A program made the position numbers and the translations under genes. This document shows positions 1-64,000 of a stretch of 64,000 bases of DNA, one piece after another. Numbering within the stretch: position 1 is the stretch's first letter; the number at the start of each line of letters is the position of its first letter. The notes beneath the pieces were generated by a model, which made no database searches, was not told the origin of the DNA, and saw nothing but the letters and a program-made list of their open reading frames with translations. This stretch comes from Candidatus Hydrogenedentota bacterium (GTDB taxonomy: Bacteria > Hydrogenedentota > Hydrogenedentia > Hydrogenedentales > Hydrogenedentaceae): positions 1-64,000 of the forward strand of contig JAOAHN010000100.1 of the NCBI GenBank assembly GCA_026415215.1, in the 5' to 3' direction.

Positions 1-197
1 TCTATTTCTTCCATTTTGATAGCGATTTCTCTCTCATATTTTTCTCTCTCCTGTTGAATCTGAGCAAGAAGTTGTTCCCTTTCACTACTATATTCTCGAG
101 AGAGACTTTCCTTGATTTCTTGGTAAAGCACTTCATTAACATTGATCTCAAACCCGCATTTGGGACACCTGACGGTATTTGTATTTTTTGTGCTCAT
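1..197 (-). CDS. DUF2130-type zinc-ribbon/coiled-coil protein, N-terminal part only
   Basis: Partial gene leaving the window on the left; only about 65 residues are visible. It opens with a short polar stretch, then a zinc-ribbon half motif CPKCGFEINV, then a Glu/Lys/Arg-rich segment (from about residue 28) with the heptad look of a coiled coil. This order, CPxCG followed by a long coiled coil, is what I know from DUF2130 proteins, whose C-terminal half is nuclease-like. The start chosen is the ATG at 195-197. The frame stays open upstream to beyond position 320, but that part lacks an ATG and reads like leader sequence. The gene is divergent from ddl and shares its roughly 145-base upstream region. 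The family assignment rests on the N-terminus alone. Confidence 0.6.
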   Translation of the reverse strand, partial: MSTKNTNTVRCPKCGFEINVNEVLYQEIKESLSREYSSEREQLLAQIQQEREKYEREIAIKMEEI

Positions 198-341
198 ACC
201 CGATTCCCGATCTTTAAATTTCAAAAAGTTCAAGATCTTATCACATTTTACTTCACACCTGCTTATGCGAGAGTATTTGATATAATTAAGGGTGTTTATC
301 TTCCCAGTGCTAATCAAATGAATTCCCTTGGAGATTTCACA

Positions 342-1361
342 ATGTCAGAAGGTTATTCATCACCGCTTACTGTAGGTGTTCTTATGGGGGGCATCAGTTC
401 AGAGCATGAAGTATCACTCCTTTCTGGAGAAGGAGTAATTAGAGCATTAAAAGAATTAGGGTATGAACCTTTGCCAATAAAAATTAGACGGGATTTCATT
501 TGGGAAATTGGCACAATTGGTAGCTTTTCTATAGATGAAGCTCTATGTAAATTAAAAAAGCTCAATCTTAGTGCTGTGTTCATAGCCCTTCACGGCGCAT
601 TCGGTGAGGACGGTAGAATCCAGGGAGTGTTGGATTGGCTTGGTATCCCATATACAGGCTCTGGTTGTTCTGCTTGCTCTCTCGCAATGAATAAAGTGCG
701 TGCTAAGGCTGTAGTTAAAAGCTTTGGAGTTAGAGTAGCTGAACATCTTGTATTCCATCAAGAAAATTGGACATGGGATAGACCCGAAGTAGTGTCTTTA
801 GTAAAAAGGGAACTCAACTTCCCCGTAGTAATAAAACCAGTATCTCAGGGCTCAAGTGTAGGTGTTTCTATCGCTAATGATGAACAACAATTATTAAACG
901 GCATAGAAGAAGCTTTCGAGTGGGATAAAGAAATTTTTATTGAGAAGTTTATTAGAGGCACAGAAGTAACATGTGGAATTTGGGATTGCGAGGATGGAGT
1001 TCCCCCCAAGGCTTTACCCGTTACTGAAATATGTCCTAAAACAAGCCGTTTCTTTGACTATACCGCGAAGTATACTCCTGGTGCTACTGATGAAATAACC
1101 CCAGCAAGATTAAACGATGAATTGACCCAAAAGGTTCAAGAAATGGCCATAACTGCTCATAAGGCTATTGGGTGTGAGATGTGGAGCAGAAGTGATTTCA
1201 TAATAGACGAAGCAGGACCTGTGTGGATAGAAATAAACACTATACCTGGGCTAACTCCTACATCACTGTACCCACAAGAAGCTCAACATGCAGGCATTTC
1301 ATACAAAGATATGGTAAAAGCATTTGTGGAATTTGCATTGAGAAAAAGTCCTCATTGTTAA
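342..1361 (+). CDS. ddl: D-alanine--D-alanine ligase
   Basis: Joins two D-alanines with ATP in the cytoplasm to make the D-Ala-D-Ala end of the peptidoglycan stem peptide. The 339 residues carry the family signatures in order: GGISSEHEVSL (16-26), HGAFGEDG (84-91), YTGSG, the ATP-grasp loop PVVIKPVSQGSSVGVS (161-176), and the metal/substrate segment WIEINTIPGLTPTS near the C-terminus. Length is normal for the family. The frame is open upstream to position 54, but the extra 96 residues have no family similarity. The ATG at 342 has a GGAG 9-12 bases before it, so that start is chosen. dapF follows after 22 bases and probably shares the transcript, linking two peptidoglycan-precursor steps. Confidence 0.95.
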   Translation: MSEGYSSPLTVGVLMGGISSEHEVSLLSGEGVIRALKELGYEPLPIKIRRDFIWEIGTIGSFSIDEALCKLKKLNLSAVFIALHGAFGEDGRIQGVLDWLGIPYTGSGCSACSLAMNKVRAKAVVKSFGVRVAEHLVFHQENWTWDRPEVVSLVKRELNFPVVIKPVSQGSSVGVSIANDEQQLLNGIEEAFEWDKEIFIEKFIRGTEVTCGIWDCEDGVPPKALPVTEICPKTSRFFDYTAKYTPGATDEITPARLNDELTQKVQEMAITAHKAIGCEMWSRSDFIIDEAGPVWIEINTIPGLTPTSLYPQEAQHAGISYKDMVKAFVEFALRKSPHC

Positions 1362-1383
1362 TTAATGAATTGGAGGAGCACCA

Positions 1384-2241
1384 ATGGAAAGATTAGTGTT
1401 TACAAAGATGCATGGTTTGGGGAATGATTATTTATTCATAGATGCACGCAGTGGTTATCCAACAGAAAATCTTGCAGAGCTCTCTCGCCAGATGAGTCAT
1501 AGACATCTCGGAGCAGGTGCTGATGGGATTATACTTATACTTTCCTCTAACATTTCAGACTTTAAAATGAGAATTTTTAATGCTGACGGAAGCGAAGCGG
1601 AAACCTGCGGAAATGGAATCAGATGTTTTGCCAAATATGTTTACGAACATGGGCTCACAAAGAAAACTGAGTTTACTATAGAAACGCTCGCTGGTCCAAA
1701 TAGAGTAAAACTACATACAAAAGACGGTAAAGTTGACAGAGTCCGCTCGAATATGGGGAAGCCCAATTTTGAACGGTCTAAAATCCCCATGCTCGGTTCA
1801 CCTATTGATAAACCAGTGCTTGAAGAACCTATTGATGTAGATGGAGAAACTGTAAAAATAACAGCGGTAAATATTGGAAATCCCCATGCTGTTATTTTCG
1901 TTCCTGATGCTACCAAAGCACCAGTAAGCCAACTTGGACCTAAAATTGAAAATCACCCTCTTTTTCCACAGAGGACAAATGTCGAGTTCGTTTCAATAGT
2001 TGATAAGTCAAATATAGTCATGAGGATATGGGAACGGGGCAGTGGAATCACCATGGCGAGTGGGAGCGGTTCCTGTGCATCTGCTCTTGCATCTATGATA
2101 ACAAACCGCACCGATAAACGGGTTAATGTTCATCTTGTGTATGGAATTCTTACCATTGAATGGGCTGAGGATGGATGCGTATATCAAGAAGGGCCTGCTG
2201 AGGAAGTATATACTGGTTACTGGTTACAAGCATTGCCTTAA
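1384..2241 (+). CDS. dapF: Diaminopimelate epimerase homolog with altered second active-site half
   Basis: Family role: cofactor-independent epimerisation of LL- to meso-diaminopimelate using two cysteines, for lysine and peptidoglycan. The 285-residue length, the N-terminal HGLGNDYLFID and the first catalytic loop NADGSEAETCGNGIRC (Cys75) are typical. The second loop is not: where the family usually reads RGxGET.ACGxGAC, this protein reads RGSGITMASGSGSC. The Glu is Ile222 and the catalytic Cys is Ser226; a Cys remains at 231. The RBS GGAGGAG lies 6-12 bases before the ATG, and ddl is immediately upstream. dapB is also in the window (24678-25478), so the pathway is present. The protein could be an active variant, a relaxed-specificity racemase, or impaired. 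Confidence 0.85.
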   Translation: MERLVFTKMHGLGNDYLFIDARSGYPTENLAELSRQMSHRHLGAGADGIILILSSNISDFKMRIFNADGSEAETCGNGIRCFAKYVYEHGLTKKTEFTIETLAGPNRVKLHTKDGKVDRVRSNMGKPNFERSKIPMLGSPIDKPVLEEPIDVDGETVKITAVNIGNPHAVIFVPDATKAPVSQLGPKIENHPLFPQRTNVEFVSIVDKSNIVMRIWERGSGITMASGSGSCASALASMITNRTDKRVNVHLVYGILTIEWAEDGCVYQEGPAEEVYTGYWLQALP

Positions 2242-2307
2242 TTAAAGTGTAAAACAGTAAATAAACCTTATATTTACCAAAGGCTGAGGAGTAAGTGTAT
2301 TAGTTCT

Positions 2308-3477
2308 CTAAGATTTACTAATCTTCAAATCTCTATTAGAAGATAGATAAAAGACACCACTTGCAATGTTTAAGACTATCAAGTTCAATAAGTGTATCCA
2401 AGCTGGTTTATGTATGTAAAACCCTGTAGAGTTAAACAAATTTGTTATGTAAAGCGTTAGTAGAAACAGAACCATGCCCCGCATAACGAGAGATGGGTAA
2501 TATCTCCTCGCTCCCTGATTTACGAGCTCAAACGCACTTGAAAATGGAAAAAACACTAATCCCAGTTCGATAATGTAAGCGGGTAGATATATCTGGGACT
2601 GTGCATTTCCAGCAGAAAGTATACTTAAATTTCTTACCGAAGTGAGCAAAGAGAAGTCATTGGGATAGTAGCTTAAGAAAAAAGCCTTTTCTACCATAAA
2701 GACGGAGGTCACTCCTACGGTTAATCCCAACGATACTGAGAAATCTTTATTAATTAGTTGCCCTCTTTTTTCTATGTATAGCAAAAGCAAAGCGACCAAT
2801 AACAAAATCCACAAGGAATCTACAATAGACAACATCAGAGACTTAAGAAGAAAATACTCTAAAATTGTATTGGAGTATTCAATGCTCACACTATTCAGAA
2901 AATCAGCAGTTGAAAAATATCTCGCGCTCCATTTACCCAAGAACCCAAGCAATACACTTAGTAAAAATCCCCTCAATGAAATTTTATTGACTCGAATTAG
3001 ATAAGCTAAAACAATAAGCGTTATCGCTATCCAAACCAAAACAGACAGTAACCTAGAAATAGTCCCAATAACTGGAGACAACTTTTTCGCTAATGCAATA
3101 TATATATCGCCAACTGTGCCTTTGTTTTCCACCACTATATAAGTTTGAGGTACTTGCTTTCCTTCCAGCGAGTAGAATGAAATATCTACTTTGTCAGACT
3201 GACTATATCTTAACTCGAACTCTCTATTTCCACTACCATCTTCCAGTCTGACTAAAGATTCTCCTTGCTTTATTAGCCCCATTACAACAAGAACATACCC
3301 ATATATTGAATCCTCTACTCTTAAAACTCTATACCTATTAATTTTTGAAGAAGGTTCTATACCCGTTGAAATTCTTTCCTCCAGAATGGGAGCAGAATAG
3401 GAACAAAGAGAGTAAAGGATGAATAATAAGCCACATATAAAAGTTTTAAATACAACTTCTAACAAACTTCTAATCAT
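2308..3477 (-). CDS. Polytopic membrane protein with periplasmic N-terminal domain, unknown function
   Basis: I do not recognise a family. The 389-residue protein starts with a signal-like hydrophobic segment (about residues 10-28, ending near SYSAP). A soluble, probably periplasmic, domain of about 110 residues follows. After about residue 140 there are roughly seven hydrophobic helices, including LLSVLVWIAITLIVLAYLI and SLWILLLVALLLLYI. The ATG at 3475-3477 was chosen over an upstream in-frame TTG; no clear ribosome site precedes either. The 3' end faces dapF and the 5' end faces the large repeat protein, so it may be transcribed alone. A membrane sensor or protease-like role is possible but unsupported. 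Confidence 0.7.
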   Translation of the reverse strand: MIRSLLEVVFKTFICGLLFILYSLCSYSAPILEERISTGIEPSSKINRYRVLRVEDSIYGYVLVVMGLIKQGESLVRLEDGSGNREFELRYSQSDKVDISFYSLEGKQVPQTYIVVENKGTVGDIYIALAKKLSPVIGTISRLLSVLVWIAITLIVLAYLIRVNKISLRGFLLSVLLGFLGKWSARYFSTADFLNSVSIEYSNTILEYFLLKSLMLSIVDSLWILLLVALLLLYIEKRGQLINKDFSVSLGLTVGVTSVFMVEKAFFLSYYPNDFSLLTSVRNLSILSAGNAQSQIYLPAYIIELGLVFFPFSSAFELVNQGARRYYPSLVMRGMVLFLLTLYITNLFNSTGFYIHKPAWIHLLNLIVLNIASGVFYLSSNRDLKISKS

Positions 3478-3540
3478 AATAGTCAAATTTCTGATTATTC
3501 AATAGACGGTCCAAAATCTAATTATTGAGATTTTATGTTA

Positions 3541-5688
3541 TCAAAGGGTAAGACCCAACATACAATAATGATCTTCTGACATGAACGGGCAGACAAAATA
3601 CCCTACAGCGTTGAAAAACTGAATCGCTCTCAATACTTCCTCGATACTTATGTGCCAATTCGGAGGGTAGTAATCCGCTGTATGCAATCCACAAGAGAAG
3701 TTATCATAACCATCGTATCCTGGAGCATATCCATCTTCAGTGCCCTCTTCGCAATGAAATCCAGATGAATTGAAAAACTGAATTATCCTTAATAGTTCAG
3801 CCAACTCGATTTTGTAATTTTGATTTGTATCTGTGGACTGAAAATCTGGAACTGGAACAGGATTAAACAAATTCTGGAGAAATATAGATTTGTCTCCTCC
3901 ATAACTTAGAGTAAACAGATATTCTTCATAATTCGAAACCCCATCAATATCCGCATCTTCGTAACTTGCTAATGGTAATATTCCTTCGGATAACCGAAAC
4001 GGAGTATATGTTTTTTCCAGCATTAACAAATATGCAAGTAATTCAATATTCTCGCCTATAGTGAGTAATCCAGCTAAAATGTGTCTAAATGGATAGTAAG
4101 AAGTATGGAATCTCGGCTCAGTTTTCAATGTCTCGTAGTTATTTACATACGCACATATAAACATATCTTCCCATTTGCCAGTAGGATAACAGAGCAAATT
4201 CTTAACGATTTCTATCTCCCATTCATCAGGAATCCCTGAATTGTTGGAATCGCAAGCACCCCAAGTTACGCCGAATAAGTTGCCATATCGCACTCCCTGA
4301 AAACTAAAATTAGGACATTGTTCACTCCATAAACATACCTCTCCTTCGGCTTCCCCTTCTTCGAAGCCCTCACCCTCCGGCAGACCTTCAATAGTTCCTT
4401 CTTCTCCCTCTAAACTAATTCCTTCCTCACTTCCCTCAATTACACCTTCAATAGTCCCTTCTAAAGTTCCTTCAGAAAGCCCTTCTGAAGATCCTTCAAT
4501 CAAACCCTCTCCTTCCTCTGTACCCATGCCTTCACCTTCTTCATAAATACCTTCTCCTTCCAAAGTAGGAAGTTCAGAAAATACCACACGGACATACCTA
4601 TTCATATCCATTGAAAAACTGCATCTGTGGTAAGTAGGCAATGTGTCTCCAAAATCACCTTCCCAGTGGTCAAATATCCATCCAGGCTCGGAATTTATCG
4701 CTTCACACCTAATAAAGGTCCATTCGATAAAATTAAACTCATGCAATCCGCTTGTAATAACTACTGGATTTTCAAATCCTTGTATCATAGACACCGAGCC
4801 TAATCCCTGGATCTCTAATATAAGTTTGTAATATGGCTTCTCTATGAAGTGGGCAGTGATAACACGGTCTCTATCCATAAGTATTGAATAGAGGATGTAA
4901 TACTGAGGCTCATTTTCATCAATATCCCCCGACCAATGGTCGAAACGCCACATGGGATTAGTTTGATATGCCATCAAGGAAATTAATAACCCTTCCGAGT
5001 ATCGATGAGGATTCGCCATAGGACCAGGTGTAACCCCTCCATCGCCGACCACATATACATTCAATACATACCCCGTTGAAGTGAAACGAGCATCTAAGGA
5101 CTTATCTGAATTCATAGTCAACATGACAAATTCTGAGTAATGAGGATTTGAATCTAAATCTCCACTCCATCCTCCAAAGTAGACGCCTTCAGATGTGCCG
5201 ACACTAATCCCCACCTGCTGTCCATCAGTAAAGCCATATATCCCTGGAGGGGGGTATGTAAAACCAATTGCATCTCCACTATGGGTTAGAGTAAGTCTCC
5301 AATCTGCAGGCACAAACACTGCCCTCACCGTTTTAGGACCATTCATTAGTATGCTACCAAACCAACTCGTGCTCTGGTAATCTCCTTGCCATGAAGAAAA
5401 AGCATAGTTCTCAGAAGGCAAGGCATTGAAATATACAGTTGTTCCGCTATCATAGTAAAATGTACCTACCCCCGGGATTACGGTTCCTTCTCCCTCCATC
5501 TCTATTTTAAGCGGATACTTTATTTTCTCTGCCCCATAGGAGAGATAGTCTGAGAATATGATGAGAGATAGAAATACCAAAATTTTAGGAAAATCATAAT
5601 ATCTCTTTAACGAGAAGGATACTTCTCTTATAAAGGTCGTTTTTCCTTTTATCAAAAATAGATACTCGGAAACTAATGTGTATCTCAT
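3541..5688 (-). CDS. Large secreted surface protein: InlB-type repeats, Glu-Gly-rich linker, paired C-terminal LLRxIQFFN motifs
   Basis: The 715-residue protein has a hydrophobic signal-like segment at about 35-52. Four or five repeats of roughly 75-90 residues follow, each built around FxHWSGD or a variant (WQGD, WSGD, WEGD) and ending in a Met-x-x-x-[KR]xVxAxF strand. This is the pattern of divergent InlB-type beta-grasp repeats. Residues about 376-449 are a low-complexity Glu-Gly-rich segment (EGEG, IEGSEEG, LEGEEG). The C-terminus carries two related motifs, LAELLRIIQFFNSSGFHC and ISIEEVLRAIQFFNAVGYFV, each preceded by Asp/Asn-rich turns, so a dockerin-like helical pair is likely. Role inferred as adhesion or surface assembly. 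The start is uncertain; GAGAG directly precedes the ATG used. Confidence 0.8.
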   Translation of the reverse strand: MRYTLVSEYLFLIKGKTTFIREVSFSLKRYYDFPKILVFLSLIIFSDYLSYGAEKIKYPLKIEMEGEGTVIPGVGTFYYDSGTTVYFNALPSENYAFSSWQGDYQSTSWFGSILMNGPKTVRAVFVPADWRLTLTHSGDAIGFTYPPPGIYGFTDGQQVGISVGTSEGVYFGGWSGDLDSNPHYSEFVMLTMNSDKSLDARFTSTGYVLNVYVVGDGGVTPGPMANPHRYSEGLLISLMAYQTNPMWRFDHWSGDIDENEPQYYILYSILMDRDRVITAHFIEKPYYKLILEIQGLGSVSMIQGFENPVVITSGLHEFNFIEWTFIRCEAINSEPGWIFDHWEGDFGDTLPTYHRCSFSMDMNRYVRVVFSELPTLEGEGIYEEGEGMGTEEGEGLIEGSSEGLSEGTLEGTIEGVIEGSEEGISLEGEEGTIEGLPEGEGFEEGEAEGEVCLWSEQCPNFSFQGVRYGNLFGVTWGACDSNNSGIPDEWEIEIVKNLLCYPTGKWEDMFICAYVNNYETLKTEPRFHTSYYPFRHILAGLLTIGENIELLAYLLMLEKTYTPFRLSEGILPLASYEDADIDGVSNYEEYLFTLSYGGDKSIFLQNLFNPVPVPDFQSTDTNQNYKIELAELLRIIQFFNSSGFHCEEGTEDGYAPGYDGYDNFSCGLHTADYYPPNWHISIEEVLRAIQFFNAVGYFVCPFMSEDHYCMLGLTL

Positions 5689-5859
5689 CTCTCACTATCC
5701 TTATGTTAAATGGAGCGTTTTCCCACCATTATACTTACAATTCAACACAAAACCTTATTTCCAGACCAATTCTAAAATGGTTTTCAATTGCCATTTATCA
5801 TTAATAAATCATAACACACTTCTTTCCGAATGATTCACAGATCCATGAGAAAAAAAGAA

Positions 5860-5889
5860 CCCCGCAAGGGCATGTATACCCTTGCGGGG
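5860..5889 (-). terminator. Rho-independent terminator of the porin gene
   Basis: CCCCGCAAGGG (5860-5870) and its exact reverse complement (5879-5889) form an 11-bp stem with an 8-base loop. Read on the minus strand it is followed by a T-rich run (5859 down to about 5850). It lies 44 bases after the stop codon of the porin gene. The GC-rich stem stands out from the AT-rich surroundings. Confidence 0.9.
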
Positions 5890-5933
5890 GAAGTACCAGT
5901 AATTATATGACCCTATTGGGTCAAAGATTCAAA

Positions 5934-7163
5934 TTAGAAGCTGATCTCTGTTTCAGCAAACAGATAGTTGAAATCTAACTCATCAAGAATTTCTTCGCCG
6001 AAGAAGTGGGAGTATCCAGCACGGAAGACAAGGTCTTCACTGTATTGATAAGCACCAGTTAACTGGACTTCCCAACCTAACTTATCGTCACCTTTAATTT
6101 CATTATCGGTCTGGTAATACAAGCCCTCAAGACCGAGCTTAACAGCCTCTGTAGGCTGGACACTCAAACCAAGACGATATACAAAAGCATCGGTGAGAGT
6201 TGTGGGATCTAAGAAATCAGAATACTCCCAATTGGAGAAGAGACGATTAAACGCATAATCATACTCGTCAACAGCAAACCACTTGTGATCGCAGTCTGCA
6301 CCCTCAAGATAGGCAAAACCGGCGTAAATTCTCGGCTGCCAAGAAATGTCGAAGGTATAACCACCTTCGAGATTCAAACCCCAAGCATTGATATCTTTAT
6401 CGGTGCCAAAAATCCACCATGTGCACTCATCCTTATCGCCAAACTGATAAGCCACTTCGGCTTCGAAATCGAATGCACCGACTTTACCGTCACCACGAAG
6501 ACCTACAGTGTGAAGGTCAGTTTTATAGTCAGCTGCATCATCACGCACATATAACCAATAGGCATCAATTACAATATCTTCAAGGCCGGTGTAGCTTCCA
6601 TATACACCGTACAAATCGAGATCATCCTCAAAGAAATCTCCAAGATTCTCATTAAGCTTTGCCATGAAGGCATCAACAGTTACTGTCTCAGACACATAGC
6701 CAAGACGAACTGCATCCCAGGACAACCCAGCAAAGCCATACCTCTTGTCGTTTGTCCCGACCAACCAGCCACTGCCAAGAGTCATTTCTTGACGACCAAC
6801 TCTCAAACGAAGTGGTGTTCCCCACATTTCACGGGCTTCGATGTAAGCTTGATAAACTTCAACATCATCTGTACTCACTGCACGAGTATCCACGCCCGTG
6901 ACATAGTTTTGAGAGCGGAAATCTTCGCCCCAAATGTCATAGCTGTCGAGCTCGATTAAAGCAGTGACTTCATCGGTAAAGTCAGCTTTCACATTCAACC
7001 TTGTTCTCTGCTCTGTCCAGACAGTATCAGAGTCGTTATCATAATCTAACCAGCTTCCTCTTATTCTAATCTTACCACCGACTTCGACATTCTGAAGTTC
7101 GGCATATGCAATGGTTCCTAACAGAACCAGAGCTACTGCTACTACAAACAATTTCTTACTCAT
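5934..7163 (-). CDS. Outer-membrane beta-barrel porin (alginate-export/OprB-like)
   Basis: The 409-residue protein has a classic signal peptide (MSKKLFVVAVALVLLGTIAYA) and then alternating amphipathic strands rich in Tyr, Trp, Asp and Glu with charged turns. It ends in ...FAETEISF, with the terminal Phe expected of a BAM-inserted barrel. The segment RLRVGRQEMTLGSGWLVG resembles the conserved strand/loop of alginate-export-type porins. It probably lets small solutes across the outer membrane; the substrate is unknown. Strong expression is suggested by an RBS of AGGAGG type, a good promoter (7346-7375), a leader ORF (7205-7285) and a strong terminator (5860-5889), making a self-contained unit. 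Confidence 0.88.
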   Translation of the reverse strand: MSKKLFVVAVALVLLGTIAYAELQNVEVGGKIRIRGSWLDYDNDSDTVWTEQRTRLNVKADFTDEVTALIELDSYDIWGEDFRSQNYVTGVDTRAVSTDDVEVYQAYIEAREMWGTPLRLRVGRQEMTLGSGWLVGTNDKRYGFAGLSWDAVRLGYVSETVTVDAFMAKLNENLGDFFEDDLDLYGVYGSYTGLEDIVIDAYWLYVRDDAADYKTDLHTVGLRGDGKVGAFDFEAEVAYQFGDKDECTWWIFGTDKDINAWGLNLEGGYTFDISWQPRIYAGFAYLEGADCDHKWFAVDEYDYAFNRLFSNWEYSDFLDPTTLTDAFVYRLGLSVQPTEAVKLGLEGLYYQTDNEIKGDDKLGWEVQLTGAYQYSEDLVFRAGYSHFFGEEILDELDFNYLFAETEISF

Positions 7164-7204
7164 ACTTTCTACTCCTCCTACACTCTTTTAAGAGTTAACC
7201 CATA

Positions 7205-7285
7205 CTAATTATTTATTAGGTTCACATAAGTATATCGACCACATCGAACCAACCCAATCCCCGCGAGCTTTTTCTCGTTACTCAT
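7205..7285 (-). CDS. Small leader ORF (26 codons) upstream of the porin
   Basis: An ATG at 7283-7285 is preceded at 5-6 bases by AGGAGG inside GAGAAAGGAGGT, one of the best ribosome sites in the window. It opens 26 codons (MSNEKKLAGIG then LVRCGRYTYVNLINN) ending in TAG, 41 bases before the porin start. The peptide is basic and not hydrophobic. Bases just before and inside the ORF can form alternative hairpins (GCGAG or CGAG with CTCGC). The position in the porin leader suggests a regulatory uORF or a small protein. I cannot name it. Confidence 0.5.
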   Translation of the reverse strand: MSNEKKLAGIGLVRCGRYTYVNLINN

Positions 7286-7345
7286 ACCTCCTTTCTCCTC
7301 GCAAATTTCGGGACTGGTGGCGATGGTATTTCAAACATTGTGGAC

Positions 7346-7375
7346 AATATACCAAATTCATAACCCCAAAGTCAA
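7346..7375 (-). promoter_or_regulatory. Sigma-70-type promoter for leader ORF and porin
   Basis: On the minus strand, -35 TTGACT (7375-7370) and -10 TATATT (7351-7346) are separated by 18 bases, giving a predicted start near 7339. The leader before the porin ATG would be about 175 bases and contains the small ORF. Confidence 0.65.
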
Positions 7376-7618
7376 ATAATTTTTCAATTTTTTTGTTTTA
7401 TTTAACACAACATAATGTATATCTATCAAAAACAAAACCTATAAGTAGATAATTGACGAAAAAATCGCTATCGTTCTCTTCCAAACATTCTCCTAATCTA
7501 ATTTATTTCAAAAAGTAAAATCAAATGAAAATTAAAATGATAGCAAAGGTATTCTGCCCCGACTTCTATCTAAAATTTTCAATATTTTTAACTAAACTCA
7601 GTGATAGGAGTTGGGATA

Positions 7619-8044
7619 ATGAAAAAGCGAACCTATCAGAACCAAAACAATAGGAACACAGAGGCAAATAATGTTCAACTGCCTACGCTTCCAACAGAAC
7701 CGCTAATTTTTCTCCCAGATAAGTTTCTTGAAGAAGTTCCGGAGAATGTTTCTATTTGGTATGAAAGCAAGCAAGAAATCGAAACTAAAATTGAACAAGC
7801 AAAAATAAGAGAAAAACTACTCAACTGGGTTCAAAAGCAGATAGAACACAAGCTTACTAAGAAAGAAAGAGCATATATCGAGCATTATTATTTTGGGGGA
7901 CTTACTCTCGAGGAAATTTCTAATAAGTTTAAAGTAAATCCTTCCAGTGTATCGAGAGGTATAAGAAGAGCCTTGAATAAGCTAAGAAGTTTAAAGACTG
8001 ATGATTCTCTGGTGTTTCATCGGAAAAAGATGCGAAGAAAATAA
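7619..8044 (+). CDS. Small DNA-binding protein with only a sigma-70 region-4-like helix-turn-helix
   Basis: 141 residues. After a polar N-terminal stretch and a helical segment (about 60-90), residues about 90-130 read LTKKERAYIEHYYFGGLTLE followed by EISNKFKVNPSSVSRGIRRA. That is the sigma-70 region-4/LuxR-like four-helix pattern: promotion of 'LT..E...I...Y..G.T..EI' and a recognition helix. No region 2 (-10 recognition) is present, so it is probably a transcription regulator rather than a sigma factor. The start at 7619 is preferred over GTG 7601 because GGAG at 7607-7610 is well placed. It stands between the porin unit and shikimate kinase and ends in a basic tail (KKMRRK). Confidence 0.75.
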   Translation: MKKRTYQNQNNRNTEANNVQLPTLPTEPLIFLPDKFLEEVPENVSIWYESKQEIETKIEQAKIREKLLNWVQKQIEHKLTKKERAYIEHYYFGGLTLEEISNKFKVNPSSVSRGIRRALNKLRSLKTDDSLVFHRKKMRRK

Positions 8045-8155
8045 AAGAAATCATCCAAAATAAAATGTTGTTAATGATGGACTACGCAAGCACTCAAAAC
8101 TTTGGTAGTATAATTCATTAATTCCTAATCAATAATTGGCCTCGGAAAAGGAAAA

Positions 8156-8656
8156 ATGAGAAAAGAGAACATAGTTCTTATAGGTATGCCTTGGAGTGGG
8201 AAAAGTACCATCGGCGTCCTTCTTGCAAAAGCCTTAAAAAGGAAGTTTTTAGATACAGACCTATTAATTCAATCTAACACAGGCAAGTCTTTACAAGAAA
8301 TCATTAATACAGAAGGTGTAGAAAATTTCAGAAAAATTGAGGAAGAACTAATTCTAAGTCTGAGACTTAAAAATTATGTTGTTTCTACTGGGGGAAGTGT
8401 AATTTACAGTGACAAGGCGATGTCACACCTCAGATCAATTGGTTGGGTAGTATATCTTCGGTGCTCATACGAGACAATCCTTCAACGAGCACAATTTGTT
8501 GAACTACGCGGACTGGTGAAAACTAAATCAGACCAGACGCTACTCGAACTCTACAATGAACGGTGCCCTCTATACGAAAGTTATGCTGAGATAACAATCA
8601 CTTGTGATGGTCTTAAACATGAGGAAATTGTTAATAAAATTACTTCCTTAATATAA
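8156..8656 (+). CDS. aroK: Shikimate kinase
   Basis: Phosphorylates shikimate at O3 with ATP in the chorismate pathway, in the cytoplasm. The 166 residues match the family's usual length. Visible motifs: the P-loop GMPWSGKST (about 10-18), the DTD pair that coordinates Mg and shikimate (about 34-36), the substrate Arg in FRKIEEE, the glycine loop STGGS (family usually GGG), a lid Arg (RGL), and a C-terminal RCPLYESYAEI with the adenine-contacting Arg. The RBS AAAAGGAAA precedes the ATG. It seems to stand alone with no other aro gene nearby. The GGG-to-GGS change at the substrate loop is mild. Confidence 0.9.
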   Translation: MRKENIVLIGMPWSGKSTIGVLLAKALKRKFLDTDLLIQSNTGKSLQEIINTEGVENFRKIEEELILSLRLKNYVVSTGGSVIYSDKAMSHLRSIGWVVYLRCSYETILQRAQFVELRGLVKTKSDQTLLELYNERCPLYESYAEITITCDGLKHEEIVNKITSLI

Positions 8657-8767
8657 AGACCAAACAGTTTTTATTTTCCCATTTCATTTAGTAAAATTCA
8701 TTTGGAAAGAATTGATTTAGATAATGAAAATTAGAATGCTAAATAAAAACTTATTAAGGAGGGTAAA

Positions 8768-8860
8768 ATGGTCACGGAGATTTTAACAGTAGCCTTACTC
8801 TTTCTAATAGATTTAATACTTGCTCTCGTCGCTGCCCTCGGTATAAAAGAAATTTTCTAA
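8768..8860 (+). CDS. Single-helix membrane microprotein (30 aa)
   Basis: An AAGGAGGG ribosome site lies 5 bases before the ATG. The 30 codons give MVTEIL then a continuous hydrophobic helix of about 18 residues, with one Asp in the middle (FLIDLILAL), and a short GIKEIF tail. No family recognised. A second microprotein follows after 31 bases with the same layout, so the two are probably co-translated partners. The strong Shine-Dalgarno and clean helix argue for a real gene despite the size. Confidence 0.55.
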   Translation: MVTEILTVALLFLIDLILALVAALGIKEIF

Positions 8861-8891
8861 ACAAACATATATAACTGCGGAGGGAAATAAA

Positions 8892-8993
8892 TTGGAGATA
8901 TTAGATGACCTTGCATACATAGCCCTTTGGCTGATGGGCTTCTTGTTGAAGGTGATTTTTATCCTGTTTGGAGCGTTCCTGTTTACACTTTAG
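8892..8993 (+). CDS. Single-helix membrane microprotein (33 aa, TTG start)
   Basis: GGAGGG lies 7 bases before a TTG start. The peptide begins EILDDLAYIALWLMG, then runs as one hydrophobic helix (FLLKVIFILFGAFLFTL) with a single Lys in it and stops directly at the membrane end. It pairs with the 30-residue ORF upstream and is followed after 55 bases by the SDR gene. No family recognised; accessory subunit of a membrane complex or a type-I-toxin-like peptide are both conceivable. Confidence 0.5.
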   Translation: MEILDDLAYIALWLMGFLLKVIFILFGAFLFTL

Positions 8994-9048
8994 TAAACAT
9001 TTTAGTGAAAATATAAAAAAATAACACTCCAAACAGAGGGGAAAGAAT

Positions 9049-9861
9049 ATGCAAACATTTTTTCTAACGGGTTGTGCAAGTGGTATGGGTAGGCACATGA
9101 CCACCGTTTTCTTGAGACAAGGACATAGGGTAGTAGCCACTGACATTGCAGAAGAGAGATTGGAGCAGTGTTCTATAGATGAAGGCTGGGACCCCTCAAG
9201 AGTGAGGCTATTCAAATTAGATGTAACCAACTACGATGAATGGCAAGAGGTCTTCAATAAAGCAGTAAAAGAATGGGATGGTATAGATGTAACCATAAAC
9301 TTTGCTGGGCTTCTTCTCTCATCTTGGGTCACAGAAACACCTCTCAAGGAAATCCATTCTCAAATAGATGTAAATGTAAAAGGGACCATTTTCGGAACCC
9401 AAATCTCTGCAAAACATATGGTAGAACGGGGACACGGACAAATAATTAACATATCTTCAATCGCTGGGGTGGTGCCTGTGCCTGGCCTCTCAATTTACTC
9501 CGCAAGTAAGCATGCGGTACGCGCCTATTCTCTCTCAGCAGCACTCGAATTGAGAAAGAAAGGCGTATATGTAACTGTAATATGCCCCGCTACAGTCCAA
9601 ACCCCTATGCTTGATAATCAACTTAATGTTGACGCTGCGGAATTATATTTTTCTGGTTTGCGTATCTTAACAGTGAGAGACATAGAAAAAGCCATAGTTA
9701 AAAGAGCTCTCCGCAAAAAACCGATGGAAATATTTATTCCCAGATTCAAGGTCAAATTATTTCAGATATTTGCTCTCTCACCTCGCCTTGGACCATTAAT
9801 AGCACCTCTCTATCAATGGGCAGGTAGAATGCGTCAAAGCCACCGCCGAAAAAAACAGTAA
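9049..9861 (+). CDS. Short-chain dehydrogenase/reductase (classical SDR)
   Basis: NAD(P)-dependent oxidoreductase of about 270 residues with every classical SDR landmark: the cofactor motif TGCASGMG (7-14), the acidic Asp after beta-2 (VVATDIAEERL) pointing to NAD preference, NFAG (about 84-87), catalytic Ser in ISSIAG (about 138-143), and the YSASK Tyr/Lys pair (about 155-159). The C-terminal extension is basic (RQSHRRKKQ) and preceded by hydrophobic stretches, so loose membrane association is possible. RBS GAGGGGAAAG precedes the ATG. The substrate is unknown; the upstream microproteins may be on the same transcript. Confidence 0.88.
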   Translation: MQTFFLTGCASGMGRHMTTVFLRQGHRVVATDIAEERLEQCSIDEGWDPSRVRLFKLDVTNYDEWQEVFNKAVKEWDGIDVTINFAGLLLSSWVTETPLKEIHSQIDVNVKGTIFGTQISAKHMVERGHGQIINISSIAGVVPVPGLSIYSASKHAVRAYSLSAALELRKKGVYVTVICPATVQTPMLDNQLNVDAAELYFSGLRILTVRDIEKAIVKRALRKKPMEIFIPRFKVKLFQIFALSPRLGPLIAPLYQWAGRMRQSHRRKKQ

Positions 9862-10203
9862 AATTTATGCTTTAATATTTATTTACTTTAATTGATGCCT
9901 TTCCAACCGCAATACCCTTAATTCTTAAACTGAATTTTTCTTCAATTAACTGAACATCAGGTTAAATCTATTCTAACTAAAATTGTCTTCCTGTCATCAG
10001 TGTTCATCCATTGAAAATTTTAGTTGTGTGGGTATAAAACCAATTTTTTCACCTACAATTTCTCTCCATACCTTATTTTATCTTAGCTGAGAAGATATCG
10101 AATGGAAAAAATCTACTTTGAGTAACGGAGTTGAAATTTCTCTTTGCTTCCAGTAGAATGCAACGCAAAAATAATACATTCCTTTAAGCAGAGGAGGGAG
10201 GCA
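9862..10203. other. AT-rich intergenic region, nothing recognised
   Basis: 342 bases between the SDR gene and the GLUG protein. I see no RNA gene, no ORF with a ribosome site, and only short AT-rich inverted repeats. It presumably holds the promoter of the downstream gene, whose RBS (GAGGAGGGAG, 10191-10200) is at its right end. Confidence 0.5.
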
Positions 10204-11427
10204 ATGGTAACATCATCTCTTATTGAGCGTAACACAAAATACAAGCTCCTTAGGATGAGCATATTCTTTCTACATCTGTCATTTCTCATAACTATGATAT
10301 GTTTAAATTCACTTGGAGCAATTCAAATAGGAAGCATAGAAGATTTGCAGAAAATAGGAAATGACCCCGGATACCCACTCAACGGAGAGTATGAGTTAAC
10401 GCAAGAAATTGACGCATCAGCCACGAAAAATTGGAACAATGGAACGGGATTTAAACCAATTGGAAGTGCAACTAACCCTTTCACTGGTAAGCTTAATGGA
10501 AAAGAAAAAAAGATAATAAACTTATACATTAATTTCCAGGGTGGAAGTAATATAGGGCTATTCAGCGTTGTCAGTTCCGGTGGTCAAGTGTCAAATTGCA
10601 AATTAGAGAATATACAAGTCTCGGGAGATAGTGGAGTTGGCGGACTCGTCGGTCAAAATTATGGGACACTTACAAATAACTATCTGATAGGTACAATTTC
10701 TGGAACAGGTATTTATGTAGGCGGGATGGTAGGTGAAAACTACGGTTCCCTTGTCCGTTGTAATTCAATATGTAGAGTATATGGCGGATATTATGGTGTG
10801 GCTGGAGCACTGGTGGGTTTAAATTCTCAGGGAACAATATCCAAGTGTTATTCCTATGGTTATGTTTCAGGATCAGGTGTTATAGGTGGGTTAGTTGGTT
10901 GGAATTGGAAAGGAACAATATCACAAAGTTATTCTACTGCAGCTACATCGGGAGAGAATGTCATTGGTGGACTATCAGGAGAGAATTATCAAGGTAGAAT
11001 CTGGCAGACTTATGCTACAGGCAGAATAGAAACAAGAGGCGAAATTGTGGGGGGACTATTAGGTTGGAACACGGGTGAGGTTTCACAAAGTTACTGGGAT
11101 ATGGAAACTACGGGGAAAACTACCTCTGCAGGTGGAATCGGAAAGAGCTCCTCGGAAATGAAACGCAAATCCACTTATCAGGGATGGGACTTTAATAATG
11201 TATGGGATATTCAGGAGGGCGCAACTTATCCCTGGCTACGAGCAGAGCCTAACCCACCACCAGAGGGAGACCCTAATGAAGCTGAAGGAGATACAGAAGA
11301 GGAAGAAACCTGTGGATGTAGCTCAAAACATAAGGATAGAAGTCTATTCTGGAAAAATATCTTTGATTTAGTATTCATAGGAATGCTAATAACCGTGATG
11401 AGTGGGATGAAAACCAGAAGACACTAA
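10204..11427 (+). CDS. Secreted GLUG-repeat protein with a Cys-motif/helix/basic C-terminal tail
   Basis: The 407-residue protein has an N-terminal signal-like helix (about 17-38, ending LNSLGA). About six copies of the GLUG motif follow (GGLVGQNYGTL, GGMVGENYGSL, GALVGLNSQGT, GGLVGWNWKGT and similar), each about 28 residues apart, as in beta-helix-like adhesins and IgA-protease-related surface proteins. The end has a Pro/Glu-rich spacer, the cysteine motif ETCGCSS, one hydrophobic helix (IFDLVFIGMLITVM) and a basic tail (KTRRH). That three-part tail resembles sortase-like CTERM anchoring signals. ATG 10204 is chosen for its excellent RBS; an in-frame ATG at 10144 lacks one. Likely surface-exposed. 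Confidence 0.8.
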   Translation: MVTSSLIERNTKYKLLRMSIFFLHLSFLITMICLNSLGAIQIGSIEDLQKIGNDPGYPLNGEYELTQEIDASATKNWNNGTGFKPIGSATNPFTGKLNGKEKKIINLYINFQGGSNIGLFSVVSSGGQVSNCKLENIQVSGDSGVGGLVGQNYGTLTNNYLIGTISGTGIYVGGMVGENYGSLVRCNSICRVYGGYYGVAGALVGLNSQGTISKCYSYGYVSGSGVIGGLVGWNWKGTISQSYSTAATSGENVIGGLSGENYQGRIWQTYATGRIETRGEIVGGLLGWNTGEVSQSYWDMETTGKTTSAGGIGKSSSEMKRKSTYQGWDFNNVWDIQEGATYPWLRAEPNPPPEGDPNEAEGDTEEEETCGCSSKHKDRSLFWKNIFDLVFIGMLITVMSGMKTRRH

Positions 11428-11434
11428 TATGTCT

Positions 11435-12004
11435 CTACTTAATATTTAGTTGCGAGTTTTTCAGAAACTGTCGGCCTCTCTCTGTTATTTCCCATATACC
11501 TTGTGGAGAGTCTTGAGAAAGGAGACCTTCGATTACAAGAGTGTTTCGAGTCCATTGAGCAGTATTTTCCCATCTCTTTTGCTTCGGATTCGAGTTTAAT
11601 GGACTTAAATCATACTCGTTCAGCTTATTTTTCATCTTTTTATATACTAACTCCAAAACTTCATTTACTTTCGCCCTCCCGCCCAATTCCACTATAGCTT
11701 CTAAGATTGGAACTTTATATTCACTTTCGGGAGTGCGGAGTCCTCTCTTCAATCTACCCTTGGTAGTCTTTTTTATTCTACTTACGAACACCCTTTTGGT
11801 AAACATGCTCTGCCAATCTGATTGGAGCGATTTAACTTTTTCTCTGAAAGATCTCAATCTTTCCCCAAATTCAATAAGTTCTCTCGCTTTCTCATAATCA
11901 TGCGTTTTGAACGCTTCTTCTCCATCTTTGCTAATGAAATTAAATACTTCTTCAATTTCCTCTAACAAAATCTCGAAAGCCACATTCACCTCATTCTGAT
12001 CCAT
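11435..12004 (-). CDS. Orphan Mrr N-terminal-type winged-helix protein
   Basis: 189 residues. The N-terminal 65 residues form a charged helical segment. Residues about 95-185 read PILEAIVELGGRAKVNEVLE ... WENTAQWTRNTLVIEGLLSQ ... GIWEITERGRQFL. That is the winged-helix pattern of the Mrr_N domain, which sits before the nuclease domain in type IV restriction enzymes. No nuclease domain is attached and no restriction gene is nearby, so it is more likely a DNA-binding regulator. The ATG at 12004 follows a GGAGTT-type site. It converges with the GLUG gene, with only 7 bases between their ends. Confidence 0.7.
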   Translation of the reverse strand: MDQNEVNVAFEILLEEIEEVFNFISKDGEEAFKTHDYEKARELIEFGERLRSFREKVKSLQSDWQSMFTKRVFVSRIKKTTKGRLKRGLRTPESEYKVPILEAIVELGGRAKVNEVLELVYKKMKNKLNEYDLSPLNSNPKQKRWENTAQWTRNTLVIEGLLSQDSPQGIWEITERGRQFLKNSQLNIK

Positions 12005-12683
12005 TCTTTAACTCCTTACCATTTCCTATTAGGGAAGCATAAAAATAGAATAACATAAAAATTCCCATTTACAAATCTAATCTTTTTATAAAGAGAAAGG
12101 ATAAGTAAAAATCTATGTTGGAATATATTCTTATATATTTCAAAAACATTGCCTCAACTCAACTATATAGAAATCCTAACCAATAATGAGTTTCTTTAGT
12201 AAGCCATTTCGGCAAGGTATAGTTAATCTGAAGTAAAGTTCTCTCGTCTAATAGTTATAAATGCAATTAAACCTGGGAGAACATTTCAATTTGCAATGAA
12301 CAGAAAACTTATTCTTACTATGCCGTTTTCGGACCGCACAGTATGCCGAGATAAATCAATTACTGAATTTAACATAGAATAAGGAGTTTCCGCGATCGAT
12401 TTTTTACCTCCACGAAGATGACTGAGCCAAATCTATATAAATGCTGATAAATCGCCCCGAAAAATCGCAATGAATTATTATACTTAGATAGTCTTTTAAT
12501 TGAGCATTTCTATAATTTATAAACCTAAAGGTCTTCACAGAAAATACAATAATTCCCCTTTATCGTCCGCCTCACGCTTAATCCACATATAATTGAATCT
12601 CCAATATATCTTTCATATATCTTTGAGTATCTATACTTGAAATTGTCTCCGAATTCTGATAGAATATATTTCGCATTAAATGA
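12005..12683. other. Long AT-rich intergenic region before the tRNA genes
   Basis: About 680 bases without an ORF that has both length and a ribosome site on either strand. I see no conserved RNA motif or extended repeat. The right end must hold the tRNA promoter. It could contain a decayed gene or an unrecognised small RNA; base composition gives no clear signal. Confidence 0.5.
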
Positions 12684-12759
<76 letters not shown>

Positions 12760-12783
12760 TTTTTCTTAACAGGGATATCTTTG

Positions 12784-12856
12784 GGGCCGTTAGCTTAGTC
12801 GGTAGAGCAGGGGACTCTTAATCCCAAGGTCGCAGGTTCGACTCCTGCACGGCCCA
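12784..12856 (+). tRNA. tRNA-Lys (CTT)
   Basis: Acceptor GGGCCGT pairs with ACGGCCC, the T-arm is GCAGG-TTCGACT-CCTGC, and loop CTCTTAA gives anticodon CTT. Discriminator base A; the CCA is not encoded, unlike the neighbouring tRNA-Gly. The outermost anticodon-stem pair (27-43) is a G.A mismatch. Confidence 0.95.
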
Positions 12857-13096
12857 CTTTTTCATTTTTAGTATGTTCCCGCCAACCTTAGAAATTGGTA
12901 TTAGCAAGATCCTCTCGAAATCAGATCTTCCCCTGAATAAAATTTAATAACTTATCTTAAAGAAAAAACTAAAAAATTGCCACTTTTTATCCAGGTGATG
13001 GTAGAATAGATGAAGGGAAGTTATAAATATATAGTATCAACATTTTGGAAAAAGATTGTGCTTGGAATGCCCTTAAATAAAAAAAGGAGGATACTT

Positions 13097-14620
13097 ATGA
13101 GAAATGTTTACACTCTTATGCTGTTGATATTATTTTCTTTTTTTCCAATCGTTTCATACACATTAGACCCTGCCTTTGTTCAGAGAGTTCAAGCGGAACA
13201 AAAAATTGCTTACGAGGAAATATGCTCTGAAAAATGGCAAGAAGGGATGAAAAGACTAATTTACTTATTCAGAGAAATGCCCGCAGATGATGTTGAATGT
13301 TCAGATGTAATGATTAGCCCAGCTCAACTATTTATATTTTGTACTCGCCAGTATATGAGTGGAGCCACTGGAACAGTAATCCTTGAAAGAGGAAGCTCTT
13401 GGCAAATAGAGAATTTTGGGGAATATCCTACAGACACTCTATTGAGTGCGCTGGTTTCCATAGGTGATGATAGTATGATGAGATACGCAGGCTTCGTAAA
13501 GCTATATGGTTTGACTAATAGTGAACACCGAGGGGTAAGACTAATTGCCTCAGCGATGTGTATGTTGTTGATGCCGAGAGAATTCTTTAAGGAAGATCCC
13601 ATAAAATTTTCTGTCCGCACTGTTGGAGAGATAAAGCAATATGCTCACCTCAACATAGTAAAGCAAATTTCTTTACTACCTTTGTTTCGATATATTGATG
13701 AGCAATACATTACGGATATAAAAAGCGAGAAGTACTTCTACGAAAAAGTTCTGCAGTCAATTAGTATGTATGGGGGAGGTGCAGTAATGGGTATAGGTAA
13801 GGATATACCGAGCTTGGGATGTCTGGTTGATAAAATGGCGGAATTGGAAAAACAGAGGGCTACATTAGAATTAGGTGTTCAAAATTTAGCAAAAGCTATT
13901 TTGGAAGAAGAAGACATTACATGCCAATATGGCCAGTTAATATTGCTGTGTAGGTTAGGTGATTACTTAAGATGGGACAGTATAATAAAAGATACGCTTG
14001 AGGCTCTCTTAAAACGAAGCAATAAAAATGACCCTGTCAATGTGAGAGTAAAGTTGTTTTTGGCAGACTATTCGCAAAAAGCACACGATGTTAAGCGAAT
14101 ACGAGAGTTATCCCAAGAAATGATGAACTGGGGTGTGTTACCAGGTGTAATAGATACAAATTTGTATCAAGAACAACTCCGTGCACTCCAGCGTTTGGGG
14201 AAATACTTTACTCGGTATGGTTGGTACGAAGATGGGAAACTAATATACAGTTGGATTGCTATGAAATATCCATCTTCCAAAGCAGGTATAGATGCTAAAT
14301 CTTGGGCGACACAGATAGAATCTCGTCCAATTGATGCAAGCTTAGAAATGATAGCGGGCGCAGTGGAACCTATGCGTGCTCGGGGCGAATTGGACAAGGT
14401 CAAGGCATACTATCAAGATATAGCAGACCATACTCCCAACGCAGACCTGCGAGCAAGAATGATGGCTCAATTGGATAAGTGCTCTGAAAAACTCCAATAT
14501 GCCCGCAAACCAAATGAAGGAGAGGAATGGATAAAAGCAGTTATGGCTATCGGAGACCCTAATACACCACCTTCAGTTCGCAATGAGATTTTGCAAAAGA
14601 TGATAAATAAACAGCAATAG
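13097..14620 (+). CDS. Secreted helical (TPR-like) protein of unknown function
   Basis: 507 residues with a signal peptide (MRNVYTLMLLILFSFFPIVSYT), so periplasmic or outer-membrane-side. The rest is all-helical and charged, with TPR-like helix pairs in the C-terminal third (for example LGKYFTRYGWYEDGKLIYSW followed by a KYPSSKA turn). I recognise no named family. The start at 13097 has AAGGAGG 6 bases upstream and directly opens the signal peptide. The longer frame from 13010 would put 29 residues before it and has no ribosome site. It stands alone between the tRNAs and the lpt genes. Confidence 0.75.
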   Translation: MRNVYTLMLLILFSFFPIVSYTLDPAFVQRVQAEQKIAYEEICSEKWQEGMKRLIYLFREMPADDVECSDVMISPAQLFIFCTRQYMSGATGTVILERGSSWQIENFGEYPTDTLLSALVSIGDDSMMRYAGFVKLYGLTNSEHRGVRLIASAMCMLLMPREFFKEDPIKFSVRTVGEIKQYAHLNIVKQISLLPLFRYIDEQYITDIKSEKYFYEKVLQSISMYGGGAVMGIGKDIPSLGCLVDKMAELEKQRATLELGVQNLAKAILEEEDITCQYGQLILLCRLGDYLRWDSIIKDTLEALLKRSNKNDPVNVRVKLFLADYSQKAHDVKRIRELSQEMMNWGVLPGVIDTNLYQEQLRALQRLGKYFTRYGWYEDGKLIYSWIAMKYPSSKAGIDAKSWATQIESRPIDASLEMIAGAVEPMRARGELDKVKAYYQDIADHTPNADLRARMMAQLDKCSEKLQYARKPNEGEEWIKAVMAIGDPNTPPSVRNEILQKMINKQQ

Positions 14621-14730
14621 AATTTTAAATCAGAAAACATTGCGGAAAGTAGTACTCTTTGGGTAATCGTTTCGTATTATATTTTTCAATTATTTCCCTT
14701 TAATGAATATTTGCGAATTCCTTTTATGCA

Positions 14731-15819
14731 CTAAGTAGGTTTTATTTTCCAGAGGTATGTAGAGACAGTGGCAAATATTAAGTTTGTTCCCCACGCACTC
14801 AAAATGGGTGGAATCACTTCCAAATAACCCAATCCTGTAATTAGCACTGAACTCAATATGTAAGTGATTGAGATAATCATAGTCATACCGAAGCAAACTA
14901 TAAGGTTTCCTTTACCCCATATAATCGAGAAAGCCAATGTTAAGATTGTCATAATTATCACTGAGAAATGCCTTGCTATTCTCAAGTGCCAATCTACTTC
15001 ATATTTCTTAGTAGGTATCCCGAACTCCTTTGCTCTGCGAAGGTCTGCGGTAAACTCTCTTATGGTTTTTAACTCATTTGGCAAATCAAGAGCGAACAGA
15101 ACTTCAGGAGGATCATCAAAAGGTGCAGGAATCTGAGTTACCCGTATCACTTCTTGCTCCATACTCTGTTGAGGATATAGTATGAAATGTCTCCCATCCT
15201 CCAACCGCCACTTTTTCGAACTTTTATCCCACCAGATATATCTTGCGCGTATTTCTTCAACTCTATCCGGCGTTACCTTGTGCATAAGCACATCTCTACC
15301 TGTTAGTGCCTCTTTATTGAACTTGAGTATATGGCAAGTCCAGCCATCTTTCAAATTTGTCCAACTCACTGATGACTTAGTATCTCCGAGATGATATGAG
15401 AAGTATTGTCTCTCCAACTCCCTGAATCTCCACGCTGACTTAACTCCGATAGTCTCCTCCAAGATAAAACTAAACAATCCAATAATTCCAGAAACTATAA
15501 TCGTAGTTAGTACTATTCGAGTATAACTTATGCCTCCAGAGAGAAGTGCGAGAACTTCCTTCTCTTGAACACTCCTTCCCCAAACAAGGAAAGTTGTTAA
15601 AGTTACACCCGCAGGTAAAAAGTAGTAATGAAAAAGTATCTTGGGGATGTTATAGATGTAATACAGCAGAATCACTGTGATAGGTATGTTATACTTTCTT
15701 ACAGATTCCTGTCGGGAGATGAAAAAGTCAGTAATTACATATAGCAATATCAATACAAGGATTACTTGAAAAAAAGTTTTTACCCACCTCCAAAGATAAT
15801 ATCTATCTATCGTTTTCAT
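14731..15819 (-). CDS. lptG: LPS-export permease LptG-like (YjgP/YjgQ family)
   Basis: Transmembrane partner of the LptB2FG ABC exporter that pulls lipopolysaccharide out of the inner membrane. The 362 residues have three N-terminal helices, a periplasmic beta-jellyroll-like domain (about 130-270, with GWTCHILKFNKEALTG and RYIWWDKSSKKWRLEDGRH) and three C-terminal helices. The MKTIDRYYLWRWVKTFF start is typical of the family. Its ATG overlaps the lptF stop as ATGA (15816-15819), so translation is coupled. A frame open to 15894 is only overlap with lptF. The F/G assignment follows gene order; these paralogs are hard to tell apart by eye. Confidence 0.85.
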   Translation of the reverse strand: MKTIDRYYLWRWVKTFFQVILVLILLYVITDFFISRQESVRKYNIPITVILLYYIYNIPKILFHYYFLPAGVTLTTFLVWGRSVQEKEVLALLSGGISYTRIVLTTIIVSGIIGLFSFILEETIGVKSAWRFRELERQYFSYHLGDTKSSVSWTNLKDGWTCHILKFNKEALTGRDVLMHKVTPDRVEEIRARYIWWDKSSKKWRLEDGRHFILYPQQSMEQEVIRVTQIPAPFDDPPEVLFALDLPNELKTIREFTADLRRAKEFGIPTKKYEVDWHLRIARHFSVIIMTILTLAFSIIWGKGNLIVCFGMTMIISITYILSSVLITGLGYLEVIPPILSAWGTNLIFATVSTYLWKIKPT

Positions 15820-16934
15820 ACCCTGTCTACCTTCGCTAACAATACTAAGCCAATCATAGCGAAGAGCAAGTTGGGAATTTGCTGAACGAGACATCTTATT
15901 GGCAGGGACATAAGCCCTCCCCCTCCCACTGCCTTATGTAAGATGAAGTATAGAAAAGCGATTAAAAATCCTGCAGAGAATGCATAAGAGGGACCAGCAC
16001 CTCGCATTCTAACTCCTATCGGTGAGGCTATTAAACCAATCGCGAGGCACATTATAGGGAAAGAGAGTCGCTCAGCTATTTCACTCCTATACTTTTTCAA
16101 ATCTGAAAGCAACGGCAACCCCTTAGTTTCCTCATATCTCTCAGAGAGCTTCTTGTGCTCCCTCAACAATTCTCTCAGTGACATACCCGTTCTCAGCTTG
16201 ATAGTGTCAAGGGGTTTTAATGGGGGTATTTCTTTCTCCAGCCTCTGGAAACTCCCACGAAGTATCTCTCGCGAATCTTCTTGGGATTCAATCCAAAAAC
16301 CATTCGTCATTTCTAAGATACTTTTATCACCTTCCTTTTTCCATCGAGCTTTCTCCGCATAGAAGGCTATTACCTTACCCTCTCGCCCCGGTTGCAGAAC
16401 AACTATGTTCAACAACTCTTTTTTCTCATTCCTTTTTTGGATGTAAATCTTCAAATCACCATAATCACTCATTTTACCTGTGGGTAAAAGGTCAAGAGTA
16501 AGCCGAAGGGGTAAATCATGACGAGCGAGCTTCATCAATCTCTGAAAAGCCCAAGGCTGGAAATAATCTTGCACTATGAAACAGACCACACTAAGCAAGG
16601 CAGACAAAGCAATGGTAGGCATTGCTATCCTGGACATAGGTATTCCCCCTGCTACCATTGCCACTATCTCCCTATATCTACTCATCCTCTCGTAGGTGAG
16701 CATAAGCCCAAAGAGGTAAGTAATTGGTATTATCATCCCGACCATCATCGGAAGAGCATATAAAGCCATCCAAACAAAGTCATCCACACGCAAAGGGGCA
16801 AAAGGAATTTCTTCAAGAAGTTCTTTTACTTGTTGCTGAAGCATCCCGCTAATCATCAGAATTGCAATAGCAACAAATGCTATTATCATCGGTTGGGTAA
16901 CTTGCGAAGCGATATACCTGTCTATTCTTTTCAT
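15816..16934 (-). CDS. lptF: LPS-export permease LptF-like (YjgP/YjgQ family)
   Basis: First gene of the lptF-lptG pair. The 372 residues have the six-helix YjgP/YjgQ arrangement. MKRIDRYIASQVTQPMIIAF opens TM1, then comes the coupling region YERMSRYREIVAMVAGGIPMSR between TM2 and TM3, where the cytoplasmic coupling helix meets LptB. A periplasmic beta domain lies at about 135-265, followed by three C-terminal helices. The start at 16932-16934 has GAGGGAG close by; the frame extends 14 residues further without a site. Divergent from recA, with about 250 bases between. No lptB, lptC or lptA gene is in the window. Confidence 0.87.
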   Translation of the reverse strand: MKRIDRYIASQVTQPMIIAFVAIAILMISGMLQQQVKELLEEIPFAPLRVDDFVWMALYALPMMVGMIIPITYLFGLMLTYERMSRYREIVAMVAGGIPMSRIAMPTIALSALLSVVCFIVQDYFQPWAFQRLMKLARHDLPLRLTLDLLPTGKMSDYGDLKIYIQKRNEKKELLNIVVLQPGREGKVIAFYAEKARWKKEGDKSILEMTNGFWIESQEDSREILRGSFQRLEKEIPPLKPLDTIKLRTGMSLRELLREHKKLSERYEETKGLPLLSDLKKYRSEIAERLSFPIMCLAIGLIASPIGVRMRGAGPSYAFSAGFLIAFLYFILHKAVGGGGLMSLPIRCLVQQIPNLLFAMIGLVLLAKVDRV

Positions 16935-17102
16935 CACTCCCTCATTAGAACAAAAAAACAATTTACTCCTATACAAAGACCATCACAAACATTGAAGATA
17001 AGTTTAGATAAGTTTTATGATATCATAGGAAGGAAGTAATATATAAAATTTTCATTTATAGCGAACTTTATTTGGTATAAGTTAAATCTGTGGCAAGATT
17101 AT

Positions 17103-17131
17103 TTGTTGCATCACATCCTGAATGATAAAAT
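17103..17131 (+). promoter_or_regulatory. recA promoter
   Basis: -35-like TTGTTG (17103-17108) and -10-like TAAAAT (17126-17131) with an exact 17-base spacer. The predicted start, near 17138, falls inside the palindrome at 17133-17154. Confidence 0.6.
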
Positions 17132-17132
17132 A

Positions 17133-17154
17133 TATGTGAAAATATTTTCACATA
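17133..17154. promoter_or_regulatory. Perfect 22-bp palindrome over the recA start site: candidate SOS operator
   Basis: Bases 17133-17143 read TATGTGAAAAT and 17144-17154 are the exact reverse complement. The site directly follows the -10 element and lies 31 bases before the recA ATG, where a repressor would block transcription. It does not match the SOS boxes I know (CTGT-N8-ACAG, GAAC-N4-GTTC). The outer TGTGA...TCACA recalls CRP, but the gap is 8 rather than 6 bases. Confidence 0.6.
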
Positions 17155-17185
17155 AAAGCTAAACTTAAAAATTTGGAGAATAATC

Positions 17186-18244
17186 ATGTCAACCCAGAGC
17201 AATCCAGAAGAAGCCAAAACAAAAGCCTTGGAAATAGCTATAACACAATTAGAGCGTCAATACGGCAAGGGAATAATAATGCGGTTAGGGGATGCTCGGC
17301 TAACCCAAGGAATCCAATGTATTCCCACCGGCTCGTTATCTCTCGATATAGCTACAGGCATAGGCGGATTCCCCTTGGGCAGGATAGTAGAGATATTTGG
17401 ACAAGAATCTTCAGGTAAAACTACCCTCGCATTGCATGTCGTAGCAAATGCACAAAAGGCGGGTGGATACGCTTGTTATATCGATGCGGAACATGCTCTT
17501 GACCCCACTTTTGCTCAAAAAATCGGCGTGGACATAGAAAATCTTCACATCTCCCAACCTGAATATGCAGAACAAGCTTTTGACATTTGCGAAAACCTTG
17601 TAAGGAGTAACGCAGTGGATGTGATAGTAATTGATTCTGTGGCATCTCTCGTTCCTAAGGCGGAATTAGAAGGAGAAATAGGAGACCAATTCATAGCACT
17701 TCAGGCGCGTTTAATGTCACAAGTGCTTAGAAGGTTGACAGGTATCATAAGTAAGTCTAAAACACTGGTTATATTCATCAACCAATTGAGGGATAAACCG
17801 GGCATTATGTTTGGTAACCCCGAAACAACGCCCGGTGGAAGAGCGTTAAAATTCTATGCATCTATGAGGGTTGATATACGAAAGTTATCTACATTTAAGG
17901 ACAAAGATGACAAAGAGAGAGACATAGGAATGCGAGTGAGAGCAAAAGTGGTCAAAAACAAACTAAGTGCACCTTTTAGGTCCGCAGAGTTTGATATTCT
18001 CTTCGACGAAGGCATTTCTTACGAGGGGGATGTTCTCGATTTAGCAGTAAACGAAAAGATTATCCAAAAAAGTGGCACCTGGCTATCTTACAACGGAGAG
18101 TCTTTGGGACAAGGGAGAGAAACCGCAAGGAAATTCCTTAAAGAGCATCCTGAAATCTGCAAAGAAATAAGAAGCAAAATCCTTGAGAAGTGCGGACTGT
18201 TACCCTCCCAATCAATTCTCGAGAAGAAATCACCAGGTCAATGA
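17186..18244 (+). CDS. recA: Recombinase RecA
   Basis: ATP-dependent strand-exchange protein for recombination and SOS induction. The 352 residues carry Walker [10 protein letters not shown] (72-80), the Walker-B-like [10 protein letters not shown], the L1 region [10 protein letters not shown], and L2 with [20 protein letters not shown]. Numbering runs 6 ahead of the E. coli protein. Two DNA-intercalating positions differ from what I recall for E. coli: M164 is Ile170 and I199 is Pro205, and the HMG of L1 is replaced by FIA. The RBS GGAG (17174-17177) is well placed. It heads a plus-strand series through panE and the DUF374 acyltransferase; regulation is likely through the palindrome at 17133-17154. 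Confidence 0.96.
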
Positions 18245-18266
18245 ACTATTCTCCATTAGATAGCGT

Positions 18267-18284
18267 TTTTACTTTAAAGTAAAA
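18267..18284. promoter_or_regulatory. Perfect 18-bp AT-rich palindrome after recA
   Basis: TTTTACTTT (18267-18275) is followed by its exact reverse complement. It lies 22 bases past the recA stop and about 70 before the AsmA-like gene. It is too AT-rich for a strong terminator; a weak hairpin or an operator are both possible. Confidence 0.35.
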
Positions 18285-18352
18285 GTAAAATTTCCAAACT
18301 TAGCAAACTACTTTTGATGTATATGTAATTAATTATTCATTTAGGAGAACTC

Positions 18353-21300
18353 ATAATAGATACGCAAGGTAACCTACATAAGGTCAGTACACATTCGAAG
18401 AGCAGAAAACTTCAGATCCTCTGTATAGTATTACTTTGTATTGCGGGGATTATATCCGGAGGTGCATTATACGGAAGATATAAGTTTATCTCTTGGAAGG
18501 AATCTTTTCAGAAAAATATTGGTAACAAAATAAATGGATATCTTCACACGGGAAGGGTTTACCCCCTCGGTTTACAGACCATAGGTGTAAGCGATGTTAA
18601 ACTAAGATTCTCCCAAAATGGCATCACGGGTGAGGTCTTTGCTCCTTATCTAATACTCCAGATTAACTGGCTAAATCTTATCTACGGGTCTATCTCTTTA
18701 GAAAGAGTTCACATAGAAAATTCGAGAACAAAAATAACCATCGAAAATCGGGACATCTTGAAATCTTCAGGGGAGGCGACCTCAAATTCTTTTCTCAGCA
18801 ATGTATCTTTTCGAATAACTGGTGAAAATAACACAACTACTATTTCTGGCTTAGCACCAGAACACGACATTGAATTAAATAGTCTATCTTTTGACTGTTA
18901 TAAACTACCAGATGCGGAAGAACTAACTCTTAAACTAAAAGGAGCTCTCTCCTACCTACCTGATATACCCGAGCCCACACCTATCAAAGTCGACTTGAGA
19001 TATAGAAGCACAGAGGATTTTGACCTTCGCTTCTCTGGTGGAAAACTATTTGTAGCTAAGCTTGCGAAATTTGTAAATATCTCCCAAGTTGCTGAAGAGA
19101 CAGGGAGTATTGAACCTTCCCTTAGGCTTAACGCCTACCCTGGGAAGACTTTAATTCTATCTCTTGATCTCCTTTTTGATGGTATCCGCGTAAAGAGCAA
19201 AAACTTTCCAGTATCAGCACAATCTGGTGAATTAGTTGCTCTTGCTGAGTTAAAACTTCCTGAAAAACGACTGAGAATAACCACAGCTGAAGTAAATGCA
19301 GGGGAATTCAGTGGAGCTCTTTCTGGGTTTGTATACTTCTCTGGAGAAAAACCGGAACTCGACCTCTCATTAGAAGTTAGAAAAATTCCCCTAATTGAGA
19401 TCCTCCAGACAATATCTAAAACCGAGCTTGAGAAATATGGTGATTTAGTATTAAAATTCGATCAACTTAACAATTTCCGCATAGGTATAAAGGGACCCAT
19501 TACTAAACCTCAAGTAGAGGCTCTCGCTGATGTAACTAACGGATTAGTCGAGTTTGCTCCTAAATTGGCTAATCTACCCACATTTAAGGGTAAGCTTGAC
19601 CTTGTCAAAATCGGTTGGACTACCAGTGAATCACTCCCACAAGGTGCACTTGTTCTCAAGGAAGGCGAATTTAAATATCCCCCCTTGAACATAGATATAT
19701 ATAACATCTTAGCAACATCTAGTCTCAATGAATCAATTTTCACCATAGAGAATTTAACTGGATCTTACAAAAACTCTCCTATTACCTTGTCAGGTTATTA
19801 CGACATCACAAACAAAAAAGGTGAATTCAATCTTACCGGAACACTGAACGAACTTGAAAAGCTCCCTTTCATAAAGGAAACCGACGATGTTAAGTTAGCA
19901 GGAAGTGCAGGTTTTAAAGCAAATATAGTTGTATCTCAAGAGAAAATAACGGGAAACATTAACTGCGAACTAACCTCCGCAGATGTTGCCTACGAGTGGT
20001 GGTTTAAAAAACGGCCGGGGATAGGTGCGGTTATACCCAAACTCAATGTTGAAATTATCCCTGGAAAGTCACTAATTTTAGAAGGGAGTGCTCTGTTAGA
20101 ATCTACCCCTTTATTTGCCCACTTCGAATACATATATGTAGGGAAAAAATTTACACTGAAGAAAGTAAACATTACGACAGACGCACTTGACATAAATACA
20201 GCAAGTAAATGTTTACGAATCCCTTACACAGGACAAGGTGGATTAGGAACTAATGGTTACTTTATATGGGAGAAGAGAGGAACTGGCAAGTATGGTGTTA
20301 CAATGCGTATAGGTGTGGATATTGACTGGGCAACTTTCCTCGCAAGAGATACAGAAATACCCCTCGAGGCTAAAGGCATATCAGTACAAGCATTCGTAGA
20401 TGACCGTGATCCTAATAACCGTACACGCTCATTTACCATCAAGGCAAAAGATGCAGTTATACCCCCCTTAGGTGTAAAGTGGTTAATTCCTCTACGGTCC
20501 AAAGAAGAGGCAGAAGAAGAAAGACGGAAAAAGAATGAACCTCCTCCGCCACCTGAATATTGGACCTTCTTATTAAATGCGGATAAAATAAAAATGACTC
20601 CCTGGGAAGGTGTTGAATTTAGCGGAATAGCTTACAATAGACCTACAGTCTCAGGGTTAGAGAAGTTCCAAGCTAAAGTAGGAGATGGGACTATCGAGGG
20701 GAACTATTCAGTCTCATCTCCTGAAAACATTAGTAACCTCACAGCAAAGTGGGATGGAATACCAGTGACTTATCTCATCAGGCATTTGGAACTTCCTGAA
20801 ATAATGGAAGGCACTTGTACCGGTAGTATAAGCTACGAACTTGACCTTGATGATCCTAACACTTTAAAAGGTTCTGGAGAGTTTAAGGTCATTAACGGAA
20901 GTGTAAAGACTGATTTGCTTCTCTCTCGCTTCGCTCCTGATGTCCCTACTTCAGGCTTCCCTTCACACTTGCCATTTAACGAATTCTCTGCCATTGTGAA
21001 TTTAGATAAGGACTTGGTAAAAACTCCTAATGTTCAATTCTACTCTGAAGGTCTTCAAATCACTGGAAGTGGCAAATTCGTAATAGATGGAGATTTGGAT
21101 TACGATTTATCTCTTACTCTATCCCCTCAGCTCGCTTCACAAATCACTGTTATCAGAGACAGTTTCAATGTTCGAGGACACCAAATAATCCAGAGCCCTA
21201 TTCAGTTAGGATTCAGGCTCCAAGGACCTTCATTTAAACCAAGGGGCGAGGTGAAGGGATTACCGCCTATTGGTGTAACCCTTGTAAGTGGAGCGGCAGA

Positions 21301-21409
21301 GATAACAAGTGAAGCTATAAGGGTCATAGATATACCAAGGAAAATCCTGATAGATCTGCTAAGATTAGGAGGTGGAATAGTTGGTTCTGCAGGTGTAACA
21401 CCGAGATGA
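18353..21409 (+). CDS. AsmA/TamB-like envelope protein, non-canonical (ATA) start
   Basis: A large inner-membrane-anchored periplasmic beta-rich protein of about 1018 residues. The N-terminal helix (about 23-42, LQILCIVLLCIAGIISGGAL) is followed by repeating beta-strand pairs and the AsmA-like C-terminal region (near residues 900-980, LQITGSGKFVIDGDLDYDLS). Such proteins are thought to carry lipids between membranes, or assist outer-membrane assembly. From 18353 to 18757 the frame is clearly coding but contains no ATG, GTG or TTG. The RBS AGGAG (18343-18347) is spaced 5 and 8 bases from two ATA codons (18353, 18356). Without that segment the protein would lose its membrane anchor. Confidence 0.82.
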   Translation: MIDTQGNLHKVSTHSKSRKLQILCIVLLCIAGIISGGALYGRYKFISWKESFQKNIGNKINGYLHTGRVYPLGLQTIGVSDVKLRFSQNGITGEVFAPYLILQINWLNLIYGSISLERVHIENSRTKITIENRDILKSSGEATSNSFLSNVSFRITGENNTTTISGLAPEHDIELNSLSFDCYKLPDAEELTLKLKGALSYLPDIPEPTPIKVDLRYRSTEDFDLRFSGGKLFVAKLAKFVNISQVAEETGSIEPSLRLNAYPGKTLILSLDLLFDGIRVKSKNFPVSAQSGELVALAELKLPEKRLRITTAEVNAGEFSGALSGFVYFSGEKPELDLSLEVRKIPLIEILQTISKTELEKYGDLVLKFDQLNNFRIGIKGPITKPQVEALADVTNGLVEFAPKLANLPTFKGKLDLVKIGWTTSESLPQGALVLKEGEFKYPPLNIDIYNILATSSLNESIFTIENLTGSYKNSPITLSGYYDITNKKGEFNLTGTLNELEKLPFIKETDDVKLAGSAGFKANIVVSQEKITGNINCELTSADVAYEWWFKKRPGIGAVIPKLNVEIIPGKSLILEGSALLESTPLFAHFEYIYVGKKFTLKKVNITTDALDINTASKCLRIPYTGQGGLGTNGYFIWEKRGTGKYGVTMRIGVDIDWATFLARDTEIPLEAKGISVQAFVDDRDPNNRTRSFTIKAKDAVIPPLGVKWLIPLRSKEEAEEERRKKNEPPPPPEYWTFLLNADKIKMTPWEGVEFSGIAYNRPTVSGLEKFQAKVGDGTIEGNYSVSSPENISNLTAKWDGIPVTYLIRHLELPEIMEGTCTGSISYELDLDDPNTLKGSGEFKVINGSVKTDLLLSRFAPDVPTSGFPSHLPFNEFSAIVNLDKDLVKTPNVQFYSEGLQITGSGKFVIDGDLDYDLSLTLSPQLASQITVIRDSFNVRGHQIIQSPIQLGFRLQGPSFKPRGEVKGLPPIGVTLVSGAAEITSEAIRVIDIPRKILIDLLRLGGGIVGSAGVTPR

Positions 21410-21457
21410 ACATCATCTGCTCAATTTGAAATAATTATAGATGGGGAAAATATAGGC

Positions 21458-21985
21458 ATGGAGATCAGGATACGCAAAAACTCACCTAACTGTTTTAACT
21501 GCTCCAAAAACTTTGAACATGAAGAGGATGTTTGGTCTCAACTGATAAAGCGTAATGATGAATTTGAGAGACAAGATTTTTGCATTTCTTGCTGGTCAGA
21601 AAAAAAGAGCAATGATGTGTTTTCATACTGGAAACACAAATATATTGACCCTAAGGTAATTAGAAAAACACAGAAATTACAGGAAGACTCACCTCTTAGG
21701 AAACTCTTTTACGATATTGTCTCAAAATCTGAAACCAGAAGAGAGGAAGCAATTGCATATTTGACATCCCAACTCCTAAGAAGAGAAAAAATATTCAAAA
21801 GAATAAAAGAGCTGGCACTTTCAAAAACAGATGGACATATAATAATATATGTTGACAGATTAGACGAACGAGTAGTGGAGGTTAGAGACCCCAACTTCTC
21901 GTATCCAGAGTTAGAAGAAGCAAGAAAATATATCCGAGAGTTCCTGGACTCCAATGCAAACTCAGCGATACAAGGAATAGAATAA
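21458..21985 (+). CDS. Four-cysteine zinc-ribbon protein, unknown function
   Basis: The 175-residue cytoplasmic-type protein has an N-terminal zinc ribbon CFNC (about 12-15) ... CISC (about 42-45), spaced about 27 residues. A DxFSYWKHK segment and a helical C-terminal half rich in Arg and Glu follow. It lies 48 bases after the AsmA-like gene and 11 bases before the SPOR gene, so it is probably part of the same operon. I do not recognise a named family. The ATG has only a weak ribosome site, which fits coupled translation. Confidence 0.7.
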   Translation: MEIRIRKNSPNCFNCSKNFEHEEDVWSQLIKRNDEFERQDFCISCWSEKKSNDVFSYWKHKYIDPKVIRKTQKLQEDSPLRKLFYDIVSKSETRREEAIAYLTSQLLRREKIFKRIKELALSKTDGHIIIYVDRLDERVVEVRDPNFSYPELEEARKYIREFLDSNANSAIQGIE

Positions 21986-21996
21986 ACATACCTAAA

Positions 21997-22842
21997 ATGC
22001 TCATTCCAGATGGGAAATATATCAATCCTGAATTAGATCCCACTGCCAGAATTATCACTTATAAGGAAGTGATTTGTTATATAGTGTTCCTATGTATTTG
22101 CGTTATTATAGCTCTATTTGTAGGTGCTTATTTGGGAAGGAAATCTGCTCAAGAAAAATTAGCAAGTGAAAGTAAAATTAACCAATCTTCTAAAATTGTT
22201 AACATCCCTGATGAAAAGAGTTCAGACGAAAGTAAACCCACAACTGACAGCTCCAATGAAATCACCCCTGCCAAGCAAAATACAATGTCTCCAGACACAG
22301 ACAGTTTGAGTTCAGGCTCCCCAACTACTACCACATCTCCTATACAAAACCCCGACTCAACTGAAGGAGAACCATCACCCTCTTCAGTTGTAACGAATAC
22401 TTCCGATTCCAGTATTAGCAATTCAGACTCAACTATTCCTCAGAATAACTATAGCTTAAGTCAAATTCCTCAAACAGAATCGTCCAGTAAAATAGATTTA
22501 GTCCCTATAACACCCATAGCGGATGATGCTGGCATAAAAGAAGAATCTGACAGAAAATCCTCTCTGCCTATAAGCCAACCTTTAACTCTTCCTGAGAGAA
22601 AATCTAAAACTTACTCGGTTCAGCTCTCAGTCCTCACTGGTGGCGACGCAAAATCGCGGGCTGAGGCTCTACTTAAAAAAACAAGTCAGAAGTATCCACA
22701 ATTTAAGTTCACGATAGAGAAAGCAGGGAATACTTACAAAATCTTAGCCATAAATTTCCCAAACGATAAGTCTGCCCGGGAAGCGATTAAACTCCTGTCC
22801 CAGGAAAACGATTTCAAAGGCGCTTTTCTAATTAAACCTTAA
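21997..22842 (+). CDS. Membrane-anchored SPOR-domain protein
   Basis: 281 residues: a cytoplasmic N-terminus, one membrane helix (about 26-46, VICYIVFLCICVIIALFVGA), a long periplasmic Ser/Thr/Pro-rich linker (about 50-205) and a C-terminal SPOR domain. The SPOR domain begins KTYSVQLSVLTGGDAKSRAE and contains an RNP-like strand/helix order with YKILAINFPNDKSAREAIKL. SPOR domains bind denuded septal peptidoglycan, so a cell-division or wall-remodelling role is likely. It follows the zinc-ribbon gene by 11 bases. The linker composition is low-complexity and fast-evolving. Confidence 0.85.
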   Translation: MLIPDGKYINPELDPTARIITYKEVICYIVFLCICVIIALFVGAYLGRKSAQEKLASESKINQSSKIVNIPDEKSSDESKPTTDSSNEITPAKQNTMSPDTDSLSSGSPTTTTSPIQNPDSTEGEPSPSSVVTNTSDSSISNSDSTIPQNNYSLSQIPQTESSSKIDLVPITPIADDAGIKEESDRKSSLPISQPLTLPERKSKTYSVQLSVLTGGDAKSRAEALLKKTSQKYPQFKFTIEKAGNTYKILAINFPNDKSAREAIKLLSQENDFKGAFLIKP

Positions 22843-22946
22843 ACTATAAAAATTATTTAAATTTGTAAAAATGTTCTATAATATGTTGGGATAGTTTAAG
22901 AGGGTTGATAATGTGTTAATTAATATACCAGAAAAGGGATAGGAGT

Positions 22947-23843
22947 ATGAGTAAGTCTCCATCGGTAAGTGTTGTGGGGCCTGGTGCATTGGGTTGCCTT
23001 TTCGCAGGAAAGCTGTGCAAAGCAGGTTACCGGGTACATCTAATAGACTATAAGCATGACAGAATAAATAGATTAAGCAAAAGTGGCATTGAAATTTACA
23101 AAAATGGAAGCGTGGAGAAATACAATGTGCATGTTACCTCACACATTCCTACAGGACAAGAACTTGTGATTATTCTTGTAAAATCTTATGCTACTCAGAA
23201 TTTAATTTTACCTCCTGATGCCCATATCTTAACTCTTCAGAACGGTTTAGGGAATGCTGAGATATTGTGTAAAAAGACTCATCCCGATAAGATACTCGCA
23301 GGCGTAACTACCGAAGCGGCAACATTAATGGGAGAAGGGAAAACTAAACATACTGCCTCTGGTATCACCACAATTGGAAGTTGGACTGTTGCACCTGTGG
23401 AAAAGGCTGTAGAAATCTTAGAATCTGCGGGATTTAGTGTAGAAATAACGCACAGTCCAGGTCAAGCTATTTGGGAAAAAACAGCTATCAACGCGGGTAT
23501 AAACCCCCTCACTGCAATCTTAAATGTTCCCAACGGAGCATTGTTGAAAGTTAGAGAGGTTAGAGAACTTCTGAGGGAACTCGTTATAGAGGCTGTCAAA
23601 GTAGCAGGCACAGAAGGTTATCGATTTCCAAAAAGTTTAGTAGAAATGGCAGAAGAAACTTGTGAAAAAACCGCAGATAATATTTCCTCTATGCTTCAAG
23701 ATATTAGAGCAGGGAAAAAAACAGAAATAGAATCTATAAGCGGAGAGATCCTGAGAAGAGGAATCTCTGCGATGTTACCCACACCACGAACTCGAACCAT
23801 ATATCAATTAGTTCGAGGTCTTGAAGAGCGTGCGAATCTCTGA
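22947..23843 (+). CDS. panE: 2-dehydropantoate 2-reductase (ketopantoate reductase)
   Basis: NADPH-dependent reduction of ketopantoate to pantoate for coenzyme A. The 298 residues have an N-terminal Rossmann motif GPGALGCLFAGKL (family GxGxxG), a catalytic-region Lys in VKSYAT, the TLQNGLGNAE loop, and a C-terminal helical domain with AGINPLTAILNVPNG (family N-x-x-x-N-x-[LI]-x-A) and the conserved Glu of KTEIESISGEI. RBS GGATAGGAG precedes the ATG. It overlaps the next gene by 23 bases. ApbA/PanE relatives with other substrates exist, so the call is strong for family and good for function. Confidence 0.9.
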   Translation: MSKSPSVSVVGPGALGCLFAGKLCKAGYRVHLIDYKHDRINRLSKSGIEIYKNGSVEKYNVHVTSHIPTGQELVIILVKSYATQNLILPPDAHILTLQNGLGNAEILCKKTHPDKILAGVTTEAATLMGEGKTKHTASGITTIGSWTVAPVEKAVEILESAGFSVEITHSPGQAIWEKTAINAGINPLTAILNVPNGALLKVREVRELLRELVIEAVKVAGTEGYRFPKSLVEMAEETCEKTADNISSMLQDIRAGKKTEIESISGEILRRGISAMLPTPRTRTIYQLVRGLEERANL

Positions 23844-24534
23844 AGATATACCCTACGAAAGTCCATATTCATTTTCCATACCTCAAAAGGTTGCATTGTC
23901 TACCTTGCCAACATTGCTTTATTATTTCCTGCGGGGATTATTTTCCCTTTGCGAATGGCGTATCTACGATAAAGAATTCTTCACCTACACTCTGGAGATA
24001 GAGAAAAAGGTCATAATTGCATTTTGGCACGAACACATGGCGTTTGGAGCTCACATATTCCAAGGAACCAATTACCACACTCTTACAAGCTTCAGTTACG
24101 ATGGAGAACTTGCCTCAAGAGTGGTGAGGAAATTTGGATTAGAAACAGTGAGAGGCTCAAGTTCTAAAGGTGGGAGCGATGCATTAAGAGGACTGCAAAT
24201 AGCATTAGAAAAAACGGGGTGTGTGGGCTGGACTCTTGATGGGCCAAAAGGTCCCAGAAGGATTGCAAAGCCAGGGGTAGCAGTGCTATCTGCAAGAGCA
24301 CAGGCACCAATTATCCCGATGGGAGCAGTTGTGGACAAAACCTGGAGACTAAACTCGTGGGACAGATTTCCAATCCCTAAACCAGGAGCAAAGATAACGG
24401 TAGCTTTTGGAAAACCTATTAAACCTCCAAGTTCAGAAGACCCTGTAGAAGTAGAAGCTGTAAGAAAAGAAGTGGAGGACTCACTCAACAATCTTATATT
24501 TCGCATTCAAAAAGCAGTAGGAGTAAAAGATTAG
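23821..24534 (+). CDS. DUF374 lysophospholipid/Kdo acyltransferase-like protein
   Basis: The 237-residue protein belongs to the LPLAT superfamily, DUF374 branch. Visible are a membrane-proximal LLYYFLRGLFSLCEWRI, the acyltransferase HX4D-like FWHEHM segment (about 61-66), SFSYDGELASRVVRKFGL, the RGSSSKGG substrate loop, and WTLDGPKGPRR with the following PGVAVLSARAQAPIIPMG. DUF374 proteins are thought to acylate lipid A precursors or phospholipids. The start is uncertain: TTG 23821 lies within panE, with an alternative GTG at 23830. Position in the recA-led series links it to envelope genes there. Confidence 0.85.
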   Translation: MKSVRISEDIPYESPYSFSIPQKVALSTLPTLLYYFLRGLFSLCEWRIYDKEFFTYTLEIEKKVIIAFWHEHMAFGAHIFQGTNYHTLTSFSYDGELASRVVRKFGLETVRGSSSKGGSDALRGLQIALEKTGCVGWTLDGPKGPRRIAKPGVAVLSARAQAPIIPMGAVVDKTWRLNSWDRFPIPKPGAKITVAFGKPIKPPSSEDPVEVEAVRKEVEDSLNNLIFRIQKAVGVKD

Positions 24535-24677
24535 TTTCCCTCCAGTTGTAGATAGCCTATAGATAAATTAGATTCTCGCTTGTGGAAAGATTATCTTTAC
24601 TAATAAATAAACTCACACAAACAAGACATACATACTATATTCATAGAGTAGTTTTGGGCAGTAGGTTAAATCAAAAG

Positions 24678-25478
24678 TCATTTAAGCCCTAAAACATCCA
24701 TCATGTCATATAAACCTGGCTGAGCCTTAGACACAAATCTACTCGCTCTTAAGGCTCCCCTTGCAAAGTTATCTCTGCTATGGGCTATATGAGTGAGTTG
24801 AAGTCTTTCACCCTGACCTATAAAATACACACTGTGCTCTCCCACAACATCCCCGCCACGAACCGCCAATATACCTATCTCCTCCTTGTTTCGGGGACCA
24901 ACAAGACCCTCTCGCCCATAGACGAATACCTTTTCCCCACTTAAGTTCAACCCTTGTGCAACTTCCTTGGCAAGTCTGAGCGCAGTGCCACTGGGACTGT
25001 CTTTCTTTTGATTATGATGTATCTCAACGATTTCCACATTGTAATCGAGTCCGAGCACCTCTGCAACCTCACGCACAAGTTTGAAGAGCAGGTTTACACC
25101 TACACTCATATTAGGAGCGTAGACAATGGGAATAGTCTCAGCACATTTCTTTAACACATTCTCTTGGCTCGGGGATAGCCCCGTCGTGCCTATAACTATT
25201 CCTTTGTTAAGCTTGGACGCAATCTCAACATGAGCTGTGGATGCATCTGGGCGGGTGAAATCTATCAACACATCCGCCTTGGCTATTTCTTCTTCAGGTA
25301 GTTTTCCCAATACTATTTCTTTAACCGGGGCACTACCACTTGCAATAGAAATCAATTTACCACTGAACTCAGGCAGATCAAAAGCACTTGCTATTTCAAA
25401 ATCTTTTTCAAGAGATGCGAGCTCGATAATTCTCTTGCCCATTTTACCTAAAGCACCTGCTACGCAAATTTTTATCAT
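24678..25478 (-). CDS. dapB: 4-hydroxy-tetrahydrodipicolinate reductase
   Basis: NAD(P)H-dependent reduction of HTPA to tetrahydrodipicolinate in the DAP/lysine pathway. The 266 residues show the cofactor loop AGALGKMGKR (8-17), VLIDFTRPDAS, VIGTTGLS, YAPNMSVGVNLLF, and the catalytic signature EIHHNQKKDSPSGTA (His-His, Lys, and the SGT loop). Length and motifs are standard. GGAGGG stands about 8 bases before the ATG. A YhhN gene ends 18 bases upstream and probably leads the transcript. Together with dapF it shows that the organism makes DAP. Confidence 0.95.
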   Translation of the reverse strand: MIKICVAGALGKMGKRIIELASLEKDFEIASAFDLPEFSGKLISIASGSAPVKEIVLGKLPEEEIAKADVLIDFTRPDASTAHVEIASKLNKGIVIGTTGLSPSQENVLKKCAETIPIVYAPNMSVGVNLLFKLVREVAEVLGLDYNVEIVEIHHNQKKDSPSGTALRLAKEVAQGLNLSGEKVFVYGREGLVGPRNKEEIGILAVRGGDVVGEHSVYFIGQGERLQLTHIAHSRDNFARGALRASRFVSKAQPGLYDMMDVLGLK

Positions 25479-25496
25479 GATTCAACCCTCCACTAA

Positions 25497-26159
25497 CTAA
25501 AGGTTTGCCCACATTAGCGAGGAAGCTATGAACAACTGCCCGAAAAAGTATAAAGGACCTCCTATTATTAAGTTCCATCTATCCGAGACTTTAAATCTAT
25601 CCCTTGCTACAAAAATATCTGAAAGGTAAAACATCAAAGCTCCGAGAGCTAAATTCCATAGACCCATCGATGCCCAAACACCCACCGCTAATGATAACAT
25701 TAATGTGATAACGAGTATATAAAGGTATACAGGCACTCTCATCATACCAAGATTTGGAGAAAGCCAAATGCCGATTCCAATTGCAGGCACCATAAAAACA
25801 AGAAAAGCGGAGAGAAACAAGTAAAAATCGATATCTACGAGTAAGAAAGCTATTATATAGGAAATATGAGCAAGTAGAAAAGAAACAAGCCCCAGAAAGA
25901 ACAGAATAGTATGTCGCCACAATAAAAATAAATCTCCCCACCACGAGAAAACCAATCCTAATACCAGAACAAAGTATGGAATCTTAAAATACTCTGGCAA
26001 TTCATAAATTGTGAGAGAATACACAGCAAATCCAATAAACAAGGTAGATGCGGACATTTTCCCTATACCGCGAATCCATTGTTTTCCCTTGCTTTCTCCC
26101 CAGTAAAAAACAAGTAATACCAGAATCATTAATGCGGAGAAAAGTAGGAATAACTCCAT
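25497..26159 (-). CDS. YhhN/TMEM86-family membrane protein (lysoplasmalogenase-like)
   Basis: 220 residues with about eight hydrophobic helices. Family marks are the FSWWGDLFLL segment (Asp in a helix), SFLLAHISYIIAF, GALMFYLSDIFVA (second conserved Asp) and the final GGPLYFFGQLFIASSL. YhhN/TMEM86 proteins hydrolyse the vinyl-ether bond of lysoplasmalogen in animals; the bacterial role is less certain and may be lipid-ether turnover. RBS GAGGAG precedes the ATG. dapB starts 18 bases downstream on the same strand, likely just an operon neighbour. Confidence 0.85.
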   Translation of the reverse strand: MELFLLFSALMILVLLVFYWGESKGKQWIRGIGKMSASTLFIGFAVYSLTIYELPEYFKIPYFVLVLGLVFSWWGDLFLLWRHTILFFLGLVSFLLAHISYIIAFLLVDIDFYLFLSAFLVFMVPAIGIGIWLSPNLGMMRVPVYLYILVITLMLSLAVGVWASMGLWNLALGALMFYLSDIFVARDRFKVSDRWNLIIGGPLYFFGQLFIASSLMWANL

Positions 26160-26344
26160 CTTATTCTAACTCCTCATAGGTAGCGTCCAACTTAATTTTC
26201 GAGTTGTAGTATATCATCAAAAGACTATTCTGTAAAATCTTAGTAAAAAAGAAGTTTCTATATCATTTCTCTTATAATCTCTATGTCTGCTATAAATTTT
26301 ATTCGGATAAAAAATAACTTCTACTTATGTACAGGAGACTAATT

Positions 26345-28435
26345 ATGGTTATAGAATCAATTTTACCTGCATTAGGGATGTGCTTACTATGTGGAACATC
26401 CCTGCTGCCCCCAGATTTTACTCCACCTGCGGTTCCACTCATAGTCCACGACCCCTACACAAGCACATGGATTTTTGGACACGACCCCGTAGCAGATTGG
26501 ACCCGCCATTGGACAGGTAAAGAAAGAACCTTGGCTGGATTGATTAGAATTGATGGTGAGACCTATAGATTTCTTGGTCCCCGTGAAATTTGTGAAAAAG
26601 CTCTGTCTTTAGTCAAATTCTATGTTTATCCTACTCGCACCATCTACACTTATGAGAATGAAAAAATTAGGTTAGTGTTAACATTTACAACACCCATGCT
26701 ACCTTATGACTACAAATACTTATCTGCTCCAGTAACTTTTATAGAGTTTGAGACCACATCAAAAGATGTAAAAGAACACACCATAGAAATTTACTTAGAT
26801 GTAGGTATTGAATGGTGTGTAGATTCTAACGAACAAATGGTAACTTGGGAAAAGCCAACCCCAAATGGAAATATCACTTTACTTAAGGCTGGCTCTGTAG
26901 AGCAACCTATTTTGGAAAAGTCAGGTGATAATAGAAGGATAGATTGGGGATACTTATACTTAGTTGTGCCATCATCTCCCGAATTTTCAACAAAGATTGG
27001 ACAACGAAATAAAAACATTGCACAATTCAACAGTGATGGAAGGGTCTACGGTGAACCTGATATAAATCCACCTATAAAGCCTGCACAGAACTCAGTAGCG
27101 TTAAGCTCTTCACTTTCTATTAGTGTCCCTTCGAATGTGCCGGTATCAAGATATTTAGTCATTGCTTATGATGACATATATTCCATAGAGTTCTTCGGTG
27201 AAAAATTAAGGCCATGGTATTATAAAGAATACGGTGAGGATTTTATTCTACTTTTAAATAACATATACAAGGAATACCCAAATATCAAGGAAAAATGCAG
27301 TGCATGGGATGAGGAGGTTTTATCTAACGCTTGCGGAATTGTAGGTAAACAATACTCAGCGTTAGTAGGGCTTACTTATAGGCATGTTTTCGGAAGCGGT
27401 AAAATAGTTGTGGGCAAGGAGGGTAGACCTCTCTACTTCCACAAAGAAAACTTTTCAAACGGGTGCATAGCTACTGTTGATGTATCCTATCCCGCGTCGC
27501 CCTTCTTTGCTCTATTTGCACCCGCACTATTAAGGGGAATGCTTGAACCTATTTTCCTCTATGCGAGGACACCAGATTGGATATTCGAATTTGCCCCGCA
27601 CGATGTAGGAACATATCCAAAAGCTAATGGACAAGTATATGGTAGAGAGAACGGGAAACTCCTACTTGAATCCCAAATGCCTGTAGAAGAATGTGGAAAT
27701 ATGATTTTGATGACAGCACTCCTTGCAGAAGCTGAGGGGTCTATCGAATACGCTCGTGAGCACTGGGATTTACTCGAGAAATGGGCGAATTACCTCAAAG
27801 AGCATGGTAGAGACCCCGAGAATCAACTCTGCACGGATGATTTTGCAGGGCATCTCGCACATAACACCAACTTATCCCTTAAGGCAATCGTAGCATTAGG
27901 GGCATTTGCCAAGCTCAGCAAACAGAGACATCTTGCATACGCAGATGAATGGGAAAAACTCGCAAGGGAGATGGCACAAGATTGGGTTCATCGTGCCAGG
28001 GATGGAGATAAGTTCAAACTTACTTTTGACCGACCAGGAACTTGGAGTATGAAATATAATCTCGTTTGGGATAAAATACTCAACCTTAATCTATTCTCTC
28101 CAGAAATAGCCAGGTTAGAGCTTGCACACTACAAGAAAGTTCAAAATACTTATGGGCTACCTCTTGATTGCAGAAAAGACTATACAAAAGTTGACTGGCT
28201 AATCTGGTGTGCTACTCTTACACAAAGTCGAGAAGATTTCGATGCACTATATCAACCTTTCTACAGATTTCTCAATGAAACACCTGACAAGATTCCTCTC
28301 ACAGATTGGTATGATACAAAAACAGCAAAGTGTATTGGCTTTCGTGCCAGACCAGTTATAGGTGGGATTTTTCTCCCGTATCTATACCACGAAAAGATAT
28401 GGAAAGAATTCGCAAACAAGTCCCAAAAGTTTTGA
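26345..28435 (+). CDS. Glutaminase-A-like protein (DUF4964/DUF5127/DUF4965/DUF1793)
   Basis: The 696-residue protein starts with a short signal-like helix (MVIESILPALGMCLLCG), then the domain order I know from fungal and bacterial GtaA-like proteins. The opening is PAVPLIVHDPYTSTWIFG. A beta-rich DUF5127-like middle has the DVGIEW core. A (alpha/alpha) barrel follows, with the markers FAPHDVGTYPKANGQVYG, MPVEECGNMILM and DDFAGHLAHNTNLS. Extracellular glutaminase activity is known for one fungal member; most bacterial ones are uncharacterised and sit with glycan genes. ATG 26345 is chosen for CAGGAG 8 bases upstream; the frame from 26327 lacks a site. Confidence 0.85.
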   Translation: MVIESILPALGMCLLCGTSLLPPDFTPPAVPLIVHDPYTSTWIFGHDPVADWTRHWTGKERTLAGLIRIDGETYRFLGPREICEKALSLVKFYVYPTRTIYTYENEKIRLVLTFTTPMLPYDYKYLSAPVTFIEFETTSKDVKEHTIEIYLDVGIEWCVDSNEQMVTWEKPTPNGNITLLKAGSVEQPILEKSGDNRRIDWGYLYLVVPSSPEFSTKIGQRNKNIAQFNSDGRVYGEPDINPPIKPAQNSVALSSSLSISVPSNVPVSRYLVIAYDDIYSIEFFGEKLRPWYYKEYGEDFILLLNNIYKEYPNIKEKCSAWDEEVLSNACGIVGKQYSALVGLTYRHVFGSGKIVVGKEGRPLYFHKENFSNGCIATVDVSYPASPFFALFAPALLRGMLEPIFLYARTPDWIFEFAPHDVGTYPKANGQVYGRENGKLLLESQMPVEECGNMILMTALLAEAEGSIEYAREHWDLLEKWANYLKEHGRDPENQLCTDDFAGHLAHNTNLSLKAIVALGAFAKLSKQRHLAYADEWEKLAREMAQDWVHRARDGDKFKLTFDRPGTWSMKYNLVWDKILNLNLFSPEIARLELAHYKKVQNTYGLPLDCRKDYTKVDWLIWCATLTQSREDFDALYQPFYRFLNETPDKIPLTDWYDTKTAKCIGFRARPVIGGIFLPYLYHEKIWKEFANKSQKF

Positions 28436-28446
28436 GAATATTCAAG

Positions 28447-30102
28447 TCAATACGGTGTGATACCATAAACATTATCAGTAGAAAAGACCGCAACTACATT
28501 GTCTGAGTAAACTATTTGCAATTGCGAGATTGAACGGAGAAGAGAATACTCAGGGTCGGCGTTATGGACGATAATGTATTTCACTCTTTCCTCCTTCAAA
28601 GAGTATAAGAAGTCCGAGTATTTCTTCTCTCTCAGAGTCGACCAAATTTCATTGTATTTATCTATATACTTAGATAATTCCGTATAGGGATTTAGATAAA
28701 ACATAAATATGTAGACTAACTTTCTCCCGGCAGGTAACACAGCCCTTACACCAAGCACCTCATCACACAGAATCTTATCCTGAGGTAATGTGTTTTCAAT
28801 AATCCAATGATATACTCCATCATATTTCTGTGACTCCGCTACCAAATCATTTTCCACCCTCCCGCGAGTCAACTCACTAAAAGGAGGGAGTAAATCAAAA
28901 GAATAAAGATACCCACTTATTAAAATAGAGATGATAAGGACTATCAGAGAGAAAAATAATTGAATAAGATTTCCATTTCCCAGGACTGGAAGTATAAGGG
29001 GAACTTTATTCGCAAGCCATTTTACAAGGGATGAAACGCCGTATCCAAAAAAGAGCCCTATTAGTATATGGAGAGAAACAAAGGTATGATGTAGAGGATA
29101 AGGAGCCGGGATAATGTATCCGAAAGCATAAGAAACTTGGCAAAAAATTTGATATAAACCCACGCACACTACCGCAAAACACCAAACTTTTAATAGGTAA
29201 ATCCTACTATCTTTCCGCTTGAAAAGGAATATAAGTAAAGAGATGCTACCTACTGTAGTAAAGGCATTGACACTCTTACCTAATGTATTAAGGATTTTGT
29301 CAAACTCAAGCACAGGTGTAAGGTATAGCGAAGGGTAAGGATTTTTAATAATCATCTTATATTTCAACAATATAGGAAGCCAATATACACTGCTCACTAA
29401 TAAAGCAACCAATAGAATTATAAAAACATACCGGGTCTTACTAATTATCTCCCTAATATTAAAGTGAATTAATTCTCTTTTGTTTTCCAACATAGCTATA
29501 ATGATTAGAATCAGCACACCTTCGAGAAATGCGGAAGTATGCGTTAAAAAAGTTATTCCTAATAAAATTCCTGAGAAATATAAAAAGGCAGTCTTATCTG
29601 ATTCCTTGTATACAAGATAACTCGCCACGAAGAAGAGGAAAAACGCTTTTCCGATATGTGTAGCATATAACCAGGGCACATAACAACCGTAAATCCATTC
29701 AGGTAGTAATGGGTGCCTTGCAAATATGCAGTAACACAATGCTGCTAATCCAGCTATGGGACCGCCTATTTTGCCGGAAAATAGCATCACTGAAACAGGG
29801 AGCAGAAGTGCGAGAAAAGGGCCTATCCTTACATAAGTTTCTGGTAGGGGGGTGTGTAGAATTTTTCCAAAGATTGCTATTACAAAACCTAAAAAGGGAT
29901 TGTACCAATTTATCTCATTTTCTATTATTGGGTCATAGGGGAATTGACCATCATATATCGTTTGAGCTATACCTATATCCCGCAGTGCATCCCAACTAAA
30001 GGGCCACGAGAATGGTCCCGCACTTATCACAGCAACAATAAGAGCAGATACTAAAAACCCAACCTCTATAATGACTATAATCCACTTAAAAGCACTGGTC
30101 AT
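28447..30102 (-). CDS. GT-C-type membrane glycosyltransferase-like protein
   Basis: 551 residues with about 11-13 membrane helices and a soluble C-terminal tail (about 430-551). The first periplasmic loop contains WDALRDIGIAQ, matching the acidic catalytic position of GT-C lipid-sugar transferases. Aromatic loops (IYGCYVPWLYATHIGKAFF) are typical of that fold. A polyprenyl-phosphate-sugar donor and an envelope glycan acceptor are inferred, not shown. ispA ends 40 bases upstream on the same strand, so the polyprenyl link may be functional. No known subfamily is recognised, and an unrelated transporter cannot be excluded. Confidence 0.6.
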   Translation of the reverse strand: MTSAFKWIIVIIEVGFLVSALIVAVISAGPFSWPFSWDALRDIGIAQTIYDGQFPYDPIIENEINWYNPFLGFVIAIFGKILHTPLPETYVRIGPFLALLLPVSVMLFSGKIGGPIAGLAALCYCIFARHPLLPEWIYGCYVPWLYATHIGKAFFLFFVASYLVYKESDKTAFLYFSGILLGITFLTHTSAFLEGVLILIIIAMLENKRELIHFNIREIISKTRYVFIILLVALLVSSVYWLPILLKYKMIIKNPYPSLYLTPVLEFDKILNTLGKSVNAFTTVGSISLLIFLFKRKDSRIYLLKVWCFAVVCVGLYQIFCQVSYAFGYIIPAPYPLHHTFVSLHILIGLFFGYGVSSLVKWLANKVPLILPVLGNGNLIQLFFSLIVLIISILISGYLYSFDLLPPFSELTRGRVENDLVAESQKYDGVYHWIIENTLPQDKILCDEVLGVRAVLPAGRKLVYIFMFYLNPYTELSKYIDKYNEIWSTLREKKYSDFLYSLKEERVKYIIVHNADPEYSLLRSISQLQIVYSDNVVAVFSTDNVYGITPY

Positions 30103-30142
30103 CTTTTACCCTGGTCGATAAAACTTAGTCCAGCCAAGATGT

Positions 30143-31039
30143 TCACTTCTCTCTGTATATCACATACCAGGCGAGATTCCTAAGGGGGTCTGCCCTGGTA
30201 TCATACTTGTGCAAAGAGTCTACAGCCCTCTTGATATGGTCTAAGGCAAGCTCTCTTGATTTGTCAACACCTAAAAGGAAAGGATAAGTAGACTTCTTAT
30301 TTTTCTCATCGGTTCCGGTGGGTTTCCCCATCTTCTTAGCATCCCCAACTACATTTAGAATATCATCTACTATTTGAAAAGCGATTCCTAAATTTTCTCC
30401 ATATTCCGTGATTGTCTCTATATCCTCTTTCTCCGCATTAGATATAAGTGCCCCAGCTCGTAATGAGACTGTTATAAGGGAACCGGTTTTCAACCTATGT
30501 ATTTCCTTTAACTTCTGAAGGGGAATCTGTTTGCCTTCCGCCTCGAGATCCATAAATTGCCCACCTACCATTCCTTTAATTCCTGCGGAACCTGCAACCT
30601 CAACTACTACTTCTGGGTGTCCGGTGCGTCCGAGAAGTTCAAATGCAAGGGTAAGCAAGCCATCACCTGCGAGAAGTGCAATAGCCTCGCCGTAAACCTT
30701 ATGCAAGGTTGGTTTGCCTCTACGGAAATCGTCATTGTCAAGTGCTGGTAGGTCATCGTGGATGAGAGAATATGTATGAATCATTTCAATTGCAGATGCT
30801 ACTAATTTTGCTTTCTCCAAATCTCCATCAAAGAGCTCTACGGAAGCAAACACGAGTGTAGGTCTGAATCTCTTTCCACCTGCAAAAAGGCTATATTTCA
30901 TCGCCTCTATAAGCACTTCGGTAGACCCATTTACACTCGCAAGATAACCTTGCATCGCCTCGTCTACTATTTTACTCTTTTCTCTTAAGTACTGCTCTAC
31001 AGTCTGTTTAATATATTCCTCTTTAGAAATATCAATCAT
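30143..31039 (-). CDS. ispA: Short-chain polyprenyl diphosphate synthase (farnesyl/geranylgeranyl)
   Basis: Condenses isopentenyl diphosphate with allylic diphosphates, giving C15/C20 precursors for undecaprenyl and quinones. The 298 residues have GGKRFRP, the first aspartate motif DDLPALDND, GQFMDLEAEG, KTGSL, and the second aspartate motif DDILNVVGD. Its last Asp is Asn, a variant I recall in related bacterial enzymes. The C-terminus ends in IYREK, near the usual [FY]xxR[DE]. The start codon overlaps the xseB stop by one base (TAATG), the widespread xseA-xseB-ispA order. The chain-length-setting residues were not resolved. Confidence 0.92.
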   Translation of the reverse strand: MIDISKEEYIKQTVEQYLREKSKIVDEAMQGYLASVNGSTEVLIEAMKYSLFAGGKRFRPTLVFASVELFDGDLEKAKLVASAIEMIHTYSLIHDDLPALDNDDFRRGKPTLHKVYGEAIALLAGDGLLTLAFELLGRTGHPEVVVEVAGSAGIKGMVGGQFMDLEAEGKQIPLQKLKEIHRLKTGSLITVSLRAGALISNAEKEDIETITEYGENLGIAFQIVDDILNVVGDAKKMGKPTGTDEKNKKSTYPFLLGVDKSRELALDHIKRAVDSLHKYDTRADPLRNLAWYVIYREK

Positions 31040-31425
31040 TAGAAAGGCAAATCTCCTTCTACATTTTGTTCATCATTATTTTTCGATCCATCTTCTTTAC
31101 GCTTGCTCTCTAAACCGCCAAGATGCGATGTTGAATTCCCTTTTGACTCTTTAACACTTTCATTTTGCTCAAACTCCTCCGCTACCACGAAAGGCCTCGC
31201 TTCCATTTCACCCTGCTCATTACGAATAAGAATATCAACCCTTCTCTCAGCCTCCGTGAGCGCCTTTTCACAAGTTCTCGCAAGTTTAATGCCTTCCTCA
31301 AACAACTTTAATGATTCCTCTAAACTCATCTCGCCTTTTTCCAACTTAGCCACAATCTCCTCTAATCTCTTCAAGTTCTTCTCAAAATCACTCAACTTAA
31401 TCTTTTCTTCATTTTTATCTTTCAT
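31039..31425 (-). CDS. xseB: Exodeoxyribonuclease VII small subunit
   Basis: 128 residues. The first 70 contain the diagnostic helical hairpin [20 protein letters not shown], then [19 protein letters not shown] and [12 protein letters not shown], which binds XseA. The C-terminal 55 residues are a polar extension, longer than the usual 75-85 residue protein and low in conservation. GGAGG lies 8 bases before the ATG, inside the end of xseA (6 bases between the genes). With XseA it degrades single-stranded DNA during repair. Confidence 0.92.
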
Positions 31426-31431
31426 GTTTTG

Positions 31432-32811
31432 TTATCCTCCAACATTGTCATTTCCCTTAAATGGCAAAATTTCCTCTACTGTAACAGACGCTTCACCTTT
31501 GAAAAACCTAATATTCAATAAGTCTCCACGCTTTATCTGATTCGTTTCTTTAACTAAGACATGCTTGGGCTCAAGCCATACAAGGGAGTAGCCCCGACTC
31601 AAAACTCTAAGAGGGCTTAACACATCCAACTTGTTCAACATTGGGTAAAGCGTTATCCTCTTTTGATTGAGCAAAGACTTTATCCCTTGTTTAAGATGTT
31701 TCTCAGAAGAGATCAACCTTTCCCTAAGCAATCGGACTCGATTTAGCGGAGCCACTAATTGCAATCTATACTCTGCGTTCACAATTCTTTGAGAATATGC
31801 ATTTCTTTGCTTCTCCCACCATCTTTGGAGACTTTCAAAAAGATCCGCAAGATACTGCTTATCCTCGTTAATAATGTGTGAGATTTTATCGAATCCTCTG
31901 TGTTTAAGAAGAACCTCTAATTTATGAACATATTGATTTAGTATCATTGATATATTTCTTAGTAGTCTCTTCTCAAAATCCTTTATATTCTCAAGCAACT
32001 CCCTTTGTTCTCGAACTACCATCTCAGCTGCGGCAGAAGGTGTTGGTGCCCGCACATCCGCTGCAAAATCTGTAAGTGTATAGTCTATTTCATGTCCTAC
32101 CGCAGAAATTATCGGGGTCTTTGCCTCATAAACAGCTCTCACTACAATCTCTTCATTAAATGTCCACAAATCCTCAAGAGACCCACCTCCTCGCCCAACT
32201 ATAATTACATCTACCCCGTAATTATCAAGAAACTTAATTCCTGAGACGATTTCATTTGCGGATCCTTCCCCTTGCACTTTCGCAGGATACAAGACAATGT
32301 GCAAATTGGCAAAACGCCTGGAGAGAACCTTCAGTATATCTCGAATCGCTGCGCCAGTGGGCGAAGTGACTATACCTATTTTTCGCGGTAGAAAAGGTAA
32401 AGGCTTTTTATGAGCCTCATCAAACAAGCCTTCCTCAGCAAGTTTCTTCTTCAACTGCTCAAAAGCAATTTGAAGTGCTCCCATTCCTTTAGGCTCAATA
32501 TCCTCAACCACAATTTGATAAGTTCCCCGTTTACTATAAAGTGTTACCAAACCATAAGCAATCACTTCCATCCCGTTTTCTGGTCTAAACTTGAGCAAAG
32601 CAATACGGCTTGAAAACATTACCGCAGAGATTTCAGACCCTTCATCTTTTAATGTAAAGTAAGCATGTCCAGAGGTGTTTATCTTCCAATTTGAAACTTC
32701 GCCACTCACCCAGATATAGCCTAAAGAACCTTCTAAAAGATTTTTTACCGCTTCATTAAGCTCGGAAACCTTCCAAATTCGGCCCCCTACTTTTCCAAGG
32801 TCTACTGCCAT
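31432..32811 (-). CDS. xseA: Exodeoxyribonuclease VII large subunit
   Basis: Catalytic subunit of ExoVII. The 459 residues have the N-terminal OB-fold (about 10-110: VWVSGEVSNW-like GYIWVSGEVSNW, GHAYFTLKD), then the nuclease domain with KIGIVTSPTGAAIRD, the glycine-rich GRGGGSLEDLW, FNEE and ISAVGHEIDYTLTDFAADVRAPTPSAAAE, and finally a long coiled coil. All are standard. xseB and ispA follow in the same order as in many bacteria. The ATG used has no clear ribosome site, and a few residues of N-terminal uncertainty remain. Confidence 0.95.
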   Translation of the reverse strand: MAVDLGKVGGRIWKVSELNEAVKNLLEGSLGYIWVSGEVSNWKINTSGHAYFTLKDEGSEISAVMFSSRIALLKFRPENGMEVIAYGLVTLYSKRGTYQIVVEDIEPKGMGALQIAFEQLKKKLAEEGLFDEAHKKPLPFLPRKIGIVTSPTGAAIRDILKVLSRRFANLHIVLYPAKVQGEGSANEIVSGIKFLDNYGVDVIIVGRGGGSLEDLWTFNEEIVVRAVYEAKTPIISAVGHEIDYTLTDFAADVRAPTPSAAAEMVVREQRELLENIKDFEKRLLRNISMILNQYVHKLEVLLKHRGFDKISHIINEDKQYLADLFESLQRWWEKQRNAYSQRIVNAEYRLQLVAPLNRVRLLRERLISSEKHLKQGIKSLLNQKRITLYPMLNKLDVLSPLRVLSRGYSLVWLEPKHVLVKETNQIKRGDLLNIRFFKGEASVTVEEILPFKGNDNVGG

Positions 32812-32902
32812 CCTAAAAAGCCCTAAACTTTTTGTTTATGTTCCAATGTAAGAAATAAATTATAATCATTTTTGTTAAGATTAAAGAAATTGTGAGGTAA
32901 TT

Positions 32903-33631
32903 ATGATTTTATCTAATTCATTTGAAAAAAACTTCAAGAAGATCAAAAACAGTATAATACTATCCTCCAATTTAGCCATATTAACCACCTTTATCTTTGT
33001 GTCAGTTTCTACTCTTTCTTGCAAGCCGAAGGAGGCACCGCCACCAACTCCTACTCCGCATTCTAAAGAGGAGTTCTTAGCCCAACTCAGTCAAATCCTC
33101 GCTCCACTTAAGGAATATGTCCCTTTTAACCCGCAGGAACACAAAAAAGGAGGCCTCCCAGAACCAGTTAGATTAAAGGTGGTAGGAGATTTGTATAATT
33201 TTTTACAGCAATACGGAAATATCCCTGAAGCAAAAGAAGCATGTAAAGAGGTAGCTCAGGAAGTAGCCCAGTGGGCGAGATTAGCAAAAGACCAAAACAA
33301 ATGGATTCTCGCTCTCGCATGCATCGATGTCTTTGAGATGTTGGGTGCTAAAAGCTACACTTTGCAAAGACTCAAAGAAAGAGGAGAAAAATACATCTCT
33401 CAGCCCAAAGTGATAGTCCGGGGGTTCATCGAAGACGAAGAAACAAAAACTCTTAATATCTTCATTGAACTTGTTGATAGGAGAACTGGAGAAGTTAAGA
33501 AAATAATAGCAAGACCCGGCGAAGAAGTAGATGGTATCAGAATTATCGATATACCTGTCAAAAATGTAGTGCGCTTTGAATATATTCCTATTGAAGGATT
33601 ATTTTTTGAGGTAGAAGGACCAAAATTTTAG
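32903..33631 (+). CDS. Lipoprotein of unknown function
   Basis: 242 residues with a long N-terminus, a hydrophobic segment (about 24-39) and a lipobox-like VSTLSC with Cys at about 40, followed by a Pro/Thr-rich linker. The mature part is helical (about 55-150) and ends in a beta-rich domain (residues about 165-242, VIVRGFIEDEETKTLNIFIE and the following EVKKIIARPGEEVDGIRI). No family recognised. GAGG precedes the ATG. Divergent from xseA, with about 90 bases between them. Confidence 0.75.
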   Translation: MILSNSFEKNFKKIKNSIILSSNLAILTTFIFVSVSTLSCKPKEAPPPTPTPHSKEEFLAQLSQILAPLKEYVPFNPQEHKKGGLPEPVRLKVVGDLYNFLQQYGNIPEAKEACKEVAQEVAQWARLAKDQNKWILALACIDVFEMLGAKSYTLQRLKERGEKYISQPKVIVRGFIEDEETKTLNIFIELVDRRTGEVKKIIARPGEEVDGIRIIDIPVKNVVRFEYIPIEGLFFEVEGPKF

Positions 33632-33756
33632 TCAGAAAAAATCTCCATCCCACCATCTATTTTTAGAAATAAGTCCCAACAAATAATCAAAACATAACTT
33701 TTAAATCATCAAATTGTGGTTAGTGACGCAAAAAATCAAGGATGGGATTTTATTTC

Positions 33757-34041
33757 CTACGAAGATTGAGACTTTTTCAGTTGTTGGAGTCTCATTTTTT
33801 GGATACCCTTTGGTGCTTTTGTAAATTTGCCCGCGCGGATATATCTTGCACAAACCCGAATTCGATGAACCCTCCCATTCTCATCTATTACACGAATCTT
33901 TTGTAAATTAGGCTTCCATCTACGCTTTGTTATCCCAGTCACATGTTGACCTATTCCACCTTTTCTCTTCGCCTTCCCTCTACGGACTATTTTGTTTCCA
34001 TAGATTGGCTTTTTACCACTGAACTCACATGAGAACGCCAT
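33757..34041 (-). CDS. rpmB: Ribosomal protein bL28
   Basis: The 94-residue basic protein follows the family pattern: CEFSGKKPIYGNKIVRRGKA near the start (family C-x-x-[CT]G), SHxxxKTKRRW-like HVTGITKRRWKPNLQKIRV in the middle, and a C-terminal VCARYIRAGKF. It has a good GAAGGGG ribosome site and its own promoter (34155-34183). It stands alone, as is common for rpmB outside the rpmB-rpmG pair. The C-terminus is longer than the shortest bL28 and rich in Lys/Gln. Confidence 0.95.
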   Translation of the reverse strand: MAFSCEFSGKKPIYGNKIVRRGKAKRKGGIGQHVTGITKRRWKPNLQKIRVIDENGRVHRIRVCARYIRAGKFTKAPKGIQKMRLQQLKKSQSS

Positions 34042-34123
34042 TTTACAACCCCTTCTCTATATATCTTCTAATTTCACCTTCTTCGCAAATCTAATGTCAT
34101 CTATTCGAAAAGTAATATACCTA

Positions 34124-34165
34124 ATTGATATAATCCGTTCTCAAAAGAGGTTATATTATATCAAT
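34124..34165. repeat. 11-bp inverted repeat holding two facing -10 elements
   Basis: ATTGATATAAT (34124-34134) and its exact reverse complement (34155-34165) are 20 bases apart. Each arm contains TATAAT read in its own direction, so facing promoters for rpmB (minus) and the downstream lipoprotein (plus) may overlap here. Confidence 0.5.
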
Positions 34166-34183
34166 ATTAAGCGTGTAAAGCAA
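34155..34183 (-). promoter_or_regulatory. rpmB promoter
   Basis: On the minus strand, -35 TTGCTT (34183-34178) and a perfect -10 TATAAT (34160-34155) are separated by 17 bases. The predicted start, near 34148, gives a leader of about 107 bases. Confidence 0.7.
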
Positions 34184-34225
34184 GTTTAGAATAACAGTTA
34201 GTAGACCCTCCGTTAGGCATAAAAA

Positions 34226-35092
34226 ATGATTACATTTCTCTCATCTACCTCAAAGAACAAAAATTTTTTAGCTTCAGCAACTTTAGTAATTTCTATTATA
34301 ACTTTATCGTGTGTAAGGTGGGGTAGGCCATTAGAAAGAATATCAATAAACGAAGGCAATATTAGAATTGAAGAAATAATAAAAGATTTAAGAGAAAATG
34401 ATAACCTTATAAAATCTCTGAGAGGAAGGGGGACTTTTACTCTAAAGACCCCCCAGTTAGACACCGTGTATCAGCTTCATCAAAGCGACATAGAATTTAA
34501 TCATCCAGATTATCTACACGCTGTAGGAAGGAAATACACCGCAGTGGTATTGAAACTTACTTGTTACAAGGATGAATTTCTCATTGAACTACCTACAGAA
34601 AAGAGATACTACTATTCCAGAGGGGGCGAATACTTTGAGCATTCGGGCGCAGAGGCAACTCCACTTGATATATTTAGGGAAATGCTCCTTACTGGCGACT
34701 GGGATAAGATTAAATTACAATCGATCGAGCTCTCCAAATACGACAGTGTGAGCCAAACTGCAGAGCTGATAATATACTCCGAAGGGAATCGAACCTACCC
34801 GCTAAGGAAAATAAAGGTTCAAGGGAAACCATGGGTAATAATAGAGACAGAACGCTACTCTCCTACCGGCACATTGATCGCCAAAACAAACCGATCGGAT
34901 TACCGACTATCGGAAGATGGTGTTAAGTTCCCATCTGTAATCCAATGCGAATTTCCCCAAGAAAACGCCTTTATGGGCATCAAAATTAATAAGTGCGTTT
35001 TCAATACCCCAGTGAAACCAAGCACAACTCGCTTAAAAAAAATAGTGAGCAATCTTATAAAGGAGAAGTATTCTCCTCTTGAATTAGAGTAA
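34226..35092 (+). CDS. LolA-like/DUF4292-type lipoprotein
   Basis: 288 residues. A signal segment ends in the lipobox-like ISIITLSC (Cys about 29). The mature chain alternates beta-strands in the pattern of LolA/LppX half-barrels: LIKSLRGRGTFTLKTP, then IEFNHPDYLHAVGRKYTAVV, then FLIELPTEKRYYYSRGG, and a late DYRLSEDGVKFPSVIQCEFP. That fold carries a lipid acyl chain. Role inferred: periplasmic lipoprotein handling. No strong ribosome site is seen. rlmN follows after 36 bases and is likely co-transcribed. Confidence 0.7.
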   Translation: MITFLSSTSKNKNFLASATLVISIITLSCVRWGRPLERISINEGNIRIEEIIKDLRENDNLIKSLRGRGTFTLKTPQLDTVYQLHQSDIEFNHPDYLHAVGRKYTAVVLKLTCYKDEFLIELPTEKRYYYSRGGEYFEHSGAEATPLDIFREMLLTGDWDKIKLQSIELSKYDSVSQTAELIIYSEGNRTYPLRKIKVQGKPWVIIETERYSPTGTLIAKTNRSDYRLSEDGVKFPSVIQCEFPQENAFMGIKINKCVFNTPVKPSTTRLKKIVSNLIKEKYSPLELE

Positions 35093-35128
35093 TCTTGAAA
35101 GACTGTATGGAAAATCAGAGGAATAGAT

Positions 35129-36184
35129 ATGGAAACCTTAATACTAACGCGACTCTTTCCTGAAGAAATTGCAGAGGCACTAAATCTTGAGCCTTACAGA
35201 GGTAGGCAAATCTTTAGGTGGCTTCACAAGAAGCGGGTTTTTGATGTAGAGAATATGACAGACCTATCTAAGGAATTACGCAACCAAATCGCAGAAAAGT
35301 GCGTTCTTGTTCAATCCCAAATAGCTCATATTCGCGAGAGTTTTCTCTCCGACACTAAAAAGATATTACTCAAATATAGAGATGGACAATTTGTAGAATG
35401 TGTAGTAATCACCCATAGAAACAGAGTTACTTTCTGTATATCTACACAAGTGGGTTGTCCTTTAGGATGTGCCTTCTGTGCTACTGGAAAAGTTGGCTTT
35501 AAGCGAAACTTGAATGCAGGTGAAATTGTAGAGCAAGTATTGCATCTACTTTCTTTCGTAGACCTCGGAAAAAAGAATCCTAATATAGTATACATGGGGA
35601 TGGGTGAACCTTTTTGGAACTACGATGAAGTTACCAGAAGTATTAAACTCTTAATGCATCAACTGGGTGTCAATATTGGCGCAAGAAGAATAACCGTCTC
35701 CACTGCTGGTGATGTTAAAGGAATAATGAAATTTGCGGATGAGGATTGGCAAGTCCGTTTAAGCGTATCCCTTCATTCTGCAGATGATAATCTTCGTTCG
35801 AGATTAGTCCCATTGAACAGGAAATACCCACTCAATAAGTTAGCAGAGGCACTACACTATTATCAGGAAAAAACAAACCGCATGTTTACATTCGAGTATG
35901 TTCTCCTAAGCGGAGTCAATGACTCTCTCGAGGATGCGGATGCTCTCCTGCAGTATGCCAAACAATTCAAATGTAATGTAAACATAATACCTTGGAACCC
36001 TGTAGCTGGCTTAAATTTTCAACCCCCTTCTAAAGAAGCTTGCGAAAAGTTTCAAAATTACCTCACTCAAGGAGGATTAAATGCTACTATGCGCAGGGAG
36101 CACGGTCAGGATATTGAAGCAGCTTGTGGCCAATTAAGAAGGATATTTCTCGACTCTACACAAAATTGCAATCACCATCAGTAG
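35129..36184 (+). CDS. rlmN: Dual-specificity 23S rRNA/tRNA methyltransferase RlmN
   Basis: Radical-SAM enzyme that methylates C2 of adenosine 2503 in 23S rRNA and A37 of some tRNAs. The 351 residues show an N-terminal PYRGRQIFRWLHKK, the radical-SAM motif CAFCATGK in CPLGCAFCATGKVGF, GMGEP, VSTAGD, LSVSLHSADD, NIIPWNPVAG, and the C-terminal catalytic REHGQDIEAACGQL with the mCys. All needed cysteines are present. RBS AGAGGAAT precedes the ATG. The RlmN class is preferred over Cfr by the full-length C-terminus and single copy near housekeeping genes. Confidence 0.95.
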   Translation: METLILTRLFPEEIAEALNLEPYRGRQIFRWLHKKRVFDVENMTDLSKELRNQIAEKCVLVQSQIAHIRESFLSDTKKILLKYRDGQFVECVVITHRNRVTFCISTQVGCPLGCAFCATGKVGFKRNLNAGEIVEQVLHLLSFVDLGKKNPNIVYMGMGEPFWNYDEVTRSIKLLMHQLGVNIGARRITVSTAGDVKGIMKFADEDWQVRLSVSLHSADDNLRSRLVPLNRKYPLNKLAEALHYYQEKTNRMFTFEYVLLSGVNDSLEDADALLQYAKQFKCNVNIIPWNPVAGLNFQPPSKEACEKFQNYLTQGGLNATMRREHGQDIEAACGQLRRIFLDSTQNCNHHQ

Positions 36185-36291
36185 TGCCCCACCCCAAATC
36201 CCGTGAGAAACATTTCGTCTTATAGAGTGATATACTATTTTCAGAGATAAGTTCACCATAAGTATAATAATCTTCCGATGAGGAAAACTAA

Positions 36292-37104
36292 ATGAATTGC
36301 GAGGTTTGTGAGAAAGGTGTAGGAGTTGCAAAATGTAAGAAGTGTGGAAAAGCTATTTGTAAGAACTGCGGAAGATTTTGTCCGAATTGTAAAAGTGCAG
36401 TATGTGTTTCACACTTGGTAAGGCACAAAAATGGTATGTGGATGTGTGAATTATGTATTAACCCTCCTCAGAGAGAAAGAAGTATACCAATCCAACAGAG
36501 AACTGCCCCCGGTATTACTCCTGCGCAAAAGCCTCAAGTTAAAGAGACTCTAAGCTTTGAAGATTTAACTAAAGAGATAGGGGAAATAACCATAAAGATT
36601 CCCACAGAAGGGGTAGAAACTCAAGGAAGAGAGTATGAGAATGTAGAAATGAGTCCACCACTCACTCCAGCTGTAGAGGAAAAAGAGATTATCAACCCTT
36701 TTGCTGGAGAAGCACTCCCAGCAACCAAGAGATTGAAAGATGTCGAGGCACCTAAGCAAGAGCAAGGTTACAAACATCTTAGACGCAAACCAAGTGATGA
36801 CCCAAAAGAGTTCCGTATACTTACCGCAAGCGCTCCTAAACCTACTCCGATGTGGGTAAGTGGGCTTATAAGTGGAATACTTGCCTTTGCTTTGTGTATC
36901 CCGCTCTTTAAAAATACCGCATTCCCTATGTTTCCTAAACTTTTTGCTTATTCAGTTCTAATACTCGCAGGGGGTACCATAATCTGGAATGGATATGGAC
37001 TACTATTTGATGAAAACACTAAGGTAAACAGGCTTCTATGTATACCAGGGTTGGTATTAGGCATAATCACAGCAGTAGTTGCAGTGCTATATGGTCTAAG
37101 GTAG
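36292..37104 (+). CDS. Zinc-finger membrane protein (B-box-like N-terminus, two to three C-terminal helices)
   Basis: 270 residues. The first 55 are packed with cysteines: CEVC, CKKC, CKNCGRFCPNC, CVSH...H and CELC, about 12 Cys plus His, which fits two or three B-box/RING-like zinc sites. A Pro/Glu-rich linker follows (about 60-175). The C-terminus has hydrophobic helices (about 185-270: SGLISGILAFALCIPLF, LFAYSVLILAGGTIIWNGYG, and LLCIPGLVLGIITAVVAVLYG). The zinc part therefore sits on one face of a membrane anchor. Function unknown; such prokaryotic proteins are often annotated 'B-box zinc finger'. RBS GAGGAAA precedes the ATG, and a 41-residue membrane ORF follows after 10 bases. Confidence 0.75.
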   Translation: MNCEVCEKGVGVAKCKKCGKAICKNCGRFCPNCKSAVCVSHLVRHKNGMWMCELCINPPQRERSIPIQQRTAPGITPAQKPQVKETLSFEDLTKEIGEITIKIPTEGVETQGREYENVEMSPPLTPAVEEKEIINPFAGEALPATKRLKDVEAPKQEQGYKHLRRKPSDDPKEFRILTASAPKPTPMWVSGLISGILAFALCIPLFKNTAFPMFPKLFAYSVLILAGGTIIWNGYGLLFDENTKVNRLLCIPGLVLGIITAVVAVLYGLR

Positions 37105-37114
37105 GAGACTATAT

Positions 37115-37240
37115 ATGGGCAACATAGATACCGGGGAATTAGTAGGCAATATTTTGCAGTTTCTATACCAAAACAAGTGGACTATAGCTGTAATTATCCC
37201 CTTCATACTTGCAATAATAGTGATAAAGATTCGGGGATAA
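37115..37240 (+). CDS. Single-helix membrane microprotein (41 aa)
   Basis: An AGGAG site is 8 bases before the ATG. The peptide has a polar N-terminus (MGNIDTGELVGNILQFLYQ) and one strong helix (WTIAVIIPFILAIIVI), ending KIRG. It starts 10 bases after the zinc-finger membrane gene, so the two are probably a translational pair. No family recognised. Confidence 0.55.
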   Translation: MGNIDTGELVGNILQFLYQNKWTIAVIIPFILAIIVIKIRG

Positions 37241-37255
37241 AGATAAACTACAAAG

Positions 37256-38200
37256 TTACTTTAACTTCCCCAAATCTTTAAGAACTTTTAGAGCTACATC
37301 GGGCTTATTGGTAATAATAGCGTCAACTCCCCACTCCGCAAATTTTCTCATCTCCTCTTCAGCATCTACAGTCCATACCGCTACTGTTGCGCCCCAAGAA
37401 TGGAACATATCAAGTCGTTCTTTTGTAAGATCGTCCTTTTTAACATTCATCCCATCTACTTTCAAAATTTTTCCAAGGAGCACATAATAATTCCACCATT
37501 CAGGATGTTCCTCTGACACCTCTCCTAAGAACTCTACTTTTATGTTAGGGGCTTCATTTACTAATACATATACTATTATTGGAGAAAAGGATTGTATAAC
37601 TACCTGCTTTTCCATCCGCATTTTTTTAACAAGCTCAACTGTTTTACGAGCAAGGGTAATGTTTCTTGATTTACTCCCATAGATGATAGAATCCAATTTT
37701 GCCTTAAGCTCAGGTGTTAATTCTTCCTTTCCATGGATAGTAACTATAATCTGGGGATAGAGAGGGTCGTCAAAATCACTACTTTTCAATTCTATGTATA
37801 CTCCTGTCTTATTCTTGGCTAACCTAAGCGCATCTTCTAACAGAGGAATTTTCTCACCTTTAAACTTCGGTGAGAACCAAAAACCAACATCTAAATTCTT
37901 CAGCTCTTCCCAGTTTTTCTCGGTTACCTTCCCTTCAACTCCCGCAATTCTCTTCAATTCATTGTCATGAATGACCACGAGTTTGTCGTCTTTAGACAAA
38001 TGCACATCCAACTCAAACCAATGTGCACCCATTTCAACAGCTTTCCTAAAAGAACTCAGCGTATTTTCTGGGGCATAAGCACTTGCCCCACGATGAGCAA
38101 TCACATCTATACTACCCTCCGGAGCACCTGGGACAAAACCAGTAGCACAACCCAAAAATACAAATGGGATTACCAAGATTAAACTCCTTATTTCTGACAT
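37256..38200 (-). CDS. Glycerophosphodiester phosphodiesterase, lipoprotein form
   Basis: Hydrolyses glycerophosphodiesters to glycerol-3-phosphate and an alcohol. 314 residues. A lipobox FVFLGC near residue 20 makes it a likely periplasmic or outer-membrane lipoprotein. GDPD signatures follow: VIAHRGASAYAPENTLSSF (His-Arg and Glu), FELDVHLSKDDKLVVIHD (metal Glu/Asp and second His), VYIELKSS (Glu), and a late VWTVDAEEEMRKFAEWGVDA. The ATG at 38200 (AGGGAAG before it) is chosen over an upstream in-frame ATG at 38224. It converges with the 41-residue membrane ORF. UgpQ- or GlpQ-type specificity is not resolved. Confidence 0.88.
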   Translation of the reverse strand: MSEIRSLILVIPFVFLGCATGFVPGAPEGSIDVIAHRGASAYAPENTLSSFRKAVEMGAHWFELDVHLSKDDKLVVIHDNELKRIAGVEGKVTEKNWEELKNLDVGFWFSPKFKGEKIPLLEDALRLAKNKTGVYIELKSSDFDDPLYPQIIVTIHGKEELTPELKAKLDSIIYGSKSRNITLARKTVELVKKMRMEKQVVIQSFSPIIVYVLVNEAPNIKVEFLGEVSEEHPEWWNYYVLLGKILKVDGMNVKKDDLTKERLDMFHSWGATVAVWTVDAEEEMRKFAEWGVDAIITNKPDVALKVLKDLGKLK

Positions 38201-38319
38201 AGTTGACTTCCCTATGAAGTTCATTTTAATTAAAAATCAGGAAAGATTGTATACTATTGAAAAAGTAGTTTTCACATTTATTTTAGCAAACCTTTCTATT
38301 TTAAATTTTGGAGTGCAAT

Positions 38320-39432
38320 ATGGAAGTTCCATTTGTAAATTTGAAGGCTCAATATTCAACTATTAAGAAAGAAATTTTACAAGCCATAGAAGAAGTATTA
38401 GAAGCCAATCAATTTAGGGGGGGCAAATGGGTAGCTAAGTTTGAGGAAGCAATGTCCCGCTTTATCGGTTGTGGGTACGCTGTAGGAGTAGGTTCAGGCA
38501 CAGATGCACTCGTGCTCGCTCTTAAAGCCATCGGGATTCGGGAAGGAGACGAGGTGGTAACAACACCGTATTCATTCATAGCCACAGCGAGTAGCATCGT
38601 CCTGGCGGGAGGGAAGCCCGTTTTCGCAGACATAGAGCCCCACACTTATACATTGTCGCCTCAAGAAGCTGAGTCGAAAATAACGAACAAGACGAAAGCT
38701 ATCATGCCTGTTCATCTCTTCGGACAATGTGCGGACATGCAATCTTTTCTGAATATAGCCCAGAAGCACAGTGTAAAATTAATAGAAGACAGTGCCCAAG
38801 CTATAGGAGCAAGCTTAAACGGCATCAAAGCGGGGAATTGGGGAAGTGCAAGTGCCTTCAGTTTTTATCCTACTAAAAATCTGGGGGCTATGGGAGAAGG
38901 AGGAATGGTTACTACTAATGACCCAAATATCTATGAGAAACTATTGCTATTAAGATGCCACGGCTCAAAGGTCCCTTACGAACACGAACTTATAGGGTAT
39001 AACAGTCACTTAGACACAATACAATCAGCAGTCCTCTCCATCAAACTTAAGTATCTCGAGAATTGGAATGAAGAACGGAGAAAAATTGCTAAGTATTACA
39101 CAGAAAAAATGAAGGATTTAAGAGAAATAATTACCCCCGTAGAGCGTGAAGGAAGTGTATGTGTTTATCACCAATATGTAATTCGTATAAAAAATCGTGA
39201 CGAGGCAAGAAAATATTTACAAGAAAAAGGGATAGGCACTGCGGTGTTTTATCCAAACCCCATACATAAACAAAAGGCTTTCAACCCCTATATAGAAGAA
39301 AAGGATAGATTTCCAGAATCAGAAAAATTAGCACAAGAATCTCTTGCACTCCCTATTTACCCTGAACTAACTACCAAACAATTAGACTATGTGGTTAATT
39401 GTATAAAAGATTTTTTAGCAAAGAGTCATTAA
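38320..39432 (+). CDS. DegT/DnrJ/EryC1/StrS-family aminotransferase (nucleotide-sugar type)
   Basis: PLP-dependent transfer of an amino group to a keto-sugar, usually for surface polysaccharides. The 370 residues show VPFVNLKAQY at the N-terminus, GVGSGTDAL, EDSAQAIGA with the PLP-contacting Asp157, SFYPTKNLGAMGEGG with the Schiff-base Lys186, and the C-terminal HQYVIRI and YYPNPIHKQ-like segment. The ATG at 38320 follows TTGGAG by 8 bases, replacing an earlier ATG at 38308. The 3' end overlaps the convergent kinase gene by 18 bases. The sugar is unknown, and no other nucleotide-sugar gene is adjacent on this strand. Confidence 0.9.
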   Translation: MEVPFVNLKAQYSTIKKEILQAIEEVLEANQFRGGKWVAKFEEAMSRFIGCGYAVGVGSGTDALVLALKAIGIREGDEVVTTPYSFIATASSIVLAGGKPVFADIEPHTYTLSPQEAESKITNKTKAIMPVHLFGQCADMQSFLNIAQKHSVKLIEDSAQAIGASLNGIKAGNWGSASAFSFYPTKNLGAMGEGGMVTTNDPNIYEKLLLLRCHGSKVPYEHELIGYNSHLDTIQSAVLSIKLKYLENWNEERRKIAKYYTEKMKDLREIITPVEREGSVCVYHQYVIRIKNRDEARKYLQEKGIGTAVFYPNPIHKQKAFNPYIEEKDRFPESEKLAQESLALPIYPELTTKQLDYVVNCIKDFLAKSH

Positions 39433-41094
39433 CTCAGGAATCTCTACTATACCCGATGCCTGAGAGGTAGTATTCTCAAACACAGAATTCTCTATTTCCT
39501 CATTAGAAAGAGGTTTTTCCCTCTGCGATAGCTTCATATACTCCTCGCTACCTAACCAATTTCGCAGTGCACTCATAACATTTGCAACGCTCTCCTTAAG
39601 ACACAAGGCTACAATGGCTCCCCCAAGTCCGGCACCAGTAAGAGAAGAACCGAGAGCACCTGCATCATTCGCTATGTCGACCATACGGTCCAATACTGGC
39701 GTGCTTGCTCCATAATCCCCAGGAAGTGTAAATGGGTCTATTCTTAAGTCACGATATACAAAAAGAATATCATCCGTAACTGCCCTATTATATTGGTAGC
39801 CAAGGGAATCAATTATTCTGTCACCATTATGTCCAAGATTCATTAAGTAGCCCGCCAGAACTAAATCTTCATTCTTCATCGCTTCGAAGAAAGCATGGGC
39901 ACGGAAATTCTCGCATATACCATATACAATCGCTCCCCTTATATTAACTTCATTGGGTCTACTCTCCTCTGGCAGATGACAGAAATATGTCTCATATAGT
40001 CTTTTTGCCTTCTCAGTTCCAATGATTGGTTCTATTCTCTCTATAGGCAAAGAGTAAGGTAGTTCCTTAAACATCTCGTATAAGGTTTGTGCCCCACCAA
40101 TTCGCTCTAAAGAGAAATCCCTAAAGGTCCTAAATGAATCCATCTCCTTTTCTTCAAAACCATAATTTAGCATCGCCCTTTTGAGCAGGTCTATAGCCAC
40201 GGAATAAGCAAATCGATTTTTCACATATTGTGCGGAATGAGTAGAGCTTATATCCCGTCTCTGATTTGAATTAGCAACCACAACAGAGACCTCTTCAGGA
40301 ATAGGAATGTGTTCCTCTTCGAGTATTTCAGCAGTCAGAGGGTCTATCTGAACACCAAGCAGATGGTTCCTTTTGCACAGAAGCTCCGCTACTTGGTCGC
40401 TTAATCCCGACCTTGCACCAGCAAACCATTCCGCTCTTTGAACCATTCTTATCTTTGTAGCAGTGTCGATTCTTATAGAGTTTGCCATCTCAAGAGCTAA
40501 CAATATCGCTATACACAACGCGTGAGATGAACTCAAAGAACAACCCTCCGGTATATCACCACTTACAACCGCATTTATACCATTTGCTTCTGAACTCCCT
40601 AACTCTTGGTAAAGTTGTAAAAAAGAACCGAGTATATATTTATGCCATTGAGTTCCCACAACATTTGAAGATTTCACCCCATATTCTTCAGATTTAACCT
40701 TTCCATTCAAAGAGGGGAAATCCCCTTTCTCAAGGGCACTTATAAAACTTCTAATAGAAATCACTAAAGGTTGGTAAATAGGATTCGTGTTATAAATCCT
40801 AAGGTATCCATCATTAGAAGGTGTCGCTATTACAATCACCTCGCGATTAAGAGTCATTAGGTTCAAGAAACCACCATGGGTATCTGTGTGCATTCCTCGA
40901 AGATTAACTCTCCCGGGTGACCGTGTAATTATGACTGGCTGATTTCCAAATACATTTATAAACATCTTCAAAGCATCTATATATAAAAATAGCCTTTTTT
41001 CAGAATCACCTCCATAAACTTGAGAAAGAAAAAGAGTCCTTTCATTAGAAGGCACGCTAAAAAACTCTATAGCTTTACTCGCAAGCATACTCAT
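39415..41094 (-). CDS. GHMP-family sugar kinase, galactokinase-like with altered sugar motif
   Basis: ATP-dependent small-molecule kinase. 559 residues, long for a galactokinase (about 390). The galactokinase signature region reads GRVNLRGMHTD (61-71) where galactokinases have GEHTD, so Glu is Met68. The GHMP phosphate loop is GDIPEGCSLSSSHAL, the catalytic-region Asp is in GLSDQ, and the third motif is SSLTGAGLGGAIVALC. Catalytic features are thus kept while the sugar-binding Glu is changed, which suggests another sugar. It is the last gene of the Exb-TPR-VWA operon, with an ATGA overlap at 41091-41094. An internal segment (about 125-150) is lineage-specific. Confidence 0.8.
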   Translation of the reverse strand: MSMLASKAIEFFSVPSNERTLFLSQVYGGDSEKRLFLYIDALKMFINVFGNQPVIITRSPGRVNLRGMHTDTHGGFLNLMTLNREVIVIATPSNDGYLRIYNTNPIYQPLVISIRSFISALEKGDFPSLNGKVKSEEYGVKSSNVVGTQWHKYILGSFLQLYQELGSSEANGINAVVSGDIPEGCSLSSSHALCIAILLALEMANSIRIDTATKIRMVQRAEWFAGARSGLSDQVAELLCKRNHLLGVQIDPLTAEILEEEHIPIPEEVSVVVANSNQRRDISSTHSAQYVKNRFAYSVAIDLLKRAMLNYGFEEKEMDSFRTFRDFSLERIGGAQTLYEMFKELPYSLPIERIEPIIGTEKAKRLYETYFCHLPEESRPNEVNIRGAIVYGICENFRAHAFFEAMKNEDLVLAGYLMNLGHNGDRIIDSLGYQYNRAVTDDILFVYRDLRIDPFTLPGDYGASTPVLDRMVDIANDAGALGSSLTGAGLGGAIVALCLKESVANVMSALRNWLGSEEYMKLSQREKPLSNEEIENSVFENTTSQASGIVEIPELMTLC

Positions 41095-42890
41095 GGTGTA
41101 TAAACCGTCCCTACTTTATACTGCTTCTTGATTTGCTCGAGCTCGGACAAGTATTCCTGCTTCATCCCCTCTCTAATTATTTTGCTTATTATATAGTAAG
41201 CCTTGTGCATCGCCCACATTGTCATTATTTCCTTACCCCCGGTCTGGGAGGTTGCCAAATCTGCTTTAAATATTATCTCTTTCTTACGATTATTTATAGA
41301 TATCCCCTCTACCCGAAATACAAATGAATTAATCTCTTGGGGATTATACCTGCCGTATAGTTTTATTGGCCTTCCTTTGTAAAAATTGGGAATTACAAAA
41401 GGATACACTTCACTCCTCCCTAAACCAGCAAAGTTCGTCTTGACATTCACCAATATAGGGCTACTCACCACTGAGAAGAATCGTATAATTTCCGAAGGTA
41501 TTTTATCAATATTAGGCACAAGATTAGCTTCGCCTTTGTTCACATAAGCAAGCATATACAATAAGTATTGGTCCGCAGTTTGACCTCCTCCCAATGTATA
41601 AATCTCATATTTGCCACTGTTTTCCACGGTTAGATTTGCAATAATCTGCCTTGCATCTGTAAGCCCCGTAGTAGGTCTGCCATCCGAAAACAAATATACA
41701 ACATTTGCCATATTTGGATTAACAGGAGACTGGACCAAAGGGAGTAATGAACTGTATACATCCGTCCTACCCAAAGACTCTAAATTAATTATGAAATTTT
41801 GAGCCTTTGAAATATTGTCCGGCGTAGATTTAACATACCCCGGCATAAAATATGATGCTCTGTCTCTAAATATGACTACATTGAACACATCTTCCGGGTT
41901 AAGGTTCTTCAGAGCCTCCTTTACCCCTTGTAGGGTTTTGTCAAGCTTTCTCTGTCCTATGCTTGCAGAACAGTCAACCACCAAAGCTACTTGTTTCGGT
42001 AAAGCAGGAATATTTGCATCTAACTTAGGAATTATACTGAGTTCAAAGTACGCTTCGGAGCTTTGAGATATGCGATATACCCGAAGTTTTATATCTACCA
42101 TGTCGTCCCAGAATTCGAAACTTCGTTTTTCCTTTTCCTCCTTCGCTTCTTGAAATATAGGTTGTTGAATCACTTCTTTTTCAAACAGTTCATCAAGGGG
42201 AATAGGCGATTCCACAGGCTCAAGTTGTGGAGGCTGTGTAGGCAAGTTTAAACCTTCCTGTGTAGATGAGGCTTCTGGGACTTCGCTGACCAAACTTGGT
42301 GGAGTTGGAACATCAAGACCATCCGTAGAGGAAATACCCTCTACTGGAAACACAACAGATCCCATCTCTGCTATAGGCTCATCCGTTTGTCGGGCAGGTA
42401 TAACTCTTGGCACTTCTATGCTTTCAGCTATTAGAGATTTGTCAACACTTAATATCTCCTCTTCTAAATTTTCCAAGAAATCTTTAGAAGAAACTGGCTC
42501 AGTTTCCCGAGACAGCTCCTCCGTCCCAGCTTTTTTAACAATCTGCTCATAAGTCAATTCCATACTCTGATGAGGCATCTCTGCTGGAGGCAAAATCTCA
42601 TCTATGAACTCTTGGAATGTAACAGGTTTAGTTGACAGAGGAGTTGCTACAGGTTCCTCAAAGAAAGTTTCTTCTTCAACCGTATCCTCAAAAACTCTTA
42701 CTTGAATATGTGTAGGTAAAATTTCTCTCCCTGACATAAAAAGAGGAACTCTTCTTGATAAATATATGAAGAGGAAGTATATGAGTATACTTAAAATTAC
42801 ACTAACAGTAAATCGAAGCCTCTTACTCCTAAGAAAGTCAGCTATTGAAAAGACTATATTGTTCAGTATTTTTTCCCCACCAATACTCAT
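41091..42890 (-). CDS. TonB-like membrane-anchored von Willebrand A protein
   Basis: 599 residues: a short cytoplasmic start, one membrane helix (about 27-46), a long Pro/Glu/Ser-rich periplasmic linker (about 60-250), and a VWA domain (about 290-470) with a complete MIDAS: VVDCSAS (DxSxS), the Thr of GRTDVYSS, and FSDGRP. A beta-rich tail follows (about 470-599). The layout helix, rod, C-terminal domain is that of TonB/TolA, and the genes upstream are ExbB, ExbD and a TPR protein. No His is seen in the membrane helix at the TonB SHLS position. Overlaps by 4 bases with both neighbours show translational coupling. Role inferred: transducing inner-membrane energy to an outer partner. Confidence 0.75.
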   Translation of the reverse strand: MSIGGEKILNNIVFSIADFLRSKRLRFTVSVILSILIYFLFIYLSRRVPLFMSGREILPTHIQVRVFEDTVEEETFFEEPVATPLSTKPVTFQEFIDEILPPAEMPHQSMELTYEQIVKKAGTEELSRETEPVSSKDFLENLEEEILSVDKSLIAESIEVPRVIPARQTDEPIAEMGSVVFPVEGISSTDGLDVPTPPSLVSEVPEASSTQEGLNLPTQPPQLEPVESPIPLDELFEKEVIQQPIFQEAKEEKEKRSFEFWDDMVDIKLRVYRISQSSEAYFELSIIPKLDANIPALPKQVALVVDCSASIGQRKLDKTLQGVKEALKNLNPEDVFNVVIFRDRASYFMPGYVKSTPDNISKAQNFIINLESLGRTDVYSSLLPLVQSPVNPNMANVVYLFSDGRPTTGLTDARQIIANLTVENSGKYEIYTLGGGQTADQYLLYMLAYVNKGEANLVPNIDKIPSEIIRFFSVVSSPILVNVKTNFAGLGRSEVYPFVIPNFYKGRPIKLYGRYNPQEINSFVFRVEGISINNRKKEIIFKADLATSQTGGKEIMTMWAMHKAYYIISKIIREGMKQEYLSELEQIKKQYKVGTVYTP

Positions 42891-45289
42891 TGTGAGACCT
42901 GTGCAGAGGGAAGAGTCCCTGTATTTTCTGTTACCTGGTTGATAAGATTTTTCGCCTGTTCAGCTAATGGATGAGAGGGAAAATCATTAATTAGTTCCCT
43001 CAAGGCTGTTTCTGCTTTCTTATTCTCATTTATCTTCAGGTAGCAATTGCTTGCTCTCCATAGCGATTCGGGAGAAAGATCTGGGTGTAAAAAGAGAATA
43101 GCCACTTTAAGATAATTTCTACCTGCTTTTTCAAATTCCCCTTTGGCTTCAAACATCTCTGCAAGATGAAATTGAGCTCGTGCTGAAGTTTCGCTACTAC
43201 CGCTGTTTGCACATCTCTCATAATATTCTAAAGCTTGCTCCACCTTACCCATACCCTCATAAAGTTGAGCTATTTTGTAAAGCGACTCCGAAGCGTATGT
43301 TGAAGTAGGTGCAATTTCTACCACTTTTGTATACTCTAATATTGCCTCTTCACTCTTCCCCAAATTCTGGAGGCACTCCGCAAGCTTGAATTGTAACTTA
43401 TGTGGCGCTGGGTAATCCTTAAGCGTTTCTATCATTTTCCTTAGTACTACTATTGCTTGTTCACATTTCTGCGAATCCAAATAGTACTGGGCTAACCAAG
43501 CAAACTGCTCACTATCTATAACAGTCATAGGATACTTAGTGACTACATTCATAAGTGCCTCAGCAGACCTCTCGTAATTATTCATCTCGTAACTTGCGAT
43601 TGAAATTATATGCCACACCTTCCCTGCTATTTCAGAAGGCGGGTTTTGAGCAAGAAGCGATTCAGCAACTTCCAAAGCCTTCAGTGGGTCTTTCTTATCT
43701 TTTATATAATAACTCGCTATCCTGATTTTGGCATCATATACCTGGGGAGACGACGGGAACTTCTTAATTAACTCCTCGTATGTATTCAAGGCAGAATCTG
43801 TTTCACCCAATTTTTCGTAGCAAACCGCAACTCTAAGCAACACCGCTTCTTCCATCTCTTTCCCCGCGGAAAGTTCTTTCGATTTGAGGAGGCTTTCAAG
43901 AGCCTTTCGCCAGTCGTTTTGCTTTGCTAAAAGATCAGCCATACGCAAATATGCGTTCAGCAACAAGGAATGGGCAGGATAATTTTGAATGAACTTTTCA
44001 TAAGACTTCAAGGCTATCTGATAAACTCCAAGATGTTCTGCACACTCAGCATATTTATACAGAGCCTCTCCAGCAAATCTATTTGTGGGGTATTTCTCAA
44101 ATACCACTTGAAATTCCTCCATGGCATCTTCAAAATTCCCCTCGATAACATAGATACATCCAATTAGAAACTCACCCTCTGGCTTTAGCGAAGAACTCTC
44201 TCCTCGCTCGAGAAAGGTTAAAACTTCCTTCTTGGCAGACTCGTAATCCTTTTTTATAAATTTTATCCACGCTGTTTTGTATATTGAATCCACTGCATAA
44301 GAACTGTCTGGATACTTAGTCCTGAGAAGCTCGTAATAACTCAGAGCTTCATCATGCCTGTTCTGCTCAAGGAGAGAGTTAGCTAAAATATAAGTAACGA
44401 AAGGGACTTTATCCGAAGATGGATAAGCTTGTACATAGCTTTTACACTCTTCTATAACAGAGTCAAATTTGCCCGACTGATAAAGTGCATGAATATATCC
44501 AAAATCTGCTTTTTCCTGATACTTACTACCTTTGAATTGATTCCTTAGTGTTTCATAAGTCTTTACTGCAGACTCAAACCAGCCTAATTGTGTGGAAAGT
44601 TCAGCAACTCTAAATACACTCTCTACCCTAATCTCTTTACTAACTCTGCTATCATTGGCTAACTCTGTCAAGATAGCCGAAGAATTTTCTAACTCACCCG
44701 TTTTTGCATAAAGATTACCGAGTAAGAACTTCCCAAAAGGAGTAAGTTGATGGTCTGGATATTTGCTTATCATCTCGTTGAGTATCGAGATAGCAAGTTG
44801 GTAGTTTTGTGTCTGATCGAGAGTGCGAGCATAGAAATACATGGCACGAGGTAGCAAGCTTGAATCCGTACCTGAATCGAGCACATTTTTTAGTAATTCT
44901 GTGCATTCTGCCCAGCGCTTTAGGTAGTAGAGACATTCCGCCTTAGAGATAGTAGCCTCTAATTTCTTTGAGGAATCTGTAAGTTTTGATAAAGCTTGGT
45001 CAAATGAGTTTATAGCAAGCTCATATTGCTTTTCTAATAAAGCACACTTACCCAATCTCAATAACGCTTCCCCAACATTTGGCGAGTTAGGGTACTTTGC
45101 AATAAAGTTTTTGTACTCATCTAAAGCTTCTTTAAAAAATTGTCTACTATACAAACCATTGGCAAAATCCAATAGGGTTTTCTCTTCCTGGGTAGAGGAA
45201 TTTTGTTGGGCAAAACATGCTACCGTGAAAGAAAAAACAATTGCATGGAATAAAATAGTATTTAGATATTTTAATTTGTCTTTATTCAT
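42887..45289 (-). CDS. Periplasmic TPR protein, 800 aa (YbgF/CpoB-like arrangement)
   Basis: The signal peptide ends near CFAQQ. The mature protein is almost entirely tetratricopeptide repeats, about 18-20 copies of 34-38 residues. Recurring features are G at position 8, Y/F at 11, A at 20 and 27, and P at 32 (AIKSFDQAL-like, EKYPxS, DEALSYYELLRTKYPDSSYA). It lies between exbD (18 bases) and the VWA gene (4-base overlap). Tol-Pal systems use the TPR protein CpoB next to TolQRA, so this may be the analogous periplasmic adaptor, though far longer. Confidence 0.82.
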   Translation of the reverse strand: MNKDKLKYLNTILFHAIVFSFTVACFAQQNSSTQEEKTLLDFANGLYSRQFFKEALDEYKNFIAKYPNSPNVGEALLRLGKCALLEKQYELAINSFDQALSKLTDSSKKLEATISKAECLYYLKRWAECTELLKNVLDSGTDSSLLPRAMYFYARTLDQTQNYQLAISILNEMISKYPDHQLTPFGKFLLGNLYAKTGELENSSAILTELANDSRVSKEIRVESVFRVAELSTQLGWFESAVKTYETLRNQFKGSKYQEKADFGYIHALYQSGKFDSVIEECKSYVQAYPSSDKVPFVTYILANSLLEQNRHDEALSYYELLRTKYPDSSYAVDSIYKTAWIKFIKKDYESAKKEVLTFLERGESSSLKPEGEFLIGCIYVIEGNFEDAMEEFQVVFEKYPTNRFAGEALYKYAECAEHLGVYQIALKSYEKFIQNYPAHSLLLNAYLRMADLLAKQNDWRKALESLLKSKELSAGKEMEEAVLLRVAVCYEKLGETDSALNTYEELIKKFPSSPQVYDAKIRIASYYIKDKKDPLKALEVAESLLAQNPPSEIAGKVWHIISIASYEMNNYERSAEALMNVVTKYPMTVIDSEQFAWLAQYYLDSQKCEQAIVVLRKMIETLKDYPAPHKLQFKLAECLQNLGKSEEAILEYTKVVEIAPTSTYASESLYKIAQLYEGMGKVEQALEYYERCANSGSSETSARAQFHLAEMFEAKGEFEKAGRNYLKVAILFLHPDLSPESLWRASNCYLKINENKKAETALRELINDFPSHPLAEQAKNLINQVTENTGTLPSAQVSQ

Positions 45290-45307
45290 AAACCCTGATT
45301 CGCCTTT

Positions 45308-45775
45308 CTATTGACTCCCAGCTTTTTCGTCAGTATCAGGAGGCTTAACGGTTTCTGTCCTCTTCAAATCCTTTATGGTTGCAAATGAAATGTTTTGAAT
45401 ACCTGCTTTCCTACAGCAATCCAACACCTGAATTGCATTTCCTAACATTGCATCCTTATCCCCCCTGATAATAACCGCACTTCCAGGAAAGTATTGGGAA
45501 ACTCTTACAAGAACATCCTGAAGTTCCTGCAACGACACAGGACGATTATTGACAACAATAGAACCGTCTCTCTTTAAGTTGATTATTATTTCCCCTTGGC
45601 TTCTACTCATCGTCTTTGAAGTTTCCGCCTTGGGAAGGGTAATATCCACTTCTGATTCAAGGACACCGTATACAGTGGTAGCCATAAAGAAAACCAGTGT
45701 AAGAAACACAATGTCTATCAAAGGAGCCATTTGAATGGGCTCTGGCTCTTGTTCAAAACTTCTTCTTATTCTCAT
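45308..45775 (-). CDS. exbD: ExbD/TolR-type proton-channel subunit
   Basis: 155 residues: a short cytoplasmic N-terminus (MRIRRSFEQEPEPI), one membrane helix beginning MAPLIDIVFLTLVFFMATT with the essential Asp at about residue 25, then a periplasmic domain (about 45-145). The Asp-in-helix, followed by a VEVTLPKA-like EVDITLPKAE strand, is diagnostic. It starts inside the exbB stop (4-base overlap). It couples the proton gradient to the TonB-like protein downstream. A C-terminal polar tail (KPPDTDEKAGSQ) is lineage-specific. Confidence 0.92.
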   Translation of the reverse strand: MRIRRSFEQEPEPIQMAPLIDIVFLTLVFFMATTVYGVLESEVDITLPKAETSKTMSRSQGEIIINLKRDGSIVVNNRPVSLQELQDVLVRVSQYFPGSAVIIRGDKDAMLGNAIQVLDCCRKAGIQNISFATIKDLKRTETVKPPDTDEKAGSQ

Positions 45776-46530
45776 CTTCGAGCTCCCCTGGTTAAAAGTT
45801 CTACAAACTCCGCACCAATAGCCTCTATCTCGAAAATAATTCGATTTAATCTTCCCCTGAGGTAGAAATAGATAGCCATAGCAGGTATCGCAATGACTAA
45901 TCCTCCAGCAGTAGTAACCATTGCAGTAGCTACACTGTATGCCATGGTTATCCCCTTCACTTGAGCATCATTAAACGCTATTGCCCCGAATGCCTGCATC
46001 ATACCCCAAACGGTGCCGAGTAAACCCAACAACGGAGCTAATACCCCAATATTGTTGAGATAAGAAATCTTCTGCCAAAGTAGACTTGCGCCTCTTTCGC
46101 CTTCACTTTCCATCGCATCCTGAATAACATATCTATCGTGCCCCACTAATTTTACTCCAGCATACACCATTTTGGAGATAATCTCATCACGATTTTCACA
46201 AAGCTCCATAATTGCCTTATAATCCCCGGCTTGTAGAAGATGATAGAACCTCCTGATCAAGTTTGCTGGGAGTTCTCTTCGTGGCGTGATAACAAGCAGT
46301 AAATAGATTGCCCAGACTAAACCGATGAAACCCAATCCCCCGATTATCCACAGTATTACACCCCCCGCCTTTATCATATCCCACAGGGTTAATCTTTCCC
46401 CCCCACTTGGAGCAACTAATCCCTCTGGTTGAACCCCAGGAGAAGAATCTTGAGCAAACAAACTCAACATAACTAATGCAAACAATAGAAACACTACGCA
46501 AAGAACACTTTGGTTCACTTTCTTAACCAT
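45772..46530 (-). CDS. exbB: ExbB/TolQ-type proton-channel subunit
   Basis: 252 residues with an N-terminal signal-like helix and polar linker (about 1-50). Three membrane helices follow: ILWIIGGLGFIGLVWAIYLL, then VLAPLLGLLGTVWGMMQAF, then ATAMVTTAGGLVIAIPAMAI. The last two carry the ExbB signatures (GLLGTVxGM and TxxGLxxAIP). The pentamer surrounds an ExbD dimer in the inner membrane. It is the first gene of the minus-strand operon running to 39415. A TATAAT box lies 79 bases upstream (46614-46609). The N-terminal extension with an extra helix is common in Planctomycetes-like groups. Confidence 0.92.
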   Translation of the reverse strand: MVKKVNQSVLCVVFLLFALVMLSLFAQDSSPGVQPEGLVAPSGGERLTLWDMIKAGGVILWIIGGLGFIGLVWAIYLLLVITPRRELPANLIRRFYHLLQAGDYKAIMELCENRDEIISKMVYAGVKLVGHDRYVIQDAMESEGERGASLLWQKISYLNNIGVLAPLLGLLGTVWGMMQAFGAIAFNDAQVKGITMAYSVATAMVTTAGGLVIAIPAMAIYFYLRGRLNRIIFEIEAIGAEFVELLTRGARR

Positions 46531-46571
46531 AGGGCTTCCTTCCTAAGCAGTTGAAAAATTAAAAACTGGTT

Positions 46572-46614
46572 GTTAAGGTCCTTAACATTCTAAATAATAA
46601 ACGCTTATATTATA
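46572..46614 (-). promoter_or_regulatory. exb operon -10 element and leader palindrome
   Basis: On the minus strand a perfect -10 TATAAT lies at 46614-46609. Downstream in the leader is GTTAAGG-T-CCTTAAC (46572-46586), 7 bp each side of one base, about 16-30 bases past the predicted start. No convincing -35 is seen. An operator or a weak leader hairpin are both possible. Confidence 0.4.
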
Positions 46615-46889
46615 ATCCAAACTTAGAATAATCCGTTGCAATAAATTTAGTTATCAACTAATTTATTATTAAAGAATTCCACACTTTTTCTAACTCAGAT
46701 TTAATTAACCTTTTTATTATGATTTACACAGTAAACGGTGAATATTCTCAAATGTAAACGACAAAATCCTTAGTGTTCTTTCCCGGTCAGAGTTAATAAT
46801 TACCTATTACTCGTCTTAAATGGCATAACTAACTTAACCACGAGACTGAAAAAGATACAAAAATTCTTAGGTAGAAAGGGTTTGGTATC
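46615..46889. other. Rest of the intergenic region between exbB and the beta-propeller gene
   Basis: The gap between genes is 359 bases (46531-46889); its left part holds the exb -10 and palindrome. The remainder is AT-rich. I see no RNA gene or ORF with a ribosome site. Confidence 0.5.
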
Positions 46890-49145
46890 TCAAGGATTTG
46901 TAATTAATCCTAAGTGTCTACCAAGCCAGTATGGGAAAAGATAAAAAGTGGGAGCCCATTCAGTTCTACCTCCACTACCTTGCACTGCCTCCCAACAATT
47001 TTTGTCCCATCTAATCACTCCTCTTTCCATTGGAGGCAATAATCGGGAAGTCTGGATTTTCTCCAAGATGGGTTCCCTAACCAATCTTATATCTTCCCGT
47101 GTGCTATTATCTACTGTCCAATCCACAAGGTCATAAGGAATATCTCTAAGAGTATGTATTGATTCCTTCAAGTTTGGATCTTTACCCATACACCAAGCGT
47201 AAATAAAATTAAAGAAAGGACTCTTTTCTTTACTCGCACCCTTATACCAATGCTCTATACTTTCTTTGAATATACTCAACCATTTTTCGTCTTTTTCATA
47301 CCTGAATAGAGCGGGATATGCAAATGCCAATAACTCATCATCAATATGTGTCCTCGCAGATGCTCCATAGTTCTTTGCCCTCTTGACTAATTCAGCATAA
47401 TTTTCATTAATTAACAATTGTTCATATTTTTCCTGATACTTTTTATCCCCTGTTATATGATAGGCAGTTTTGAGATATGAGAGTATTTCTACCGCATTTA
47501 TTCCTCTCTCATTTGCCCAATCTGGGTCATTTTTCAACTTTTCTGGAGACCACACACCCCATCTTGTATGCTTTCCGTCAATATCTTTGAGCACATACCC
47601 ATCTGAGATAATCCTATCCATCATCCTTCTTACCAATGCTTCTATTTTAATCTTATCCTCCTCGTCTGCACAGTAATCGTAGTAGATAGCTAAACCAAAG
47701 AAATGAGCGGTGATTTCATCACTGCTTGTATCCCCTTTCCATAACCATTTGCCATCATTAGACAACCTCCACCGATTCTCCACCACCTTATATCTGGGGT
47801 CTATTGCTTTAACATATATCTCCCTTTCAGGGGTAAAATCCTCATTAGGGTCAGCCATTGTTTTCCAGTCGCTTGGTATAACAGTGCGTGCTATGAAACC
47901 AGGCGAGCCTGTTACCTCTTCCAGAAACAATACTCCCTTAAAAATTTGTTTTGCTCTATTCCTAACAGAAATATCCTTTGTTACTGCGTATTCCAATGCG
48001 AGACTCGCCAAATACATTGTAGTATATCCCCCGTCATTGTCAGTGTCCATTGGTTCCCAAGTAGAAATATCTCCTGGAACTTTTAACTTACATTTCTCCA
48101 CAATGCCGGGCTCTCTTGTGTGTCTTTGTTGAGTGACCCACTCAAAATATTCTGCTTTTTCTCCAAGAGTCCTCATTTCTGTGCTCAATATGCTCACACC
48201 CTCAGATGTGGATACAACAATTTTCCCTTTCCATAGGTCTACATCTTTCACATGGTCGGATACCAACCAGCGTCTACTTCTAAATACCTTTTTCTCCTTA
48301 CCACGAAGTAAAACTAAGCCATTAGCAGTGCCAACCCAAACCCTATCTTTTCCTTCATCATACACGATAGATGTTATCTCTCCACTTGGAAATCTTTTGT
48401 AGGGGATTTTCTTAACTACTTTATCCTCTCTCAGAATAGTTACTCCTCCCAATCCACCTACCCACAATTCTCCATTAGGCAGAAATGTCGCCGATTTGAG
48501 AGCATTTGATATAAGTTCTAAACCAGTAGGAAAACTTTCATCAAATATATTTTCTTTATGTGTGTAATGAGTAATCTCATTGCCCTTTATACCCACAAGA
48601 CCCATATCAGTTGCCACCCATATTTTTCCCGTGGCATCTACAACTAACTTTCTTATACTTCTCGGAATCTTAACATCAATTTTTCGCAATTTACTTTCCT
48701 CCTTGTCACAACTAAAAATACCTTGGGGCCCTCCAAAGAAAAAACTATTGTTGGCAAGGACTAATGTTACTGTGGGAATCCCTTTTGTCTCTTCAAGTAG
48801 TTCAAACTCACCATTTTGGAATTGATAAATTCCGTTCCACGCCCCTACATACATCTCATTTTCGTTCACCCGGAGCAAATCAAACACAGGTCCGTTTATA
48901 CTGCTAACAATTTCCCACTTAGATGACCCTATATTCAAAACAAATAGTCCATTTAGAGTTCCCAAATAAACCTTTTCCTTTCCAGGAGAACCAAAATAAC
49001 ATACAGGTTGAAAATAATTTTCCGTGAGATCGGGTAGCCCATCTATCGGCAGAGGCTCGTGAAAAAAATGTTCCCAGGGTTCATCAATAACTTGCGATAG
49101 CGTCAAGTCTAAGGTAAAAACCGAAATTGCTACTAAGATTAACAT
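46890..49145 (-). CDS. Secreted beta-propeller plus (alpha/alpha)-barrel protein, probable carbohydrate enzyme
   Basis: 751 residues: a signal peptide (MLILVAISVFTLDLTLSQ), then about seven Reg_prop-type propeller blades to about residue 330 (KIWVATDMGLVGI, ELWVGGLGGVTIL, RVWVGTANGLVLL, KIVVSTSEGVSIL). After that comes an all-helical half with toroid-enzyme features (DTDNDGGYTTMYLASLALEY, WLWKGDTSSDEITAHFFGL, ELLAFAYPALFRYEKD). The propeller type is normally the sensor part of hybrid histidine kinases; here it precedes a glycan-enzyme-like barrel. Substrate unknown. GGAGAAAGGA precedes the ATG. Divergent from the nucleoside hydrolase gene. Confidence 0.7.
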   Translation of the reverse strand: MLILVAISVFTLDLTLSQVIDEPWEHFFHEPLPIDGLPDLTENYFQPVCYFGSPGKEKVYLGTLNGLFVLNIGSSKWEIVSSINGPVFDLLRVNENEMYVGAWNGIYQFQNGEFELLEETKGIPTVTLVLANNSFFFGGPQGIFSCDKEESKLRKIDVKIPRSIRKLVVDATGKIWVATDMGLVGIKGNEITHYTHKENIFDESFPTGLELISNALKSATFLPNGELWVGGLGGVTILREDKVVKKIPYKRFPSGEITSIVYDEGKDRVWVGTANGLVLLRGKEKKVFRSRRWLVSDHVKDVDLWKGKIVVSTSEGVSILSTEMRTLGEKAEYFEWVTQQRHTREPGIVEKCKLKVPGDISTWEPMDTDNDGGYTTMYLASLALEYAVTKDISVRNRAKQIFKGVLFLEEVTGSPGFIARTVIPSDWKTMADPNEDFTPEREIYVKAIDPRYKVVENRWRLSNDGKWLWKGDTSSDEITAHFFGLAIYYDYCADEEDKIKIEALVRRMMDRIISDGYVLKDIDGKHTRWGVWSPEKLKNDPDWANERGINAVEILSYLKTAYHITGDKKYQEKYEQLLINENYAELVKRAKNYGASARTHIDDELLAFAYPALFRYEKDEKWLSIFKESIEHWYKGASKEKSPFFNFIYAWCMGKDPNLKESIHTLRDIPYDLVDWTVDNSTREDIRLVREPILEKIQTSRLLPPMERGVIRWDKNCWEAVQGSGGRTEWAPTFYLFPYWLGRHLGLITNP

Positions 49146-49307
49146 TCCTTTCTCCTTGTTAACTTTTATTAAATATGATAACTAAATCCCAATCATAGAA
49201 TAGAGTAGCAATTTTTGATTGATATTTGCCAAAGCGTATTGTTTTTATACAAAATATAATAACAAGTGGAGAAATGAATTAAAGTTAGCTAATAAGGAAG
49301 AAAATTT

Positions 49308-50504
49308 GTGGCTACCCGCAGAGAATTTCTTCAGCAACTCACTTCCCTTTCCATAGGACTACCAACAATCGGTTTTTCTCAAATACCACCTTTTACTATG
49401 GGAGATTCTCCAGTTCCAGTTGTAGACATTACAGACCTTTATCACCCTCCTCAAGATTTCGGTGACACATTCGATTTAATTTTTCCCTATGCAGTTCCAG
49501 AGGTTTCGCTAAAAGGCATTTTGTTTGATGTTACTCATAGATACCGCGTGCCATACCCCGGTGAAGGGGAAAATCAACTATATAGTGACCCACTCGGAGG
49601 TAGAGAGCCTGGTGTTATTACTGTATGGCAGTTGAACTACCTCTTTGACAAAGCAGTCCCCTCTGCACCATGTACATTCGAACCTCTCGCCTCACAAACC
49701 GATACTCAACTAACCCGTGGCGAGTTCGAGAATCAAGGATTAACTCTTTTAATGACTATATTAGAAAAGTCTTCACAGCCAGTCGAAGTAGTTTCATTTG
49801 GCTCAGCCCGACCATTAGCTTTAGCAATTAATAGATTTCCAGACCTGTTGAGGAAAAAAGTTTCGAAAATCCATCTATGTGCAGGTTCATATCCACCCGG
49901 CGAATTACTGGAATGGAATGTGAAGCTTGATCCCGAAGCTTTCATCCGTGTGATATCTACAGATTTGCCCATAATAATTTATCCATGTGCGGAAAGAGGC
50001 AATGCATTTGCCCTCGGAAATTACAATACTTACTGGCTTATGCCCAATCTTGAGTTTCTAAAGGATATTGATCCACGATTGTTGAGATTCTTAGTCTACT
50101 CCCATAGTAGGAGCAACAGAGTGGATTTCCTACAAGTTCTCGAAGAGGAACCTCCAGAGGATGCTACACAAGCTTTGCTTCGGCGAGCACACAATGTCTG
50201 GGAAACTGATGTGTGGTTAGAAGTTAGTAAACGGGTGCTTGTCCAACGCGCGGATGCCAGCTACAGAATCATATTACAATCAGAGAAAAAAGTCTCTGAC
50301 AGACCAGTCCCAACTGCGCTTGTTCCCGTTAGGCTGATACCCAAAGATGATGGTAATTTCGAGGTCGACTTCGATGCTGATAAGAAGCCACATAAAATAT
50401 TCTATCGGCGTGATCCGGATGAACATCAGCGTGCAATGCGTGAAGCAATTCCCGAACTATATAAATCATTTAAGAGCACATATAGAAAGTTTCAAACTAA
50501 ATAG
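49308..50504 (+). CDS. Tat-exported nucleoside-hydrolase-like protein
   Basis: The 398-residue protein starts with a twin-arginine signal (RREFLQQLTSLSIG). The body follows the nucleoside hydrolase fold: an Asp-rich start (VVDITDLYHPPQDFGD), a GILFDVTHR strand, VEVVSFGSARPLALAINRFP, then KIHLCAGSYPPGELLEWNVK with the ENNxxxDP-like NVKLDPEAFIRVI. The canonical DxDxGxDD at the extreme N-terminus is not clear, so the reaction is uncertain (purine/pyrimidine riboside or a sugar relative). GTG start with AAGGAAG 8 bases upstream. The GH-like gene follows after 11 bases, forming one operon. Confidence 0.7.
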   Translation: MATRREFLQQLTSLSIGLPTIGFSQIPPFTMGDSPVPVVDITDLYHPPQDFGDTFDLIFPYAVPEVSLKGILFDVTHRYRVPYPGEGENQLYSDPLGGREPGVITVWQLNYLFDKAVPSAPCTFEPLASQTDTQLTRGEFENQGLTLLMTILEKSSQPVEVVSFGSARPLALAINRFPDLLRKKVSKIHLCAGSYPPGELLEWNVKLDPEAFIRVISTDLPIIIYPCAERGNAFALGNYNTYWLMPNLEFLKDIDPRLLRFLVYSHSRSNRVDFLQVLEEEPPEDATQALLRRAHNVWETDVWLEVSKRVLVQRADASYRIILQSEKKVSDRPVPTALVPVRLIPKDDGNFEVDFDADKKPHKIFYRRDPDEHQRAMREAIPELYKSFKSTYRKFQTK

Positions 50505-50515
50505 GAGTATTGAGA

Positions 50516-51943
50516 ATGAAGCGAATTAATATAATTTCATTGATAATTATACTCTGTGCAACTACCGCAATAGCGGTAGAGGTGGCAATTGATAAAGATA
50601 AAATGTTAAAAGTGGATGGTAACAGAACTTTCATCCTTGGGCTCTACTCTCCTCGAATTGACGATTTTGAAGAGTTAACACTTCTTAAAAAAGCAGGTTT
50701 CAATCTTGTTTCTGCTCCAGTAGACGAATCTAAAATCGCTAAGATTGCAGAAAGCGGTTTATGGGTGTGGGTAAATATCCATTCTGCAGTTGGATCAGAT
50801 GACCCCCAAAAGAGAGATTCTGACCTAAGAAACCTTATCGAAAAAATAAAGCTACAGCCCAACTTTTTGGTGTGGGAGATGCCTGACGAAGCGCTTTGGA
50901 ATATCTACTTAAGAAATTTCGAAGCAAAGAGATTTGAAGAACCAAAACTTATTATGGAAAAAATCGGGAACCTGAGCGATCAAAAATTGAAAGGCGATAT
51001 CGAAGCGAAGCTTAACATAGCGGTTAACTTCTACTCTAAGGGGTTGTGGGAAGAGGGAGAAAAGGTCGTTCAAGAGATATGGCAAATTCTTGGAGAAACC
51101 TCTCCCTATGCTAACTATTCTATGGCTCGGATAGAGGAACATAAAAATAAAGAGCTCGAAAAATTACAACATGCATATAAACTGTTGAATGAATTGGACT
51201 ATAAACATCCCGTATGGATGAATCACGCACCGAGAAACTCTATGGAAAGCTTGAGAAAATTTAGTCAAACTGCGGATATAATTGGCTGTGATATTTACCC
51301 AGTTCCTATGCACCCGAAATTGAGACACTCGGACCTGATGGACCAAACTATGGCATGTGTAGGGGCATATACTCGCAGAATGCAAGCCATAGACCCACAA
51401 AAACCTGTATGGATGGTAATACAAGGTTTCAACTGGGGCTCACTCCAAGGAGATATTTATGAAAGAAGTGGAGACGAGCAAAAAGGTTTTAGACCTCCAA
51501 CCCTAAGTGAAATAAGATTTATGGGCTTTGACTGTATAGTAAATGGTGCACGAGGCATACTATTCTGGGGAACTCATTATGTGGATAGAAATTCTCAACT
51601 TTGGAAAGATCTCCTTACCTTTGCTTCAGAAATAAACCGTTTCAAACATGTTTTGGCAGAAGAAGATGCTAATGAAGGTCTTAAAATTAAATGCGATGAA
51701 ATCTATGGTTCTGGGGACCGTGGAATAATAACGCTGATTAAACTACACAATGGTAAGCCTTACACATTCATTGTAAACGAATGGCATGAATGCGGTATAA
51801 GATACTATATCTCCTCTCCACATTTTCACCCAGGGATGAAACTAAAAGAGTTTTACTCGGGAGCGGAACTCTCCCTTTCATCAAATGTGCTGTCCTATGG
51901 GATAGAAAACTTCGGTGTTCAAGTTTGGACCCCTGTAGATTAA
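50516..51943 (+). CDS. Secreted TIM-barrel glycoside-hydrolase-like protein
   Basis: 475 residues with a signal peptide (MKRINIISLIIILCATTAIA). A TIM-barrel progression follows: FILGLYSPR, LKKAGFNLVSAPV, WVWVNIHSA, FLVWEMPDEALW (a candidate acid Glu after strand 4), DIIGCDIYPVP, WMVIQGFNWG, and the glycan-facing GARGILFWGTHYV. It resembles GH2-C/GH5-type barrels with a final beta domain (FHPGMKLKEFYSGAEL). The exact GH family is not recognised. ATG 50516 is chosen (AGGAG at 50503-50507) over the in-frame TTG at 50510. Co-transcribed with the nucleoside-hydrolase-like gene. Confidence 0.7.
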   Translation: MKRINIISLIIILCATTAIAVEVAIDKDKMLKVDGNRTFILGLYSPRIDDFEELTLLKKAGFNLVSAPVDESKIAKIAESGLWVWVNIHSAVGSDDPQKRDSDLRNLIEKIKLQPNFLVWEMPDEALWNIYLRNFEAKRFEEPKLIMEKIGNLSDQKLKGDIEAKLNIAVNFYSKGLWEEGEKVVQEIWQILGETSPYANYSMARIEEHKNKELEKLQHAYKLLNELDYKHPVWMNHAPRNSMESLRKFSQTADIIGCDIYPVPMHPKLRHSDLMDQTMACVGAYTRRMQAIDPQKPVWMVIQGFNWGSLQGDIYERSGDEQKGFRPPTLSEIRFMGFDCIVNGARGILFWGTHYVDRNSQLWKDLLTFASEINRFKHVLAEEDANEGLKIKCDEIYGSGDRGIITLIKLHNGKPYTFIVNEWHECGIRYYISSPHFHPGMKLKEFYSGAELSLSSNVLSYGIENFGVQVWTPVD

Positions 51944-51951
51944 CTAAAAAA

Positions 51952-52533
51952 TCACTTACTAACTATATCACCATCAACAGTTTGATATTTTTGCCCAGGC
52001 TCGAGAATTTCTACCCTCGCTTTGTAAAAAGCATCCTTTATAGCGGACAAGGACTTAGACGGATAATTATTTGCCTTTAAAATGCCCTCGTATAGAGCCC
52101 AGCGGTCATTGTTCTCACTCATTACTATTAATGCATTTTTATCCCTCTGGTGGCGAGTAGTCTTCTTTTTATATTCACTGGTTCTCAATATAGCGATAAG
52201 CCCGCCATTTTGCTCATAGATAAAACCTGAATTTAACAATTCTTTAACTAATTGACTCCGTAACCCTCTGGTTTTTATTGCTTGCCTTATCTGTGGAGTA
52301 TCTAAATTGATGCTACCCACTTTATATACTTCAAGCTCAGTTTTGCCGTTCCAAACTGCAGATTCTATTACCTTTGCCACATTAATAATATCATCCTCTG
52401 GTAAAGCAGAATAGTCAGGAGCAAGCCTTACAAAAGAGCCTATAGTCCCACATGATGGCACTAATAGTAAAATATGCATTAACACTAATATAAATAAAGC
52501 ATAAAATATATTTGAGAATGCCCATCTTTTCAT
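51952..52533 (-). CDS. Lipoprotein of unknown function at the end of the GGDEF/kinase operon
   Basis: 193 residues with a hydrophobic N-terminal helix and lipobox-like LLVPSC (Cys about 28). The mature part is mixed alpha/beta and basic, with a helix-rich middle (IRQAIKTRGLRSQLVKELLN) and DGDIVSK at the end. The ATG overlaps the GGDEF stop (ATGA at 52530-52533), so it belongs to that operon and may be the envelope sensor or output of the signalling group. No family recognised. Confidence 0.65.
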   Translation of the reverse strand: MKRWAFSNIFYALFILVLMHILLLVPSCGTIGSFVRLAPDYSALPEDDIINVAKVIESAVWNGKTELEVYKVGSINLDTPQIRQAIKTRGLRSQLVKELLNSGFIYEQNGGLIAILRTSEYKKKTTRHQRDKNALIVMSENNDRWALYEGILKANNYPSKSLSAIKDAFYKARVEILEPGQKYQTVDGDIVSK

Positions 52534-54182
52534 TGATGAAACTCCTTTTCATTTTTCTGTTTTAATTGTGGTGCCACAATCTTATTTTTTCCACTCCTTT
52601 TAGCTTCGTATAACCCAATATCAGCTATTCTTATCATGTCCTCGATATTCAGCACTTCATCGTGAACCATCCCCGCGACACCACCGCTTACAGTAATCCT
52701 AACTTCTCTACCCATATAGGAGAAATCTCTTTCTTCTATCGACTTTCTAACTCTTTCTGCTTGAGTAATTGCTCCCTGCAAATCTGTCTGGGGCATAATT
52801 ATTACGAATTCCTCCCCTCCATATCTGGCTACGATATCCGTCCGCCGAACATGTTGAATCATTCTTTTTGCTATTTCCTTCAACACGAAATCCCCAAAAA
52901 GATGTCCATACACATCATTGCACTTTTTAAAATCATCTATATCAAAAAGGGCACACGATAGAGGGATTTTATATCTCTGAGCTCGCAAAATTTCTTCTTC
53001 AAATCGCTCACGGAAATATCTATGATTGTAAAGTTCTGTCAAGCCATCAGTGACTGCCAGTTTCTCGAGTGCCTTATTGGCTTGTTGAACGGACTCAAAC
53101 AATTGAGCACGCTCTAAAGCATTTGCCGCCGCATTGGTCACTATCTCAAAAAAACTGATCTCCTTGGGGGTAAAACTGCCTTGCTTCCTTACAGCGCGAA
53201 GCAACAAAGAACCTACTTCTTGGTCATACAAAACTATAGGAAGAACAAGTATAGAGCGAATCCCCGCTTTCACTAACACATCTATACAAGGAATCATCAA
53301 GGGATCTTCTCTAACATCATTTATTATTACTTTCTCACCTGTTGCTAAAGCCTTCTTTATTTCAGGATATTTATTAAGTGAGATAGACATATCATAGATC
53401 TCCGCATCATCATGAGAAGCGAGAACATGCGCTACCTCATCCTGTCCCCATATCCGCACTATTGAACACCTATCCGATGGAACAACCTTCGAGATTTTTT
53501 CCACGAATACATACAAAACATCATGTGCCCTCCTCTTGCCAGAGATAGACTTGAGTATTTCTAAAGCTACCGCGAGTTCATTTTTATCAAGACCTCTCAA
53601 AGAAGTCTCCTCCGACACCAACTCTGCATGAAGGCTCATAATTCGAGAAGAAAGTTCCGTTATCTTTTCTAAATTGGTAGCATCATCAGAGAGAGAAATA
53701 TCGATAGAAGGAGAATACAATTTCAGAAGCTCTCTGATATAGCCTATATGGTAGCTCCATCCACCTATGAAATTTTCTTCTCCTCTCCGTTGGCTATCTT
53801 CTAATACAGTGCCAAGAAAAACTACTCCCGCAGTGTCTGATATCACCATAAAAATCCTGTCATTTTCATCCATAAAATCAGGGGGCGGTTGTATGATTAC
53901 ATCAATATTATGTTCAGGAGGAGAATCACTTAAAACTACAAGATACTTCAAATTTTCAGAGAGTGCCCCTAATCCCTCCATTCTCCCAAGAGTCTCTACA
54001 TCGCCTATGACTGTGATATTTCCTTCTCCTGCACATATAAATTGCTTTAAGCTTTCCTTACAAAGTTCGTTAAATACACTCAATTTGCTTATCTGAATTA
54101 TAGGATAATTCCTTTCCCTACCTAACTCCAGGCGAATTCGGTTATATAGTGGGTCTATAAAACTATCTCTTTTTTCATTCAT
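52530..54182 (-). CDS. GAF-GGDEF diguanylate cyclase with N-terminal sensor-like region
   Basis: Makes cyclic di-GMP from two GTP. 550 residues: an N-terminal region (about 1-200) with DICT-like features (LKYLVVLSDSPPEHNIDVII), a GAF domain (about 225-375, RCSIVRIWGQDEVAHVLASH), then the GGDEF domain (about 385-545). The active site reads RYGGEEF. An RxxD inhibition site (RRTD) sits five residues before it, so product feedback is predicted. The start at 54182 leaves a 19-base gap after the L,D-transpeptidase gene; a frame open to 54245 is overlap only. It belongs to the MoxR-kinase-LysM operon. Confidence 0.88.
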   Translation of the reverse strand: MNEKRDSFIDPLYNRIRLELGRERNYPIIQISKLSVFNELCKESLKQFICAGEGNITVIGDVETLGRMEGLGALSENLKYLVVLSDSPPEHNIDVIIQPPPDFMDENDRIFMVISDTAGVVFLGTVLEDSQRRGEENFIGGWSYHIGYIRELLKLYSPSIDISLSDDATNLEKITELSSRIMSLHAELVSEETSLRGLDKNELAVALEILKSISGKRRAHDVLYVFVEKISKVVPSDRCSIVRIWGQDEVAHVLASHDDAEIYDMSISLNKYPEIKKALATGEKVIINDVREDPLMIPCIDVLVKAGIRSILVLPIVLYDQEVGSLLLRAVRKQGSFTPKEISFFEIVTNAAANALERAQLFESVQQANKALEKLAVTDGLTELYNHRYFRERFEEEILRAQRYKIPLSCALFDIDDFKKCNDVYGHLFGDFVLKEIAKRMIQHVRRTDIVARYGGEEFVIIMPQTDLQGAITQAERVRKSIEERDFSYMGREVRITVSGGVAGMVHDEVLNIEDMIRIADIGLYEAKRSGKNKIVAPQLKQKNEKEFHQ

Positions 54183-54201
54183 ATCACAAGTAGAGCTCCC
54201 C

Positions 54202-55539
54202 TTAATTCTTCTCCTCAACAGGTTTCTCGATCCTCTCGCTCGCAACCTTTTCTACATTAATTGACTCTAATGGGAAAACATCTTCAGGTTTTACTATCTC
54301 CTTAATAATCACCGGAGTAGAGCGGACAATTAAATCATACAGCTCCTCAATATCGTCCTTGAGAAATCTGACGCACCCGTTTGAAGAATATGTGCCTATT
54401 GTTTCTGGAGCAATCGTGCCGTGGAGCCCTAAATCCGATGGTAATCCAGGTTCTGCAGGAACTAAGGGCATCCACCTTGTTCCCAACTCATTCCTTGGGT
54501 CACCCGGGGGGATAGGAGCTTCTCCCGGTTTAAACCAAGTTGGATTTTTCTGTTTGTTGCCAATTTTATAGCTCCCCAAAGTGGTTTCGTGCCCCGTTTT
54601 ACCCAAACCAACTATATACCTTTTAAATATACCATTTTCATCCACAAGAAATGCTCTGCATTTAGATCTCTCAACAATCAATTTGAAATCTTTGGGTGTA
54701 TATTTCAACACCTGATTAGGTCTTAATACCGCATTTTCATCCAATCCATTAGCTCTGCAAAGCATACCTACCGGCACATTCAATTTAGCACCTATTCCTA
54801 CTAATGTGTCGCCCCGCTGGACAATGTATTTCTTACTTTCAGGTGTTTCTTCTTTAGAGAACACCATCTCTACATTCAACTTGCCTAATAAATCTAAAGA
54901 TTCGTTCCATATTTTCGAGTCCCACTCAGCATCTACTACAGCCAAATTAGCAACTTCGCGTGCTTTTACTTTATCCCCATTTTTTATGCTGAGCCTCCCC
55001 AAGCCTAAGTACCCATAGCATTTATTCCCTTTCGAAAACTCTTTAATTACCGTATTATATATTTCCCCCGCCTCACTATCTTTACCCAACTTTTCTAATA
55101 TATACCCTTCTCTATATAAAATAAGAGCATAATCTTTTGCTCCGACACACTTCTCTCTCGCCTCCTTTGCTACATCTAACGCAGGCTCCAAACTTCCCAC
55201 CTCTTCCTCTACATCTAACCATAAAATATACGCCTTTGCTAACTCATCCGGCTCCTTAGTGGTATCCACAAATGACCTCAGTGATTTCCTAAGTTCTTCT
55301 ATCTTCTTCTCTTCTCTGAGCTTGAGAATTTCCTCCCACTGAGGCTTCTCCCCTCTTTCAATCCGAGAAAAAATCTTGTCCTTCACTATTCGAGGAACCT
55401 CTTTACCCGGGGCAGAAACGGGAGTTAGCCATAACAATCTATAGAGACCGTATATAGAGATTAGCACTAATACGACCCCTACGAAAATACGGAAAAGTAA
55501 ATTATCCTTCTTCTTGGTACTAAAATATCTCTTTCTCAT
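54202..55539 (-). CDS. LysM plus L,D-transpeptidase (YkuD) envelope protein
   Basis: 445 residues: an N-terminal membrane helix (about 15-35), a helical/TPR-like segment (about 60-215), a LysM domain (about 233-275, YIVQRGDTLVGIGAKLNVPV), and a YkuD domain (about 285-430). The catalytic motif is LGLHGTIAPETIG followed by YSSNGCVRF, with His and the active Cys. It probably forms 3-3 peptide cross-links or attaches proteins to peptidoglycan, on the periplasmic side. It lies 10 bases after the Ser/Thr kinase gene, so phosphorylation or signalling control of the wall is suggested. Confidence 0.9.
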   Translation of the reverse strand: MRKRYFSTKKKDNLLFRIFVGVVLVLISIYGLYRLLWLTPVSAPGKEVPRIVKDKIFSRIERGEKPQWEEILKLREEKKIEELRKSLRSFVDTTKEPDELAKAYILWLDVEEEVGSLEPALDVAKEAREKCVGAKDYALILYREGYILEKLGKDSEAGEIYNTVIKEFSKGNKCYGYLGLGRLSIKNGDKVKAREVANLAVVDAEWDSKIWNESLDLLGKLNVEMVFSKEETPESKKYIVQRGDTLVGIGAKLNVPVGMLCRANGLDENAVLRPNQVLKYTPKDFKLIVERSKCRAFLVDENGIFKRYIVGLGKTGHETTLGSYKIGNKQKNPTWFKPGEAPIPPGDPRNELGTRWMPLVPAEPGLPSDLGLHGTIAPETIGTYSSNGCVRFLKDDIEELYDLIVRSTPVIIKEIVKPEDVFPLESINVEKVASERIEKPVEEKN

Positions 55540-55549
55540 AACACCAACT

Positions 55550-56491
55550 TCAGATTCTTGATTTGGTAGCTCTGGTTAAATCGAGAATTAATTCTGTCAT
55601 AGACTGGTATCTATGTTCTAATTTCCTCCGGAGACACTTTAAGATTATACGGTCTAAAGCAGGAGTGACCTCAGGGTTGTAATTCGAAGGTGGTATAAAC
55701 TTATAGTTAGGATCCAATATTTGCCTTGAGATTTGGTGAGCATCATTCCCCTCACAAGGGTGACGACCCGAAAATAATTCATACATTGTAATACCGAATG
55801 AAAATATATCAGATCGAGCATCCAAACTCTTCTTGAGCAACTGCTCAGGAGACATATAAACCCTTGTGCCTCCAGCTTCCTTTGTAAACCACTGAGTCCA
55901 ATCGGTAGTTTTAGATAAGCCAAAGTCCACAATCTTTACTTGCTTTCCGTCCTTAGAGAATAAAAAATTCGCCGGTTTTACATCCCTGTGAACAATCCCA
56001 TTCTGATGGAGATAATCTAAGCCATGGCAGAGTTTTATACATATGTCTATCATCTGTTGGATAGTCAAGTCTCTTCCTTCTATGTGCTTTTTCAAATTAT
56101 AGCCATCGATGTATTCCATTACTATGCATCTGCGACCTCTCCCCATTTTATCAATGGTTTCGTATATATCTTTCTCCATCTTTATTATGTTCGGATGATT
56201 AAGGGACGCCGCTATCATTACCTCTCTACCTAAAAAGTCCTGCTTCCGCCTTTTAGGATCCTCATCATACTTCGGGTGTAAAACCTTCACTGCGACCTCT
56301 TTGTCTCTTGCCTTATCAATCGCCTTGTATACCGTTCCCATACCTCCTGAACCAATAGGAGCAATAATCTCATAAGGACCTACTTGTTTTATCTCTAAAT
56401 CCGCCTTATTAGGATCATCAAAACTCGAAGGAACAGGCTTACTACTTGACGATGCGGTATCTTTCTTCCTTTTCTTGAATATCCAAAACAT
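55550..56491 (-). CDS. Hanks-type serine/threonine protein kinase
   Basis: 313 residues with a full kinase domain and no transmembrane helix. Visible subdomains: GSGGMGTVYKA (P-loop), AVKVL (Lys), a conserved Glu in GREVMI, YIDGYNL, HRDVKPANFLF (catalytic Asp), DFGLSKT (metal Asp), MSPEQLL (APE equivalent) and SDIFSFGITMYEL. All catalytic residues are present. The first 30 residues are a Ser/Lys-rich cytoplasmic tail. Likely substrates are unknown; the operon contains a MoxR ATPase upstream and a LysM/YkuD protein 10 bases downstream. Confidence 0.93.
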   Translation of the reverse strand: MFWIFKKRKKDTASSSSKPVPSSFDDPNKADLEIKQVGPYEIIAPIGSGGMGTVYKAIDKARDKEVAVKVLHPKYDEDPKRRKQDFLGREVMIAASLNHPNIIKMEKDIYETIDKMGRGRRCIVMEYIDGYNLKKHIEGRDLTIQQMIDICIKLCHGLDYLHQNGIVHRDVKPANFLFSKDGKQVKIVDFGLSKTTDWTQWFTKEAGGTRVYMSPEQLLKKSLDARSDIFSFGITMYELFSGRHPCEGNDAHQISRQILDPNYKFIPPSNYNPEVTPALDRIILKCLRRKLEHRYQSMTELILDLTRATKSRI

Positions 56492-56579
56492 AGGTATTAA
56501 GTTAATACTTCCCTTTTATAAATTTATTTCACACCCTATAAAATAATATCACATATAAACTTTACAATTGTAAAACTTT

Positions 56580-57545
56580 CTACACACTTCTCCATTGAGT
56601 ATCCCCAGCAGGAACAGGAATTTCATTCAGTATCTCCTGTAATACGGATGCAATAGTTACTTTCCTTAACCTACTTTCAGGATTTAAAATTAGCCTGTGT
56701 TCCAGGACTGACTTTGCTAATGCCTTAACATCATCAGGAATAACATACCCTCTCCCCATAACAGCTGCATACCCTTGACAACACCGAAATAGCATCAGCG
56801 AAGCCCTCGGACTTGCTCCAAGCATTATGTATGCATGGTCTCGGGTTCGAGCTACTATTCTCAACATATACTCTCTAACTTTCGGATGAACAAATATTTC
56901 CCTCACCTTCATTTGCATCTGAAGTATCGTCTGAGGGTTAGTAACCGGTTTGAGAGACTCTATTGGATGCGTCAATCTAAGTCGTTCAAGCATATCAAGT
57001 TCTGCGGTAAAGCTGGGGTAACCCATTGATAGTTTTACCATAAACCTGTCAAGCTGTGCCTCGGGCAAGGGGAAAGTTCCCTCATGTTCGACAGGATTCT
57101 GTGTTGCAAACACGATAAATGGTTTGTTTAACACATAGGTCTTCCCATCTACTGAAACCTGCCCCTCAGCCATAGCCTCAAGTAAAGCAGATTGAGTGCG
57201 AGGGGTTGCCCTGTTAATCTCATCTGCCACCACTACTTGGCTAAATACGGGACCGGATCTGAATTCAAAGTTCTGTGTCTTTTGATTGTAAACAGAAACT
57301 CCCGTCACATCTGTAGGTAACAGATCAGGTGTGCATTGGATACGGGTATATGTACATCCACTTGAAATTGCAAGTGCCCTTGCTAACATCGTCTTAGCAA
57401 CACCAGGAACATCTTCAAGCAAAATATGCCCTCCCGCAAGAAAAGCTGAAAGTGCTGTTCGGATAACTTGGCCCTTATCTAATATTACTGTTTCTATATT
57501 CTGTATAATTTCTTTGATAATATCCCTAAACTGACTACTTGACAT
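56580..57545 (-). CDS. MoxR-family AAA+ ATPase
   Basis: Chaperone-type ATPase of 321 residues that usually helps VWA proteins or metal-enzyme assembly. Motifs: Walker A GHILLEDVPGVAKT (family GxxxxGKT-like, G-V-A-K-T), Walker B VVADEINRA, the sensor region VFATQNP (Asn), PLPEAQLDRF (sensor-2/arginine-finger region) and a C-terminal ASPRASLMLFRCCQG. It is the first gene of the signalling operon, 88 bases before the kinase. MoxR usually sits beside DUF58/VWA genes; a VWA protein is in this window (41091-42890) but 14 kb away. Confidence 0.93.
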   Translation of the reverse strand: MSSSQFRDIIKEIIQNIETVILDKGQVIRTALSAFLAGGHILLEDVPGVAKTMLARALAISSGCTYTRIQCTPDLLPTDVTGVSVYNQKTQNFEFRSGPVFSQVVVADEINRATPRTQSALLEAMAEGQVSVDGKTYVLNKPFIVFATQNPVEHEGTFPLPEAQLDRFMVKLSMGYPSFTAELDMLERLRLTHPIESLKPVTNPQTILQMQMKVREIFVHPKVREYMLRIVARTRDHAYIMLGASPRASLMLFRCCQGYAAVMGRGYVIPDDVKALAKSVLEHRLILNPESRLRKVTIASVLQEILNEIPVPAGDTQWRSV

Positions 57546-57630
57546 ATTAACTCAATATCCAGAGCGTTTAAATTATGTGCATAATTTGCCAAAATGTGTA
57601 TTATAATTACTTAAAAAATAGAAAAAAAAG

Positions 57631-58419
57631 ATGAAATTCTTAATTATTCAAACATCATACAATAAACGCCCTATAATTAATAAGCCAACCAATCAATTAT
57701 TATTACTATTTTCTGCTCTTGTGTTTATCTTCTCGATTGTACTCCCAGCGACTACTGATGGGTTATGCTCTTTTGAAAAAAACTACCCAAGTCCCATCCA
57801 TCTTGAGAGAGAAAACTCTCATTACATTTTAACTCTCCAAGATAGTTTTATCAATAGCATAGAGAAGGATCTCGATACTAAGGTGCAAACACATATATCA
57901 GAAGATAGATTAGAATTTATCAACAATTGGGATACCAAAAATAAATTTTTATCCTCCACATCACTAATTAACTCTAATAGAGAACCTTCTTATCAAACAA
58001 AAAGAATCTCTAAAATATTATCCAGCAGTAGTAGAATGCTCATAGCATACAATTCTCCTCAATACGGTGGCTATGGCGTATATCCATCTGTCGCCCCTTC
58101 GAGCAGTTTACCGAAGGTCGTGCTTAGGTATCCATCTGTTTCTGCTCCAGCAAATTACGGTATCTCAGGACCAATGGGAATCGGCTATCCAAGAGGAGGA
58201 TTCGCCCCGACCTATGGAGGGAGAGCTTTTCCTATGCAGGGAGGCTACTTCGGTGGATATGCGGATGTTACAGTTATAAGCAATATTTCAGACATGTTTT
58301 ATACTATTGACGACCGACTGGTGGGGGAGTTCCCGTATAGCTTTTACTATTTATATCCATCCAACTCCCAAAGGTCTCTAACAAACCAAGATAGGTCTAC
58401 GCAATTCATATCCCGTTAA
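57631..58419 (+). CDS. Secreted Gly/Tyr/Pro-rich protein of unknown function
   Basis: 262 residues: a hydrophobic signal-like segment (about 23-42, LLLLFSALVFIFSIVLPA), a polar middle (about 45-145), and a Gly/Tyr/Pro-rich C-terminal part (about 140-225) with tandem-like YGGYGVYPS, GYPRGGFAPTYGGRAFP and GGYFGGYAD. No family recognised. The ribosome site is weak (only A-rich bases precede the ATG), so the start or the reality of the gene is less certain. It runs opposite to the MoxR operon and may be a surface or spore-coat-like protein. Confidence 0.5.
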   Translation: MKFLIIQTSYNKRPIINKPTNQLLLLFSALVFIFSIVLPATTDGLCSFEKNYPSPIHLERENSHYILTLQDSFINSIEKDLDTKVQTHISEDRLEFINNWDTKNKFLSSTSLINSNREPSYQTKRISKILSSSSRMLIAYNSPQYGGYGVYPSVAPSSSLPKVVLRYPSVSAPANYGISGPMGIGYPRGGFAPTYGGRAFPMQGGYFGGYADVTVISNISDMFYTIDDRLVGEFPYSFYYLYPSNSQRSLTNQDRSTQFISR

Positions 58420-58514
58420 GTAATTTGTCCTAATAATTAATCTCAACATTTTGATGCATATATTCCACCATCACATGAAACCATTGAGGCGAGTTAGAGA
58501 CACTATCCGCAATA

Positions 58515-59288
58515 CTAATCACTTACTTTATCAAAAACTTCATCGTTAAAAGTGGGCACTAATTTCTCCCCTGGCTCCAATACCAAAAAATCATTAGAAT
58601 TTGACCAATTACCAAAAAGCCACCTTAACAAGAGAGAAGGATCTCCCTTCATCTCTTTGTATTTCCATCCCATATAATTAGCACATTTTTTAGTATACTC
58701 TCTTGCCCAGTCACGGTTGCCTATACCAAGATCAATGTATACTGCGGTATCGTAATTATTTTTCCAGTTTTCCATAGATTTGATGATAAACTCAACATTT
58801 TCTTCCCCATAAGTCTCTCTAAAAATCTCTCTTACTGCGGAGTCCCGGTCTGGTCCAGGCATTATGTTGTCCTCGATCCAGCCGGGAGTAAACCAATAAG
58901 TGCCTGGATGTTTAGAAAAGTATTCCTTATATCTTTTCCTACTCCCGAGAAACAAGGTTATACAATCGTGTGCTCTAACTACCACGAGAGGCACTCTCCC
59001 CGCTTTCAAACTTGCAAGTCCCTTCCCGCAAAGTCCATATCCAATCAGAATAGCATCATAGCTCTCAGTATCAAACTCTTCTACCTTATCCTGGATAATT
59101 TGCTGGAGTAATTCCGGCGAATCGTGAAGTCCTTGCTCCAAGAAACAAAAATTATATGAATGTGGCAACTGAGAAGAATAGTAAGCAATCTCTCTCCACA
59201 ACACATGACAAGAGATAACCGCGAACCTTTTAGGAAGCACATTCTTTAACTTTATTCTTAGCTTACGCCGTAGTTCAATAGCATCCAT
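58515..59288 (-). CDS. DUF1638-family protein
   Basis: The 257-residue cytoplasmic protein has the DUF1638 marks: AVISCHVLWREIAYY near the start, IGYGLCGKGLASL, VVRAHDCITLFLGS, then HPGTYWFTPGWIEDN. Family members occur in anaerobes and methanogens, often near corrinoid or methyltransferase genes, but no activity is firmly known to me. Several invariant Cys and His suggest metal or cofactor binding. The start at 59288 (GAAGA upstream) leaves 10 bases after the preceding sulfur-transfer gene; a TTG at 59306 is an alternative. It is the third gene of the csoR operon. Confidence 0.85.
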   Translation of the reverse strand: MDAIELRRKLRIKLKNVLPKRFAVISCHVLWREIAYYSSQLPHSYNFCFLEQGLHDSPELLQQIIQDKVEEFDTESYDAILIGYGLCGKGLASLKAGRVPLVVVRAHDCITLFLGSRKRYKEYFSKHPGTYWFTPGWIEDNIMPGPDRDSAVREIFRETYGEENVEFIIKSMENWKNNYDTAVYIDLGIGNRDWAREYTKKCANYMGWKYKEMKGDPSLLLRWLFGNWSNSNDFLVLEPGEKLVPTFNDEVFDKVSD

Positions 59289-59298
59289 AAGCGAATCT

Positions 59299-61740
59299 TC
59301 ATACAAAAAGGTTTACATTTGCGTTTCCAGCTTCGCCAAGGTAATATCCTACACCGCCAATCTCAACACCATCAATTAATTCCTCTCTTTTTATGCCCAT
59401 TACATCCATAGACATAGAACATGCCACGAGTTTAACTCCAGAATCTATAGCATTCCGGAGAAGTTCTGGAAGTCCCATTATGTTTTTGCTTTTCATAACA
59501 TATTTCATAAGTCTCGTCCCCATACCGCCCATATTCATTTTTGAAAGTTTAAGAGAATCTACACCCCGGGGCATCATCATGCTAAACATCTTCTCGAGGA
59601 AGGTCTTTTTCAATTCCAATTCAGGTTTTTTCCTCAACACATTTAAGCCCCAAAAAGTAAAGAAAATCGTGGTTTTGTAGCCCATACTTACCGCCCCATT
59701 AGCAATCACAAATGTAGCGAGAACTTTGTCAAGATCATTAGAAAAGCAAATTATGGTTAGTCCTGGTTTCTTAGTTGTTTTGCATTCAGATTCAGCTTCG
59801 ACTGTTGGAGATAATGATTGCCCTTTTATTATCTCTACAAGGTAGCCGTTACGGTCTGGTTTAACACTTATAAGCTTATGCCCCATATTTTGACACCAAG
59901 CTGGCACATCACAGGTGAAACCTACATCTGTAGCGAACACCTCAAGCACATCACCCGGCTTGAGCTTTTCCATAGCCTGCTTCACTTTTAGCAAAGGACC
60001 TGGGCACTGTAGACCCGACACATCCAATCGATGTTTCTCCGATTGAACTATAGAATCATCTGCGGGTGCTGTCTCAGACTTAATTATGCTCAAGGCATTC
60101 AACTTCGGAGCAGTAAATTGTGGTTTTCGATGGAACCAACTCCAAGTGCGATATCCTCCGTTCAGATTCTTTACTTTGTATCCTCTCTGCTTAAGATACC
60201 TATAGGCTATATACCCTCTCAATCCAACCGCACAATAGGTTATCACATTAGCGTCTCTTGGAATCTCCTCAATTCTTGAACGAATCTGGTCCACGGGGAT
60301 AAGGGTAGCTCCGGGTATTGCACCTCCTTCTGCTTCCGCAGGTTCACGCACATCCAAAATAAAAGCATCTGATGGAATCTCATCAGGATTCACGACTTCC
60401 ACATCGCCTCTGATGATATTAGATGCTACATAACCCACCATGTTAATGCCATGTTTAGCCCCTCCCCACTGAGGAGAATAAGCGAGTTCCTCGTCCTCAA
60501 AATCGAAAACTGTTAGCTTATGTCTCAACGCCATCGCAAGTGTATTTATCATACTTTCAACTCCCTCGTATCCTACTACCTGAGCACCAAGTATATATCC
60601 ATCTGGCTTAAAGATAATCTTAACGCTCACCGGTTGTGCACCTGGATAGTATCTCGGATGCTGCATAGGATGAACATAGGCCTTATAGTAAGGAATGCCT
60701 AATTGTTTTACTTGAGACTCAGTTAACCCAGTCTGAGCAACTGCAAGATTAAAAACTTTTAATATCCCTGTCCCCTGTATACCACCAAACTTTGAATCTC
60801 TCCCACAAATATTGTCAGCTGTAACTCTGCCTTGCCTGTTGGCAGGTCCTGCTAAAGGAACTGCGGTCCTCCCTCCAGTCACCACATCGTAAGTTTCCAA
60901 AACATCTCCAACCGCATATATACTTGGGTCACTTGTCCGCATATGTTCATCAACTACAATATACCCCCGAGGTGTAGTTTCTAATCCCGCCTCTACTGCA
61001 AGTTTGCTATTGGGTCTCACGCCAGCGCACATAAATACTATGTCGCTACCTATTATCTTGCCACTCTTCAAAAAAACTTTCCCATCTTCTATTCTTTGAG
61101 CAGTTTCATTAAGGAAGACACTTACCTTGTTTACCAAAAGTTCCTGCAATATCGGCGTAGTCATTTCAGAATCCATTCGAGGCATTACATGGTCCAACAT
61201 CTCTACAAGAGTAACTTCTAAACCGCGGTGCTTTAAATTCTCAGTAAGCTCTAAGCCAATAAAACCTGCACCAATAACACAAGCGTGTTTTGCTCCTGGA
61301 AGAGCTTTCATTATCCTGTCCATATCACTTAGGTGGTTCAAAACAAAAACCCTATCAGAGTTTACCCCAGGTATTTGTGGAACTACAGGGGTAGAACCTG
61401 TAGCAAGTACAAGATAATCGTAGGGGAAGGTAAGAGTAGTGTTATTAATCAAATTTTTAACTACAACCTCTTTCTTCTCCCTATTTATAGCAATCACTTC
61501 ATGATTAGTTCTAATATCTAAGCCATATCTTCCTTGTAATCCCTTCACAGTCTGAACAAGTAAAGATGACCTTTCAGGAATAATCCCGCCTATGTGATAC
61601 GGCATCCCACAGTTGGCATATGAAACTTCTGAACCTTTTTCAAACACTGTAACCTCTATTGAATCGTCTAACCTCTTCAGCCGAGTAGCACAACTCATCC
61701 CCCCGGCTACACCGCCTACTATAATTACCCTTTTAGGCAT
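59299..61740 (-). CDS. Four-module CoA-disulfide reductase / rhodanese / TusA / DsrE-like fusion
   Basis: 813 residues in one chain. (1) A CoADR-type flavoprotein (1-440) with GGVAGGMSCATRL, YANCGMPYHI (catalytic Cys44, single, not CxxxxC) and a second GAGFIGLELTE Rossmann. (2) Rhodanese (about 455-545), active Cys in YCAVGLRGYIAY. (3) TusA/SirA (about 570-645), with CPGPLLKVKQAM. (4) A DsrE/DsrF-like domain (about 655-813), with LVACSMSMDVMGI. The Cys residues expected to pass persulfide sulfur are all present. Role: reducing persulfides/CoA-polysulfide and moving sulfane sulfur, as detoxification or assimilation. It follows the repressor gene by 43 bases. Similar fusions are known; this order is from memory. 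Confidence 0.92.
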   Translation of the reverse strand: MPKRVIIVGGVAGGMSCATRLKRLDDSIEVTVFEKGSEVSYANCGMPYHIGGIIPERSSLLVQTVKGLQGRYGLDIRTNHEVIAINREKKEVVVKNLINNTTLTFPYDYLVLATGSTPVVPQIPGVNSDRVFVLNHLSDMDRIMKALPGAKHACVIGAGFIGLELTENLKHRGLEVTLVEMLDHVMPRMDSEMTTPILQELLVNKVSVFLNETAQRIEDGKVFLKSGKIIGSDIVFMCAGVRPNSKLAVEAGLETTPRGYIVVDEHMRTSDPSIYAVGDVLETYDVVTGGRTAVPLAGPANRQGRVTADNICGRDSKFGGIQGTGILKVFNLAVAQTGLTESQVKQLGIPYYKAYVHPMQHPRYYPGAQPVSVKIIFKPDGYILGAQVVGYEGVESMINTLAMALRHKLTVFDFEDEELAYSPQWGGAKHGINMVGYVASNIIRGDVEVVNPDEIPSDAFILDVREPAEAEGGAIPGATLIPVDQIRSRIEEIPRDANVITYCAVGLRGYIAYRYLKQRGYKVKNLNGGYRTWSWFHRKPQFTAPKLNALSIIKSETAPADDSIVQSEKHRLDVSGLQCPGPLLKVKQAMEKLKPGDVLEVFATDVGFTCDVPAWCQNMGHKLISVKPDRNGYLVEIIKGQSLSPTVEAESECKTTKKPGLTIICFSNDLDKVLATFVIANGAVSMGYKTTIFFTFWGLNVLRKKPELELKKTFLEKMFSMMMPRGVDSLKLSKMNMGGMGTRLMKYVMKSKNIMGLPELLRNAIDSGVKLVACSMSMDVMGIKREELIDGVEIGGVGYYLGEAGNANVNLFV

Positions 61741-61783
61741 ACTAAATACTCCTATTCTAATTGTTATTCATTGACAGTTCGTC

Positions 61784-62056
61784 CTATTCACTCGAATAAA
61801 TTTTTGAGAATATCTTCAAAATATGTTGTTGAAACTCCTCTAAGTCCTTATTTGACGACCTTATCTCCGCAATACATTTTTGCATGTGTTCCTTTAATAT
61901 TACTTGGGCAAGAGAACGAAGTGCCCCACGCACTGCGGATACCTGCTTCAAGACATCAAAACAAGGTTTATCTTCCATAATCATGGTTCTCAAGCCTCTT
62001 ACTTGTCCTTCGATACGATTGATCCTCTCTATAACCTTCTTTTTCTTATCATCCAT
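61784..62056 (-). CDS. CsoR/CstR/FrmR-family metal- or persulfide-responsive repressor
   Basis: 90 residues, all-helical, of DUF156 type: INRIEGQVRGLRTMI, then CFDVLKQVSAVRGALRSLAQ, then ILKEHMQKC. Cys, His and Cys are in a C-x24-H-x3-C arrangement, as in copper-sensing CsoR. The two-Cys pair also fits persulfide-sensing CstR. The neighbour (sulfur-transfer fusion) favours sulfur sensing; the His favours copper. ATG 62056 is chosen for AGGAG at 62068-62064 on the minus strand; the frame runs on 14 codons without a site. It leads the operon and is expected to bind the inverted repeat at 62069-62095. Confidence 0.9.
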   Translation of the reverse strand: MDDKKKKVIERINRIEGQVRGLRTMIMEDKPCFDVLKQVSAVRGALRSLAQVILKEHMQKCIAEIRSSNKDLEEFQQHILKIFSKIYSSE

Positions 62057-62068
62057 AACTTTTCTCCT

Positions 62069-62099
62069 ATATACATATACAAAGTATATGTATATCATA
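62069..62099 (-). promoter_or_regulatory. Operator-promoter of the csoR operon: perfect 12-bp inverted repeat next to the -10
   Basis: ATATACATATAC (62069-62080), spacer AAA, then the exact reverse complement (62084-62095). On the minus strand the -10-like TATGAT (62099-62094) touches the repeat, so the predicted start (near 62087) lies in it. A bound repressor would block transcription. All AT, unlike the G/C-tract sites known for CsoR. Confidence 0.65.
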
Positions 62100-62174
62100 A
62101 CCTAAAAAGATTAACAAAAACAAATCTACTTTTATTCTCTTATCACAAATGCCCCCTTAAGGTAAGACAATATG

Positions 62175-62302
62175 CCCCTTCAAAAACAACAAAGAAAGCG
62201 GCGGGAACCAGATGTAGGTTTCGCTTATTATATGCGGGCAACCCACCGCCCGTTTTGGTCCTGTTCGGGACTGTGACAAAACCCTCCAGTTCCCGCCTGA
62301 AA
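62175..62302 (-). ncRNA. Candidate structured RNA with a predicted pseudoknot
   Basis: Read on the minus strand, GGCGGGAAC (62297-62289) pairs with GTTCCCGCC (62208-62200) as a 9-bp closing stem. Inside it: GTTTTG...CAAAAC enclosing GTCC-CGAACA-GGAC; then the hairpin CGGGC-GGTGGGTT-GCCCG. Its loop GTGGGTT can pair with the later AACCTAC (7 bp, one G.U), which would be an H-type pseudoknot. A T-rich run (62198 to about 62180) follows the stem. The element is GC-rich in AT-rich surroundings and matches no RNA family I can name. It lies upstream of the csoR operon, so it may be a leader or a separate small RNA. Confidence 0.55.
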
Positions 62303-62982
62303 CTCTATAATAACCACTACCTTTTACTACTTATTTAATTTTTCCTTATATATTTTTCCACGAAACAACTAAAAATACAAAAAAATTTTATTCCCTAAAA
62401 TATAATTTTTTTCTGGTTAAATTTTGTCTTTTTTCAGTAGTGTATGATTAAAACACACATTATCAAAAACTAAACGGTAGAAAAATCTTTTCATAATTTT
62501 TATGAATAACTTCCTCTACAAATCTTTCTATCAATAACTCTACCTCTCTCATAATAATTACGAGATTTTCTACTGCATATACTACTGTTCACTCAGCACT
62601 CTATTACTCAACTGTCAAACAGCTACACTTTTAGTAAAAAATTTAAGATACAATCGCATATATGGTAAACTCCCTTAACCCTATTCTCTACTCCTTTTAG
62701 ATACCGCTTGTATTCTCCCTTCAATAATAACTCTTAGTCTTTATTCAAAACTGGGTTAAAAATTTTCTGTGTCATCTATCCTAAAAATTTCTTCCGCTTT
62801 ATTAAATAAAGGACTTCCACCTCCAAATTCTATTGTGCACTTTCTTCTACTGGTGCAGATTCCAATCTTCCCAAGACTATCCTCTCTCCGCCAATCATGC
62901 TTATTCATGCCCACTTTATAAAACTGTTCCTCCCAAACTCTCAAAAAAAAAGAATCGCTAAGAATAGAACTACTTTTTTCTT
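62303..62982. other. AT-rich intergenic region, no confident gene
   Basis: About 680 bases between the structured RNA and the sialidase-like gene. It is very AT-rich on the left. A 62-codon minus-strand frame at 62756-62944 (TTG start, no ribosome site) reads somewhat like coding sequence (GGGSPLFNKAEEIFRIDD), but it lacks support and could be a gene remnant. No RNA motif is seen. Confidence 0.4.
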
Positions 62983-64000
62983 TTACTCTTTCCAGTTAAA
63001 GAGTTTTTCCTCTTCGAATATTGCAAGATTAATTTGTGTGCGCTCGTGAGAGGTAAAAACAAGTGCTATCTTTCCATCTTGAAGCTCTATTGCATACGGA
63101 TAGGCATACGCATCCTTACCTCGGACGAGGTCTCGCTTGATATTCCAGGTATTGCCGTTGTCCGTCGATATCGCTATACTCAAAGGACTCCGCTCTGCAG
63201 GACTATCGTTATAAAACAGAAGCAAGTGCCCATTTCGTAACCGCAACAAGTCTACCGCAGAATTTGGGTTTACGAACTTAGTATCTACTCCATCAGTCCA
63301 AGTCTTACCTCCATCAAATGATTCTGTTTTAACAACGAACCCATCCGGTATGGGATCGTAGCCTCCACCTCGCCTACAATACGCCAGTAAATGAGTGTCA
63401 CTCAACATCACCACAGAGGGCTGTAAATTACCAAGCCGAGAATGAACATAATTGCTCTGTGTCCATTTCTTTGCATTCATATCGAAAATAAAGAATACCG
63501 AACATGTATCAGGTGCGGTAAACTCAGGGTCATCTCCCGTTTCACGATAAGCAGGAAGCAATATCCTTCTACCAGGCAATAACAGCGGTTTACATCTAAC
63601 CATCATCCCCGGTTCGAATGTTAGCACAGCGGAATCAGACCAGGTTTCTCCGTTATCTTTAGAAATCTTGAAGTGTATTCGCGAGGTACACCAGGTATCA
63701 CCATACCTAACCACATAAAACAGCCAAAGTATACCATCAGGACCTTGCCATACAACTGGATTTCCCTCACCACGCCACGGTGTATCAGCTATAACAAACG
63801 GTCCTATCCATTTTTCCTCTCCTTTCGGCAAGCGTGCTCCAAATACTTTAGTATCATCCTCATACTCTCCACTACCTCCGTAATAAGCAAGATAGAGGTC
63901 CCCATTCTCCAGCTGTGTAATCGACGCAGGATGTTTATACTTCCCTCCTGATGTCTCCTCTCCAAAAACCTTTTTAATCTCTATCTCCGGGTTTACACTC
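62983..64000 (-). CDS. Sialidase-like (BNR-repeat) protein, C-terminal part
   Basis: Partial gene that enters from the right edge; 339 residues are visible and the start lies beyond the window. It shows Asp-box motifs of sialidase propellers: SKDNGETWSDS, SFDGGKTWTDG and STDNGNTWNIK, plus HPASITQLENGDLYLAYYGG and an LLPGRRILLPAYRETGDDP segment of the exo-sialidase-like (BNR_2) type. The family cleaves sialic acid or other sugars, or just binds glycans; catalytic residues cannot be judged here. It may belong with the glycan genes at 46.9-51.9 kb in function, though 11 kb away. Confidence 0.85.
   Translation of the reverse strand, partial: SVNPEIEIKKVFGEETSGGKYKHPASITQLENGDLYLAYYGGSGEYEDDTKVFGARLPKGEEKWIGPFVIADTPWRGEGNPVVWQGPDGILWLFYVVRYGDTWCTSRIHFKISKDNGETWSDSAVLTFEPGMMVRCKPLLLPGRRILLPAYRETGDDPEFTAPDTCSVFFIFDMNAKKWTQSNYVHSRLGNLQPSVVMLSDTHLLAYCRRGGGYDPIPDGFVVKTESFDGGKTWTDGVDTKFVNPNSAVDLLRLRNGHLLLFYNDSPAERSPLSIAISTDNGNTWNIKRDLVRGKDAYAYPYAIELQDGKIALVFTSHERTQINLAIFEEEKLFNWKE

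Follow-up and report, generated by a model that had tools for sequence, protein, structure and literature searches.

Structured RNAs that are encoded at a single locus, kept across much of a phylum and placed outside the catalogued families are uncommon. Such conserved single-locus RNAs tend to mark core functions, with 6S RNA, SRP RNA and OLE as examples. Structures of the large ornate bacterial RNAs OLE, ROOL and GOLLD have been reported (PMC12286853). For Hydrogenedentota, an open literature search found no description of non-coding RNAs. Here we analysed a stretch of 64 000 nt of DNA from a member of this phylum (hereafter the window), near the end of which lies a compact element on the minus strand. 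We consider it quite probable that this element encodes a structured non-coding RNA with transcription of its own, restricted in our searches to Candidatus Hydrogenedentota, and that the RNA acts in trans.

The element consists of a GC-rich, foldable stretch of ~98 nt (62200–62297, minus strand) followed by a U-rich 3′ tail (62181–62199). The GC content is 57 % at 62200–62299 vs 21–32 % in both flanks, which bears out the initial annotation in its description of a GC-rich core of ~98 bases in AT-rich surroundings; the perfect 9 bp closing stem, two internal hairpins and T-rich tail (~62181–62198, minus strand) that it listed are all present as well. This stem pairs GGCGGGAAC with GTTCCCGCC (62289–62297 with 62200–62208), reaching 12 bp once G–U pairs are counted. 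On the minus strand we obtained a folding energy of −52.5 kcal/mol (z = −2.67), with one of 200 dinucleotide shuffles equally stable, whilst the plus-strand fold was weaker (z = −1.86). Within this core module, P1 (5′ strand GGCGGGAACUGG, 62286–62297; 3′ strand CUGGUUCCCGCC, 62200–62211), which is nearly palindromic, closes the element, and P2 (GGUUUUG, 62277–62283, with CGAAACC, 62217–62223) leads to a three-way junction with two hairpins, P3 (GUCC-CGAACA-GGAC, 62258–62271) and P4 (CGGGC-GGUGGGUU-GCCCG, 62235–62252), all on the minus strand. Judging by several single-sequence folds, the 5′ strand of P3 may alternatively pair with a conserved GACC located 3′ of P4. By comparison with congeners, 62298–62350 (minus strand) would form the probable 5′ leader of the transcript. 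ARAGORN predicted no tRNA-like fold in the element; elsewhere in the window, two tRNA genes lie in tandem (12684–12756 and 12784–12856).

Homologous loci throughout the phylum share this fold, which is best described as a long interrupted stem bearing a three-way junction with two hairpins. Outside the genus of the window, P1 is long and carries a small conserved bulge (GCGGAAG-Y-U-GCGU-AG-CGA/UCG-ACGC-N-RCUUCCGC), and it is shortened within that genus. The consensus of P2 is GGUUUUG/CGAAACC and that of P3 GGUCC-CAAACA-GGAUC; P4 elsewhere in the phylum reads GGGCC-AUGUGGAG-CGCCC, and a conserved junction strand, AGACC-N-ACCAGCG, follows 3′ of P3 and P4. Using a MAFFT alignment of 18 sequences with the structure specified by hand, we found 92.5 % of cells paired vs 36–46 % in slid controls, and 11 pairs with double changes. 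A larger test, using 28 sequences in an alignment fitted to a covariance model, agreed with this: double changes were present in 23 of 34 pairs (shuffles, 9.6 ± 1.8; 0 of 500 as high), 91.6 % of cells were paired vs 39–49 % in slid controls, and the covariation score was 0.279 vs 0.058–0.083 with the partner slid. Every helix added to this signal, with compensatory changes in 8 of the 12 P1 pairs, so that the closing stem covaries strongly, and with 5 of 8 pairs covarying in the P2 region, 3 of 5 in P3 and 3 of 5 in P4. These compensatory changes, of the kind looked for in a structured non-coding RNA gene, support the fold throughout. Furthermore, 65 G–U wobbles were counted vs 23 A–C mismatches, and the RNA strand is thus the minus strand. 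Judged by these comparisons, compensatory mutation has maintained a conserved fold encoded by the minus strand, and the earlier proposal of a structured RNA on this strand is upheld by fold, covariation and wobble balance alike. The same cannot be said of the H-type pseudoknot proposed with it. Complementarity between the loop GUGGGUU (GTGGGTT in the DNA, 62240–62246, minus strand) and AACCTAC (62214–62220) does exist in the sequence, but the structure lacks support, as pairing is 7 of 7 in the window copy only and 0–4 of 7 in 17 relatives, and it competes with conserved P2, sharing bases with the P2 3′ strand (62217–62223).

In order to place the element amongst known families, we searched Rfam 15 and found no match to it, for the window copy even at E ≤ 10 and for two sets of 12 relatives at E ≤ 1. 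The check proposed in the initial annotation therefore returned no known family, and the same scans gave no homology to OLE, ROOL or GOLLD. In favour of a diverged housekeeping RNA (6S, SRP, RNase P, tmRNA or Y RNA), the element is compact, spread through the phylum at one locus per genome and preceded by its own promoter-like site. Against this, SRP RNA (RF00169) has a separate locus in the genome of the window (G000:C51) and lies elsewhere in relatives, and RNase P RNA (RF00010) and tmRNA (RF00023) occupy other loci of the window genome (G000:C131 and G000:C146, respectively). Likewise, many genomes with the element have their 6S RNA (RF00013) at a different locus; the case is less tight here, since the search of the window's own genome yielded no 6S RNA. 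For Y RNA, the partner protein TROVE/Ro60 was found in none of 40 genomes, with a positive control in Deinobacterium. As such, together with the lack of an Rfam match, a housekeeping RNA in disguise is highly improbable, and the element is best read as a candidate new RNA family outside those catalogued.

The distribution of the element was followed with successive models. A DNA search recovered a single copy in the window's own genome and, amongst 60 relatives, two congeners at ~74 % identity. From these three sequences we built covariance model R1, whose matches were single and strong in each of the four genomes of the genus, and less strong though still clear in a dozen further members of the order; R2 (18 sequences) and R3 (28 sequences) extended the count to 32 and 33 of the 68 phylum genomes available, respectively, with one locus each under R3. 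Secondary model matches were either second readings of the near-palindromic element on its other strand or an adjacent tandem copy. Two weak matches of the first covariance model (L048 and L049) were discarded as chance. Genomes of family f4 and most of those of f5 gave no model match, and the missing half or so of the phylum may reflect loss of the element or divergence too great for recognition. A search with the f5-type bulged P1 motif produced one extra possible genome (G060), and the rest of the fold was absent from its match. Beyond the phylum, a strict sequence pattern applied to 84 980 species matched Candidatus Hydrogenedentota only. No match to the element was found in viral contigs, plasmids or phages; the pattern AGTCCYGTTCGGGACT had six exact matches in viral contigs, none of which resembled the element.

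We then considered the genes around it. In the window, csoR lies downstream on the same strand, with the element ending ~140 nt before its likely start, and it is this arrangement that underlies the earlier suggestion of a riboswitch or stress RNA tied to the csoR–sulfurtransferase–DUF1638 genes. Under this explanation the element would be a cis-acting riboswitch or attenuator through which a metal or sulfur signal controls that operon, with P1 and the U tract available as a terminator. No examined relative, however, has csoR downstream. Even within the genus the neighbours are unrelated, consisting of a nucleoside transporter and an AIRS/hypE-like protein in G001 and G002 and a convergent M16 peptidase in G003, whilst further out they include Dus, a sugar transporter, a PAS protein, PP2C, a DHDPS-like protein, MatE and uronate isomerase; a conserved position upstream of one gene or pathway was thus not found. 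Moreover, the would-be terminator P1 is the most conserved, covarying helix and no conserved anti-terminator alternative was seen, and csoR appears by eye to possess its own weak promoter-like site together with an inverted repeat (62072–62098). As neighbouring genes vary by lineage, a csoR riboswitch is very unlikely, and the proposed link to this operon is not supported. The inverted repeat itself, TATACATATAC-AAA-GTATATGTATA, immediately precedes the likely csoR start and looks like a CsoR operator. The gene at 59299–61740 (minus strand), which adjoins csoR and a DUF1638 gene, specifies an 813 aa fusion of pyridine-nucleotide disulfide reductase, rhodanese, TusA and DsrE-like domains.

Several other families have the element flanked by an FG-GAP repeat gene on one side and a small uncharacterised gene on the other, with a DUF434/DUF5616 gene next in some. 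Conserved synteny of this kind within some families shows vertical descent. A small conserved protein is encoded 3′ of the RNA in several families (L066, 881–1435; L067, 1015–1407; L068, 776–1441; L074, 855–1562; L086, 958–1572; all minus strand). The L067 protein had no Pfam match; in L067 and L068 a DUF434/DUF5616-like gene follows, with the Pfam match to this gene shown for L067.

Upstream of the element, a crude scan identified promoter-like sites in most of 30 loci, sharing the pattern CTTGS ... TGGTAnAAT at a spacing of 16–17. Many of these scored better than shuffles (P ≤ 0.02), whilst several other loci were no better than shuffles. The distance from site to P1 is ~10 nt in three f5 loci and 200–440 nt in most others; additionally, in three congeners a TTGCWT-N17-CATAAT-like site lies ~50–60 nt upstream of P1, recognised by eye where the scan had picked another. 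The window copy is a poor promoter match with no clear site. At the other end, U runs follow P1 in many relatives as they do in the window, where the P1 3′ strand and U-rich tail would work as an intrinsic terminator. These flanks support, from sequence, a putative promoter and terminator belonging to the element itself. By the consensus matches, a TTGxxx-N16/17-TGGTAnAAT promoter would initiate transcription just upstream of the module (~10 nt away in some lineages; the related site of three members of the genus is at ~50–60 nt) or, where a longer multi-domain form exists, 200–440 nt ahead of it, and transcription would end at P1 and its U tract.

Such flanks also bear on the question of whether the element is an RNA gene at all, rather than a mobile or repeated DNA hairpin such as a MITE, a REP or an attC-like site. 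The flanking inverted ends and the surroundings that differ between genomes would fit a mobile hairpin, but promoter-like and terminator-like flanks would not, nor would the one-strand preference for G–U pairs. As each genome has one strong copy, synteny is conserved inside families, and plasmids, phages and viral contigs gave no match, we regard a mobile hairpin as exceedingly improbable.

Where the promoter-like site is 200–440 nt upstream, the arrangement suggests a longer RNA that ends in the module as its 3′ domain and, in some cases, contains a second copy in tandem. The sequence between distant site and module folds stably in nine loci (L064, L066, L068, L070, L073, L079, L080, L084 and L085); in L064 the long form would correspond to 1494–1944, minus strand. 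Double changes occurred at 17 of 113 pairs amongst four members of one genus and at 21 of 86 pairs amongst four members of two other genera, counts that span the whole RNA with four sequences per set and are suggestive only. Furthermore, a second P4 motif (GGCCAYGUGNAGNGCCCAGACC, ≤ 6 mismatches) is present upstream in seven loci (L063, L065, L066, L074, L079, L085 and L086), with ≤ 0.02 expected by chance from shuffling. It lies, together with similar hairpins, ~117–121 nt upstream of the main module, as expected for a tandem copy, and R2 weakly recognises this upstream copy in G026 (E = 3 × 10−4) and G009 (E = 0.004). Set against these longer forms, the RNA of the window looks like the minimal, single-module form of a modular RNA.

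With regard to function, a trans-acting antisense-type sRNA would pair with mRNAs through the P3 loop CAAACA, the P4 loop AUGUGGAG and the junction AGACCUAACCAG. These are the best-conserved unpaired parts outside the genus of the window, and the element, a lone gene flanked by a promoter-like site and a terminator of its own, is arranged like many sRNA genes. In the window's genus (CGAACA and CGGGUA) and in f5, however, the loops are replaced whilst the stems are kept, indicating that structure is better conserved than the sequence of the loops; repeated three-way-junction modules are also unusual for antisense sRNAs. Antisense pairing is therefore an unlikely, if reasonable, account of the element. 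Amongst possible trans-acting roles for a structured RNA, we infer that a protein-binding scaffold or regulator is most likely, given that compensatory changes preserve the stems whereas the loops vary by lineage, and because the RNA is rigid, encoded at one locus, vertically inherited and tied to no neighbour. The bulged P1, the conserved P3 and P4 loops and the junction strand would then provide the contact surface. It is also quite possible, if short of probable, that we are dealing with a new phylum-specific modular family. In some lineages the three-way-junction module would then occur by itself (transcripts of ~110–160 nt), whilst in others it would form the 3′ end of an RNA of ~400 nt that has several domains and repeats the module in tandem; the RNA would act as a scaffold or multimerise, which would place it in the same broad category as OLE, ROOL and GOLLD.

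The element, from an uncultured phylum that has received little study, combines a clear covarying fold with a length that differs from lineage to lineage by entire modules. Its evolution and function are thus open to metatranscriptome and pull-down study, and the resulting covariance model can be used for metagenome screening.

Comparison with described RNAs places the element near several classes. Like riboswitches with terminator stems it is compact, GC-rich and covarying, with a U tract after it, but it has neither a conserved downstream gene or pathway nor a conserved pseudoknot, and its contexts vary. Bacterial Y RNA, the Ro60 partner, presumably resembles it in having a closing stem with a small conserved bulge, an internal structured domain and a U-rich 3′ end; the genomes carrying the element differ in being without TROVE/Ro60 (0 of 40 searched), and no Rfam Y RNA matched. 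With 6S RNA (RF00013) it shares a single locus, a promoter of its own (for the element, a promoter-like site) and a long closing stem, whereas a three-way junction takes the place of the single-stranded central bubble, and 6S RNA is a separate gene in many of the genomes. From OLE, ROOL and GOLLD it differs in phylum, in lacking any match in Rfam 15 by sequence or covariance, and in its variable length, which goes down to one module of ~98 nt and includes tandem module copies in some lineages. What it has in common with these three is that it is a structured, apparently non-coding RNA gene with no known protein-coding role, whose longer forms reach ~400 nt and comprise several domains.
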